Positions 1-44,924 of a stretch of 44,924 nucleotides of DNA are shown here, piece after piece. This DNA comes from Elusimicrobium minutum. GTDB taxonomy: Bacteria; Elusimicrobiota; Elusimicrobia; Elusimicrobiales; UBA9959. How positions within the stretch are numbered: the stretch's first letter is position 1; each line of letters begins with the position of its first letter. The position numbers and the translations under genes are program-made. The notes beneath the pieces are model-generated. The model worked only from the letters and a program-made list of their open reading frames with translations. It was not told the DNA's origin and did not search any database. The DNA lies in contig DYIF01000019.1 in assembly GCA_020723765.1 (NCBI GenBank), positions 1 to 44,924 of the forward strand. Reading direction: 5' to 3'.

Positions 1-317
1 AAAATACTCAGGTTCTTTTAATCAAATTTACACACATCTATTGACATGACCTATGTTCAATGTTCAAAGTTCAAAGTTTAAAGTTGCAAGTCTAACGACA
101 GAGAATAGAGAGGAGGGGTTAGAGAAGAGAGGAGAGAGCAGGGGATAGGGGATATAAGTTGTAAGTTCAATGTTAAAAGTTTCACGATCGGAAAAGTTTA
201 ATTTCATTGAAATAACCAATAAAACAATACAATCCCTACGCATCCATACATCTATGCTTCTAAACATCCAGTTGGCGGTATTGATTTGTCAATAACCTAT
301 TTTGTATTATTTTACTT
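1..317. other. Intergenic region with degenerate purine-rich and GTTCAA-type repeats
   Basis: No convincing gene. Positions 53-90 and 155-182 carry loose iterations of GTTCAAAGTT/AAGTTCAATGTT, and 100-150 is an almost pure purine tract of the form GAGAATAGAGAGGAGG. Similar purine-rich strings recur, inverted, at about 9855-9915 and again near 38920-38950, so this looks like a dispersed low-complexity repeat. A minus-strand reading frame of 67 codons here (64-267) has no recognisable features and is probably not coding. The 3' end holds the promoter of the acylphosphatase gene. Confidence 0.5.
281..310 (+). promoter_or_regulatory. Promoter of acyP operon (leaderless type)
   Basis: TTGATT (281-286), an 18-bp spacer and TATTAT (305-310) form a sigma-70-type promoter. 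The predicted transcription start (seventh base after the -10) is 317, one base before the ATG at 318. There is no SD upstream of that ATG. Confidence 0.5.
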
Positions 318-587
318 ATGGATAAAATTTTCGTTAAAATTTACGGCCAGGTTCAGGGAATAGGATACAGATGGTTTGTGCTTGAAACGGCGAAAAAATA
401 CAACCTTTCGGGATGGGTAAAAAACTGCGAAGACCTTACGGTGGAATGCGCGGTAAAAGGCTTTGACGAAGAGATAAAAAAATTTTTAAACGACATAAAA
501 ACCAAACACCCTTTGGCTTTTGTGGAAAAAATGGAAATAAAAAAATTTGAAGAAGAAATAGAAGACGAATTTTTAATAAAGAGATGA
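318..587 (+). CDS. acyP: Acylphosphatase
   Basis: Small 89-residue enzyme that hydrolyses acyl-phosphates such as 1,3-bisphosphoglycerate or carbamoyl phosphate in the cytoplasm. The family signature is intact: GQVQGIGYR at residues 10-18 supplies the phosphate-binding loop and catalytic Arg18, and GWVKN at 32-36 supplies catalytic Asn36. Length matches the family (about 90-100). The ATG has no SD, and a -10-like TATTAT sits so that transcription would begin within one base of it, suggesting leaderless translation. It is the first gene of a tight operon; the sigma-factor gene starts 9 bases after its stop. Confidence 0.93.
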   Translation: MDKIFVKIYGQVQGIGYRWFVLETAKKYNLSGWVKNCEDLTVECAVKGFDEEIKKFLNDIKTKHPLAFVEKMEIKKFEEEIEDEFLIKR

Positions 588-596
588 GGGGGAAAG

Positions 597-1673
597 ATGA
601 AAACCAAAAAAAATAAAAAAATAACCAAATCCGCAAAAGAATTAATCGAGACCCATATTGAAAAATTAGACGAAGAAACGGAAGAAAAGCCGGAAGTTGA
701 ATCTCCCGAACAAACCTCTTCATACTCCACCCAAAACCTTTCCATAGATTCGACCAAACAATACATAAAAGCGATAAGCCAGATAGACACAAACGTTTCC
801 CGTCAGGAACTTCACGAATTATGGCAAAGAGTCAAAAGAGGAGACAGAAGAGCGAAAGACAGAATACTTCAAATGAATTTGAAGCTCGTAATACCCATAG
901 CTAAAAAATATTTATATCCCGGCGCCGATCTTATGGATTTAATAGAAGAAGGTAACTTAGGGCTTCTTCACGCAATAGACAAATTCGATCCCAAAAAAGG
1001 ATACAGATTTTCGACCTACGCGTCATACTGGATAGAGCAATACATAAGAAGAGCGGTAGAGGAGCAATCCAAAACGATAAGAATACCTCCTCACGCATGG
1101 ACCGCTTTAAGAAAATGGCTCAGGCAGTGGGATGCCCTACATGGAAAATTGGGAAGAGACCCGACGCTTACCGAAATGGCGAAAGAAATGCACCTAAACG
1201 CAAACCAGATAAGAACGGTTTTAAACGCCTACGAGATAGTAAAAGGATCCACTTCCCTTGAAAACCCCGTATATAACGAAGACCACGACGAAGACACTTT
1301 AGGTCATATGATACAGGACTCCAAACAATCCTCTCCCGAAGATTTGATATCCATACTTAAAATGCACGACGAACTTAAAAACGCTTTAAACGAGATAGGA
1401 GACAGGGAAAGGATGATACTTGAAATGAGATACGGGCTATCCGGCACAAACCCCATGACCCTTCAGGAAATAGGCGACAAACTTAAACTTTCGAGAGAAA
1501 GAGTAAGACAAATAGAAGAAAGAGCGATTTTAAGACTCAGAAGAGTCGCCGCCGGCATGGGGCTAATAGAAATATCCGGGAAAATAACGCCAAACCTAAA
1601 ACCCGGATGGAACATGGCGAAACAAAAAACCGATTTACTGGGAAATCCCATAAACAAAAAGGAGAACAGATGA
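597..1673 (+). CDS. Sigma-70 family RNA polymerase sigma factor (RpoD/RpoS-like)
   Basis: A 358-residue primary-like or group 2 sigma factor that directs RNA polymerase to promoters. After a charged, Lys/Glu-rich N-terminus (1-50) come region 1.2 (about 52-85), region 2 (about 86-156, with DLIEEGNLGLLHAIDKFD and the -10-recognition helix ending FSTYASYWIEQYIRR), region 3 (about 160-240), and region 4 (about 265-316) with a helix-turn-helix LQEIGDKLKLSRERVRQIEE that reads the -35 box. A large region 1.1 is absent, which argues for a group 2 (RpoS-like) factor or a short RpoD. It has a good SD (GAGGGGGAAAG) and its stop overlaps the start of apt by ATGA, so the two are translationally coupled. 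Which subclass it belongs to needs a phylogeny. Confidence 0.93.
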   Translation: MKTKKNKKITKSAKELIETHIEKLDEETEEKPEVESPEQTSSYSTQNLSIDSTKQYIKAISQIDTNVSRQELHELWQRVKRGDRRAKDRILQMNLKLVIPIAKKYLYPGADLMDLIEEGNLGLLHAIDKFDPKKGYRFSTYASYWIEQYIRRAVEEQSKTIRIPPHAWTALRKWLRQWDALHGKLGRDPTLTEMAKEMHLNANQIRTVLNAYEIVKGSTSLENPVYNEDHDEDTLGHMIQDSKQSSPEDLISILKMHDELKNALNEIGDRERMILEMRYGLSGTNPMTLQEIGDKLKLSRERVRQIEERAILRLRRVAAGMGLIEISGKITPNLKPGWNMAKQKTDLLGNPINKKENR

Positions 1674-2212
1674 CAGAATTAGAAAAAGAAAAAATAATAT
1701 CGGACGTAAAGAAATTAATAAGAGACGTTCCGGATTTTCCAAAACCGGGAATAATATTCAAAGACATAATGCCTTTTTTATCGGACAACAGAACTTTTAA
1801 AAACACGATAAAATACTTAGCTTCAAGATATAAGGAGAAAAACATATCCAAAGTAATAGGAATAGAGGCGAGGGGGTTTATAATAGCCGCACCTCTGGCT
1901 CTTGAAATAGGAGCGGGATTTGTTCCTGTCAGAAAAAAAGGAAAGCTACCTTATAAAACCATATCGGTAACATACGACTTAGAATACGGAACGGACACTT
2001 TGCAAATACACGAAGACGCCGTTAAAAAAGGCGAAAATGTTATAATAGTAGATGACGTGCTTGCCACCGGCGGAACCGCCAAAGCGGTTTGCGAGCTTAC
2101 TAAAAAATTGGGCGGAAACGTTTCGGAAATACTTATGCTTATAGAACTTGAGTTTTTGAAAGGAAGAGAAAAACTTAAAGATTACGAACTGTTCTCTTTA
2201 ATAAAATATTAA
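1670..2212 (+). CDS. apt: Adenine phosphoribosyltransferase
   Basis: Converts adenine plus PRPP to AMP (purine salvage), cytoplasmic. At 180 residues it matches the family length (E. coli about 183). The N-terminal P-F-P-K-P-G-I-F-K-D signature is at 22-32, the E-A-R-G-F segment at 66-70 and the PRPP-binding motif VIIVDDVLATGGT at 124-136. The start chosen is the ATG at 1670, preceded by GGAG and overlapping the sigma-factor stop (ATGA); an in-frame ATG at 1607 would add 21 lysine-rich residues that are out-of-frame sigma sequence and is rejected. Last protein gene before tRNA-Arg, which begins five bases after the stop. Confidence 0.96.
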   Translation: MTELEKEKIISDVKKLIRDVPDFPKPGIIFKDIMPFLSDNRTFKNTIKYLASRYKEKNISKVIGIEARGFIIAAPLALEIGAGFVPVRKKGKLPYKTISVTYDLEYGTDTLQIHEDAVKKGENVIIVDDVLATGGTAKAVCELTKKLGGNVSEILMLIELEFLKGREKLKDYELFSLIKY

Positions 2213-2217
2213 AACCT

Positions 2218-2291
2218 GCCCCCGTAGCTCAACTGGATAGAGCTGCTCCGTCCTAAGGAGAAGGTTGCTGGTTCAAGTCCGGCCGGGGGCG
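2218..2291 (+). tRNA. tRNA-Arg (anticodon CCU)
   Basis: A full cloverleaf can be drawn by eye: acceptor stem GCCCCCG/CGGGGGC, D-arm GCTC/GAGC, anticodon stem GCTCC/GGAGA with one G-A mismatch at its outer pair, loop GTCCTAA with anticodon CCT reading AGG, variable region AGGTT, and T-arm GCTGG/CCGGC around TTCAAGT. The discriminator base is G2291 and CCA is not encoded. The last 18 bases (2274-2291) plus 25 bases downstream are repeated at 2427-2469 (see repeat entries). Confidence 0.93.
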
Positions 2292-2316
2292 ACTTGCTAA
2301 TCTAATCGGCGGCGAC
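2274..2316 (+). repeat. Direct repeat copy 1 overlapping the 3' end of tRNA-Arg
   Basis: Forty-three bases beginning in the T-loop of the tRNA and running 25 bases beyond it; identical at 41 positions to 2427-2469. The arrangement resembles an attachment-site duplication at a tRNA 3' end, with only 110 bases between the copies. Confidence 0.85.
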
Positions 2317-2333
2317 TCAACGATTTGAGTCGC
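2312..2333 (+). repeat. Perfect 9-bp inverted repeat (hairpin) between tRNA repeats
   Basis: GCGACTCAA (2312-2320) pairs with TTGAGTCGC (2325-2333) around a CGAT tetraloop. It starts within the last bases of repeat copy 1. No T-run follows, so it is not a standard terminator. Confidence 0.7.
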
Positions 2334-2394
2334 GAAGGACTTGAAAGCCCGCAGCGAGCTTAATCTTACAAGCGAGCGAGGGGCGGTCTGCAAA

Positions 2395-2417
2395 AAAATT
2401 TTCGGTGAGAAAATTTT
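2395..2417 (+). repeat. AT-rich 9-bp inverted repeat between tRNA repeats
   Basis: AAAATTTTC (2395-2403) pairs with GAAAATTTT (2409-2417) around GGTGA, followed by ATTTGT. It could act as a weak terminator of the apt-tRNA transcript or as an end structure of the inserted 110-base segment. Between it and the first hairpin lies a GC-richer stretch with GCGAGC iterations (2351-2385). Confidence 0.5.
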
Positions 2418-2426
2418 ATTTGTAGA

Positions 2427-2469
2427 CAAGTCCGGCCGGGGGCGACTTGCTAAGCTAATCGGCAGCGAC
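2427..2469 (+). repeat. Direct repeat copy 2 (tRNA-Arg 3'-end duplicate)
   Basis: Second copy of the tRNA-overlapping repeat, offset 153 bases from the first, with mismatches at 2454 and 2464 only. It lacks the rest of the tRNA and so cannot make a tRNA itself. Confidence 0.85.
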
Positions 2470-2498
2470 ATTTTTTTTAAAACGATACGGGAGGAAAG

Positions 2499-3176
2499 AT
2501 GCCGGAATCTACATGGGTTAAAACCGAGGATTCGATAGAAAAGAAAAACGATGCGGTATATAAATGGATAAAAGAAAACAGACAAACGGTATTTTCTTTA
2601 ATAGCGATAATAATAGCTTCGATAATAATAGTTACCGTCGTAATAATCAATCTTTCTAAAAACAAAGAAACCGCCGAAAAATACTTCTTTTTGGCTCAGC
2701 AATATTACGGGGCAAATAATATAGACAAAGCTCTGGAGCAATTGGATATAATAGAAAAAAATTTTTCCAAATACCCCGCATACGACTTCGCCTTATTTTT
2801 AAAAGGCGACATATACTTCACATCCGGCAATTACGCAAAAGCCATAGAAGAATATGAAAACGCCAAAAAGAAAACAAAAAACAAAGACCTTCTTCCTTTC
2901 GCTTATTACTCAATAGCCAAATCCTACCAGGCGTTGAAGGATTATTCAAACGCGATACCTAAAATGGAAGAGTTTATAAAACTCTATCCCGAACATTATC
3001 TTACCCCCGAGGTATATTTGTCGCTTGCGATATCCTATGAAAACAAAGGCGAAAAACAGTTGGCCAAAGAAACTTACCAGAAACTTTTAATACTATACCC
3101 TCAAACGACATGGGAAGGGCTTTCGAAAGAAGCTTTAAAAAGGTTTGAAACCAAGGACTCAAAAGCAAAAAAATAA
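2499..3176 (+). CDS. Tetratricopeptide-repeat membrane protein
   Basis: A 225-residue protein with a charged cytoplasmic N-terminus (1-29), one transmembrane helix (about 30-52, AIIIASIIIVTVVIINL) and a periplasmic TPR region (about 60-215) built from helical pairs such as AEKYFFLAQQYYGANNIDKALEQL and YSIAKSYQALKDYSNAIPKMEEFIKLYP. The layout resembles YfgM (an envelope ancillary factor of the Sec translocon) and BamD-like TPR proteins, but this is by layout only. A strong SD (GGGAGGAA) precedes the ATG. It lies just downstream of the tRNA-associated repeat. Partner proteins are unknown. Confidence 0.8.
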   Translation: MPESTWVKTEDSIEKKNDAVYKWIKENRQTVFSLIAIIIASIIIVTVVIINLSKNKETAEKYFFLAQQYYGANNIDKALEQLDIIEKNFSKYPAYDFALFLKGDIYFTSGNYAKAIEEYENAKKKTKNKDLLPFAYYSIAKSYQALKDYSNAIPKMEEFIKLYPEHYLTPEVYLSLAISYENKGEKQLAKETYQKLLILYPQTTWEGLSKEALKRFETKDSKAKK

Positions 3177-3223
3177 CTATTTATTAAAATTTTGAAATTT
3201 GAATCCCAAACTCCGTGTTTTTT

Positions 3224-4666
3224 ATGCGAATAACTCTTTCCGGCGCCACCGGATATATAGGCCTTAGGCTAATACCGAGATTAATCGAAAAAGGATATAA
3301 AATAAAATGTCCGGTAAGGAACCCCGATTTTCTGATTAACCGAAGTTTTTCAAAAGATATAGAAATAATAAAAGCGGATTTTACCGAAGAAAAAAAATTG
3401 GACCTCTCGTTTGAAGGCTCCGATATGGCATATTATCTTATCCACTCAATGACCGACTCCCCGAACTTTAGGAAACTGGAAGAAACCTGCGCCGATAACT
3501 TCGGTAAATACGCTCGAAAAAACGGAGTAAAAAAAATAATATACTTAGGGGGACTCGTACAAAACAAAGAAAACCTATCCGAACATATGAAAAGCAGGAT
3601 GGCCGTAGGAGAAATACTTAGAAGCCATGTGAAAAATGTAGTGGAGTTTAGAGCTGGCATAGTAATCGGTTCGGGAAGCGCTTCTTTTGAAATGATAAGA
3701 TACGCTTCGGAAAGGCTTCCTTTTATTCCTTCCATATCCGAATTGGAATCTTTATGCCAGCCGATAGGAATAAGGGACGTGCTTTCATACCTTATATCGG
3801 CCATAGAAAAAGAAGAATCAAACTCTAAAATAATAGAAATTGCGGGCCCGGATGTTTTAAAATACTCGGAAATGATGGACATATATCTGAAAATAAGAGG
3901 TTTTAAAAAACGACATATAAAATGCCCGATTAAAAATCCGAAATTCTGCTCAAAGATATTATCTCTGGTATCTCCTCTACCTCAAAACCTGATTCTCTCT
4001 TTAATAGAAAGCCTCAAATTAAACTCCGTAAAACAATCGGAACTTGCCGAAAAAATATTTCCCGAAATAAATCCGATAGATTATAAAACCCAAATTCAAT
4101 ACGCCTTAAGAAGAATAGTCGGTAATCAAGTGGAAAGCGTATGGTCCGACTCGTACATTCCTCATTACGTAAAACACATAAAAAACCTTACCGAAACCGA
4201 AGGGGTAATAAATCAATCGTATAAATTGACTATAAACTCAAATCCTCAAAAAATATTTAAAACCATAAAATCCATAGGCGGGGAAAAAGGATATCTATAT
4301 GCCGATTTTATGTGGAAACTAAGAGCCTTAATAGACAAACTGATCGGCGGCATAGGAATGAGATCGAGAAGACACCCCGAAGAACTTCACATATCCGAAA
4401 CATTGGATTTCTGGCGGGTGGAAAACTTAATTGAACCAAAACTTCTTCTTTTAAGGGCCGAGATGAAACTTCCGGGCAAAGGCTGGCTTAAATTCGAACT
4501 AACGCCCGAAAACGAAAACCAAACCGATCTAAAAATAACCGCTTACTTTGAACCCAAAGGGCTATTCGGTTATTTATACTGGTACTCTTTGTATCCCATA
4601 CACCACATCATATTCAAAGGCCTTATAAAAAAAATAAAAGATATCTCCGAAAAATCTCAAAACTAA
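3224..4666 (+). CDS. NAD(P)-dependent SDR/epimerase-like protein with C-terminal DUF2867
   Basis: A 480-residue two-domain protein. Residues 1 to about 290 form an atypical short-chain dehydrogenase (Rossmann) domain with a dinucleotide-binding GATGYIG near the N-terminus (residues 7-13) and a YLIHS segment. The C-terminal 150 residues (from about 320, VSWSDSY-like region through ELHISETLDFWRVE and PGKGWLKFEL to TAYFEPKGLFGYLYWYSLYPIHHIIF) match the DUF2867 pattern seen behind NmrA/SDR domains in many bacteria. Substrate is unknown. The ATG at 3224 is preferred over an in-frame GTG at 3215 because MRITLSGATGYIG is the usual beginning. No SD is seen; a promoter may lie in the AT-rich 47-bp gap upstream. 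Confidence 0.85.
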   Translation: MRITLSGATGYIGLRLIPRLIEKGYKIKCPVRNPDFLINRSFSKDIEIIKADFTEEKKLDLSFEGSDMAYYLIHSMTDSPNFRKLEETCADNFGKYARKNGVKKIIYLGGLVQNKENLSEHMKSRMAVGEILRSHVKNVVEFRAGIVIGSGSASFEMIRYASERLPFIPSISELESLCQPIGIRDVLSYLISAIEKEESNSKIIEIAGPDVLKYSEMMDIYLKIRGFKKRHIKCPIKNPKFCSKILSLVSPLPQNLILSLIESLKLNSVKQSELAEKIFPEINPIDYKTQIQYALRRIVGNQVESVWSDSYIPHYVKHIKNLTETEGVINQSYKLTINSNPQKIFKTIKSIGGEKGYLYADFMWKLRALIDKLIGGIGMRSRRHPEELHISETLDFWRVENLIEPKLLLLRAEMKLPGKGWLKFELTPENENQTDLKITAYFEPKGLFGYLYWYSLYPIHHIIFKGLIKKIKDISEKSQN

Positions 4667-4685
4667 TACCAAAATGCCAAATATC

Positions 4686-4715
4686 TTGACACTTTTTTAA
4701 AAAAATTTATATAAT
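4686..4715 (+). promoter_or_regulatory. Consensus sigma-70 promoter of the major porin-like gene
   Basis: TTGACA (4686-4691), 18-bp spacer, TATAAT (4710-4715). The leader of about 40 bases contains an ACCTT/AAGGT inverted repeat (about 4724-4739) and a strong AAGGAGG SD just before the ATG. Both boxes are perfect consensus, suggesting very high expression. Confidence 0.85.
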
Positions 4716-4761
4716 TTCTATATACCTTTGAAAAAAGGTAAAACCTTAAAAGGAGGGTTAG

Positions 4762-5985
4762 ATGAAGAAAATACTATCTATGGTAGCCGCGGTAGCGATA
4801 CTTTCATCGGTCGCATCCGCCGAGTTACTTAAAAACTTCAAACATACTGGATCTCTCGAAGTAAACGCCTACAATGTCAACAATGCCGACTTCGATAAAA
4901 ATACAGATGACAAATCTGGCGATGTTGACACAAGGCTTATGCTTGATATGTCGTTCGACTTAAACGATGATGCAAGCGCGGTTGTCTCCGTTGTTAAAAA
5001 CAACAGACAATGGGGTACGGCTCAAGAAGATGCCAACACCATACAAACCAATCTTGTATTCGAACAGGCTTATTTAAACCTTAAAGGCGTAATGGGTATG
5101 GACCATAAATTGGGAAGACAGTACTACGGTAAAGAAGGCGATATGGTTATATACTTCGGTCCCCAAAGATGGCCTTATATCCCCGCCGTTATACCTGTAT
5201 CCGCTTTAGACGCTTGGGTCGGCACTTATAAATACAACGACTGGACATTCACCGCTCTTTTGGGAAAAATTACCGGCGCAACCGGCGATATGGGAAGAAA
5301 CATTTCCGGTATTGATGTAAAAACGAAAATAAATAGATTCGACTTAAACGCCTATTATTACTACAAAGTAGATAACGTTGCATCTCCTGCCGATAAATTA
5401 GGCGTCATAGGTTTAAGAGCAAACTGGGAATGTATGTTCTTAAAAGACTTAAACTTAGCCGTGGAATATGACAAGAACCTTGGAAAAGATGACACATACG
5501 CCAAATATAAAGGCTATGCCTATAAATTAAACGCGGACTATAAAATGGACTTAGCCGGAAAAATTGGATTTAATGCCGAATATACTTATATGAGCGGAGA
5601 AAAAGCTGGAGCAGATGTTAAATTGTATACTCCAATAAAAATAGATTACAGACCTGGCATAATAGCCAACGGTTTTGGAGTACCTATAGCTTATACCACA
5701 GCAGTAGGAACTGGTTATAAAGGAATACATTTAGGCGCGAACTGGACTCCTTCCGCTATGGAAAAGCTCAACATTGCAGCTACTTACTATAACATGAAGG
5801 TAGCCGAAAAAAATCTCGGAATGAAAGATACTCTTGGAAACGAGGTTGATTTAGTTGCGACTTGGAAACACTCAGATAACCTTTCATTAAAAGGTTATTA
5901 CGCTATGCTTAAGCCTGAAAAAGATAATGCTGGAACCGATGACGCTTATACTGCTCTTGGAGCAGCGTTTGTCTTAAAATTCTAA
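4762..5985 (+). CDS. Porin-like outer-membrane beta-barrel protein
   Basis: A 407-residue secreted protein. The signal peptide is clear (MKKILSMVAAVAILSSVASA, cleavage near residue 20), followed by many alternating amphipathic strands with Tyr/Trp girdles and a terminal Phe (AFVLKF), the usual C-terminal signal for BAM-dependent insertion. It resembles trimeric-porin or alginate-export-type barrels, but the substrate cannot be read. Perfect promoter, perfect SD, its own strong terminator and less AUA-biased codons point to a monocistronic, highly expressed major outer-membrane protein. Confidence 0.85.
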   Translation: MKKILSMVAAVAILSSVASAELLKNFKHTGSLEVNAYNVNNADFDKNTDDKSGDVDTRLMLDMSFDLNDDASAVVSVVKNNRQWGTAQEDANTIQTNLVFEQAYLNLKGVMGMDHKLGRQYYGKEGDMVIYFGPQRWPYIPAVIPVSALDAWVGTYKYNDWTFTALLGKITGATGDMGRNISGIDVKTKINRFDLNAYYYYKVDNVASPADKLGVIGLRANWECMFLKDLNLAVEYDKNLGKDDTYAKYKGYAYKLNADYKMDLAGKIGFNAEYTYMSGEKAGADVKLYTPIKIDYRPGIIANGFGVPIAYTTAVGTGYKGIHLGANWTPSAMEKLNIAATYYNMKVAEKNLGMKDTLGNEVDLVATWKHSDNLSLKGYYAMLKPEKDNAGTDDAYTALGAAFVLKF

Positions 5986-6006
5986 TTAATAACTAATTAG
6001 AACCTC

Positions 6007-6044
6007 AAAAACCCCCGAAGTTAAAAACCTTCGGGGGTTTTTTA
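6007..6044 (+). terminator. Rho-independent terminator of porin-like gene
   Basis: AAAAACCCCCGAAG (6007-6020) pairs perfectly with CTTCGGGGGTTTTT (6029-6042) around an eight-base loop, ending in a T-run. The symmetrical A/T flanks would allow bidirectional function. Confidence 0.95.
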
Positions 6045-6053
6045 TTTCCATCC

Positions 6054-6071
6054 TATTTAACCGCGTAGGTT
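6054..6071 (+). repeat. 18-bp direct repeat upstream of RAYT gene, copy 1
   Basis: Identical to 6118-6135 (offset 64). Its core AACC-GCGTA-GGTT is an imperfect palindrome, as expected of a REP-like hairpin or an operator. Confidence 0.85.
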
Positions 6072-6117
6072 AAACTATTGACAACCGCCATTTTATATAT
6101 TAAAACATAAAAAATAA

Positions 6118-6135
6118 TATTTAACCGCGTAGGTT
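6118..6135 (+). repeat. 18-bp direct repeat upstream of RAYT gene, copy 2
   Basis: Second identical copy, ending five bases before the RAYT start codon. A TTGACA (6078-6083) and a weak TAAAAC (6101-6106, 17-bp spacer) lie between the copies, so the repeats bracket the promoter. Confidence 0.85.
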
Positions 6136-6139
6136 GGAT

Positions 6140-6778
6140 ATGGAATACGGGGATATTGTTTTTTATCATGTTTTTAATAAAAGCATTTTCGGCAATATAT
6201 TTAACGAGGATAGGGATTTTGAGCGATTTAAAAAGACGATGATTTTTTACTCATATAAAGAAAACTTTACACCTTCTTATAAAATTTTTTCAAAATCAAA
6301 AGACCAATCAAATTTTTTAAATTATACCAAAGGTCAAACTAAAATTATAAACATAATATCATACTGTCTTATGCCGAATCATTTTCACATTCTTATATCC
6401 GAAGCCAAAAATTATTTATCCAGATACCTTAATAAGCTTTTAGATAGCTATACCAAATATTTCAATATTAAGTACGGTAGAAAAGGCCCTTTATGGCAGT
6501 CAAGAACCAAAAAAATATTACTGGACAAAGACTCTTATTTCATTCATTTAACGAGATACATTCACCTAAACCCGGTAACGGCATATCTTACGGAAAAACC
6601 GGAAAACTGGAAATTTTCTTCTTATCATGAATACATAAATTCAAAAGAGGAGATTTGCGAGTACAAACGTTATTTTCCAGAAAACTACGATTTTAAAACC
6701 CAATACAGAAAATTCGTGGAAGACCGAATAGATTACCAGAGAAACCTAAAAGAGATAGAATACCTTATAAAAGAATAA
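6140..6778 (+). CDS. REP-associated tyrosine transposase (RAYT, Y1_Tnp / IS200-like)
   Basis: A 212-residue single-strand DNA transposase-type HUH nuclease. The metal-binding HUH motif is in LMPNHFHILIS (residues 78-87; His81 and His83) and a nucleophile Tyr is expected in SYTKYFN (103-109). The segments GPLWQSR, YIHLNPV and WKFSSYHEYI are characteristic of RAYTs rather than IS200. RAYTs are thought to spread or maintain REP palindromes and are usually domesticated single-copy genes without inverted ends. The ATG at 6140 is chosen; an in-frame TTG at 6134 lies inside the repeat. The 18-bp repeat pair upstream is a natural candidate substrate or operator. No SD. Confidence 0.9.
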   Translation: MEYGDIVFYHVFNKSIFGNIFNEDRDFERFKKTMIFYSYKENFTPSYKIFSKSKDQSNFLNYTKGQTKIINIISYCLMPNHFHILISEAKNYLSRYLNKLLDSYTKYFNIKYGRKGPLWQSRTKKILLDKDSYFIHLTRYIHLNPVTAYLTEKPENWKFSSYHEYINSKEEICEYKRYFPENYDFKTQYRKFVEDRIDYQRNLKEIEYLIKE

Positions 6779-6786
6779 CTTTTTTG

Positions 6787-6792
6787 TATAAT
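6787..6792 (+). promoter_or_regulatory. -10 box for leaderless outer-membrane protein gene
   Basis: TATAAT at 6787-6792 places +1 at 6799, exactly the A of the ATG. The -35 region is poor (CTTATA, 6764-6769, 17-bp spacer). Confidence 0.6.
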
Positions 6793-6798
6793 TTAATT

Positions 6799-8112
6799 AT
6801 GAGAAAGATTTACTCTTTTTTATTGATGTTGGCCCTTATAAAAAACGCTTATGCCGCTAAACTGGACATAACCGCGGATAACTATTTTTCGTTAAAATCT
6901 TTCTCAAATTTAATAAATGAAAACAAAAATTACAATCTTACATATTATTCCAACAATTCCGCAATATCCTTTACTCTTAAAAACATAAATTTAGAGCAGA
7001 CCGATAATTCATGGATGGATGTCGGATTGGGATTTAGATTTATTTCGGTAGAAGAATCGTCAAAAACCATTGATTCGATATATTTAAGAGATTTATACGA
7101 TTATTACGGAAAATCGTCTTATCTATACGCCGATAAGGCTTATGTAAAAATATATAATTTCGCATACGACGGAGTAATAGCCACATTCGGAAAACAACCC
7201 TATACCGTAGCTTCGGGGCTTGTTCTTTCCGATAATTTTAGAGGTTTGGACGGCGCTAAGTTTGAAATAATAGACAAATATTTTATGGATAGCTTAGACC
7301 TTTTTTATTTCAGGTCCAATAACTTTTTTTCAGACTCAAACGCCCCCGAAAATATATACGGAATATCCGCAAACAAATCTTTCGGAGACGGAATATGGCA
7401 GATATATTACGTTAAAGAAAAAAACTCGGACCAAACAAAAGACATATCTTTTAATTCGAAAGAAACCAATAAAAACTTTTTCGGCGTTTCTTATTATTTA
7501 GACAAAAACAACATAACATACTCATCCGAATTTGCGCTTCAAAAAGGAAACTCAAAAGATCTTTCCGATAATACCATAAACCATAACGCTTACGCTTTAA
7601 ATTTAAAAGCCGGATGGAAAATGAATATACCTAAATTCGGGAAAACAAACGCAAGGTTTAATTATATCAAATCTTCCGGCAATAGTTCTTCTTCTTTTAA
7701 AGAAAACAAAGCGTTTTACAGCCCTTTTTCAAAACTATACGAAGGATATGAAAGAACGGGGCTTGGGGAAATATACAAAGCGTCGGCATTCAACGCCTCC
7801 AAAACCTCCGATACATTAAACGGCCTTCCGGAGGGCTTAAGCGGAATCACGGCCGCGGGAATGGGAATAGACATATTAAAATCGAAAGGCGTAATATCCA
7901 TAGATTACTTCGGATACAAGGCCACCCAATCTACTTCTTTAAACAAAGGAATATCATTAGGAACCGAATTAGACATAAAATACTCGTTAAAATTGGGGGA
8001 AAAAGCGAGTTTTTATGTGGTCTATGCGACATTTTCGCCCAAATCGGCTCTTAACGCTCAAGGCATAAAGTCCACAAAACTGTTTTCAATAAACGTAAAA
8101 GCAAAATTTTAA
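6799..8112 (+). CDS. Predicted outer-membrane beta-barrel protein
   Basis: A 437-residue secreted protein with signal peptide MRKIYSFLLMLALIKNAYA (cleavage near residue 19-20) and a barrel-like alternation of polar and aromatic residues, ending in Phe (NVKAKF). It includes short-loop strands such as YVKIYNFAYDGVIATFGKQP, seen in porin-like and DUF6029-like proteins; no precise family can be named. The ATG at 6799 is chosen over an in-frame TTG at 6784, because that TTG lies inside the -10 region. Leaderless initiation is predicted. It has more CG-containing codons than the preceding transposase gene and no visible partner. Confidence 0.75.
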   Translation: MRKIYSFLLMLALIKNAYAAKLDITADNYFSLKSFSNLINENKNYNLTYYSNNSAISFTLKNINLEQTDNSWMDVGLGFRFISVEESSKTIDSIYLRDLYDYYGKSSYLYADKAYVKIYNFAYDGVIATFGKQPYTVASGLVLSDNFRGLDGAKFEIIDKYFMDSLDLFYFRSNNFFSDSNAPENIYGISANKSFGDGIWQIYYVKEKNSDQTKDISFNSKETNKNFFGVSYYLDKNNITYSSEFALQKGNSKDLSDNTINHNAYALNLKAGWKMNIPKFGKTNARFNYIKSSGNSSSSFKENKAFYSPFSKLYEGYERTGLGEIYKASAFNASKTSDTLNGLPEGLSGITAAGMGIDILKSKGVISIDYFGYKATQSTSLNKGISLGTELDIKYSLKLGEKASFYVVYATFSPKSALNAQGIKSTKLFSINVKAKF

Positions 8113-8342
8113 TCTCTTTTTTAGACGATTATCCACAAAGAAATAATTAATTTTTTAAAAAGAGCCCACAACAAACAAGCATTTAAATGCCAATTTGCAT
8201 ATCCTTTGCATTTACCGTTAGCATATCCAATCAAATAAACCTTTAAGAGATTGTATTTATATAAGAAGATATCAACAATTATTGACATATAAACAGCATA
8301 AAATACATATAATTGACATATAAATCATTATAAGATATAATT
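8113..8342. promoter_or_regulatory. Regulatory-looking intergenic region with repeats
   Basis: Contains a consensus DnaA-box sequence TTATCCACA (8129-8137), a 12-bp perfect palindrome GCATTTAAATGC (about 8179-8190), GCATATCC twice (about 8198-8205 and 8221-8228), and TTGACATATAAA twice (8282-8293 and 8313-8324). The second TTGACA belongs to the promoter of the next gene. The density of repeats suggests transcription-factor binding. Confidence 0.45.
8313..8341 (+). promoter_or_regulatory. Perfect consensus promoter with leaderless start
   Basis: TTGACA (8313-8318), 17-bp spacer, TATAAT (8336-8341), all perfect consensus. Predicted +1 is 8348, one base before the ATG at 8349. The in-frame ATG at 8343 would lie upstream of the transcript, so 8349 is the start. 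Confidence 0.8.
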
Positions 8343-8348
8343 ATGAAT

Positions 8349-8864
8349 ATGGGTGTTGATAAAAATGTGGAAAACTGCAGAATAAAACTAAGATATCCGG
8401 ACGGAATAGAGCTTGAAATAGAAGGACCCAAGGATTTCGTAATAGAACAAAAGAAAGAGCTGATTTGTGAGATCCGCCCGGAAACAAACAAGAAAACAGC
8501 CGAAAAACCTCAAAAATTAGAAGACTCGTTGGGCAAGATAATCGATTTTAAAGAAAACATTCCTTATATAAAGATAAGACTGACCGAACTGGACACAAAA
8601 ATGGCCATACTTATAATACTTACCGCCTTCAAAAAATTACAAAACATAAACTCGGTAACGGCGATAACGCTATCCAGGGCTTTAAAGCTATCCGGATACC
8701 AACCCAAAAGAATAGACAGAGAAATAGCCCCGCTAATAAAAGACAAAACCTTAATAGCCCGCGGAACCAAAAGAACAAGAGAATACGCCGTAACCGAAAA
8801 AGGGCTTACCAAATCCGCGGTAAAAATATTTAACATAGACCAAAACATATCCAAAAACAGATAA
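8349..8864 (+). CDS. Hypothetical protein with winged-helix-like C-terminal domain
   Basis: 171 residues, not recognised. The N-terminal 40 residues read as a small beta domain (CRIKLRYPDGIELEIEGPKDFV). The C-terminal half (about 82-165) reads as a winged helix: helices DTKMAILIILTAFKKLQ and SVTAITLSRALKLSGY, then RIDREIAPLIKDKTLIARG and a basic wing GTKRTREYAVTEKGL, ending in a TEKG motif common in winged-helix regulators. A DNA-binding or nucleic-acid role is inferred. The chosen start removes two residues from the longest frame for the promoter reason given above. Two TTGACATATAAA elements upstream may be operators. Confidence 0.6.
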   Translation: MGVDKNVENCRIKLRYPDGIELEIEGPKDFVIEQKKELICEIRPETNKKTAEKPQKLEDSLGKIIDFKENIPYIKIRLTELDTKMAILIILTAFKKLQNINSVTAITLSRALKLSGYQPKRIDREIAPLIKDKTLIARGTKRTREYAVTEKGLTKSAVKIFNIDQNISKNR

Positions 8865-9482
8865 ACAGACCGATTCAAACCGGGAATCAAACAAAAAACT
8901 ATCAAAAATAGCCGACCCAAAAGCCCGCCAAAACAACTTACGATAAGATATATTATGTTAACTTGTTTGGTTTGCGAAAGCCCCCTTAAAAACATAAAAC
9001 AATTATTAACAAAAATGTAAATATAATTAAAAAATAACTATAATTTTAAAAAACTTAATAAGTTTTGTAATTTTTTATTTTTAGCAGTCTGGTTCCGTTT
9101 TTATTGTTTCCCAAAAAGTATAGTTATTTTCTTTAAATTCTAAAAAGATAGCTAAAAGTTAAGATTTTTTAAAAAAATATGAAATCGACAAAAAACCCTT
9201 GAAGAGCATAAATTAACATAAAATTTAAAATTTGAAAATCGGGGTATTTAGATACCCCCCAAATTAAATTTAAACACCGTAGAGGTTAGCCTTCTTTAAT
9301 AATACAATCTAAACCAACTAAAAACCCGGATAAATTCGGGATAAAAAACCTTAAAACAGGACATGAAACAAATTACTAAAAATTAGGTCGGGAATGTCGG
9401 GGATGCGAGTAACACGATTAGGCAATAGATTGAAGATAACATATTAAAATCCGGTTTTTAAGAGATTCTTTTAATTTATTTT

Positions 9483-9511
9483 TTGACAACCAGATAGATG
9501 GATTTTTTAAT
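9483..9511 (+). promoter_or_regulatory. Orphan promoter-like element
   Basis: TTGACA (9483-9488), 17-bp spacer, TTTAAT (9506-9511; 5/6). No plus-strand gene follows, but a strong hairpin lies 90 bases downstream, so a small RNA of roughly 9518-9645 is possible. Confidence 0.35.
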
Positions 9512-9596
9512 AATCAGATAGTATAAAAAAAACCGTTTAAGAACCCATTTATTAATAAATGTTTAAAAACTTAAAAAAATTGATCAAACCATTCGA

Positions 9597-9643
9597 ACAA
9601 AAATAATAGTCCGGGACGGATCAAACCGATAATCCGGACTATT
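9597..9643 (-). terminator. Minus-strand intrinsic terminator
   Basis: Ten-base-pair perfect stem AATAGTCCGG (9605-9614) with CCGGACTATT (9634-9643); on the minus strand it is followed by a T-run (ATTTTTGTT). It lies 12 bases past the stop of the minus-strand small membrane protein gene and probably ends the HEAT-protein transcript. Confidence 0.8.
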
Positions 9644-9654
9644 AAAGAGACAAT

Positions 9655-9930
9655 TTATTCCGTTTTTTTGTTTTTTATTAATATAATAGACGGGATTAAC
9701 ACAAAATAGCCTAAAAAAAGCAACGGGAAAGCCATAAATTTTGCCCATTCAAATCTATTTATATTAGATAGAAGTTCGTAACCGGAAAAAATCACGAGGA
9801 AGGGGAGAAAATAAGCAAAAAAATACCCAACACTCCCTTTTCTTTTTTCTTTATATTTATTATCCCCTATTCTCTTATCCCTATTCTCTATAAATTCCCC
9901 CCTTCTTCTCACCGTCCCCCCGTTTAACAC
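9655..9930 (-). CDS. Small membrane protein, hypothetical
   Basis: Up to 91 residues with two predicted transmembrane helices (about 32-54, SVGYFFAYFLPFLVIFSGYELL, and 64-85, KFMAFPLLFLGYFVLIPSIILI). The first about 30 residues are Arg/Glu/Gly-rich and are encoded by the same purine-rich repeat seen at the left end of the window, so the true start may lie later or the repeat has fused onto the gene. The start used is GTG, 17 bases after the HEAT-repeat gene, with no convincing SD. A terminator follows its stop. Function unknown. Confidence 0.4.
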   Translation of the reverse strand: MLNGGTVRRRGEFIENRDKRIGDNKYKEKRKGSVGYFFAYFLPFLVIFSGYELLSNINRFEWAKFMAFPLLFLGYFVLIPSIILIKNKKTE

Positions 9931-9947
9931 CCGCTAATCCCTAAATT

Positions 9948-10967
9948 TTATTTTGAGAGCTTTATTCTGGCTTTAATTTTTTCTCTCGTAAATTCCATAA
10001 AGCCTTTAAAAGACGGATCCGTTTCCGTTTTTATCTTATCGTCGAGTATTTTAACGCTTTCTTCGTTTCCTATCATACCTATTATGTTCAAAGCCATATT
10101 TCTATAGCTTGCGTTGGACGATGTTAAATATTTATACATATTATTAAGAGCAAAAGGGTCATCCATCTTGGCAAGCGACAAAGCGGATTCAAGCTGTATT
10201 TCCGGAGTATTTTCTCCGGATATAACTCTAAGATCGGTAATCGCCGATTTGATTTGCATTTCTCCCGCGGCTCTTATGGCCTCTATCCTTAAAAGGTTAT
10301 TTTCGTCTTTCAAAAGTTTTAAAAAGATATCGCTCGATTTATCGGATTTAATTGAACTTAAATAATTGGCGGCGGCCACTCTTAAATTAACCGAAGCTTT
10401 TTTATCGTTTAAAGTTTTTATCATATCCTGCTCTATGTTTTTTACTCCGAAGCTTCCGAGCGTTCTTATGGCCGAAACCTTTAAATTTTCATCAGGCTCT
10501 TGCAAAGCCACTTTAACCAAAGCCTCCGGTTTTTCAAGCTTAGGCATATAGGATATCGCTATTATGCATGAATTTTTAATATCCTTATCATTAGAAACGG
10601 AAAGCAAATTTAAAATTTTATCCGACGAGCCTTCGCTTCTCATAGTTCCAAGCGATTCTATGGCGGCCATCTTAACGAGCTTATTCTCGTCTTCAAGATA
10701 CTTTTCTATAACGGGCGCATATTTTAAATCTCTCGTCTGGGCCATTTCCATAATGGTTTGTCTTCTGACTATGGGATCGGAAGAGTTTATTTTTCCGGAA
10801 AGAGTATCCTGAGCGGCGGTTTGGGCGGAGTCCGTTTTTACTTCAATAGTTTGAGGTTGAGAGGTTTTGGAAGGAGTTTGAGATTTGGTATTTTTTTTGG
10901 TTTGAGCGAAAGCGGAAACCGAAAAAACAAATACTAAAGACAAATAACAAAAAGTTTTAAATCTCAT
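9948..10967 (-). CDS. Secreted HEAT-repeat protein
   Basis: 339 residues: signal peptide MRFKTFCYLSLVFVFSVSAFA (cleavage after AFA), a Thr/Gln/Ser-rich linker (about 23-60), then six to eight HEAT-like alpha repeats (about 62-335) such as VRRQTIMEMAQTRDLKYAP, VKMAAIESLGTMRSEGS and LRIEAIRAAGEMQIKSAI. HEAT repeats form a solenoid for protein binding; the location is periplasmic or surface. It has its own promoter (TATAAT on the minus strand at 10989-10984) and an AGGAGGG SD in a short leader, unlike the leaderless genes. It follows the peptidase gene by 44 bases. The partner is unknown. Confidence 0.82.
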   Translation of the reverse strand: MRFKTFCYLSLVFVFSVSAFAQTKKNTKSQTPSKTSQPQTIEVKTDSAQTAAQDTLSGKINSSDPIVRRQTIMEMAQTRDLKYAPVIEKYLEDENKLVKMAAIESLGTMRSEGSSDKILNLLSVSNDKDIKNSCIIAISYMPKLEKPEALVKVALQEPDENLKVSAIRTLGSFGVKNIEQDMIKTLNDKKASVNLRVAAANYLSSIKSDKSSDIFLKLLKDENNLLRIEAIRAAGEMQIKSAITDLRVISGENTPEIQLESALSLAKMDDPFALNNMYKYLTSSNASYRNMALNIIGMIGNEESVKILDDKIKTETDPSFKGFMEFTREKIKARIKLSK

Positions 10968-11011
10968 AATCCCTCCTAAAATTATTATACAAAATTACAA
11001 ACCGATTCAAG

Positions 11012-13780
11012 CTAAAAAACGGGGCCCAAATAAAAATACATAACCTTAGCTCCGGTTTTGGTATTAAAAGACCAATCGAAAGACAAAACCATCTGATATC
11101 TTTGCAAAATAAAAGTATGAAGATTAAAACCGAACCCTACCGAATTTTTAATTTTATCGTTAAAAGAATTATTCCAACCGTAAGCGTTATCTGAAAAAAT
11201 CTTAAAATAAAGAGCTTTAAAATAAAAATCGGGGAACATAAAACTCCAGTAATGGTCCATGTCGAACAAGCATAATCTCGCCTCCGCGTTATATACCAAA
11301 ACATTCTTATCTTCGTTTGACGAATTATCTATAAAACCTCTAATCCCTCCGACCCCGCCGTAAGAAAACTCGGGGTTATCCTTTCCGTTTGAAACGCCGA
11401 GAAATAACCTGTTAACTACCGTAGATCTTCTCGATAGCGGAAGATATCTCAAATAATCGCTTGAAAATGAGTTATAACGAACGTTTCCCCCCGCCATATG
11501 GTCGTAATACCCCAATATAAAATTGGCGTAATAACCGTAAACCGCGGTCAAATAAAGGCCGTTTAATTTATTATTCATATAAGAAGCTATTATGCCCCGT
11601 TTTTTTTCGTTAAAACCGATATAAGGATAATCGTAAGTTTCTTTATTATTTTTATAACTGAAATAAACTCCGAAGCTTTTATATCTGTCGAAAGGATACA
11701 ATAATCCGGTTAATGTTTTGATATACTCTTTGTCGTATTTTACGTCCAGAGTATTGTCATCCAGCTCGTAAGCGTTTAAAATTGAAACATCCGCCACGAA
11801 TTTGGTTCTGTATCGGTTATAAAGATAAGTGGTTCTTAGATTGGTATAAGGATAGCCTGAGTTATAATTTAAAAAAGCCGAAAAGTTATGTCTTCCTAAA
11901 TAATCGCTTGCCTGATAATAAGTAAAAGCAAAAAGCCCGCCTGGAGAAGAGAATAAAAGGGCCGGGAAAAAAAGATCGGTAGAGGCTTTAAATCTGTAAT
12001 TTTCAAAAGCGAAATCTTTCGTTGAATTATCGCTTCTTTTAATCTCCTCTTCTTTTTTTTCGGTTTTAATTTCTTCGTATAAAATTTCTGTTTCCAATAT
12101 TCTATAAACATTAACCTCTCCGTGCCTGAAATAAGAAAACAAAATCTCTCCGTCCTCATAATAAGGAGTAAATCCCCCTCCTATTAAAGACGTATGTTTG
12201 TATATTTTAGAATCCTTAATGGAATAAGAATAAATATTATAAATTTTATCTTTATCCGAAACGAAAAAAATCCTATCGTTTTCTTTATCGTAGAATATGT
12301 CGGATATGTCCATATCTAAAGAAATTCTTTTAACGCCGAAATCTTTTTTATAAAAACACAAATCGTTTTTTAAGTCGTATACATCCCCGGTTTCGCAAAG
12401 ATAAACTATCCGGTCTTTTGAAACATATGCCGGAGAAATCTTATTGTAATCTCCTTCGGTCAAAAGTTCGATATCGGAATTTTTTATTTTCTTTAATTTT
12501 AAAACGGAATTAAAATCCGCTTCGTAAATATTATTCATTCCGTTTTTCATTCCTACGAATGCGATTTTCTTGTCGTCCGGAGAAAAAGAAAATTGTCTGG
12601 CCTGATCCAATTCTTCAAAAACTATTTTTTTAAATTTTTTCTCTTTAATATCGTAAACGCAAAGATATTCTTTGTTATTTTTTTGGGCGGAAAACAAAAG
12701 ATATCTTTTATCGTTTGAAACGGAAAGAGACCTTATCGGCATGGTAAATTTAGAATAAGGGATATTATCTATGTCCATTAAGTCGTAATCTATAATATCC
12801 TTTTCTCCGGTTGTTATGTTGCGAATAACGATAACAGGCGGATGGCCTTTTAATGTGGAAATGTAGGCTATCCTGTTTTTATCTAAAAAAACGGGAGAAG
12901 TATTGAAAACAGGAATGCCGTCGCGGGACTCCGTTAGTTTTCGGCCGTAAGGCTCGAATAGTTTTTCGTCTTTTATTTGATTAAAATATTTAAACTCTAA
13001 ATAATTTCTAAATCTTTTATCGAAACCTTCGATATCGGTTCCTATAAGTTTTTTTAAGACATAATTTATATCGTAAGCGTCTTTGAAATAATAAAGCATA
13101 AGAGATGGTTTGTCTTTTCCGTATTCATCCGATAAAAATCTCATCGCGGCTGAACCGGTTTTATAACCCAAAGTTATTTGATGAGGCTTTAGATGAGAGA
13201 AACCGTATAGTTTTTCAAGGGTCGGAAGTTTGGAGTCTATAGTATAATCTCTAACATACATATCCTCCATGGCTATGTCCCAATCGCCCGTCATATTTTC
13301 GGATATTCCCTCCATCATCCATAAAGGATACAAAACGGTTTTCAAAATCTTAGGACTTTCCCACCACCCGTCGACCAAAATGGAAAACTGAACCTCATGC
13401 CCGAATTCGTGAAATATTACGTCCCTGAGCCATTTCTTGGAACCGTCGTTATAAACCATAAACCTGTCTTTATAAGGCTCGGTCAGCCCCCCCGTACCGT
13501 CGCCCACCTCGGTTATGGAGTTTTGCTTCATATCGTTTTCTGAAGCGAATAAAAAAAACGGAATCCTTTTATCCAATTTCGGATTTAATTCTTCTTTGCC
13601 TTTTTCATAAGCGAGTTCCAGTATTTTTGAAGCGTAATTTACGAGAGGTTTCGAGTCTTCGTAAAAATATATGTCGAAGTGTTCGGTTTTATGAATTTTC
13701 CAATCGAATTTTTTTATTATGATTTGAGATTGAGAAAAAAGGGAAACAGAAAAAAAGAGAATAGATAAAATTATTCTCAT
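11012..13780 (-). CDS. Secreted gluzincin-type metallopeptidase with beta-propeller and C-terminal outer-membrane barrel
   Basis: A 922-residue multidomain protein. Signal peptide (1 to about 18); zinc peptidase domain (about 25-290) with HEFGH at 124-128 and a downstream Glu in WMMEGISE (Glu157) as the likely third ligand; a TolB/WD40-like propeller (about 300-590) with repeats such as SLSVSNDKRYLLFSAQKN and FSFSPDDKKIAFVG; then a region (about 610-922) of aromatic amphipathic strands with GVGGIRGF and a final Phe (YLGPVF), like the surface-antigen/Omp85 barrel domain. This suggests an outer-membrane-anchored peptidase with its catalytic domain on the periplasmic or outer side. It is the last gene of the smc-xdh run and overlaps the FAD-subunit gene by ATGA. 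Role in that operon is unknown. Confidence 0.85.
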   Translation of the reverse strand: MRIILSILFFSVSLFSQSQIIIKKFDWKIHKTEHFDIYFYEDSKPLVNYASKILELAYEKGKEELNPKLDKRIPFFLFASENDMKQNSITEVGDGTGGLTEPYKDRFMVYNDGSKKWLRDVIFHEFGHEVQFSILVDGWWESPKILKTVLYPLWMMEGISENMTGDWDIAMEDMYVRDYTIDSKLPTLEKLYGFSHLKPHQITLGYKTGSAAMRFLSDEYGKDKPSLMLYYFKDAYDINYVLKKLIGTDIEGFDKRFRNYLEFKYFNQIKDEKLFEPYGRKLTESRDGIPVFNTSPVFLDKNRIAYISTLKGHPPVIVIRNITTGEKDIIDYDLMDIDNIPYSKFTMPIRSLSVSNDKRYLLFSAQKNNKEYLCVYDIKEKKFKKIVFEELDQARQFSFSPDDKKIAFVGMKNGMNNIYEADFNSVLKLKKIKNSDIELLTEGDYNKISPAYVSKDRIVYLCETGDVYDLKNDLCFYKKDFGVKRISLDMDISDIFYDKENDRIFFVSDKDKIYNIYSYSIKDSKIYKHTSLIGGGFTPYYEDGEILFSYFRHGEVNVYRILETEILYEEIKTEKKEEEIKRSDNSTKDFAFENYRFKASTDLFFPALLFSSPGGLFAFTYYQASDYLGRHNFSAFLNYNSGYPYTNLRTTYLYNRYRTKFVADVSILNAYELDDNTLDVKYDKEYIKTLTGLLYPFDRYKSFGVYFSYKNNKETYDYPYIGFNEKKRGIIASYMNNKLNGLYLTAVYGYYANFILGYYDHMAGGNVRYNSFSSDYLRYLPLSRRSTVVNRLFLGVSNGKDNPEFSYGGVGGIRGFIDNSSNEDKNVLVYNAEARLCLFDMDHYWSFMFPDFYFKALYFKIFSDNAYGWNNSFNDKIKNSVGFGFNLHTFILQRYQMVLSFDWSFNTKTGAKVMYFYLGPVF

Positions 13781-14616
13781 TTGAGACTTGAAAGGGCTCT
13801 TTTTAAGAAAACGCCGATTATTTCTTTTCTATACTCCGCTACCGATCTATGGTCGTTTATCGGAGAAACCTCGGTTTTTATAATCTTATAAGACTCCTCT
13901 ACGGTTTTATCGTTTATTTCTTTCCCTTTCAAAAACGTCTCGGTTTTTAAGCATCTTAAAACAACCGGCCCGACGGAAGAGGCTGAAATGGAAATATCTC
14001 TAACCGATCCGTTTTTAATATCCGCGCAAACGCACAAACCGGCTTTGGATATTCCGAAAATTTTTCTCGGTATGGATTTTAAAAACACCGATTTATGGCT
14101 CCATATGGGAACTAAAAACCCTTCTATCAACTCGTCTTTTTTAATCGAGGTCTTTTTCGGACCGATAAACACATCTTTTATTTCCAAGACCCTTTTTTTG
14201 CCGTAAAGATTTAAAATAACTTTAGCCCTTGAAGCCAAAAGCGCCAAAACCCCGTCAGCGCAAGGGCTTGCATTGGCGAGATTTCCGCCAAGAGTAGCGA
14301 TGTTTCTTATTGTAGGGCTTGCGTAATATCTAACTGATTTATAAAGAGCGGGGACACATTTTTTTATAATCTCGTTTTTTTCAAACTCGGATATTTTAAC
14401 TCCGGCCCCTATGAAAACATGATTTTTCTCTTTTTTTATCAAAGATAATTCTTTAACATCGGATATGTCTATGAGGCAATCTATATCCAGACTTCCGTAT
14501 TTTAAAGATACGGCTATATCCGTTCCTCCGCATATATATTTTCTTTTTTGAGGAAGTTTTTTAATATTTTTCCACAAATCGGAAAGCGAATAAAATTTTT
14601 CGGCTTTCATTATCAT
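13777..14616 (-). CDS. Xanthine dehydrogenase-type FAD-binding subunit (XdhB/CoxM-like)
   Basis: 279 residues. Carries FAD and passes electrons from the iron-sulfur subunit to an acceptor. FAD/PCMH signatures are present: CGGTDI (29-34) and ATLGGNLANASPCAD (107-121), followed by the CO dehydrogenase flavoprotein C-terminal domain (about 175-275). The length is usual for the family. Its ATG overlaps the stop of the 2Fe-2S gene (ATGA), so the two are coupled. Together with 14613-15074 and 15793-18048 it makes a complete three-subunit molybdenum hydroxylase. The substrate (purine or another aldehyde/N-heterocycle) cannot be read from this subunit. Confidence 0.93.
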   Translation of the reverse strand: MIMKAEKFYSLSDLWKNIKKLPQKRKYICGGTDIAVSLKYGSLDIDCLIDISDVKELSLIKKEKNHVFIGAGVKISEFEKNEIIKKCVPALYKSVRYYASPTIRNIATLGGNLANASPCADGVLALLASRAKVILNLYGKKRVLEIKDVFIGPKKTSIKKDELIEGFLVPIWSHKSVFLKSIPRKIFGISKAGLCVCADIKNGSVRDISISASSVGPVVLRCLKTETFLKGKEINDKTVEESYKIIKTEVSPINDHRSVAEYRKEIIGVFLKRALSSLK

Positions 14617-15074
14617 TTTTTAGCCTCATTTACGGCTTTAATTATCATATCGTAGCCGGTGCATCTGCATATGTTTCCGCTCAAAGCTTCTTTTATTTCT
14701 TCTTCCGTTGCATCGGGTTTTTCTTCCAAAAAAGCGGCCGCGGTTATTATGAAACCGGGGGTGCAAAAACCGCACTGAACCGCCGCATTCTTTTTAAAAC
14801 TCTTTTTAAGTTTTTTGCCGTATTTAGTTTTATCTATGCCCTCTATAGTAATTATTTCTTTACCGCTAACCGAAAAAGCCATAACAAGGCACGAATTTAC
14901 CGCCCTGCCGTCCAATAAAACCATACATGCTCCGCATTCTCCTTCTCCGCAACCTTCTTTTGTTCCTTTAAGCCCAATCTCGTCTCTTAAAAAATCTATA
15001 AGTCTCATATTGGGATCTATCAAACCTTCAAACTTCTCTCCGTTTATTTCGCATTTCAAAAGATAATTTTTCAT
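14613..15074 (-). CDS. Xanthine dehydrogenase-type [2Fe-2S] subunit (XdhC/CoxS-like)
   Basis: 153 residues. The N-terminal plant-type ferredoxin cluster is bound by Cys42, Cys47, Cys50 (GCGEGECGAC) and Cys62; the C-terminal four-helix cluster by Cys101, Cys104 (CGFC), Cys136 and Cys138 (CRC). All eight ligands are present, so both clusters should form. Overlaps the upstream FlgO-like gene and the downstream FAD gene by four bases each. Confidence 0.95.
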   Translation of the reverse strand: MKNYLLKCEINGEKFEGLIDPNMRLIDFLRDEIGLKGTKEGCGEGECGACMVLLDGRAVNSCLVMAFSVSGKEIITIEGIDKTKYGKKLKKSFKKNAAVQCGFCTPGFIITAAAFLEEKPDATEEEIKEALSGNICRCTGYDMIIKAVNEAKK

Positions 15075-15796
15075 TGCGTTTTATACTCCTCCAGTACGTT
15101 AAAAGAATCGTCGGTCACGACCACAGTTTTAGACGGATCTTTAAAATATATTTTATATATCTTTTCTTTAGCCGTAGGATACTTGGAGCAGTTTATCATT
15201 TTACATGAAAAATCGGCGCAAACATAAGGATAATTTGAAACGGATATATCCGAAGCTATTTGGACAAGCTCTGGTATTTTACATTCTTCGGTGGTTTTTA
15301 AATTTTGAGAATTTTTGAAATTAATTTTTTTTAATATTTTATTCTGATTTTCGTCGGCCCAGTAAATCGGTATTCTATGAGTCAAAACTTTCAAAACTTC
15401 AAAATCGCTTATTCTTATTATCCTTCCTCTTATCTCTACATCCCCCCCTATTCTCGAAACGCTTCCCATAACCGCATAATCCGTTCCAAGTTCTTTCATT
15501 ATTTGATTTTTATTTTTTTGCTCCATATCTCCCAAAGTTTTTAATCCGAATTTTTTAAATTTAACGCCGGCTATCATCGGGTCCACCACTTTTATGCCGT
15601 TATTCATTATTCCGTCCATAAGTTTTTCGGCGAATATCACTCCGTCTTTTGTTATCCCTTCCGTGCTTTCGAAATACAAAATCGCGGCTTTGTTGGTATA
15701 AGAGCTTAAAACGGTCGCGTAATCTTTAGAAACGGCGGAAATATCTTGAGATGAAAGAGAAACAAAAAAAGAAAAAATAACATTTAAAAAAATCAT
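15071..15796 (-). CDS. FlgO/CsgG-like secreted protein of unknown function
   Basis: 241 residues with a short N-terminal hydrophobic segment (MIFLNVIFSFFVSL, probable signal) and a central segment (about 38-150: AAILYFESTEG...KLMDGIMNNGIKVVD...IMKELGTDYAVMGSVSRIGGDVEIRGRIIRISDFEVL) that reads like the FlgO / CsgG-type alpha-beta domain of periplasmic or outer-membrane-associated proteins. The remaining C-terminus has six Cys including CKIPEL, CADFSCKMINC, perhaps disulfides. It sits oddly between the large and small subunits of a molybdenum hydroxylase, overlapping both by ATGA. A maturation role is not supported by sequence. Confidence 0.6.
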   Translation of the reverse strand: MIFLNVIFSFFVSLSSQDISAVSKDYATVLSSYTNKAAILYFESTEGITKDGVIFAEKLMDGIMNNGIKVVDPMIAGVKFKKFGLKTLGDMEQKNKNQIMKELGTDYAVMGSVSRIGGDVEIRGRIIRISDFEVLKVLTHRIPIYWADENQNKILKKINFKNSQNLKTTEECKIPELVQIASDISVSNYPYVCADFSCKMINCSKYPTAKEKIYKIYFKDPSKTVVVTDDSFNVLEEYKTQ

Positions 15797-18048
15797 ATCC
15801 TTCCCATCTTTTTTAAAATCTTTTCGGGTATCATAGGAACCGAATCCATCTCTACACCGCAGGCGTTTTTAACCGCGTTTCTAACAGCCCCGGCGACGGC
15901 TATCAAAGGGAGCTCTCCCATGCCTTTGGCTTTATAAGGGCCTTCGGAGTAGTCTTTTTCGACAAACGAAACGTCGTACTCGGGGATATCGCAAGAAGTG
16001 GCAACTATATAATCGGTAAAGCCCGGGTTTTTCATCACGCCCTTTTCTATAACAAGATTTTCATAAACCGCCCAGCTCATTCCCTGAAGTATTCCGCCGT
16101 GGGCCTGGCCTAAAGCCAAAACGGGATTTACCACCTTCCCCACATCGAAAGCGGAATATATCTTTTTAACCTCCAAAAATCCGGTCTCTATATCAACCTC
16201 CACATCGGCTATGTTTGCGGAGTAGCTGTATACTATGTAAGCGTCTCCCTTGCCGTCTTTTAAATCGTATGTTGTAGGTGGCGATACATACCAACCCTGC
16301 TCGCTCATTTTAAGCCTCTCCGCCCAGCATTGTTTTATAACTTCATTAAAAAATATTTTTTTCGATCCGGATATAAAATAACCGTCTTTGGCTATCATAT
16401 CTTTTGAACCCAACATTTTTAAAGCGGTTTTGAAAATTCTTTCTCTCAAAGGTTTTGCCGCCTCTATTATCGCGTTTCCGCTCATAACCGTCGTTCTGGA
16501 AGCGACGGTAGGGCCGCTATCCGGGACTTTGGAAGTATCCACTTCGTCCAATTTTATGTTATTTATCGGACAATTTAAAGTCTCCGCGGCTATCTGGGTT
16601 AGCACGGTCAAAGCCCCCTGTCCCATTTCTGTATTGCCGACGGTTATGTTAACGGTGGCGTCTCTGTATATGTTTATATACGCTCCGGCCCTATCTAAAT
16701 ATCTTCCCTTAGCTCCGAGCCCCACTCCGTAATAAGCTATTGAACAACCAAGCCCCCTTCTTTTATTATTTGCCGAAGGCTTTAAATTTTTTCTTTTATC
16801 CCAATCCGATTTTTTTCTTACTATCTCTATAAGCTCTTTAAGGCCTATAGAATCTTTTATCTTCTGAGAAGTGGAAGTGAGTTTGTTTTTATCTATTATG
16901 TTTTTTAATCTAAAATCTATCGGGTCCATTCCTATTTTTTCGGCGAGATCGTCTATCAAAGACTCCTGTGCGAAGGATATCTGAGGCTGACCGAATCCCC
17001 TGAAGGCTCCGCATGGAACTTTATTCGTTTTTACCGCATAGCTTTCCACATAAACGTTATCTATGCTGTAAGGACCGGCCGCATGAACCGTTCCGCGCCA
17101 TAAAACTATAGGGCTTAAAGTGGAATATGCCCCGGCGTCTAAAATATACTTTACTATGCAACATTTTAATTTTCCATTTTCGTCCGCCCCGTATGTCACT
17201 TTTGAATAAGAAGGATGCCTTTTGGACATCGACCTGAAATCTTCTTCTCTGTCGTAACAAATTCTAACCGGAGATTTTGTTATAAAAGAAGCAAGCGCCG
17301 CATGAGCTCCCACGAGTGCCGGAACATCCTCTTTTCCGCCGAACCCCCCGCCGGTTACGGTTTGAATAATTTTAACTTTATTTGAACTAAGGCCCGTTAT
17401 GGCGCAAACCGCGTCAAGCACGTAAAAAGGGCATTGAGTGGAAGAATAGACCGCAAGCGTACCGTCGGTAGCGAAAACGCCGGTCGCAACCTGAGGTTCC
17501 AGATAACAATGAACCTGATAATTGGTAGTAAATTCTTTTTCTATCACATACTTGCATTTTTTTATTTCGTTAAAAGCGTCGCCTTTTTTTATAACGTAGC
17601 TTGAAAAAATGTTTTCTTTTTTAGTTATCGATTTATGTATATCGTCTATGAAATCCAATTCTTCATATTCTATTTTAACTTTTTTAGATAGTTCGTTCGC
17701 TTTAAATCGATTTTTAGCCACAAGTATGGCGACGGCCTGAGAATGAAACTCCGCTATGTCCCAAGCCAAAAATGGGTAATCGTCGTTTACAACCGGCCAT
17801 TTATTGGAACCGGGGATGTCCTTTGCGGTTATTAGTTTGACGAAATCCGGATCTTTTTGGGCTTCGGAAAAATCTATTTTTTTTATCCTGGCTTTAGGAT
17901 AAGGGCTTCTTAAGCAGACGCCGTAAAGCATCTTCGCAAAATCCAGATCGTCGCCGTATAAAGCTTTTCCTTCCAATTTTATATCTGCGTCTACTCTTTC
18001 TATCCCTTTCCCCACAAAGGAAAGTTTATTTTCTTTTTTTCTGGACAT
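15793..18048 (-). CDS. Xanthine dehydrogenase-type molybdenum-binding subunit
   Basis: 751 residues (family about 750-790). Binds the molybdopterin cofactor and performs hydroxylation. Motifs in order: a YGDDL-containing N-terminal hammerhead domain; TGGGFGGKE (232-240); AFRGFGQPQ (348-356); GNTEMGQGALTV; and KGMGELP (708-714) with the catalytic Glu712. No key residue is missing. The ATG lies inside the end of the receiver-protein gene (23-base overlap). Family substrates include hypoxanthine/xanthine, nicotinate and aldehydes; active-site specificity residues cannot be judged by eye. Apt upstream would fit purine metabolism only loosely. Confidence 0.93.
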   Translation of the reverse strand: MSRKKENKLSFVGKGIERVDADIKLEGKALYGDDLDFAKMLYGVCLRSPYPKARIKKIDFSEAQKDPDFVKLITAKDIPGSNKWPVVNDDYPFLAWDIAEFHSQAVAILVAKNRFKANELSKKVKIEYEELDFIDDIHKSITKKENIFSSYVIKKGDAFNEIKKCKYVIEKEFTTNYQVHCYLEPQVATGVFATDGTLAVYSSTQCPFYVLDAVCAITGLSSNKVKIIQTVTGGGFGGKEDVPALVGAHAALASFITKSPVRICYDREEDFRSMSKRHPSYSKVTYGADENGKLKCCIVKYILDAGAYSTLSPIVLWRGTVHAAGPYSIDNVYVESYAVKTNKVPCGAFRGFGQPQISFAQESLIDDLAEKIGMDPIDFRLKNIIDKNKLTSTSQKIKDSIGLKELIEIVRKKSDWDKRKNLKPSANNKRRGLGCSIAYYGVGLGAKGRYLDRAGAYINIYRDATVNITVGNTEMGQGALTVLTQIAAETLNCPINNIKLDEVDTSKVPDSGPTVASRTTVMSGNAIIEAAKPLRERIFKTALKMLGSKDMIAKDGYFISGSKKIFFNEVIKQCWAERLKMSEQGWYVSPPTTYDLKDGKGDAYIVYSYSANIADVEVDIETGFLEVKKIYSAFDVGKVVNPVLALGQAHGGILQGMSWAVYENLVIEKGVMKNPGFTDYIVATSCDIPEYDVSFVEKDYSEGPYKAKGMGELPLIAVAGAVRNAVKNACGVEMDSVPMIPEKILKKMGRI

Positions 18049-18412
18049 AATATTTTATCTCGTCGCAAAGCTTTCCCACGTCGAAGGGCTTAGAATAATA
18101 AGCCGCCGCACCCGACTTTAAAGCGTTGACTCTGTCTATCGGTTCTATGTATTTTGCGGACATCATTATTACCGGTATATCTTTCAATTTATCGGAAGTT
18201 TTTATTATTTTCAAAAACTCCATGCCGTTCATATCCTCGAGGCTTACGTCCGATATTATAATGTCGGCTAAATTCTCCGATAGATACGCCACGGCCTGTT
18301 TGACCTTTGAAAAAACCAATATCTCGCTTTCGCCTATCTTTTCTTTTATGCTGTCTTTTAAAGTATCCACAAAATTCAAGTCGTCGTCCAGTATCAATAT
18401 TTTATTGCTCAT
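18026..18412 (-). CDS. Single-domain response regulator (receiver only)
   Basis: 128 residues, entirely a CheY-like receiver: acidic pocket Asp9-Asp11, phospho-acceptor Asp55 (IISDVS), Ser85 (MMSAK) in the Thr/Ser position and Lys108 (YSKPF). No output domain and no histidine kinase is nearby, so it probably acts by protein interaction or phosphorelay. It sits between smc/phosphoesterase and the molybdenum hydroxylase genes, with one base between it and the phosphoesterase stop. Confidence 0.92.
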   Translation of the reverse strand: MSNKILILDDDLNFVDTLKDSIKEKIGESEILVFSKVKQAVAYLSENLADIIISDVSLEDMNGMEFLKIIKTSDKLKDIPVIMMSAKYIEPIDRVNALKSGAAAYYSKPFDVGKLCDEIKYYVQKKRK

Positions 18413-18413
18413 A

Positions 18414-19154
18414 TCAGTATCCCATATCCAGTCTTTCTATTAAAAGTTGAGGCATATTTATCTCTTTCATAAGCTTTTGAACTTTCTTTACGTCGTAATC
18501 TATCCTTATCAATTCAAATACCATTTTTTCATCGTCAAAAAGCCCGAAGGATGCCATGGAGTTGCCGTCTCTGGGCTGACCTACGGAACCCGGGTTTATA
18601 AAAAATTTTCCTTTGTCGTTAATCTTTATTCTGGCAAAAGGTTTTATGAAATCCCCCATATTTTTACCGTTTTCGTCTTTGCAAAAACACATCGGGATAT
18701 GGGTATGGCCGAAAAAAACTATTTCGGATTTTAAATTTTCCAGATTGTCGGAATATTGTATCTCGCTTAAAAGATACTCTTTCAAAGGAGATTTGGGCGA
18801 GCCGTGAACTATCAATATTTTGCCTAAATCTATCTTTTCCGGCAAAGCGCAAAACCACTCCACGGTATCTTTGTCTATTCTTTCTTTCGTTATCTCTATG
18901 CTTTTTCTGGCGTAATCGTTAAACCATTTTATATCCATCTTTCCGGCCAATACCGCGTCGTGATTTCCCAGAACTATTTTAGCCTTATCCCCTAACTCCC
19001 TTACCGCTTTTATGCACTCTATCGGTTGAGGACCGTAGCCTATTATGTCCCCGCAGATAAGATAGCTCGATACCGATTTGGAACCAAGGAAATTCAAAAC
19101 CTCGCTGAAAGCCTCGTAATTTGAATGTATATCCGATATTATGGCGTGTATCAT
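18414..19154 (-). CDS. Metallophosphoesterase (YfcE/ApaH-like calcineurin fold)
   Basis: 246 residues. The five metallophosphatase motifs are present: SDIHSN (7-12), GDIIGYGP (35-42), GNHDA (about 63-67), VHGSPK (about 117-122) and FFGHTHIP (about 148-155). The GYGP variant is typical of the family annotated as diadenosine-tetraphosphatase or YfcE-like phosphodiesterase. Substrate unknown. Its ATG overlaps the smc stop by one base (TAATG), so it is coupled to smc. Confidence 0.9.
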   Translation of the reverse strand: MIHAIISDIHSNYEAFSEVLNFLGSKSVSSYLICGDIIGYGPQPIECIKAVRELGDKAKIVLGNHDAVLAGKMDIKWFNDYARKSIEITKERIDKDTVEWFCALPEKIDLGKILIVHGSPKSPLKEYLLSEIQYSDNLENLKSEIVFFGHTHIPMCFCKDENGKNMGDFIKPFARIKINDKGKFFINPGSVGQPRDGNSMASFGLFDDEKMVFELIRIDYDVKKVQKLMKEINMPQLLIERLDMGY

Positions 19155-22100
19155 TAAACTTCCGCCTTGGCGGTCATATCCACCGCCCTTTTTAAATCCA
19201 CCGAGATTATTTTTGACACTCCTAACTCTTCCATGGTAACCCCGTAAATTCTATCTCCGACTTCCATAGTTCTTTTGTTATGAGTTATCACTACGAACTG
19301 AGTCGTAGGGGCGAATTCTTTTATAAGCTTCACAAACCTTTCGACATTAGCCTCGTCTAAAGCCGCATCCACTTCGTCCACAACGCAAAAAGGAGAAGGA
19401 TTTACGCAGAAGAAACTGAAAAGCAAAGCCAAAGCGGCGAGAGATTTTTCTCCGCCTGAAAGCTGCATTATGTTCACCGGCTTTTTACCGGGAGGCCTTG
19501 CCACTATTTCCACTCCGGTTTCCAAAAGATTGTCCGGGTCGGTAAGGACGAGTTTCGCTTCCCCGCCTTCAAAAAGCGTGACGTATATTTTCTGAAAATA
19601 TTCGTTTACTTTGTCGAAAGTGTTTTTAAAGTTTTCTTTGGTGGTTTGGTTTATCTTGACTATCGCCTGTTTCAAATCTTCTTTGGCTTTTTTAAGGTCG
19701 TCTATATGAGTTTTTTTATCGTTATATTCTTTTATCAAAGCCTCGTACTCTTCCGGAGCGGTCATATTGACAGCCCCCATATTCTCTATTCTTTTTTTAA
19801 GATATTCTATCCTCTCTACGTTTACCTCATACTCGTTGTACTTATCCTTTACATCCTCGTAATTAACCTGATACTCGTCTCTTAATTTGGCGAATATGTC
19901 GTCCATTTTAGTGTTTAGAGTATTTATTTTAATCTCTATCGCCTGTCTTTTATCGACCTGCTCTTTTAAAACGTCGTTATTTTCTTTCAAAACCATGTTA
20001 AGCCTTGAGATTTCGTTTTTAATTTCTTCTATCTCGCTCGATACCCGGTTTCTTTTTATCTCAAGCTCTCTTCTGTCGTTATTAAGCTCTTCGTATCTTA
20101 CCTTCAAATTGGAAATTTCGTTTTTAAGCTCGTTTATCCTATTTTCCATCTCCGCTTTTCTTATCTCGTAATTTTCTTTTTCGGATTTTATATAGCTTAA
20201 TCTTTCCTCCATATCCTTGATTTCAAAATCCAGCCTTTCCGCTTCCTGATTTAAAGAGCTCAAATTATGCTCGAAACTCAAAACCTTCCCTTTCTTATCC
20301 ATTATTTCTTTTTCAAGAGATATTCTTTCGTTCTTAACGCTTTCAAGTTCGTCTTTTTTAACGGCCGTTTTGCTTCTTATCTCGTTTATCTCCGAGTTAT
20401 ATTTTTCTATCATCGAAACAAGCTCTTTTTCTCGAGCCTCGACCGATTCCAAATTATTTTTAAGATAAGAAATATTTTCGTTTATGATGGAAACCTTTTC
20501 CGCAATGTTATTGAGCGAATTGGTAATATTCAATATTTCAAGGCTTTTTTCGTCCTTTTTGGAATCTATTTCGAATAATTTTTTATCGTTTTCGCAAAGC
20601 AGATTTTCCTCGTTTTGTTTGGACGCTTGAAGCTCCGATATTTTTCTTTTAATTTCTTCGATTCTGTTTTTAATCTCCTCGGTTTCCTGCCAGTAAGGTT
20701 CGTTGGAACTCACTTCTTTAACTCCTCCGACCACCCACAAATCCGTCAAAACCTCGGTCTCGTTGAAGCTTACTCTGGATAGCAAGAAATTCAAAAGATT
20801 TGAAAACTTAGAATCGCAGGTTACTTTTGAAGAAAAAGATTGATTTTCAAAATTAACCGGAGGGACGTTTTCAAGTATTATAAATCTTGCCCTTCCTTTG
20901 CCTAACGATTTTAAAAAGTCGACGCATTTAAAAGCGGTATCCCTGTCTTTTACCACAACCGCGTCTATGGTCTCTCCCAAAGCGTCTTCTATCAAAACCC
21001 TGTCCTCGTTGGAAAATTTGATCAAATTCCTCAAAACACCGAAAACTCCTTCGATATTCGCGTTTAAAACTTCTTTTGTACCTACCCAGTAGGTATCTCT
21101 TTCCGCGTCTTTGAGCATCGAGTCGAGCCTCGACTCCAGAGAAACCTTTTCCATAGAAAGCGCCGATATTTCTTTTTCTATGTTTTCTATGTTCGAAAGG
21201 TTTTTGTTTCTCGACTCGGAGGTTTGAGCCAATTCTTTTTCAAGCGCTTCTTTTTCGGATGCGGCTTTATTTAAAGAGTTTTTAATCTCATCCGATTTCA
21301 AATTTAACTCCGCCGCCTCGGATTCGTTTTTGGAAATATCTCTTTTCAAATTGGATATATCTTCTCTCAAATGCGACAGCTCAGATTCGGTTTTTACTAT
21401 AAGATTGGACATGCTTATTTCGTTTTGATAAGAAACCGTCGACTCCGATTCGATGCTTTTTATTTTGGCGTCGGTCTCGGCTATTTTTTGAGACAAAACC
21501 TCGTAATCCGTTTTCTCTTTTTCATAACCCGATTTCACTTCGCCAATGACGCCTGATATCTCGGCTTTTCTCTTTTTCTTTTCTTCTATGAGCGGAACAA
21601 ACCTGGATTCGTTTTCAATATTTTTGTTATGGTTGATATTGAGATCGTTTAATTGTTTCGATATCTCTTCTATGAGATTTTCGTCTTTTATTATGTTCCC
21701 TTCGGTTCTGACCACGTCCGATTTAACATTCGAAATTTTTTCGGCTATATCCCTATCTTCGTTTATTTTGTCGTTTAAAAGGAGATCCTTATTGGTAAGA
21801 TCCGCCGCTATCTGAGCGCAGTCGGAATTGATGCTTTCTATCTCTTTCATCACCGGCTCGAGAGCCTGCCTTTCTTTTTCTATATCCTGTTTATACGAGT
21901 TTATCAATTTTACGTTGTAAGCGATCTCCGCCTCTTTTAACTCTTCTCTGTATTTCTGCTGAAGCTTAGCTCTTTTCGCCTCAAGCTCCAGTTTCCTTAT
22001 CTGCTCCTCAATCATCGCCACGGAATTTTCGACTATCGAAAGGTCAACATCCACTTTCTCTAATTTTTTAATGGCCTCGTCTCTTTTGGATTTGTACTTG

Positions 22101-22603
22101 GATATCCCGGCGACTTCCTCGAAAACCTCTCTTCTTTCAATGGCGTTTGAAAGCAAAACCTCTTCTATCTCCCCCTGGTCTATTATCGCATAACCGTTAT
22201 ATCCGATACCCGTATCCAAAAACATTTCTCTTATATCCTTTAATCTGCATCCCACTCTGTTTATAAAATACTCGGACTCCTCGCTTCTATATATTTTTCT
22301 GGTAATTGCGACCTCGTTAAAATCGAAATTAAGTTTTCTTTCGGTATTATCGAAAACGAGAGTAACCTCGGCGAAGTTCATCGGTTGTCTTTTGGTGGTT
22401 CCGGCGAATATAACGTCCATCATAGAAGGCATTCTGAGCGACTTTGAAGACATCTCGCCTATGGACCATTTTATCGCGTCGACTATGTTGGATTTACCGC
22501 AACCGTTTGGACCGACTATTATATTAACCCCGGGAAACAATTCTATTTTGGTTTTATTCGCAAAAGATTTAAATCCGCATATTTCTATATATTTAAGATA
22601 CAT
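19154..22603 (-). CDS. smc: Chromosome segregation protein SMC
   Basis: 1149 residues, a full-length SMC. N-terminal ATPase half with Walker A GPNGCGKSN (31-39) and FKSFA (11-15); two long coiled coils (about 165-490 and 665-990) around a hinge (about 500-650, WVGTKEVLNANIEGVFGVL and DALGETIDAVVVKDRDTA); C-terminal ABC signature LSGGEKS (1048-1054) and Walker B CVVDEVDAALD with Asp1076-Glu1077. It builds condensin-type DNA loops for chromosome segregation. AAGGAG SD and a TATAAT (minus strand, 22646-22641) precede it; it leads the eight-gene run that ends at 11012. No scpA/scpB is visible in the window. Confidence 0.97.
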   Translation of the reverse strand: MYLKYIEICGFKSFANKTKIELFPGVNIIVGPNGCGKSNIVDAIKWSIGEMSSKSLRMPSMMDVIFAGTTKRQPMNFAEVTLVFDNTERKLNFDFNEVAITRKIYRSEESEYFINRVGCRLKDIREMFLDTGIGYNGYAIIDQGEIEEVLLSNAIERREVFEEVAGISKYKSKRDEAIKKLEKVDVDLSIVENSVAMIEEQIRKLELEAKRAKLQQKYREELKEAEIAYNVKLINSYKQDIEKERQALEPVMKEIESINSDCAQIAADLTNKDLLLNDKINEDRDIAEKISNVKSDVVRTEGNIIKDENLIEEISKQLNDLNINHNKNIENESRFVPLIEEKKKRKAEISGVIGEVKSGYEKEKTDYEVLSQKIAETDAKIKSIESESTVSYQNEISMSNLIVKTESELSHLREDISNLKRDISKNESEAAELNLKSDEIKNSLNKAASEKEALEKELAQTSESRNKNLSNIENIEKEISALSMEKVSLESRLDSMLKDAERDTYWVGTKEVLNANIEGVFGVLRNLIKFSNEDRVLIEDALGETIDAVVVKDRDTAFKCVDFLKSLGKGRARFIILENVPPVNFENQSFSSKVTCDSKFSNLLNFLLSRVSFNETEVLTDLWVVGGVKEVSSNEPYWQETEEIKNRIEEIKRKISELQASKQNEENLLCENDKKLFEIDSKKDEKSLEILNITNSLNNIAEKVSIINENISYLKNNLESVEAREKELVSMIEKYNSEINEIRSKTAVKKDELESVKNERISLEKEIMDKKGKVLSFEHNLSSLNQEAERLDFEIKDMEERLSYIKSEKENYEIRKAEMENRINELKNEISNLKVRYEELNNDRRELEIKRNRVSSEIEEIKNEISRLNMVLKENNDVLKEQVDKRQAIEIKINTLNTKMDDIFAKLRDEYQVNYEDVKDKYNEYEVNVERIEYLKKRIENMGAVNMTAPEEYEALIKEYNDKKTHIDDLKKAKEDLKQAIVKINQTTKENFKNTFDKVNEYFQKIYVTLFEGGEAKLVLTDPDNLLETGVEIVARPPGKKPVNIMQLSGGEKSLAALALLFSFFCVNPSPFCVVDEVDAALDEANVERFVKLIKEFAPTTQFVVITHNKRTMEVGDRIYGVTMEELGVSKIISVDLKRAVDMTAKAEV

Positions 22604-22662
22604 TATATCTCCTTAGATACATAAAAACTCAGCAAATTAAATTATATAAAAAATTAAGCTTA

Positions 22663-22884
22663 TTATTTACGAAAAATATGCAAAATAATCGTTATTATCA
22701 AGCTTAATAAAATGCTTGTGGTAATCGGAAAATAAAAACTAAAACCGCCTTTTTTATAATATATGTCCCCGGGAAGCTTAAAAGACCAGCCGTTTTTTGA
22801 AACCAAAAACAAAACCAGGCCGATAATAACCAGAATAAAACCAAAAAGCATTATGATTTTAGCCATCTTTTCGGGCGTTTCCAT
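22663..22884 (-). CDS. DUF2905 family small membrane protein
   Basis: 73 residues with two transmembrane helices (about 10-28 and 50-70) separated by WSFKLPGDIYYKKGGFSFYFPI, the characteristic LPGDI...F.FYFP core of DUF2905. The function is unknown in all bacteria. It is divergent from the AsmA-like gene, with a 32-base shared promoter region. Confidence 0.9.
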   Translation of the reverse strand: METPEKMAKIIMLFGFILVIIGLVLFLVSKNGWSFKLPGDIYYKKGGFSFYFPITTSILLSLIITIILHIFRK

Positions 22885-22916
22885 AATTTTAGATAAATAT
22901 ATTATAAAATTTTATT

Positions 22917-24059
22917 ATGGACGAAAAAAAGATATCTTTTAAAACCAAAGCCTTAATTTCTTTTCTAATTTTGATAGCAATTTCTTCCGCATTGATTTAT
23001 TTTTCAAAAAACTCGATAAAAAATTTTTTAGAAAAAAAGATTCTGGAAGAAGTATCTAAAAAACTAAACAGAAAAATAACATATTCGGATATAGACTATT
23101 CTTTAAACGGAGCGAAAATAAAAGATTTGGCCATATATGAAAAAGACGGCTCAAACATATTCGCAAAAGCGAAAGAGATAGACTTAAAAATGGATTTCAA
23201 AAAATTAATAAAAGAAAAAAAAGATTTCGAAATAGAAAGATTATCGGTGGAAAACGCGGAAATAAATCTTATCAAATCGGAGGAATGGAATTTTAAAGAC
23301 ATAACCGACCTTTTCTCAGACACCTCTAAAAACTTATCCGAAACGTACTTTATAAAAGAAACGGTATTTACAAACTCCGATTTGCTAATAAAAAACTCGA
23401 AAAGCGAATATCTTTTCAAAAACTCGGATTTCAAAATAACCCACGCGAAAAATTCGGAAACTTTTAATATTTCGTTAAAAACGGATTCATATATAAATTT
23501 AGGCTCCGCCAGAATATTTTTCAAGGCTTCGGCCTCGTTTATCTCCGAGATAAAAGACAGAATAAACAAAATAGATCTATCTGAATTCAGCCTTTCGGAA
23601 ATAACTTACGAAAACCTGAAAGCGGAAAAAATAACATCCAGGTTCTACATAGACTCTTTGTCTAAAGAAATAAAAATCGAGACAAACATAAATTCCGTTT
23701 ACGGGATAAAGGAGTTGGAATTTTTCAAAAAAGCGAACGAAGCGTATCGAAAAATATACTCTAAAGACATAAATTTAACCGAACCCAAAAACCTGAATCT
23801 TAAATTTATCCGTTTGGGAAAGATTATTTCGCTGGATTTGGAATCCGACGATTTTTCCGTATCTTCAAAAATAGATTTGTCAAACCTGACGCATCTTTTC
23901 GTTTTTAAATCTTCAAAAGTCTATCTTGAAACAAAATCCGGTTTAAAAAATCCGGTAATAAAATCCAATTTATCCGAAAGCATAAACCGCGAAATAAGAG
24001 AAACCGTAATAAGATATGAAGAAACGGTTTTAAAATTTGCAGAAAACTTTGACAAATAA
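22917..24059 (+). CDS. AsmA-like / DUF748-like envelope protein
   Basis: 380 residues. One N-terminal transmembrane helix (about 12-30, LISFLILIAISSALIYF) followed by the AsmA-family opening (KKILEEVSKKLNRKITYSDIDYSLNGAKIKDLAIYEKDG) and a beta-rich periplasmic region. AsmA-like proteins form periplasmic bridges for lipid transport to the outer membrane; at this length it would be a short member. A TATAAA (22903-22908) puts +1 two bases before the ATG, so a leaderless or nearly leaderless message is predicted. The next gene follows by 12 bases with a strong SD. Confidence 0.75.
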   Translation: MDEKKISFKTKALISFLILIAISSALIYFSKNSIKNFLEKKILEEVSKKLNRKITYSDIDYSLNGAKIKDLAIYEKDGSNIFAKAKEIDLKMDFKKLIKEKKDFEIERLSVENAEINLIKSEEWNFKDITDLFSDTSKNLSETYFIKETVFTNSDLLIKNSKSEYLFKNSDFKITHAKNSETFNISLKTDSYINLGSARIFFKASASFISEIKDRINKIDLSEFSLSEITYENLKAEKITSRFYIDSLSKEIKIETNINSVYGIKELEFFKKANEAYRKIYSKDINLTEPKNLNLKFIRLGKIISLDLESDDFSVSSKIDLSNLTHLFVFKSSKVYLETKSGLKNPVIKSNLSESINREIRETVIRYEETVLKFAENFDK

Positions 24060-24071
24060 CCGGAGGAGAAT

Positions 24072-25415
24072 ATGAAAAAAATAATAATAATCGGCTCGGG
24101 CCCCGCGGGCTATCCCGCGGCCATAAAATTAAAACAATCGGGCGCGGACGTTAAAATAATAGAATCAAACACCTTCGGCGGAACCTGTTTAAACAGAGGG
24201 TGCATACCTTCAAAAGCCATACTGGAAATAGCCCACAGATACCACTCGATAAAAGAGATATCCGATTTTTTCGACCCAGAGCCCCATATAAAACCCAAAT
24301 GGGAAAAAATCAAAGAACATAAAACGAAAGTCGTGGAGGGAATAAGGACCTCGCTTGAAAAATTTTTCTCGATGAAAAAAATAGAAATAATAAGGGGCAA
24401 AGCGAAACTTTCTTCGAATAAAACCGTGGAAGTTGAAAGCGGCGGAGCAAAGAGCTCCTACGAATTCGACAAACTGATAATAGCTACGGGGACAAAACCG
24501 TTTTACCCAAAACCATTCGACTCTTACAAAGATTTTTTAACCGACTCGGATAAAATATTCGACATAGAAAACCATCCCAAAAGGCTTACGATAATAGGCG
24601 CGGGCGTGATAGGAATAGAAATGGCCTGTTTTTTTAACGCTATAGGAACGGAAGTGGCCGTAATAGACATAATGAGCGAAATACTTCCTTTTGAAGACCA
24701 GTCCATTACTAAAGTTTTAAAAAACTCGCTTGAAAAAAGAGGAGTAAAATTTTATTTGGGAGTAAAAACATCGGACATAAAAATAAAAGACGGAGAAAAA
24801 ACTCTCATACTCGAAAACGGAACCGAAATAAATTCAAACGAGATAATGGTCGCGGCGGGAAGAACGGCGGATTTAAAAGAATTAAACTTAGAGGCGGCCG
24901 GAGTAAAATACTCTAAATTCATAGAAGTAAACTCCGCGCTTGAAACATCAAACCCGGATATCTACGCCATAGGCGACGTAAACGGAATATCTTTATTAGC
25001 CCACTCGGCTTCCAAACAAGCGGAGATAGTATCCGAAAACATAATGAAAGAAACGAAAGAAGAGTTCGACAAAAACATAGTACCAAACTGCATATACTCT
25101 TTTCCGGAAATCGCAAGCATTGGATTAAATCCGAAAACCGCAAAAGAAAAAGGAATAAACACGAAAACAAAAAAATCTTTCTTTCAGGTTTTAGGAAAAG
25201 CGGTCGCCACAAAACAAACGGAAGGTTTCATACAAATAATTACGGACGAATCGGATACGGTAATAGGCGCTCAGATAGTCGGGGGGCCTGCGACCGAAAT
25301 AATACATACGATTGCTCTTTCGGTCAAGTTTAAAATGAAGACGAAAGATTTAAACTCAATAATATACGCTCATCCGACTATGAGCGAGATAATTGCCGAG
25401 GCTTTGAACAAATAA
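24072..25415 (+). CDS. Dihydrolipoyl dehydrogenase-like flavoprotein disulfide reductase
   Basis: 447 residues (family 450-475). GSGPAGYPAA (8-17) binds FAD, the redox disulfide is Cys39/Cys44 in GGTCLNRGCIPSK, the NAD-binding GAGVIGIEMA follows near 177, a second FAD motif TSNPDIYAIGDV is near 295, and the interface His-Glu pair is in YAHPTMSE (His434, Glu439). It oxidises dihydrolipoamide of 2-oxoacid dehydrogenases or glycine cleavage. No E1/E2/H-protein gene is nearby, so the partner complex is elsewhere or it serves another disulfide. GGAGGAG SD. Confidence 0.92.
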   Translation: MKKIIIIGSGPAGYPAAIKLKQSGADVKIIESNTFGGTCLNRGCIPSKAILEIAHRYHSIKEISDFFDPEPHIKPKWEKIKEHKTKVVEGIRTSLEKFFSMKKIEIIRGKAKLSSNKTVEVESGGAKSSYEFDKLIIATGTKPFYPKPFDSYKDFLTDSDKIFDIENHPKRLTIIGAGVIGIEMACFFNAIGTEVAVIDIMSEILPFEDQSITKVLKNSLEKRGVKFYLGVKTSDIKIKDGEKTLILENGTEINSNEIMVAAGRTADLKELNLEAAGVKYSKFIEVNSALETSNPDIYAIGDVNGISLLAHSASKQAEIVSENIMKETKEEFDKNIVPNCIYSFPEIASIGLNPKTAKEKGINTKTKKSFFQVLGKAVATKQTEGFIQIITDESDTVIGAQIVGGPATEIIHTIALSVKFKMKTKDLNSIIYAHPTMSEIIAEALNK

Positions 25416-25417
25416 CC

Positions 25418-25440
25418 AAACGTTAAATCGATTTGCGTTT
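25418..25440. promoter_or_regulatory. Palindromic element upstream of AAA ATPase gene
   Basis: AAACG and CGTTT arms (about 25419-25440) enclose the perfect 10-bp palindrome AAATCGATTT. It sits between lpd-like gene and the -35/-10 region of the ATPase gene and may be an operator. Confidence 0.35.
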
Positions 25441-25470
25441 AGTTAAACTTTTTGCTAACATATATTACAT

Positions 25471-26613
25471 ATGGTTAACAGAAAATATTGGCTTAATCTT
25501 ATAGACAAACTATGGGAGAAAACAAGCATAATATGGCTTTACGGAGTAAGAAGAGCGGGAAAAACGTTTATCTGCAAAAGCATAAAAGACATAGACTATT
25601 ATGATTGTGAGCTTCCAAGTGTAAGAAGAATTCTTGAGGACTCGGAGAGTTTTCTTGAAAATACGAATGGAAAATTAATCGCTATAGATGAAATTCACCG
25701 ACTAAAAAATGCTTCTGAATTTTTAAAAATAGCCGCCGATTATTTCCCAAAAACAAAAATAATAGCAACAGGCTCATCTATTCTGACAGCAAATAAAAAA
25801 TTTAAAGATTCTCTTACCGGAAGAAAAAAAGACATATTGCTTACCCCTATAAATTATAGTGATTTCTTTGACTTTAAAATAGATAAGATAACAACAAGGC
25901 TTATTAAAGGCGGACTTCCGCCTTATATATTAAACCCAAACCCAACCGAAAGAGATTATTATGAGTGGATAGAAAATTATTGGGCTAAGGATATTCAAGA
26001 ACTTTTTGGAGTTGGAAACAGAACAGCTTTCTTGAAGTTTACAGAACTTTTAATATTTAGAAGCGGAGGGATATTTGAAGCTTCATCATATGCCCCGGAA
26101 TGTGAAGTAAGCAGGCAGACGATATTTTCTTACCTTAACATACTTGATACAACACTTATTGCGAATACCATAAGACCTTTTAGCTCCAGAAGAAGCAATG
26201 AAATAATAAGAGCTCCAAAAGTTTATTTTTTCGACACTGGATTTATTAGATACTTTAAAGGAATTAGCCAATTAAAAGAAGAAGATTTAGGTTTTTTATG
26301 GGAACATTTCGTACTAAACGAACTTATTTCTATTTTACAACATCGTAAAATTTATTACTGGAGAGACAAGCGGGGACATGAAGTTGACTTCATTATCAGG
26401 AATCATAACGGCAAAAATATAGCTATAGAATGCAAATGGAAAGAAGAACAATTTTCTGCCAATAATTTTACAATATTTTCAAAATACTATCCTGACTTCG
26501 AAAATCTTGTAATAACATCAGACACTAAAAAAGAATATTATAAAAAGATTTCAAATGTAAAAATAAAATTTATTAATGCAATGGAGATTGCAAATTATTT
26601 AAACAAAAAATAA
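25471..26613 (+). CDS. AAA-family ATPase with C-terminal DUF4143
   Basis: 380 residues. Walker A GVRRAGKT (25-32), Walker B AIDEIH (71-76), sensor-1 IIATGSS (about 107-113), then a winged-helix/DUF4143 region with YWRDKRGHEVDFII and IAIECKWKEE (about 295-330), the PD-(D/E)XK-like end seen in this class. DUF4143 ATPases are abundant, patchily distributed accessory genes of unknown role. No SD; TATATT (25461-25466) lies just upstream. Codons are less CG-rich than its neighbours. It converges with the WG-repeat gene with only two bases between the stops. Confidence 0.88.
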   Translation: MVNRKYWLNLIDKLWEKTSIIWLYGVRRAGKTFICKSIKDIDYYDCELPSVRRILEDSESFLENTNGKLIAIDEIHRLKNASEFLKIAADYFPKTKIIATGSSILTANKKFKDSLTGRKKDILLTPINYSDFFDFKIDKITTRLIKGGLPPYILNPNPTERDYYEWIENYWAKDIQELFGVGNRTAFLKFTELLIFRSGGIFEASSYAPECEVSRQTIFSYLNILDTTLIANTIRPFSSRRSNEIIRAPKVYFFDTGFIRYFKGISQLKEEDLGFLWEHFVLNELISILQHRKIYYWRDKRGHEVDFIIRNHNGKNIAIECKWKEEQFSANNFTIFSKYYPDFENLVITSDTKKEYYKKISNVKIKFINAMEIANYLNKK

Positions 26614-26615
26614 TA

Positions 26616-29183
26616 TTAATTCGACGGGAAATACTCTCTGCCGAATTTATCCAGATACCCCCATTTATCTCCAAGTTTAACCGCAAATAATCCCTCCGAA
26701 AAATACGCCTCGTCGTATTTTTTGGAAGAAACGATATTTCCTTCCAAATCCGAAAAAATTATTTTGTTTTCCGATTTTAATTTTATCATCCCCTCGTCGT
26801 AATAAAAAACGATATCGTCGTAAATGGTCGGCAGTATTTCCTTTCCTTTTAAATTTATAACGCCTTTCTTTTTTCCTATTTTTACATCGGCAAATTCTTT
26901 ATGGAAATAACCGATTTCGTCGTACTTAAAGGGAGTTATCTGGTTTCCAACCAAATCGAAAAGAGCTTTTTTATTTTTTAACGAAACGGTAAAAAACTTA
27001 TCGTAACGGCGCTCTATTTTGTCGTATTTAATCGGGATTATTTCTTTCCCTGTCTTATCTATAACTCCCCATTTTAATCCCTTTTTAACCTCCGCCGCGC
27101 CGTCTGAAAAATTATAAACCTCGTCGTAATTGAAACCTATTGCGGTATTTCCTTTATTATCTATATAGCCGCATAAAGAATTACATGCGGCGGCAAGCCC
27201 TTCCCAAAAAACTCCGGCGGAAAAATATAGTAAAGGAATAACTTCTTTTCCCTCTTTATTAACGAAACCGAATTTATCTCTAATTTTAACGTAAGCAAGC
27301 CCTTCTTTAAAAACTCCCGCCCCGTCCAATCTAAGAGGAATTATAAAATTGCCCGAAGTATCGACAAAGCCGTATTTCCCGTTTAAACCGACCGTAAAAA
27401 TATTTTCGCCAAAATCCACCGAAGAATATTTTACCGGCACAATTTCTTTGCCTTTAACGTCGAAAACTCCGTATTTATCTTTTAATTGAACCTGTAAAAA
27501 ATTATCGTCGATAAAAAACACATCGTCGTAAATTAAAGGCACAATTTCTTTACCGTTTAAAGATACCGCGCCTTTTTTGTTTTTGTCTATTAAAATAATC
27601 AAATTATCGTAAAAAGATATTTCGTCGTATTTAGTCGGAATTATTTCTCTTCCGTTTTTATCCAAAACTCCGTATTTGCCTCCCATTTTAACATCGACAA
27701 GATTATTATTAAAATATCCCACCTCGTCGTATATCGGCTTGATTATTTCTTTCCCTTTTTTATCGACAAATCCCCACTTACCGTTAAGATTAACCTTCGC
27801 AACCCCCTTTTCAAACCAATAAACCTGTTCATATTTAGGAGCGACTATAAGATTACCGTTTTTATCTATAAACCCATGCCTTCCTTTTTCTTCCACCGGA
27901 GCAAGACCTTCCGAAAAAAATGACACATAATCGTAAAAAATATACTCTACGGCTATGTTCCCGTTTTTATCGAGAAGCGAATAAAAATTACTGTCGCTAT
28001 TTCCTTTTATTACCGCGATCCCATCGGTATAATCTTTCCCATCGTAAAAAAACCTTACGTACTCATACATTCCCTGTTTAAATCGGGAAATATTCCTCCC
28101 GGTTCTATCCACATAAAAGTATTTTTTGTCCAATCTTTGAATTCTCGCTATGCCTTCGGAAAAGGGAAAAGTTCTAAGGTAGTTTCCTTCCAATAAAATC
28201 GAACCGTCATAATGGCAAATCCCCATATTACCGCTTACGCAAGGAACGGGCATAAATCTTTTTATCTCATTGTAATACTTATTTTCTTTTTGGCTCCAGC
28301 CGTATGCGTCCAAAAATTTAAAAACCCATTCGGTCTTTTTATCCGCGGAAACGGATTTAAGATTTAAAAGCCTTTTTAACTTTCCCCAGTCGGTATCGAG
28401 AGCTTTTTCTCTTTCCTGTTTTAATCTCTCGGACTCTTTAACTCTACGCTCGTAATCGAGCCAGTAATCGGCTCTTTCTTTGGCTATATCGGAATATTTG
28501 GCGTATTTTTCAGAAAAATCCGCCCATAATTTGGATTTCTCCGACGGGCTCAAACTCATATCCGGATCCATATCCGAAATCTTATCGTATTCCTCTATCA
28601 AATCTATATCCGCATCGGTAAAATTAATTTTGGGAACCGGACGGACATCTTCTATTTCTATTCTATAATCCGCCAAAGACGGCTCAAAACTTACGCTTTC
28701 AACCACCCCTTCTTTATTTTTATCGTCGGACCAGTCTTTTAATATTTCCGATACGGACGTGGCTATTATGGAGCCGTCCGAAACCTTAACAATTCTCGCG
28801 TTTATCTCCGCCAACGAATCGCTTTTATCGTTTATCGTTCCGACAAGTATGCAATCAGCCCCGGCGATTTTACCAAGCTCGGAAATGGTGGTAGAATCTA
28901 TCGCCCCGGTATATTGAATCTTATATTCTTTAAAAATTTTATCGAGCTTTGCTCTTTCTATAAGCTTGACGTTTTTTTTGCCGAAATAAGTGATAAATCT
29001 TTCCTCAAGTATCGCGGGGCCCAAAGATTTTTTATTATTTATATAATCGAATCTCGATATTATCAGATTCGAACACTTTGAAGAAATATTAATAGATAAA
29101 TCGTCCGCGATTTTGGCCAATTTACCGTTATCTTCCGAGTAAACGACGCCAAAAAACAAAAACAAAATAGAAATTATTTTCAT
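26616..29183 (-). CDS. Secreted WG-repeat protein with N-terminal FlgO/CsgG-like domain
   Basis: 855 residues from the chosen ATG at 29183. Signal peptide MKIISILFLFFGVVYS; a FlgO/CsgG-like domain (about 20-165, with FDYINN, KLIERAKLDKIFKEY, GADCILVGTIND and GSIIATS); a charged alpha-helical linker (about 190-300); then about a dozen WG beta-hairpin repeats (about 330-850) of the type KWGFVDKKGKEIIKPIYDEV. WG repeats occur in surface and periplasmic proteins of unknown ligand. The frame is open upstream to 29282, but TATAAT (minus, 29195-29190) puts +1 exactly on the 29183 ATG and the signal peptide starts there. The upstream operator-like block overlaps the rejected extension. Confidence 0.85.
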   Translation of the reverse strand: MKIISILFLFFGVVYSEDNGKLAKIADDLSINISSKCSNLIISRFDYINNKKSLGPAILEERFITYFGKKNVKLIERAKLDKIFKEYKIQYTGAIDSTTISELGKIAGADCILVGTINDKSDSLAEINARIVKVSDGSIIATSVSEILKDWSDDKNKEGVVESVSFEPSLADYRIEIEDVRPVPKINFTDADIDLIEEYDKISDMDPDMSLSPSEKSKLWADFSEKYAKYSDIAKERADYWLDYERRVKESERLKQEREKALDTDWGKLKRLLNLKSVSADKKTEWVFKFLDAYGWSQKENKYYNEIKRFMPVPCVSGNMGICHYDGSILLEGNYLRTFPFSEGIARIQRLDKKYFYVDRTGRNISRFKQGMYEYVRFFYDGKDYTDGIAVIKGNSDSNFYSLLDKNGNIAVEYIFYDYVSFFSEGLAPVEEKGRHGFIDKNGNLIVAPKYEQVYWFEKGVAKVNLNGKWGFVDKKGKEIIKPIYDEVGYFNNNLVDVKMGGKYGVLDKNGREIIPTKYDEISFYDNLIILIDKNKKGAVSLNGKEIVPLIYDDVFFIDDNFLQVQLKDKYGVFDVKGKEIVPVKYSSVDFGENIFTVGLNGKYGFVDTSGNFIIPLRLDGAGVFKEGLAYVKIRDKFGFVNKEGKEVIPLLYFSAGVFWEGLAAACNSLCGYIDNKGNTAIGFNYDEVYNFSDGAAEVKKGLKWGVIDKTGKEIIPIKYDKIERRYDKFFTVSLKNKKALFDLVGNQITPFKYDEIGYFHKEFADVKIGKKKGVINLKGKEILPTIYDDIVFYYDEGMIKLKSENKIIFSDLEGNIVSSKKYDEAYFSEGLFAVKLGDKWGYLDKFGREYFPSN

Positions 29184-29189
29184 AAAAAG

Positions 29190-29195
29190 ATTATA
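29190..29195 (-). promoter_or_regulatory. -10 box for leaderless WG-repeat gene
   Basis: TATAAT on the minus strand (29195-29190); predicted +1 is 29183, the A of the ATG. The -35 region is weak (TTAAAC). Confidence 0.65.
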
Positions 29196-29246
29196 CAAAT
29201 TATCGTCTTTTCGTTTAATACCCCCAAGCGCCACCCCAAATTTTTT

Positions 29247-29359
29247 GCGACATTTTAAGCCGATCGGCTCATTTTGTCGCAATTATATTTTATATATGAA
29301 AAAGACAAATAAACGGCGCATAAATGCTACGATTTTGACCGATCGGCATTTTTCGGAGA
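29247..29359 (+). repeat. Palindromic repeat block A, upstream of PaaX-like gene
   Basis: Two palindromes 79 bases apart. The first (29247-29280) has GCGACA/TGTCGC arms symmetrical about GCCGATCGGC (29259-29268); the second is centred on CCGATCGG (29339-29346) with CGATTTT on the left and ATTTTTCG on the right. The same block recurs at 29960-30070 on the other side of the PaaX-like gene. Between them, TTTTATATATGAA is conserved as well. Confidence 0.9.
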
Positions 29360-29386
29360 ATAGATATTTTTTAAAAAGAAATATGT

Positions 29387-29392
29387 TATAAT
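29387..29392 (+). promoter_or_regulatory. Extended -10 box for leaderless PaaX-like gene
   Basis: TGT-TATAAT (TATAAT at 29387-29392) places +1 at 29399, exactly the G of the GTG start codon. The second palindrome of block A ends about 35 bases upstream, in a position where a bound protein would affect the promoter. Confidence 0.7.
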
Positions 29393-29398
29393 TTTTTT

Positions 29399-29956
29399 GT
29401 GGACAGGGACAAAATAGAAATTTTTTTAGAAACTTTAGCCCTAAGAATTCTTATATTATTAGAGGCCGGGATTGATATTTCTTTTAAAAGCGCCAACGCT
29501 AAATTAAAAGCTTCATTAAGTTTGCCATACGAACTTAAAGACGCAAGAGAAGAAGTAATCACGGCAAAAATAAGACAACTTTACAAAAATAAGCTTATAC
29601 AAAAAAATTCAAAAGGCAGATACGTTTTAACATCAAGAGGCAAGAAATATATTGAAAAATACAGGTTTAACAATCTTAAACTTGATATTCAAAAGAAAAA
29701 ATTTGAAGGGAAATGGAGCATAGTCTTTTTTGATATTCCGGAAACAAAAAGAAAATTAAGAAATCTTTTTAGAAAGCAAATTAAATTGTTGGGATTTTAC
29801 GAAATACAAAAAAGCGTTTTTGTAATACCCTGCGTATGCGAAAAAGAAATAGATTTCTTAATAGATAGTTACGATTTGAGAAAATATGTAAGATACGGAA
29901 TACTTACAAAAATAGACAATGAACTCCATTTAAAAAGGATGTTCGGCTTAATATAA
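29399..29956 (+). CDS. PaaX-like transcriptional regulator (winged helix plus Cas2-like domain)
   Basis: 185 residues. The N-terminal part (about 10-95) reads as a winged helix (ALRILILLEAGID, VITAKIRQLYKNKLIQKNSKGRYVLTSRGKKYI). The C-terminal part (about 104-182) contains KWSIVFFDIPETKRKLRNLF and KLLGFYEIQKSVFV, the ferredoxin-like, Cas2-related fold found behind the winged helix in PaaX. Start is a GTG at the predicted +1. It is bracketed by two copies of a ~110-bp block with four GATCGG palindromes, suggesting autoregulation and control of the divergent WG gene and the downstream sugar-transferase gene; a mobile origin is the alternative. Nuclease activity of the Cas2-like domain is not implied. 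Codons are plainer AT-type than in the core genes. Confidence 0.82.
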   Translation: MDRDKIEIFLETLALRILILLEAGIDISFKSANAKLKASLSLPYELKDAREEVITAKIRQLYKNKLIQKNSKGRYVLTSRGKKYIEKYRFNNLKLDIQKKKFEGKWSIVFFDIPETKRKLRNLFRKQIKLLGFYEIQKSVFVIPCVCEKEIDFLIDSYDLRKYVRYGILTKIDNELHLKRMFGLI

Positions 29957-29959
29957 TTT

Positions 29960-30072
29960 GCGACATTTTAAGCCGATCGGCGCATTTTGTCGAAAATAGG
30001 TTTTATATATGAAGAAAATGGAATAATAATACAAAAAAAGAGACGATTTTGACCGATCGGCGATTTTTGTAG
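29960..30072 (+). repeat. Palindromic repeat block B, downstream of PaaX-like gene
   Basis: Near-copy of block A starting four bases after the PaaX-like stop. First palindrome 29960-29993 (GCGACA ... GCCGATCGGC at 29972-29981 ... TGTCGA), second centred on CCGATCGG (30053-30060) with CGATTTT on the left. Spacing between centres is 80 bases versus 79 in block A. The sequence between palindromes is diverged except for TTTTATATATGAA. Confidence 0.9.
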
Positions 30073-30176
30073 ATTAATAAAGATTTTAGGGAAAGATTGT
30101 AATTAAAACAGAAAGAAAAAGGTTTGAAACAAAAGTTACAGGCTTTTAAAAACAAAAAATTTATAAAATATATGAT

Positions 30177-31595
30177 ATGAACATAACATCAATGAAGTAC
30201 AGGATATCTCAGTTAATGCTTTTGATATCGGATTTAATATTTTTAATTTTAATACTAAAATTATCCATTTTTTTAAGGCTTAAAATATTTACCGTCTTTT
30301 TTATTCTCCCCCCGATTATGAAATCTTACTACCCGCTTTATTTTATAATAATACCGACCTACATAATAGTTTTCGCATATCAAAAACTTTATTCCAAAAC
30401 CTTTCCCTACTGGGAAGAGGTAAAAACCATAATCAAATCGGCGGTAATATCTTTAATAATAATACTTTCCGCTTTATTTATATTCAAATTGTCCCAAACA
30501 TATTCGAGAATAGTAATAATAACGCATACCGTTTTAATGATTTTCTTATTTCCGATATTAAGAACTTATATAAGAAAACTTCTTTATAAATCGGATATGC
30601 TCGTAAGAAAAGCGATAATAATAGGAAGCGGAAAAACCGCCGAAGAAACTTATAAATCTTTTACTGAAGACAAAAACTTATGCTATAAAATAGCGGGTTT
30701 TTTAGACGACACGGATAAAAAAGAAATATTGGGACACAAAATACACAAAGGCATAAATAAAATAGAAGCGTATATAAAAAACGCTCACATAACTGACGTA
30801 ATAATAGCCAAAGACGATATAACCTGTTCGGAAACAGAATTAATAAATAAAATACAACACAAAACTTCAAACATAATACTGATACCGGACATAAGAGGGA
30901 TAGGGATTTACGGTTCGGAAATAAAATATTTCTTCGGAAAACAATTATTCGGTTTTGAAATAAAAAACAACTTATCAAACCCGCTTACATACATAACCAA
31001 AAGAATAATAGATTACATATCCGGATTGATAATATTCGTATTAATATCGCCTTTGATGGTTTTAATATCGTTAATTATTAAATTTTCAACCGAAGGACCG
31101 GCTATATATTCTCACAAAAGAATAGGAAAAAAAGGAAAAGAATTTAAATGCTACAAGTTCAGGACAATGTATATAAACGCGGACGAAAAATTAAAAGAGA
31201 TACTTGCAAAAGACCCGGAAAAGAAAAAGGAATGGGAAACTTACTGGAAACTGAAAGACGATCCGAGAGTTACAAAGATTGGAAGTTTTTTGAGAAAAAC
31301 ATCGTTAGACGAGCTTCCTCAGATATTCAACGTATTAAAAGGCGAGATGTCTTTAATCGGACCAAGACCATACCTACCCAGAGAATGGGATTACATAAAA
31401 GAAGAAAGCAATATAATACACGCTCTCCCTCCGGGGATAACCGGATTATGGCAGGTAAGCGGAAGAAACAACGAAGATTACAACTTCAGAATAACGATGG
31501 ATTCCTGGTATGTGAAAAACTGGAATCTATGGTTAGACATAGTAATATTATTAAAAACGGTTAAGGCGGTAATAAAACGAGAAGGCGCCTGTTAA
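30177..31595 (+). CDS. Polyprenyl-phosphate sugar-1-phosphate transferase (WbaP/exopolysaccharide initiating enzyme)
   Basis: 472 residues. Starts glycan assembly by moving a hexose-1-phosphate from a UDP-sugar to undecaprenyl phosphate. Four or five N-terminal transmembrane helices (about 10-135), a CoA-binding-like Rossmann domain (about 140-250, AIIIGSGKTAEETYKSF), a re-entrant hydrophobic helix (about 283-305), and the catalytic PF02397 domain: SHKRIGKKGKEFKCYKFRTM, LRKTSLDELPQIFNVLKGEMSLIGPRP and LPPGITGLWQVSGRN. TATAAA at 30162-30167 lies just upstream with block B behind it. It should initiate the surface polysaccharide whose other genes lie at 37.6-44.9 kb, with the accessory island between. 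Confidence 0.92.
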   Translation: MNITSMKYRISQLMLLISDLIFLILILKLSIFLRLKIFTVFFILPPIMKSYYPLYFIIIPTYIIVFAYQKLYSKTFPYWEEVKTIIKSAVISLIIILSALFIFKLSQTYSRIVIITHTVLMIFLFPILRTYIRKLLYKSDMLVRKAIIIGSGKTAEETYKSFTEDKNLCYKIAGFLDDTDKKEILGHKIHKGINKIEAYIKNAHITDVIIAKDDITCSETELINKIQHKTSNIILIPDIRGIGIYGSEIKYFFGKQLFGFEIKNNLSNPLTYITKRIIDYISGLIIFVLISPLMVLISLIIKFSTEGPAIYSHKRIGKKGKEFKCYKFRTMYINADEKLKEILAKDPEKKKEWETYWKLKDDPRVTKIGSFLRKTSLDELPQIFNVLKGEMSLIGPRPYLPREWDYIKEESNIIHALPPGITGLWQVSGRNNEDYNFRITMDSWYVKNWNLWLDIVILLKTVKAVIKREGAC

Positions 31596-31603
31596 TAAAA
31601 TGT

Positions 31604-31609
31604 TATAAT
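31604..31609 (+). promoter_or_regulatory. Extended -10 box for leaderless HEPN gene
   Basis: TGT-TATAAT with TATAAT at 31604-31609; +1 predicted at 31616, the A of the ATG. No convincing -35. Confidence 0.65.
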
Positions 31610-31615
31610 AAGTTT

Positions 31616-32035
31616 ATGAAGTTGGATTTTACATCTTTTGAAAAAGCCATAAACTCTTTTAAATCCGCTTTAGATTTTATCGACTCGGAAGAATTTAAAA
31701 GTTTTTCGGAAGATAAAAAAAACGTAATAAAAGCCGGAGTAATACAAAATTTTGAGTTTACATACGAACTTTCATGGAAATTTATCCAGAGATATCTTAA
31801 AGAAAACATAAACAAAGAAATAGTGGAGGGATTGTCCGGAAGAGAGCTTTTTAAGTATGCGAAAGAAAAAAAACTTATAGAAGATATAGATTTATGGCTG
31901 ACATTTCATCAGGCAAGAAACGAAACATCTCATACATACGACCAAGAAAAATCTGAAGAAATAATTAAAATAGCTAAAATTTTTTTACCGGAGTCTAAAA
32001 AACTTCTTTCGATACTTAAATCAAAAAATGAATGA
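31616..32035 (+). CDS. HEPN-family protein (HI0074/HepT-like nucleotidyltransferase partner)
   Basis: 139 residues, all alpha-helical. The family segments FEFTYELSWKFIQRYLKE and WLTFHQARNETSHTYDQE are present; RNETSH is the R-X4-H motif of HEPN toxins (catalytic RNase site in HepT-like proteins). Works with the adjacent nucleotidyltransferase (MNT), which in characterised HepT-MntA pairs neutralises the HEPN toxin by AMPylating it next to this motif. Its stop overlaps the MNT start by eight bases. Leaderless start. Whether this pair is a toxin-antitoxin system is inferred from family. Confidence 0.88.
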   Translation: MKLDFTSFEKAINSFKSALDFIDSEEFKSFSEDKKNVIKAGVIQNFEFTYELSWKFIQRYLKENINKEIVEGLSGRELFKYAKEKKLIEDIDLWLTFHQARNETSHTYDQEKSEEIIKIAKIFLPESKKLLSILKSKNE

Positions 32036-32321
32036 TATAGAACCAAGAATAAAAAAATTGATAACCCAAACCATAAAAAAACATATTCCCGATGCGAAAA
32101 TTTTAATTTTCGGCTCAAGAATAAAAGGCGATTTTACTCAAAACTCGGATATAGATATAGCGATAAAATGTGACAAAAAAATAGAAATCCGGCTGATAGC
32201 CAAAATAAAAATGGATTTAGAAGAATTGGAGATAAACCATAGGATAGACCTTATAGATTACAATTCGGTTTCAAAAGAGTTCCAAAAAATAATAGACAAT
32301 TCCGCTATAATAATAGATTAA
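32028..32321 (+). CDS. MNT-type minimal nucleotidyltransferase (MntA-like antitoxin)
   Basis: 97 residues. The Pol-beta-type motif is intact: FGSRIKGDFTQNSDIDIAI (about 28-46) with GSR..G and the metal-binding SDID, and a third acidic residue in HRIDLIDY (about 76-83). Expected to nucleotidylate and inhibit the HEPN protein encoded just upstream. Overlaps that gene by eight bases. Confidence 0.88.
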   Translation: MNDIEPRIKKLITQTIKKHIPDAKILIFGSRIKGDFTQNSDIDIAIKCDKKIEIRLIAKIKMDLEELEINHRIDLIDYNSVSKEFQKIIDNSAIIID

Positions 32322-32377
32322 CTCTTATAAAATCTTTTAAAATCGACTATACTAAATTATGATATACTATAATTGAT

Positions 32378-32686
32378 ATGGAAGAAAAAATAAGCGAATT
32401 AAAAAAATTTTTAATAAAAACATTAAACCCAAATAAGATAATTATTTTCGGTTCAAGAGCAAAAAATGAAAACAAAAAATTTTCCGATATAGACATATGC
32501 GTTGTAGGCTCAAACAAACCGGACCACACTTCAGTTAGAAAAATAAAAGAAGAGATAGATGAAATTTTAGGGATATATTCCTACGATTTGATATTTTGGG
32601 AAGATATAGACGAAGAGTTTAAAAAAATAATAAATAGTACAGGGAAGGTGATATATGACAAAATCGGAAGTAATAATCGCAATTGA
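32378..32686 (+). CDS. MNT-type nucleotidyltransferase, second module
   Basis: 102 residues. FGSRAKNENKKFSDIDICV has the core GSR and SDID residues, but the second Gly of the usual GSRARG is Asn. YSYDLIFWEDID supplies a possible third acidic residue. TATACT/TATAAT boxes at 32363-32373 lie 4-10 bases before the ATG, so the message is nearly leaderless. The next gene overlaps its end by 32 bases. Order here is MNT then HEPN, opposite to the preceding pair. Confidence 0.85.
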   Translation: MEEKISELKKFLIKTLNPNKIIIFGSRAKNENKKFSDIDICVVGSNKPDHTSVRKIKEEIDEILGIYSYDLIFWEDIDEEFKKIINSTGKVIYDKIGSNNRN

Positions 32687-33047
32687 AAGATTAAAAAAAG
32701 CTTTTCAAAAATTAAAAGAAGCGACTATAAAAGCAAAAGACGACTTAGATAGAGACGGAGTTATTCAGAGATTTGAATTTACAACAGAACTTCTATGGAA
32801 AACTTTAAAAATAGTGCTTGAATACCAATCGATAGACGCATCTCAAGGCCCCAAATATGTAGTGAAACAGGCATTTAAATTCGGCTATATTCCGGATGAT
32901 GAAATTATTTTAGACATATTAAACGATAGGAACCAAACTTCTCATATATACGAAGAAAAAACCGCCGAAGAAATATACACAAGAATATCAAAAATATATG
33001 TATCAAAAATAGAAGAAATAATTAAACATTTAGAAAGCAAAGTATAA
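32655..33047 (+). CDS. HEPN-family protein (HI0074-like), second module
   Basis: 130 residues; alpha-helical with FEFTTELLWKTLKIVLEYQ and LNDRNQTSHIYEEKTA, again with R-X4-H (RNQTSH). It has a good SD (GGGAAGGTG) inside the end of the MNT gene, which it overlaps by 32 bases. It differs clearly from the first HEPN protein (for example KYVVKQAFKFGYI here versus GRELFKYAKEKKLI there), so the two modules look like separate acquisitions rather than a recent duplication. Confidence 0.86.
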   Translation: MTKSEVIIAIERLKKAFQKLKEATIKAKDDLDRDGVIQRFEFTTELLWKTLKIVLEYQSIDASQGPKYVVKQAFKFGYIPDDEIILDILNDRNQTSHIYEEKTAEEIYTRISKIYVSKIEEIIKHLESKV

Positions 33048-33244
33048 AATAAATTATTTTAATAATATAATGGTTAAACCTTTAATTTCTATAAATTAGA
33101 TAAAAAATTTAAATTATATATATTCAAGTCAATAAATTAAGCAAAATTCTGATTTAATTCGCTTACAGGGCAAAACAATAATTAAATCAAAAAAATTATT
33201 TTAAAAAAATTTATTCAAAGTTTTAAAGAATTGTATTATTAAAT
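33048..33244. other. AT-rich convergent intergenic region
   Basis: Lies between the convergent HEPN and ATPase genes and is almost only A and T. A TATAAT occurs at 33065-33070 with nothing downstream. No gene and no clear terminator hairpin is seen. Confidence 0.4.
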
Positions 33245-34462
33245 TTATGGGAATAATTTTAGAAATTTATCAGCAGATATAACCCAGATATCAAATCCTT
33301 CCTCATTTATTTTTTTATAAACATTTTTTTTATGGACTACTTGTACAGCCATTTTTATGTTAAGTTTTTTTTGGAAATAAATCAAATTTTTAGATATTTC
33401 TTCATCGTTGAGTTTTGTTTCTATCAACAAAATTGGAATGTTTTTTTCTGTAATCAAAAAATCTACCTCTCTTTTTTCTTTGTCCCTGATATAAAAAAGG
33501 TCCAAATCTCCATGTCCGGTATTTTTCCATAAATTTACCCCTTTATAAAGATGAAATGCCACCACATTTTCAAATCTTTTCCCTTCGTCTTTTATTTCCG
33601 CCCAATCATAAAGATATATTTTAGGCTCCTTTTTTAAAGATCTCGCTATAGATTTATAAAAAGGCAATATTCTAAAAAAATAATAAAACTGTTCAAGTAT
33701 TAAAAGCCAATTTTTTATTGAATTATAAGAAGATTTAACATCTTCAGTCAAAGAATTTATGGAAAGCGGAGAGCCTATTTTTTCCGTTAAAATATTTGAT
33801 AAAATTTCTATGCTTGATATTTCTTTTAAAGCATATGCGTTTCTAATATCTTCTCTTATCAGCAATATTCTTCTCTCATTATGCCAAATGTTATAGAAAT
33901 TCTCCGAATTTCTTATATATGGTTCTGGAAATCCGGAAAATTTAAAAATTTGTTCATACGATTCTCTTAAATCTGAAGAATAATCAATGTTTTTCAAATT
34001 TTCTTTAAAATCTTTCCATAGAGGAAATATATTTAAAATTTCTCCACAAGAAAAAGGAAAAAGATTTATACCGAAATATCTTCCGAATAAACTATCTCCT
34101 CCTTTTTTGAAAAAGTCAAGTCTTCCGCTTCCGGTAATGATAAAAGAAAATTCGTTTGAATATCCGTCATAAACTCCTTTAAGATAATTTTTCCAATTGT
34201 AATATTTATGTATTTCATCATAAACGACTAAAAATTTTTTGGCTATATCTCTATTTTCATACTGGAAAAAATAAGGGTTATTTGTTATTTTTTTTTGGTC
34301 TTCTATTATATCCCAATTAAAGTATACTCCTTGTAAAAAATCTTTTAAAATGGATTTTGCAAGAGTGGTTTTTCCCGTCTGTCTCGGTCCGCTTATAAAA
34401 GCCATTTTATTATATTTCATTATGATGTCATGAACGAAATTTTTTATATTTCTATTAATCAT
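33245..34462 (-). CDS. AAA-family ATPase with C-terminal DUF4143, second copy
   Basis: 405 residues from the ATG at 34462. Walker A GPRQTGKT (25-32), Walker B VVYDEIHKYY, sensor FIITGSGRLDFFKKGG, and C-terminal DUF4143 with KREVDFLITEKNIPILLIETK (PD-(D/E)XK-like). An in-frame ATG at 34468 would add two residues; 34462 is preferred because TTGACT (minus, 34497-34492), a 17-bp spacer and AAAAAT place +1 on it. Clearly different in sequence from the ATPases at 25471 and 34634. Function of the class unknown. Confidence 0.87.
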   Translation of the reverse strand: MINRNIKNFVHDIIMKYNKMAFISGPRQTGKTTLAKSILKDFLQGVYFNWDIIEDQKKITNNPYFFQYENRDIAKKFLVVYDEIHKYYNWKNYLKGVYDGYSNEFSFIITGSGRLDFFKKGGDSLFGRYFGINLFPFSCGEILNIFPLWKDFKENLKNIDYSSDLRESYEQIFKFSGFPEPYIRNSENFYNIWHNERRILLIREDIRNAYALKEISSIEILSNILTEKIGSPLSINSLTEDVKSSYNSIKNWLLILEQFYYFFRILPFYKSIARSLKKEPKIYLYDWAEIKDEGKRFENVVAFHLYKGVNLWKNTGHGDLDLFYIRDKEKREVDFLITEKNIPILLIETKLNDEEISKNLIYFQKKLNIKMAVQVVHKKNVYKKINEEGFDIWVISADKFLKLFP

Positions 34463-34536
34463 ATACATATTTTTGCATAAAAGTGCAAAAAAGTCAAGAC
34501 TTTATTGAAGTTTAATGAAAAAAAGTCAAAAACTAA

Positions 34537-34578
34537 ATTTTAGAATTAACGAAATTTGAAAATTCGGTTTTAAAACGA
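34537..34578 (+). repeat. Direct repeat bounding the Fic/ATPase segment, copy 1
   Basis: Forty-two bases, identical to 37521-37562 except at 34575. It contains an imperfect palindrome CGAAATTTGAAAATTCG (about 34550-34566). It begins in the gap between the two ATPase genes. Similarity continues weakly for some 50 bases beyond. Confidence 0.9.
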
Positions 34579-34633
34579 ACCATTAAAAATCTCTATCTAT
34601 TTTGACAGATTTTTAAACAAGAAAACAAATATT

Positions 34634-35833
34634 TTACTTTAAATAACCTAATAAAAACATAGGTTTTTTATTTTCATCTTTAACCCAATCTCCGTGGTAA
34701 AACATAATCTTTTTATAATTTGAAAAATTCTTAAACTGAGATCTTCCTTTCCCTTTACCTCCGACTTCTATTACAAATCTCTCATTATTTTCAGTAACAA
34801 AAAAATCAGGAGTTTTTTCTCCTCTTTTAGACTTTAAATAAAATAAATCATATTCGGCTATTTTTAACGATTCAACTACAAAATCTTCTCTCAATGCGCC
34901 TACGCATTCTAAATAGTTTTTATAAATCAATCTATAAGGAGGCGTAATTAATATTTTAGGCTCCTTTAAAACATTTGTACCATAAGGCAATATTTTATTG
35001 ACAAGAAAAGATTTTTCAAGCAAGTCGACATAACGAATAACTTTATATTTGGTTATACCAAGATTTTTTGACAACGAAGAATAATTTAAATCTTCCACCT
35101 GCGACAATGCCATAAAATTAAACATCTTTTCCATTTCATATATTTCTTCCATCTTTAAATTGGCAAAAAAAGCTATATCTTTTTTAATAATTTTATCGCA
35201 TACATTTTTCAAAGATTCTATAATATCTTTATTCTCAAAATAAAAAGGAAATACCCCGCCTTTCAAATATTCTTCAAAAAAATATTCATACTTTAAATAC
35301 TCTTCCGAATATCTGTCTTCAAAAATATCCTTTAAGGATAAGGCGGATAAGAAAACATCTTTTTTAAAATATAAAAACTCCCTAAAACTAAAAGGATAAA
35401 TTTTTATTATTTTAACTCTTCTTGACAAATCATAAGAAGATTCGTAAAGAGACAGAGAAACCGAACTTGTAAACACGACATTTACTTTTAAAAAATCAAA
35501 AATTTTTTTTAATTCCGCGTCATATTTTCTTAAAAAATGTATTTCGTCTATAAAAAAATAATTTATTTTATACCTCTCATTTAATATTTTAATCAAATCA
35601 AATAAGCTTTCATTGTTTACAGTATCCATTGAAAGATAAAAAGAGTCTGATCTTTCAGCCGCCAATTGTCTTAATAAAATAGTTTTCCCGACACCTCTTG
35701 GACCGATTAAACAGGTAAAAATACGTTCTTTTTGGGGAGTCTTAAAAAATTTATATATAAAACGTTTTTTATTATAAAAAGAAGCATCTTTTTTTGCGAT
35801 ATCGTTTAATTCAAATAATTTAGACAATTCCAT
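34634..35833 (-). CDS. AAA-family ATPase (AAA_14/DUF4143-like), third copy
   Basis: 399 residues. Walker A GPRGVGKT (44-51), Walker B YFFIDEIHFL (about 93-102), sensor VVFTSSVSLSLYESSYDLSRR, winged-helix YSSLSKNLGITKYKVIRYVDLLEKSFLV, and a C-terminal nuclease-like TPDFFVTENNERFVIEVGGKGKG. Leaderless: TGA-TATAAT on the minus strand (35845-35840) puts +1 on the ATG. A 16-bp direct repeat lies immediately upstream. With the Fic gene it lies inside the 42-bp direct repeats. Confidence 0.87.
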   Translation of the reverse strand: MELSKLFELNDIAKKDASFYNKKRFIYKFFKTPQKERIFTCLIGPRGVGKTILLRQLAAERSDSFYLSMDTVNNESLFDLIKILNERYKINYFFIDEIHFLRKYDAELKKIFDFLKVNVVFTSSVSLSLYESSYDLSRRVKIIKIYPFSFREFLYFKKDVFLSALSLKDIFEDRYSEEYLKYEYFFEEYLKGGVFPFYFENKDIIESLKNVCDKIIKKDIAFFANLKMEEIYEMEKMFNFMALSQVEDLNYSSLSKNLGITKYKVIRYVDLLEKSFLVNKILPYGTNVLKEPKILITPPYRLIYKNYLECVGALREDFVVESLKIAEYDLFYLKSKRGEKTPDFFVTENNERFVIEVGGKGKGRSQFKNFSNYKKIMFYHGDWVKDENKKPMFLLGYLK

Positions 35834-35839
35834 ATCATC

Positions 35840-35845
35840 ATTATA
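35840..35845 (-). promoter_or_regulatory. Extended -10 box for leaderless ATPase gene
   Basis: TGA-TATAAT read on the minus strand (TATAAT 35845-35840); predicted +1 is 35833, the A of the ATG. Confidence 0.65.
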
Positions 35846-35847
35846 TC

Positions 35848-35895
35848 AAATAATTAAACAAAATGCATATCATTTTGTAAAATAATTAAACAAAA
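35848..35895 (-). repeat. 16-bp direct repeat pair upstream of ATPase gene
   Basis: AAATAATTAAACAAAA occurs at 35848-35863 and 35880-35895, 32 bases (three helical turns) apart and directly behind the -10 box. It looks like a pair of operator half-sites for control of the ATPase gene. Confidence 0.6.
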
Positions 35896-35952
35896 AGAAA
35901 GAAAAATATCTCAAATTCTTTGATTTATTATCGCTATGACTTTAATTGTCTT

Positions 35953-36150
35953 ATGGGCAATTTGTATTATGAAAAGCACGATTGGGCGGACAGTATTATG
36001 GTGGGGACAACCTTAGCTTCGATAATAGCCGTATTTTTTGGTACAAAAAAAGCAGAAAAAAAAAAAAACAAGAAAATAATACCAGCCTACTTGATTAAAA
36101 ACACTTTTACTTTCAAAAATAATTTTAATTATCGGATATTTTTCCGGTAA
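35953..36150 (+). CDS. Possible small protein or gene remnant
   Basis: An open frame of 65 codons from ATG 35953 (or 76 from 35920). WADSIMVGTTLASIIAVFFGTKKAEKKKNKK looks like one membrane helix with a basic tail, after which the frame decays into low-complexity AT sequence. No SD or -10 is evident. It could be a decayed gene inside the accessory segment or chance. Confidence 0.22.
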   Translation: MGNLYYEKHDWADSIMVGTTLASIIAVFFGTKKAEKKKNKKIIPAYLIKNTFTFKNNFNYRIFFR

Positions 36151-36153
36151 TTC

Positions 36154-37341
36154 CTATTCTTCACTGCGAGTTAAGAATTTAGAAATAAATCCTTTTTCTT
36201 CAAAAATTTCCGATAATATTTTTAAAAAGAACTTATTTGAAAGCGAAAGCGCGTATTTCCTAGAGTTTTCAGATTCTTTACGAATAAATCCTTTTTCTAA
36301 AAGTCTTTTTGCAATTCTTGACGTTTTTACCGAATCGCTCATCCCCGCACCCAGCGAAAGTATTTTTTTAATATCTTCCGCTTTTATTATTCTTTTATCG
36401 ATCGTATAACTTAATATCTTATATTCTTCTGAATCTAAATGATTTTTTTCATATCCCTTTTTAATAAGAGGTTTTAGAATATAGCCGGCCAGATAATCGT
36501 ATTGACTTAATCTGTCAATCTTTTCTATTTCATTTTTTATCCCTTCAAGCATATATTCGCTCCATAAGATTAAATTTGATTCTTCCCCATTATCGGCTTT
36601 ATTCAACATCTCATAATACTTTTGTCTATTATTGCAAAAAACAGCGGTGGGATTTAAAATTCTTGTTTTTATCGATTTCATAAATCCGTATTTCAGCAGC
36701 ATTGCGTAAGTTAATAATCTTGCCATTCTTCCGTTCCCATTATCAAAAGGATGTATCCATGCAAATCTGTGGTGCGCAATAGCCACTTTTATAAGATCGT
36801 ATTGAGGAAGGTCGTCTCTGTTTATAAATTCAAATAACTCCTCCATGTATAATGTAACGGTAGCTATATCCGGCGGAAGAAAATTTGAACCGGAAATTTT
36901 AACATTAATTTTTCTATACTCCCCCGGATTTCTGCTGCCTTCATACATAGGAGGATATCCAAGATTTTCCATAAGAATCTTATGCAGTTGGCTCAAAAAA
37001 GCTCTATCTATTTTTAAGTTAGAAATATTTTCTTCTATAAACAAAAGAGCTTTCTCATTATTTTCTATTTCTATTATATTTTGCTTTTTTTTATTTTCAA
37101 CTTTTGACTCTATATAATCAAAGACGGTGGTTCTATTCCCTTCTATTCTAAGAGACCCTATACTTTCAAATAAATGAAAAATTTCTTTTAATTCCATGAA
37201 AAGGACAGGAGGAACATCTAATTTAATTTCTTTCTTTCTTAAATAATCAAGTTCAAGTATTAAAGAAGTAAGTTTAGAATCAAAAGAAGGATTTATTACT
37301 TTTAATTCATTGTAATTATACATATAATTTGATTTTAACAT
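36154..37341 (-). CDS. Fic family protein (predicted AMPylase/NMPylase)
   Basis: 395 residues. The catalytic loop is complete: HPFDNGNGRMARL (197-209), with catalytic His197 and phosphate-binding GNGR. An inhibitory-helix-like motif SIGSLRIEGN (60-69) lies N-terminal to the Fic core, matching class II (self-inhibited) Fic proteins, with Glu67 as the candidate blocking residue. A C-terminal winged-helix region (about 295-390) follows, as in Fic proteins that bind DNA. GATAAT (minus, 37352-37347) puts +1 next to the ATG at 37341, hence the choice over 37347. The target is unknown. Inside the 42-bp direct repeats. Confidence 0.93.
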   Translation of the reverse strand: MLKSNYMYNYNELKVINPSFDSKLTSLILELDYLRKKEIKLDVPPVLFMELKEIFHLFESIGSLRIEGNRTTVFDYIESKVENKKKQNIIEIENNEKALLFIEENISNLKIDRAFLSQLHKILMENLGYPPMYEGSRNPGEYRKINVKISGSNFLPPDIATVTLYMEELFEFINRDDLPQYDLIKVAIAHHRFAWIHPFDNGNGRMARLLTYAMLLKYGFMKSIKTRILNPTAVFCNNRQKYYEMLNKADNGEESNLILWSEYMLEGIKNEIEKIDRLSQYDYLAGYILKPLIKKGYEKNHLDSEEYKILSYTIDKRIIKAEDIKKILSLGAGMSDSVKTSRIAKRLLEKGFIRKESENSRKYALSLSNKFFLKILSEIFEEKGFISKFLTRSEE

Positions 37342-37605
37342 TTTCAATTATCTAATTCAATATTTAACATAAACATAAAAAAAGTTATTACTTTACAGGT
37401 ATAATTTATTAAAATAATAAAATCAATATTTATCAAATATCATAAAATACATTTAACAACTTCCGACTGCTTCAATTCTCGGGGGAAGGTCAAATAGACA
37501 ATTTTTTATAAAACTATTAGATTTTAGAATTAACGAAATTTGAAAATTCGGTTTTAAAGCGATTTAGCGAAAATCTTTCCAAGTGTTGGCAATTTAACAG
37601 TCATT
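37342..37605. other. Intergenic region between Fic and glycosyltransferase genes
   Basis: Contains the second 42-bp direct repeat (37521-37562) and AT-rich sequence with a short GC patch (about 37460-37495, CTTCCGACTG...CTCGGGGGAAGG). No gene seen. Confidence 0.5.
37521..37562 (+). repeat. Direct repeat bounding the Fic/ATPase segment, copy 2
   Basis: Forty-one of 42 bases match 34537-34578, offset 2984 bases. See copy 1. Confidence 0.9.
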
Positions 37606-38526
37606 TTATATATTTTTTTTATCCCACCAGTTTTTATGCATGCTAAATGTTTTAATCAAAAATTTAGGCAATAATTCGTAATTATAACCCAACTTATATC
37701 CTAAGTATTTAAAAAATATTCTTACAAAAAACTCCGGAATAAGATAAAACTTTTTATTTTTAAATAAAAAATCTAATCCAGAATAAATATATTTAACTCC
37801 TTCACCTTCAGCCTTTCCAAATTCTTTTAATATCCAATTTTCGGTTTTATGAAAAACTCCGATATCGAAATATCTTTTAAACTCATCCAAAGCTGTATAA
37901 TTATGAGAGTGATAAACTATCGCATTTGAGGAATATGCTATCTTGTATCCGGAAACTATAAGTTTCGCACCGACATACGTATCCTCCCCCAATATTAAAT
38001 CTTTTTTAAAATATCCAATTCCTTTAATCGCCGATTTCCTATAAACACAAAAAGAGTCCGAAAGAAAGCAAGTTTTGATTCCATATTTTTTTTTGTCAAA
38101 ATAAGTTCTTATGTAATCTTTTTCAGGATAATTAAAATACCTGAGGTGTTTTCCGAAAATATTCGTATTTTCATATGGAATTTGTCTACCGAATACCGCA
38201 CCTACCTTTTCGTCTTCAAAAAAAGAAAAAAGATTTTTCAAAGAAAACTTGTCTTTTAAAACCACATCGTCGGTTAGATAAACCAAAAAATCGGCTTTTG
38301 ACAAACCTACCGCATAAGTTCTTGTTCCGCCGTGGTCAAAATCATTTTTATTTATAAAATAAACGATACAACCGTATTCTTTTGCTATTTCTACGGTTTT
38401 ATCTTCGGAAGAGCTATCTATAATCAAAATATTTTTAGGTTTTAAAACCTGCGACGATAAAGAATCCAACAAGTTTTTAATCTTTTTTTCGGAATTATAA
38501 GTAAGAATTATAACATCGAAATTCAT
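37606..38526 (-). CDS. Glycosyltransferase family 2 (rhamnosyltransferase-like)
   Basis: 306 residues, GT-A fold. VIILTYNSEKKIKNLLDSL (5-23), IDSSSEDKT, the NDFDHGGTRTYAV segment typical of RgpF/rhamnosyltransferases, YLTDDVV as the metal-binding DXD-like motif (about 84-90), and GEDTYVGAKLIVSGYKIAY as the late ED motif. Transfers a sugar, perhaps rhamnose, to a growing lipid-linked glycan on the cytoplasmic face. TATCTT lies just upstream of the ATG, near-leaderless. Confidence 0.9.
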   Translation of the reverse strand: MNFDVIILTYNSEKKIKNLLDSLSSQVLKPKNILIIDSSSEDKTVEIAKEYGCIVYFINKNDFDHGGTRTYAVGLSKADFLVYLTDDVVLKDKFSLKNLFSFFEDEKVGAVFGRQIPYENTNIFGKHLRYFNYPEKDYIRTYFDKKKYGIKTCFLSDSFCVYRKSAIKGIGYFKKDLILGEDTYVGAKLIVSGYKIAYSSNAIVYHSHNYTALDEFKRYFDIGVFHKTENWILKEFGKAEGEGVKYIYSGLDFLFKNKKFYLIPEFFVRIFFKYLGYKLGYNYELLPKFLIKTFSMHKNWWDKKNI

Positions 38527-38570
38527 ATAAATTTTAAGATAAAAATAAAGACGTAATAATTATTATCATA

Positions 38571-38849
38571 TCACTCCATATCTTTTAAAAATAGGAATAT
38601 TTTTTCGCCTCTTTCGGACAACCTATGCCTGACCTCGATGCCTTCGTTTCTTTTTATAACGATGCCGCCTATGGCCATTTTTCGTATGTGCTCGGAAACC
38701 GTTTTAAAATTGACATTCAGAATTTCGGATATCTCGTTTAAAGATAATTCGGGTTTTTTATAAAGAAGTTCCATAATCTCAAGCCTTCTATGATTTGAAA
38801 ATCCCTTGACTATCCTTTCTATTTTTCTATAATTTCCTTCAAATCTCAT
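38571..38849 (-). CDS. Small ArsR-like winged-helix regulator
   Basis: 92 residues, entirely a winged helix: RIVKGFSNHRRLEIMELLYKKPELSLNEISEILNVNFKTVSEHIRKM with recognition helix about 45-58, then a wing ending RLSERGEKIFLFL. No metal-binding Cys is present, so it is not a metal sensor of the ArsR/SmtB kind. It has an SD-like AAAGGGTG. Located 44 bases upstream of the glycosyltransferase gene on the same strand, it may regulate the locus. Confidence 0.82.
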   Translation of the reverse strand: MRFEGNYRKIERIVKGFSNHRRLEIMELLYKKPELSLNEISEILNVNFKTVSEHIRKMAIGGIVIKRNEGIEVRHRLSERGEKIFLFLKDME

Positions 38850-39036
38850 AACACCCTTTCCCCCTTAAAAACAATTATATCATATTCTCTAATTCTGCAG
38901 AATATTGGAATATATAAACAGGGGGAGGAGCAGGAGGGATAGAATAAAATCAAATAGAAAGGATGGTTATACTAAGGCAAAAGTTAATAGAAGTTTGGGG
39001 TTAAAAGTAATAAATGAAAAAAGATTTTTTTAAAAA

Positions 39037-39126
39037 TTAACCGATTTGATTTAGGATTTCTATGATTTTTCGAGCGGATTTTTCCAAGGTGAATCTTTTG
39101 ATATCCTTATCGGTTACTAAGATTTT
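39037..39126 (-). pseudogene. 3' remnant of a GT4-type glycosyltransferase gene
   Basis: The minus strand reads KILVTDKDIKRFTLEKSARK, continuing IIEILNQIG and a stop: the usual C-terminal helix of family-4 glycosyltransferases (sequence of the type F-T-W-E-K-x-A). A stop codon and unrelated promoter sequence lie immediately upstream, so only the last about 29 codons remain. It marks a recombination junction near 39126 in the glycan locus. Confidence 0.55.
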
Positions 39127-39146
39127 TTAAAATCATATTTTATTGA

Positions 39147-39152
39147 TAAAAT
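39147..39152 (+). promoter_or_regulatory. Extended -10 box for leaderless acetyltransferase gene
   Basis: TGA-TAAAAT (TAAAAT at 39147-39152) puts +1 at 39159, the A of the ATG. Confidence 0.55.
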
Positions 39153-39158
39153 ATAGTT

Positions 39159-39713
39159 ATGAAATTAAACCAATTATTTATGTTACTAAAAAAAGATATA
39201 GAAAGATGGTATTTTTATGCAAATATAGAAAAGAAAGCAACAACATTTGATGTAATAAAAAATATTTTTAATCCGAGATTCACTCCTGTGTTTATATACC
39301 GTTTATCACACTTTTTTTATACAAAAAAATTAATTTTTATATCGAAATTTTTTTCTATGATAAATTTTATACTTTTTGGATTAGAAATCACAATTCAATG
39401 CGAAATAGGTCCTGGGCTTATATTTCCTCATACTCAAGGTATAGTTATAGGATCTGTTAAAATAGGAGAAAACGCCTTAATATACAACGGAGTAACCATA
39501 GGAGCTAAGAAAATGGATGTTAATTTCAATCCAACATTAAGACCCATAATAGGCAATAATGTGATGATAGGATCAGGGGCAAAAATATTAGGAGGGATAA
39601 TTATTGGAGACAACGTAACAATAGGAGCTAATGCCGTTGTAACGCAATCGATTTCAAATGATAAATTAGTATTAGGAATTCCAGCAAAGGAATATTCAAA
39701 ATCAAATAGATAA
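39159..39713 (+). CDS. Hexapeptide-repeat O-acetyltransferase (serine acetyltransferase-like)
   Basis: 184 residues. An N-terminal helical part (1-80, with FTPVFIYRLSHFFY) precedes a left-handed beta-helix of I-G-x-x-x hexapeptides (about 82-180): CEIGPGLIFPHTQGIVIGS, GENALIYNGVTIGA, GNNVMIGSGAKILG, GDNVTIGANAVVTQS, closing with VLGIPAKEY. The His in FPHTQG is the usual catalytic residue. In a glycan locus it more likely acetylates a sugar than serine. It converges with the next gene, the two overlapping by 12 bases at their 3' ends. Confidence 0.9.
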   Translation: MKLNQLFMLLKKDIERWYFYANIEKKATTFDVIKNIFNPRFTPVFIYRLSHFFYTKKLIFISKFFSMINFILFGLEITIQCEIGPGLIFPHTQGIVIGSVKIGENALIYNGVTIGAKKMDVNFNPTLRPIIGNNVMIGSGAKILGGIIIGDNVTIGANAVVTQSISNDKLVLGIPAKEYSKSNR

Positions 39714-40682
39714 TATTTTCTTTATTCTGCGCAGATAATTGGCTATAGCATAAATTATATAAGATACTTTTGAAGGTAGTAATATTGCAGGAATGGTAAA
39801 TAACCAAAAATAAAGATAATTCTTATAAAGCGGATATAAAGTTTTAAAAAAATTTTCATTTTCCCCTTTGAACATTTGATTTTTAGCTCTAATAATATTT
39901 GCAGGGAAAAATGTAATCAACATTTTATTTTTTATAATTTTGAAATATTTAGGATTAACGCCCTTATTTTGATAAATATCAAACACTTTTTGTAGATTAT
40001 ACCCAAAAACACGACAAAGTTGATAGCCGCCAGTGTTTCCAGACTTAGCCGCTATAGAATAATATTTAATAAATATATTTTTTTCTGAGTTGAACAAAGC
40101 ATTAAAAGTCCAAGAGAGCTGAATCAAATTAGTATCTCTCATTGATTCTATGTCTATATCTTTCAAAGCTAATCTTTTATTTACTATTGTTGTAGATATA
40201 AAGGTAAGGAAATAACTCACTTTAGATAAAAAGGAATATATAGAACCATAAATAATAAATCCATCTTTGTTTGAGATAGGTTTTTCGTTTTTAAAGTCAT
40301 TAAGAAAAGGATACGAATTTAAAAATACAATACCATACTCTTCATTTGTTTTTAATACTTTTAATATTCTTTCTAAAGCTCCATCAACAACAATATCATC
40401 GTCACCAATAAGCCAAAAATATTTTCCATTAGCTAAATTAAAACATTGAATAAAATTATTGTCAGGACCAATATTTTTTTTATTTTTTATATAGTTTATA
40501 TTAAATCCCTTTTTTATATATTCTCTAACTACCGTCTCTGTATCATCAGAAGAATTATTATCTGAAACAACAAATTCTATATCGTCATAATTAACATTGG
40601 TTTGGCTAAATATGCTATTCAAACAAGAATTCAAATCCTTGGCCCGGTTATATGTAGGTATCGCAATTGTTAAAATTTTCAT
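39702..40682 (-). CDS. Glycosyltransferase family 2
   Basis: 326 residues, GT-A fold. ILTIAIPTYNRAKDLNSCLNSI (3-24), VVSDNNSSDDTE, KNIGPDNNFIQCF and YFWLIGDDDIV, where DDD is the metal-binding DXD motif (about 93-97). The layout is like abequosyltransferase/GT2 enzymes of O-antigen loci. Overlaps the flippase stop by ATGA and is probably co-transcribed with it. Acceptor and donor are unknown. Confidence 0.9.
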   Translation of the reverse strand: MKILTIAIPTYNRAKDLNSCLNSIFSQTNVNYDDIEFVVSDNNSSDDTETVVREYIKKGFNINYIKNKKNIGPDNNFIQCFNLANGKYFWLIGDDDIVVDGALERILKVLKTNEEYGIVFLNSYPFLNDFKNEKPISNKDGFIIYGSIYSFLSKVSYFLTFISTTIVNKRLALKDIDIESMRDTNLIQLSWTFNALFNSEKNIFIKYYSIAAKSGNTGGYQLCRVFGYNLQKVFDIYQNKGVNPKYFKIIKNKMLITFFPANIIRAKNQMFKGENENFFKTLYPLYKNYLYFWLFTIPAILLPSKVSYIIYAIANYLRRIKKILSI

Positions 40683-42001
40683 ATTATATTAAAATGCTCT
40701 TTCCTTTTTTTAGTAAATATTTTTATTATCCATGGTAGTCCCAAAAAATAACTTGTAAAAAATCCTAAAAAAATATAATCGAAATCAAGATATAAAGTGG
40801 TAACATAAGTAACAATAATTATATATATTGCGGAAATAATAGATGGCAAAACCATAGGTTCTTCTTTATGCGCCCTTAAATAAACGGCCAGCGAATTAAC
40901 TATAAGCTGGAAAAACCAGCCAAAAGCCAAAAAAAACATACCTTTAATACTGATAAATCTTTGCAACAAAGATATTTTATCTTTATAAAGTCCCAAAACA
41001 ATAAAAACAAAAATAATTCCAATAAAATAAGTTAAAGCAGAAAAAAAAGTATTTTTAAAAAACATATTATCAAGCTCTTTCCATTCTTTCTTTGAAATAA
41101 GCATATTAATTTTAGGGGTTACAACATAAAGCCATATATTCGAAAAAGCCAATAAACCCGAACAAAGAGTTACGCTAATTCCAATTTTCCCCGCCTCTAC
41201 AGGTCCATAATGATGAAAAGCAAGAGGAGTATACATCTGAAAAATAAAATAACCGCTTATCCAACTAAGCGAATAGCGACCGAGCAAAGGGAAAAATTCT
41301 TTTCCCCAAGAATATTCATATGACTTATACAATTTATAGAAAGAAACTATGTTTATTTTAAATCCGTACCAAATAACGATAAGCGTTACAATAGAAGAAA
41401 TTAGAAGCGAAATAGATAGAGCATATAATTTTAAATTAAAATAAAGAGAAAAAATCATTATAATTGTGTTTATAAAAACATTTAGAAATCTTATTTTTTG
41501 GCTTTTTCCAACCAAATTACATCCTTCCCAAAAATAAAGTATCGAATTATTGGCAAAGTTAATACCGGAAGATATGACATAAATAAGCCATGGGATTTTC
41601 CACGAAATATCATAATTTTTACCCGATATTACATAAAATCCAATAAAAAATATAATTGGAACAAAAATAAAAATTACTGCAGATATCCATTTAAGGCAAA
41701 AAAAGAAAAAACTTGCCAGTCTATTTAGTTTTTCTTGATCTCCGATTATTTCACCTTTATTTTCAAATCTAAGGAACGCGAACTCATGAGCGGCAAATTG
41801 CAATATTATTGTCGAAAACCCAGAATCTGCTATTACTATCAGAGCTGCTAAACTTATAAAAGAGAACCAATATCCCTGCTCCACATTATTAAGGAAAACA
41901 GGGACAAAAAAAAGCATAGATAGAATGTTAATAACCCTTGAGGATTGAAATAAGAAAGTAAAGAAATGAGAAGAATCTATTTTTTTAAAAATATTAGACA
42001 T
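40679..42001 (-). CDS. Polysaccharide flippase (Wzx/MATE-like)
   Basis: 440 residues with about 12 predicted transmembrane helices spread over the whole length (for example VINILSMLFFVPVFL, WFSFISLAALIVIAD, AVIFIFVPIIFFIGFYVI). The opening FTFLFQSSRVINILSMLFFVPVF and IILQFAAHE are typical of O-antigen flippases that move lipid-linked glycans across the inner membrane. ATG 42001 (MSNIFKK) is preferred over 42007 (MFMSN). It lies nine bases after the sulfatase-GDPD gene. Confidence 0.85.
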   Translation of the reverse strand: MSNIFKKIDSSHFFTFLFQSSRVINILSMLFFVPVFLNNVEQGYWFSFISLAALIVIADSGFSTIILQFAAHEFAFLRFENKGEIIGDQEKLNRLASFFFFCLKWISAVIFIFVPIIFFIGFYVISGKNYDISWKIPWLIYVISSGINFANNSILYFWEGCNLVGKSQKIRFLNVFINTIIMIFSLYFNLKLYALSISLLISSIVTLIVIWYGFKINIVSFYKLYKSYEYSWGKEFFPLLGRYSLSWISGYFIFQMYTPLAFHHYGPVEAGKIGISVTLCSGLLAFSNIWLYVVTPKINMLISKKEWKELDNMFFKNTFFSALTYFIGIIFVFIVLGLYKDKISLLQRFISIKGMFFLAFGWFFQLIVNSLAVYLRAHKEEPMVLPSIISAIYIIIVTYVTTLYLDFDYIFLGFFTSYFLGLPWIIKIFTKKRKEHFNII

Positions 42002-42010
42002 AAACAATAA

Positions 42011-44923
42011 TTATATTCTAATAGAGAATCTTGTCAATGGATCTATTAGAATAATTTGTATTCTTTCATCTTTTAACATTGTTATATTTTGCATTTTTTT
42101 AATCATATCAATATCGTCAATAGAAGGAATATTTTCTATTGCGAAAGTATTATATCTAATATTTTTCGCTAACAATGGTTCCAAATATTTTTTTACAAAA
42201 GGATATAAATAAGCATAGAAGCTTAAATCAGTTGATTTTTGTAATTTGATATCCTTTGCTATCCGCTCAGCCAATAAACGCAATTTTTTTTCTTCGTCTT
42301 GATCTGGTTTTACTTTCTTTATAATTTCATTTAAGTTATAATCAAATCCTCTGTTAATATCCTCTGGGGATAATTTCAGAAAAATATAATAACTTGCTTT
42401 CCAGCCATTTTCAACAAATTTTTTCATCTGGGGTGATATTAAAGTATTCTCTATCAATGTTCTTGATTTTAAATTATACTTTTTATCCAATTCATTTAAC
42501 CTTTGTATAACATTATCTATATCGCTTTCTTGCAATTCTTTCATATCAAGCCATATCATCTTTACCTTATCTAAAGGTATTTTAGAAAGATATTCGTCTA
42601 AATCTATACTATAAACTTTTTGAGGAGCATGCCCTATTCTCAAGTCAGAGGCTCTTACATTTATTTCAATAGTATCAAAACCTTCATTTAAACTTTCTAC
42701 TGCTGCTCCTATTGCATCTACATGTATAGCGCCAAAATATTTATCTGGATATATTTTTTTCAATCTATCTAAATTTTCTCTTTTGACTAAAAATGGATCA
42801 TCCTTTATTTTTTTCATATCTGAAGCAAAATAAAGACCTTTTTGTAATATATCTCCACGAGTTTTCATAGTTATAGCATTATTTAAATTAATAGAATAAT
42901 CATCTGAGAGTAAGTTATATTTATTGTCTTTTGCAAGATAGTCTATTCCCATTAAAGATAAAGCTGTATCAAAAAATAAATCTAGGGTAAATATAGCATC
43001 GGACTTTTTAGTTAATTGTTTTATAACTTTTGGATATTTTTTTTTGTAATCTTCAGAATATATTATAAAAAATGGGATTCTCACCATATCAAATGTAAAC
43101 ATAGACGCATCATGTTGCCTATTTCCATATACATCTTCTCCATGATCAGAAAAATATATGAACATCTTTTTTCTTTGAGGCATATTAACAAATAAATCAT
43201 ATATCTTATTTAATACCATATCAGTATATAAAATAGTATTATCATAATAGTTAAGAGTTTTTATTAGTTCTTCACCTTTAGAAACATTACCAACATATTC
43301 CTCTTTGCTATTATCAAAAGAATAATTAAAACCCTTAGGCAATCTTTTCTGATATTCAAAGTGAGAACCTATAATATGCACTATGATTAAATTGTTTTCA
43401 TTGATGTTAATTTTAGATAATATTCGAGAAAGAGGTTTTATTAAATACATATCGTCTATCATATTCTGGGATTTAGTGAAAAAAGAGTAATCTGCTTCCT
43501 TGGCTATAGCTGTTAATGGATTATCGACAAAACTAAATTGTCCTTGATTACTTAACCAGTAAACTTTAAATCCTGCTTTTTTCGCTACCTGGACCAATGA
43601 TTCCGAAATAAATTCATTTTTATCATTATATTGATTAGCTGAAGTCAATGCTTTAAGCAAAGATGGGACAGTATGACTGAAAGGAGAATACACATTATTT
43701 AAAAATATACTATTTTTCTCCTTTTCTTTTATCTGTCTTGCCCAAGGAGTAGTGTCTCTAAAATAACCATAACTCGACCAATGAAAACGATTTGCAGATT
43801 CTCCCATAATAATAAAATAGAGCTCACCTTTCTCTTTTTTATAAGCTTCTGGTATTTTTATCTGTGAACGCATTAAAGAGGCTTTTTTAAATTCTGATTT
43901 TATATCTTTAATTCTCGCTATAGCCTGTTTGTAATTATATATGTCTGAACTTGATTGGGAAAACAACAACAATAATAAAGATATAAAAATTGAAAATGAA
44001 ATAAAAACAAATTTTGGTTTTAGCAATATATTATTTTTAATTGTACGATAAAAGCAATTAGCATATAAAATCATTGAAAAGATAGCTATAGAAATAGAAA
44101 ATAATATCTCTTTAAAAGTAAAAGATGCAAAAACAAATTGATATACTTCATTTATATTACTTTGAAAAATTGCAGTTATTTCTTCACTTCCTAATAAATT
44201 ACTTATACCTAATTTATATTTATATATTGAAATGAAAGTTAAAGCTGAAAATACTATAAATATTGCAAATTCTATTAATGTAATTAATATATTTCTAAAT
44301 ATCTTTACATGTAAATTTGAAATAATGTAAATAAAAATAGTTATTATAGTAAAATGCAAAAAAAACATTGATAAATATCCCATTAGACTTAAATCGTTAA
44401 ATTGAATAATTTTCGCAAATATAAAAGAACAGATTATTATTTCAGGGAAAAATGGTATTCGCATACGAATATCTAATAGGTAAAAGATAAATAAAATTAA
44501 AGCAGTAATCTCCCAACGAAGTATTATGCTATATTTAGTTTCTAAAATTATAGGACTAAAACTTAATTTGGTCAATATAAAGACGATAACGGCACAAATA
44601 AACCATTTCAAATTTTTAATATTAAAATATTGAGTAATTTTTCTGCTAACCTTTATAGTATAACACAAGATTATTTCATAAAATAGATATTTTAAAAATC
44701 TATTAGCATAATTATTTAATTCATCAATTAGAAATGACGTTTCACCAAAACTTAATATAAAAAGGATTAATATAAAGATAAATAGCTGCCATAAAATGAA
44801 AACCAATAATTCGGATAATATACTATCTCCTATTTTTATAGTAAAATCTCTTATTTCTCCATTAAAAACCCTATCTTTTGTAAAACCAGCGCCCACTAAC
44901 ACATTATCTATTACATAGCTCAT
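42011..44923 (-). CDS. EptA-like phosphoethanolamine transferase fused to a GDPD-like domain (at window edge)
   Basis: At least 970 residues; the first Met is at the window edge, so the N-terminus may be incomplete. Residues 35-325 hold about eight to ten transmembrane helices. Residues 365-665 are an alkaline-phosphatase-fold sulfatase/EptA domain: IMGESAN (372-378, metal Glu375), FSHTVPSLL (415-423, likely nucleophile Thr418), VHIIGSHFEY (515-524) and YFSDHGED (590-597, metal Asp593/His594). Residues 725-970 resemble a glycerophosphodiester phosphodiesterase barrel (IHVDAIGAAVESLNEGFDTIEINV, GHAPQ, IWLDMKE). An Asn replaces the second acidic residue of the usual E-x-D, so activity there is uncertain. 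Likely modifies a surface glycolipid with a phosphodiester group. Followed nine bases later by the flippase gene. Confidence 0.8.
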   Translation of the reverse strand: MSYVIDNVLVGAGFTKDRVFNGEIRDFTIKIGDSILSELLVFILWQLFIFILILFILSFGETSFLIDELNNYANRFLKYLFYEIILCYTIKVSRKITQYFNIKNLKWFICAVIVFILTKLSFSPIILETKYSIILRWEITALILFIFYLLDIRMRIPFFPEIIICSFIFAKIIQFNDLSLMGYLSMFFLHFTIITIFIYIISNLHVKIFRNILITLIEFAIFIVFSALTFISIYKYKLGISNLLGSEEITAIFQSNINEVYQFVFASFTFKEILFSISIAIFSMILYANCFYRTIKNNILLKPKFVFISFSIFISLLLLLFSQSSSDIYNYKQAIARIKDIKSEFKKASLMRSQIKIPEAYKKEKGELYFIIMGESANRFHWSSYGYFRDTTPWARQIKEKEKNSIFLNNVYSPFSHTVPSLLKALTSANQYNDKNEFISESLVQVAKKAGFKVYWLSNQGQFSFVDNPLTAIAKEADYSFFTKSQNMIDDMYLIKPLSRILSKININENNLIIVHIIGSHFEYQKRLPKGFNYSFDNSKEEYVGNVSKGEELIKTLNYYDNTILYTDMVLNKIYDLFVNMPQRKKMFIYFSDHGEDVYGNRQHDASMFTFDMVRIPFFIIYSEDYKKKYPKVIKQLTKKSDAIFTLDLFFDTALSLMGIDYLAKDNKYNLLSDDYSINLNNAITMKTRGDILQKGLYFASDMKKIKDDPFLVKRENLDRLKKIYPDKYFGAIHVDAIGAAVESLNEGFDTIEINVRASDLRIGHAPQKVYSIDLDEYLSKIPLDKVKMIWLDMKELQESDIDNVIQRLNELDKKYNLKSRTLIENTLISPQMKKFVENGWKASYYIFLKLSPEDINRGFDYNLNEIIKKVKPDQDEEKKLRLLAERIAKDIKLQKSTDLSFYAYLYPFVKKYLEPLLAKNIRYNTFAIENIPSIDDIDMIKKMQNITMLKDERIQIILIDPLTRFSIRI

Positions 44924-44924
44924 A

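Follow-up and report, generated by a model that had tools for sequence, protein, structure and literature searches.

Paired palindromic elements around a Cas2-fold gene

The window (the whole 44,924-nt stretch of DNA analysed here, part of the 2.1-Mb Elusimicrobiota genome G000) contains a gene for a 185-residue protein, with two palindromes upstream and two downstream. Each palindrome harbors one exact CCGATCGG site, at 29260, 29339, 29973, and 30053. These four sites are all that the window holds, compared with 0.45 expected, and none of 100 shuffles gave four. The features of the locus are as follows.

29243..29367, + strand: upstream ~120-bp palindrome-spacer-palindrome element (C17a); 137 bits with model R1, by construction, as R1 was built from C17a; aligned with three other copies
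29245..29282, + strand: upstream P1, GCGACA arms about GCCGATCGGC
29324..29361, + strand: upstream P2, weak palindrome on CCGATCGG
29399..29956, + strand: gene for the winged-helix plus PaaX_M/Cas2-fold protein, 185 residues, GTG start (Pfam, AlphaFold, and PDB fold matches)
29956..30081, + strand: downstream ~120-bp element (C17b), starting at the stop codon of the gene
29958..29995, + strand: downstream P1
30040..30075, + strand: downstream P2

Each element is composed of a palindrome, a 48-bp spacer, and a second palindrome, about 120 bp in all, and the palindrome-to-palindrome spacing is 79 bp in one block and 80 bp in the other. The segments 29244-29303 and 29957-30016 form direct repeats with 90% identity, and the downstream P1 is identical to the upstream P1 at 37 of 40 bases, in direct orientation. 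This arrangement agrees with an earlier reading made from the letters of the window (the sequence-only reading), which described four palindromes in two duplicated blocks bracketing the 558-bp gene. That reading assigned a long and a second palindrome to each block. P1 is indeed a true palindrome, with complementary bases at 16/22 and 15/22 positions in its two copies, whereas P2 is only weakly palindromic (12/22 and 11/22).

The protein matches the Pfam family PF20803 (PaaX_M; E 2.2e-19, 69.7 bits against a cut-off of 24) and, more weakly, the Cas2 family PF09827 (E 5.5e-7); its winged helix gives a weak match. The start of the gene is uncertain, GTG being the assigned start, and the congeneric homologue starts further in. 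The best PDB folds for the AlphaFold model (pLDDT 86) are Cas2 structures and E. coli PaaX, with borderline E-values, and the score against the NCBIfam PaaX equivalog TIGR02277 (26 bits) does not reach its cut-off of 264. The PaaX_M/Cas2 fold was found in 21/21 family members tested. Moreover, the Cas2 signature (DIPE...R...GF...Q-S) is kept, with D112, R121, G132-F133, Q137, and S139 invariant in 21 sequences. PaaX is a repressor and not a nuclease. The conserved positions suggest that an activity on DNA has kept the Cas2-like residues in place. Neither cas1 nor a CRISPR array is located beside the window gene, and the cas9-cas1-cas2 locus of G000 lies on contig C1.

The sequence-only reading saw no other copies of the blocks, which holds for the window but not for the genome, where further copies are located on contigs C1, C6, and C32. 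Paired elements are found at C1:29484-29608 and C1:46898-47023, again with palindromes 79-80 bp apart, and solitary palindromes at C6:241953 and C32:36561. All four paired copies can be aligned over their whole length of ~120 bp, and they have the spacer motif TAWATGAAAAA in common. The window copies are 75% identical to each other and 65-70% identical to the C1 copies. Judged by this alignment, both window blocks are copies of one ancestral ~120-bp element, from which the constant spacing of 79-80 bp is inherited. The earlier argument from helical phasing, that a spacing kept while the spacer diverged indicates function, fails on this account, because the four paired copies align throughout and the spacing reflects common descent.

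The same palindromes in G000 adjoin cas9/alr, a DMT-type transporter gene, a thioesterase-like gene, and others. One paired element (L127, G000:C1:46904-47017) is positioned between alr and cas9, ~50-80 bases ahead of the cas9 ORF, which belongs to a type II CRISPR locus also encoding Cas1 and Cas2. Outside G000, model R1 gave only chance-level matches in the family. Viral contigs contained no match to the element or to the protein, and a viral origin was rejected on this basis. Rfam returned no match for the palindromes, and no promoter/terminator or Rfam-element explanation fits them. Another strong palindrome of G000, with different arms (TAACCACTTATACGAACGA), is located at L205:790 (G000:C19:769-812). 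It resembles the TAACCAC palindromes of the genome G002 (L206, L207), and no gene of the PaaX_M/Cas2-fold family was found beside it.

Homologues and their cognate palindromes

A profile search of named genomes retrieved 20 homologues, nearly all from Patescibacteria, a huge group of tiny bacteria; an earlier search of genome contigs with the single protein as query had given no match. The gene is present in 90 of the 287 Patescibacteria genomes sampled, in up to 11 copies each and some with stop codons, while full-length relatives occur in only 3/295 Elusimicrobiota genomes. The family is thus patchy in distribution, multi-copy, and partly broken, nearly all genomes compared being draft metagenome assemblies. 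In a tree of 76 proteins (midpoint root only), the proteins from G000 and from G001, a genome of the same genus, group together (100/100) and are nested in a well-defined clade of Patescibacteria proteins (support 97/98); the two proteins of G002 occupy another part of the tree. The simplest reading of this tree is that the gene was transferred from Patescibacteria into Elusimicrobiota, probably twice. Gene neighbours are not conserved among homologues, and no conserved operon partner was found. In the genome G528, four paralogues (L317-L320, 54-68% alike) each contain one internal TAA or TAG. This may mean that the copies are decaying, that the stop lies where the profile ends, or that a different genetic code is used.

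Most of the 20 homologues have one palindrome of 38-44 bp on either side of the gene (usually 36-44 bp in the wider family), with a core that is usually ACGATCGT (GCCGATCGGC in the window). A repeat of at least 12 nt common to both flanks was found for 21/29 homologues, chosen by protein score, and for 0/8 controls. In an enlarged set, the flank repeat lies above all 390 shuffles for 53/78 family genes versus 6/153 control genes (p 5e-26). Here the shuffles are approximate dinucleotide shuffles, the controls are other genes from the same loci, and the family set adds the paralogues of nine multi-copy genomes, four of which were already known to bear palindromes (a mild bias). About 20 of the 78 family genes are without matched flanks. 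A stricter even-centre palindrome test placed 36/79 above the null; the flank-repeat test is preferred, because the even-centre test misses odd-centred palindromes. Of the flanking pairs, 43 are direct and 10 inverted. The two copies bordering a single gene often agree at every base over 32-40 nt, and they differ between paralogues of one genome. In most homologues the upstream palindrome is centred at -11 to -135, in the promoter zone, and the downstream copy is located +13 to +94 past the stop. In addition, a 123-aa lipoprotein-like, non-PaaX ORF is found between 43-nt exact direct repeats holding a palindrome (L194:1254-1867, G306:C17), a possible cassette with another cargo.

The G001 homologue, 53-57% identical, lacks flanking palindromes. 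Palindromes sharing the CGACA arm, on a GACGATCGTC core, are dispersed in G001, where they form part of a ~144-bp repeat with five copies. This repeat (L078-L082) is MITE-like, with four near-complete copies (92-100% identical) and one partial copy (96%), and its TCGACA...GACGATCGTC palindromes are located at the repeat ends, inside longer shared sequence. Coincidence was first suspected because this homologue has no blocks and its genome holds other copies, and the palindromes were read as a common type of dispersed REP with no connection to the gene, a view overturned by the wider homologue set. The search of homologues for flanking blocks had been proposed in the sequence-only reading, and most homologues proved to be bracketed by palindromes of their own rather than consistently lacking them.

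Cognate copies are dispersed beyond the gene. R3, a covariance model of the palindromes trained on those near the gene, has scattered matches in 16/19 gene-bearing genomes. One genome holds several palindrome subfamilies, and several of these match a paralogue flanked by the same subfamily. In the genome G301, for which solitary copies were recorded first and the flanks of other genes read afterwards, the palindrome flanking C20:4319 (AATTTGCGCAAATTGTCCGA and its mirror) recurs exactly or nearly at L208, L212, L213, and L218; cognate dispersal is likewise observed in G558, G310, G306, and G308. Dispersed copies are for the most part homologous only as far as the palindrome extends, and their asymmetric unpaired middle bases agree too, which argues that the copies were copied and not separately evolved. 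Among 49 dispersed copies, 23 are located between tandem genes, 11 between convergent and 8 between divergent genes, 6 inside ORFs, and 1 at an edge. The sequence-only reading had reasoned that palindromes lying away from the gene, with no relation to it, would speak against a link between the two; they do lie away from the gene, but as cognate copies.

Palindrome matches (E <= 0.001, strict filters) were found in 33/287 Patescibacteria genomes. The gene occurs in 29 of these 33 and in 61 of the 254 other genomes (OR 23, p ~1e-12, kinship not corrected for), a comparison that is not fully independent because some palindrome matches are gene-flanking copies. Matches away from any gene are present in several of the genomes (G444, G558, and G541), and the family gene was undetected in 4 of the 33 palindrome-bearing genomes. 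Compensatory changes on both sides, at 7/20 positions in two palindrome subfamilies, indicate that palindrome symmetry is maintained. Arm similarity does not correlate with how similar the proteins are (n=46, Mantel r about 0), and co-evolution of the arms with the protein sequence was rejected on this basis. Moreover, the paralogues L146/L147 of G298, ~79% identical in DNA, have the core ACGACCGT in common and entirely different arms on both sides. A simple one-to-one recognition of the arms is therefore unsupported. The comparison suggests that what is recognised, and stays constant, may be the core or else the palindromic shape as such, and that the arms may be acquired with the site.

Palindromes are also located within protein-coding genes. 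In the genome G306 they lie in frame inside miaA (two copies, the second diverged), a FemAB gene, an O-antigen-ligase gene, and an HTH-domain gene (L199, L189, L195, L196), encoding SYxxHDRxxNT-like peptides (SYLSHDRIKNT, SYFAHDREKNT, SYFSHDREINT, and SYLFHDREINT). Alignment of G306 MiaA with the solved MiaA 3d3q reveals insertions of ~30 and 9 residues exactly at the palindromes. This alignment is the strongest evidence for the well-supported interpretation that solitary palindromes have been inserted into existing sequence, in the manner of the Rickettsia palindromic elements.

Probable mobility of the palindromes and alternative explanations

We favor, with a probability of about 0.55, an explanation in which the palindromes and the gene form a REP/REPtron-like family of minimal mobile repeat units, with a Cas2-fold protein in place of the Y1 transposase. 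Movement of the palindromes is well supported, and co-occurrence together with flanking suggests that the Cas2-fold protein, rather than another enzyme, moves them. The core unit would be palindrome-gene-palindrome, about 650-700 bp, and the palindromes would also exist solitary or as short palindrome-spacer-palindrome elements, some of them inside genes. The protein, of a dimer type, would bind the palindrome as a symmetric dimer, its Cas2-like halves sitting over the core and its winged helices over the arms. It would control its own transcription, and it would cut or synapse the palindrome ends, so that further sites receive copies of the cognate palindromes through an activity that the gene provides in trans. 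The minimal mobile cassette considered in the sequence-only reading is close to this model. It is in line with homologues bracketed by their own palindromes, with dispersal, and with insertion into genes; insertion into pre-existing sequence was observed for solitary palindromes but not for the gene-bearing unit, for which no empty site was found. The patchy multi-copy distribution of the gene and its co-occurrence with palindromes also speak for the model. Against it speak the unflanked G001 homologue, the family genes without matched flanks, the four palindrome-bearing genomes in which the gene was undetected, the missing correlation of arms and protein, and the repressor function of PaaX.

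A more specific mechanism, which we put forward as speculative and rather doubtful, is drawn by analogy with Cas1-Cas2, which duplicates the CRISPR repeat. The Cas2-fold protein would be the mobilising enzyme of a new REP-like class, cutting or synapsing at the palindrome and inserting DNA, with the ~40-bp palindrome duplicated on either side of the insert. If so, one reaction would yield both the palindrome-gene-palindrome and the palindrome-spacer-palindrome units, and a Cas2-like fold would be working in mobile DNA without Cas1.

Alternatively, the protein could be a PaaX-like repressor, the flanking palindromes being its operators, possibly with looping, and the dispersed copies its regulon or decoys. 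Membership of the PaaX_M family, the winged helix, the position of the upstream palindrome in the promoter zone of most homologues, the dyad symmetry kept by the sites, and a protein with no known transposase motif all fit such a regulator. It is nevertheless a possibility that we rate well below mobility, as a second and often identical copy just past the stop codon is unusual for an operator, and the dispersed copies agree over 40 bp including unpaired bases, are inserted in miaA, and occur between convergent genes (11/49) and in ORFs (6/49). These locations, copies beside cas9/alr and elsewhere, and the non-conserved neighbours also count against the suggestion, in the sequence-only reading, of a compact switch that controls the WG-repeat gene and the polysaccharide genes. 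Autoregulation may be true in addition to mobility, yet it leaves the dispersal unexplained. Signals of a structural kind at gene ends (terminators, mRNA-stability hairpins, or an RNA element) would account for the many near-perfect inverted repeats and their two-sided compensatory changes. This interpretation is very improbable: the palindromes occur on both the upstream and the downstream side of one gene, as well as in divergent intergenic spaces, they have no T-run and no counterpart in Rfam, and their association is gene-specific. Furthermore, the middle is not self-complementary in the window, L147, L152, and L159, yet the copies match there exactly or nearly.

It is unlikely, too, that another enzyme, such as a Y1/HUH protein (TnpA-REP), moves the palindromes as REP/MITE elements, with the Cas2-like gene as a passenger or domesticated binder. 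In favor of this view, a Y1_Tnp gene is found in 23/33 palindrome-bearing versus 114/254 other genomes (OR 2.8, p 0.009, kinship not corrected for), the only Y1 gene of G000 lies in the same window (6134-6778), and one non-PaaX ORF, that of L194, also lies between palindrome-holding repeats. Against this, 10 of the 33 palindrome-bearing genomes are without a Y1 gene while 29 carry the Cas2-like gene, and the repeat ahead of the window's Y1 gene, TATTTAACCGCGTAGGTT, is different from these palindromes. A RAYT-driven REP was rejected given this other repeat and the weak Y1 association. The RAYT-like Y1 gene (+ strand) is preceded by two identical 18-bp copies of TATTTAACCGCGTAGGTT (6054-6071 and 6118-6135), which are 64 bp apart, contain GTAG, and are unrelated to the GATCGG palindromes.

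Comparison with known systems

REP-like palindromes are among the commonest bacterial repeats, and the Y1 transposase is, to our knowledge, their sole known partner enzyme. For several REP classes and for the Rickettsia coding palindromes we know of no mover, nor, for the latter, of any partner gene. REP/REPIN palindromes with their RAYT (TnpA-REP) are dispersed 20-40 bp repeats occurring as singlets and doublets (PMC3116915, PMC3733652). In the REPtron the gene is flanked by cognate palindromes, subfamilies each have their own gene, and the repeats outnumber the gene copies (PMC3116915, PMC3733652). In the system described here, the palindromes are likewise dispersed and multi-copy, single or in pairs, and the associated gene, of a different family, is flanked by its cognate palindrome. 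It does not belong to the REPtrons, because the flanked gene encodes a winged-helix/Cas2-fold protein and not a Y1 HUH nuclease, and because the GTAG/CGTC tag is absent at the palindrome foot (by inspection of the G000 alignment and the palindrome tables). Copy numbers, in the tens, are also low by comparison.

CGTC-tagged REPs are dispersed palindromic repeats without a known transposase (PMC3733652). They have 8-9 bp stems, a CGTC tag, and a CCA tail, whereas the palindromes here measure 36-44 bp and are centred on a core of the CGATCG type. Rickettsia palindromic elements (RPE), about 150 bp long, are in-frame insertions in unrelated protein genes (PMC10969869, citing Ogata et al. 2000). 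The palindromes here are similarly in frame in protein genes, but measure 40 bp and have a partner gene. The PaaX repressor resembles the window protein in its winged helix, its PaaX_M Cas2-like domain, and its palindromic operator (here a putative site). Unlike PaaX, the protein comprises 185 aa without the PaaX C-terminal part, is multi-copy, and has the palindrome on both sides of its gene. The ferredoxin fold with the D/R/GF/Q-S signature is common to Cas2, and an insert bordered at each end by a partly palindromic repeat of ~40 bp recalls the repeat-spacer-repeat duplication by Cas1-Cas2. In contrast to CRISPR Cas2, no Cas1 or array adjoins the gene, and an extra winged helix is present.

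The literature searched (PaaX with Cas2, palindromes, or Parcubacteria; palindromic repeats of Patescibacteria), subscription papers and preprints aside, contained no published description of such a system, and it seems to be a form of minimal mobile DNA not described before. REP-like palindromes would thus be tied to a second protein family, unrelated to the first, in a third of the Patescibacteria genomes sampled, making the question of what moves them directly testable. For the Cas2-like fold and the question of its origin before CRISPR, the system also offers a concrete role outside CRISPR that can be studied, and it would represent a mobile element of Patescibacteria with genes that probably carry plain annotations as Cas2 or PaaX-family regulators. 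Elsewhere in the window, ORFs at 31616-33047 resemble HEPN/nucleotidyltransferase (MNT) toxin-antitoxin pairs, as judged by eye from their translations.
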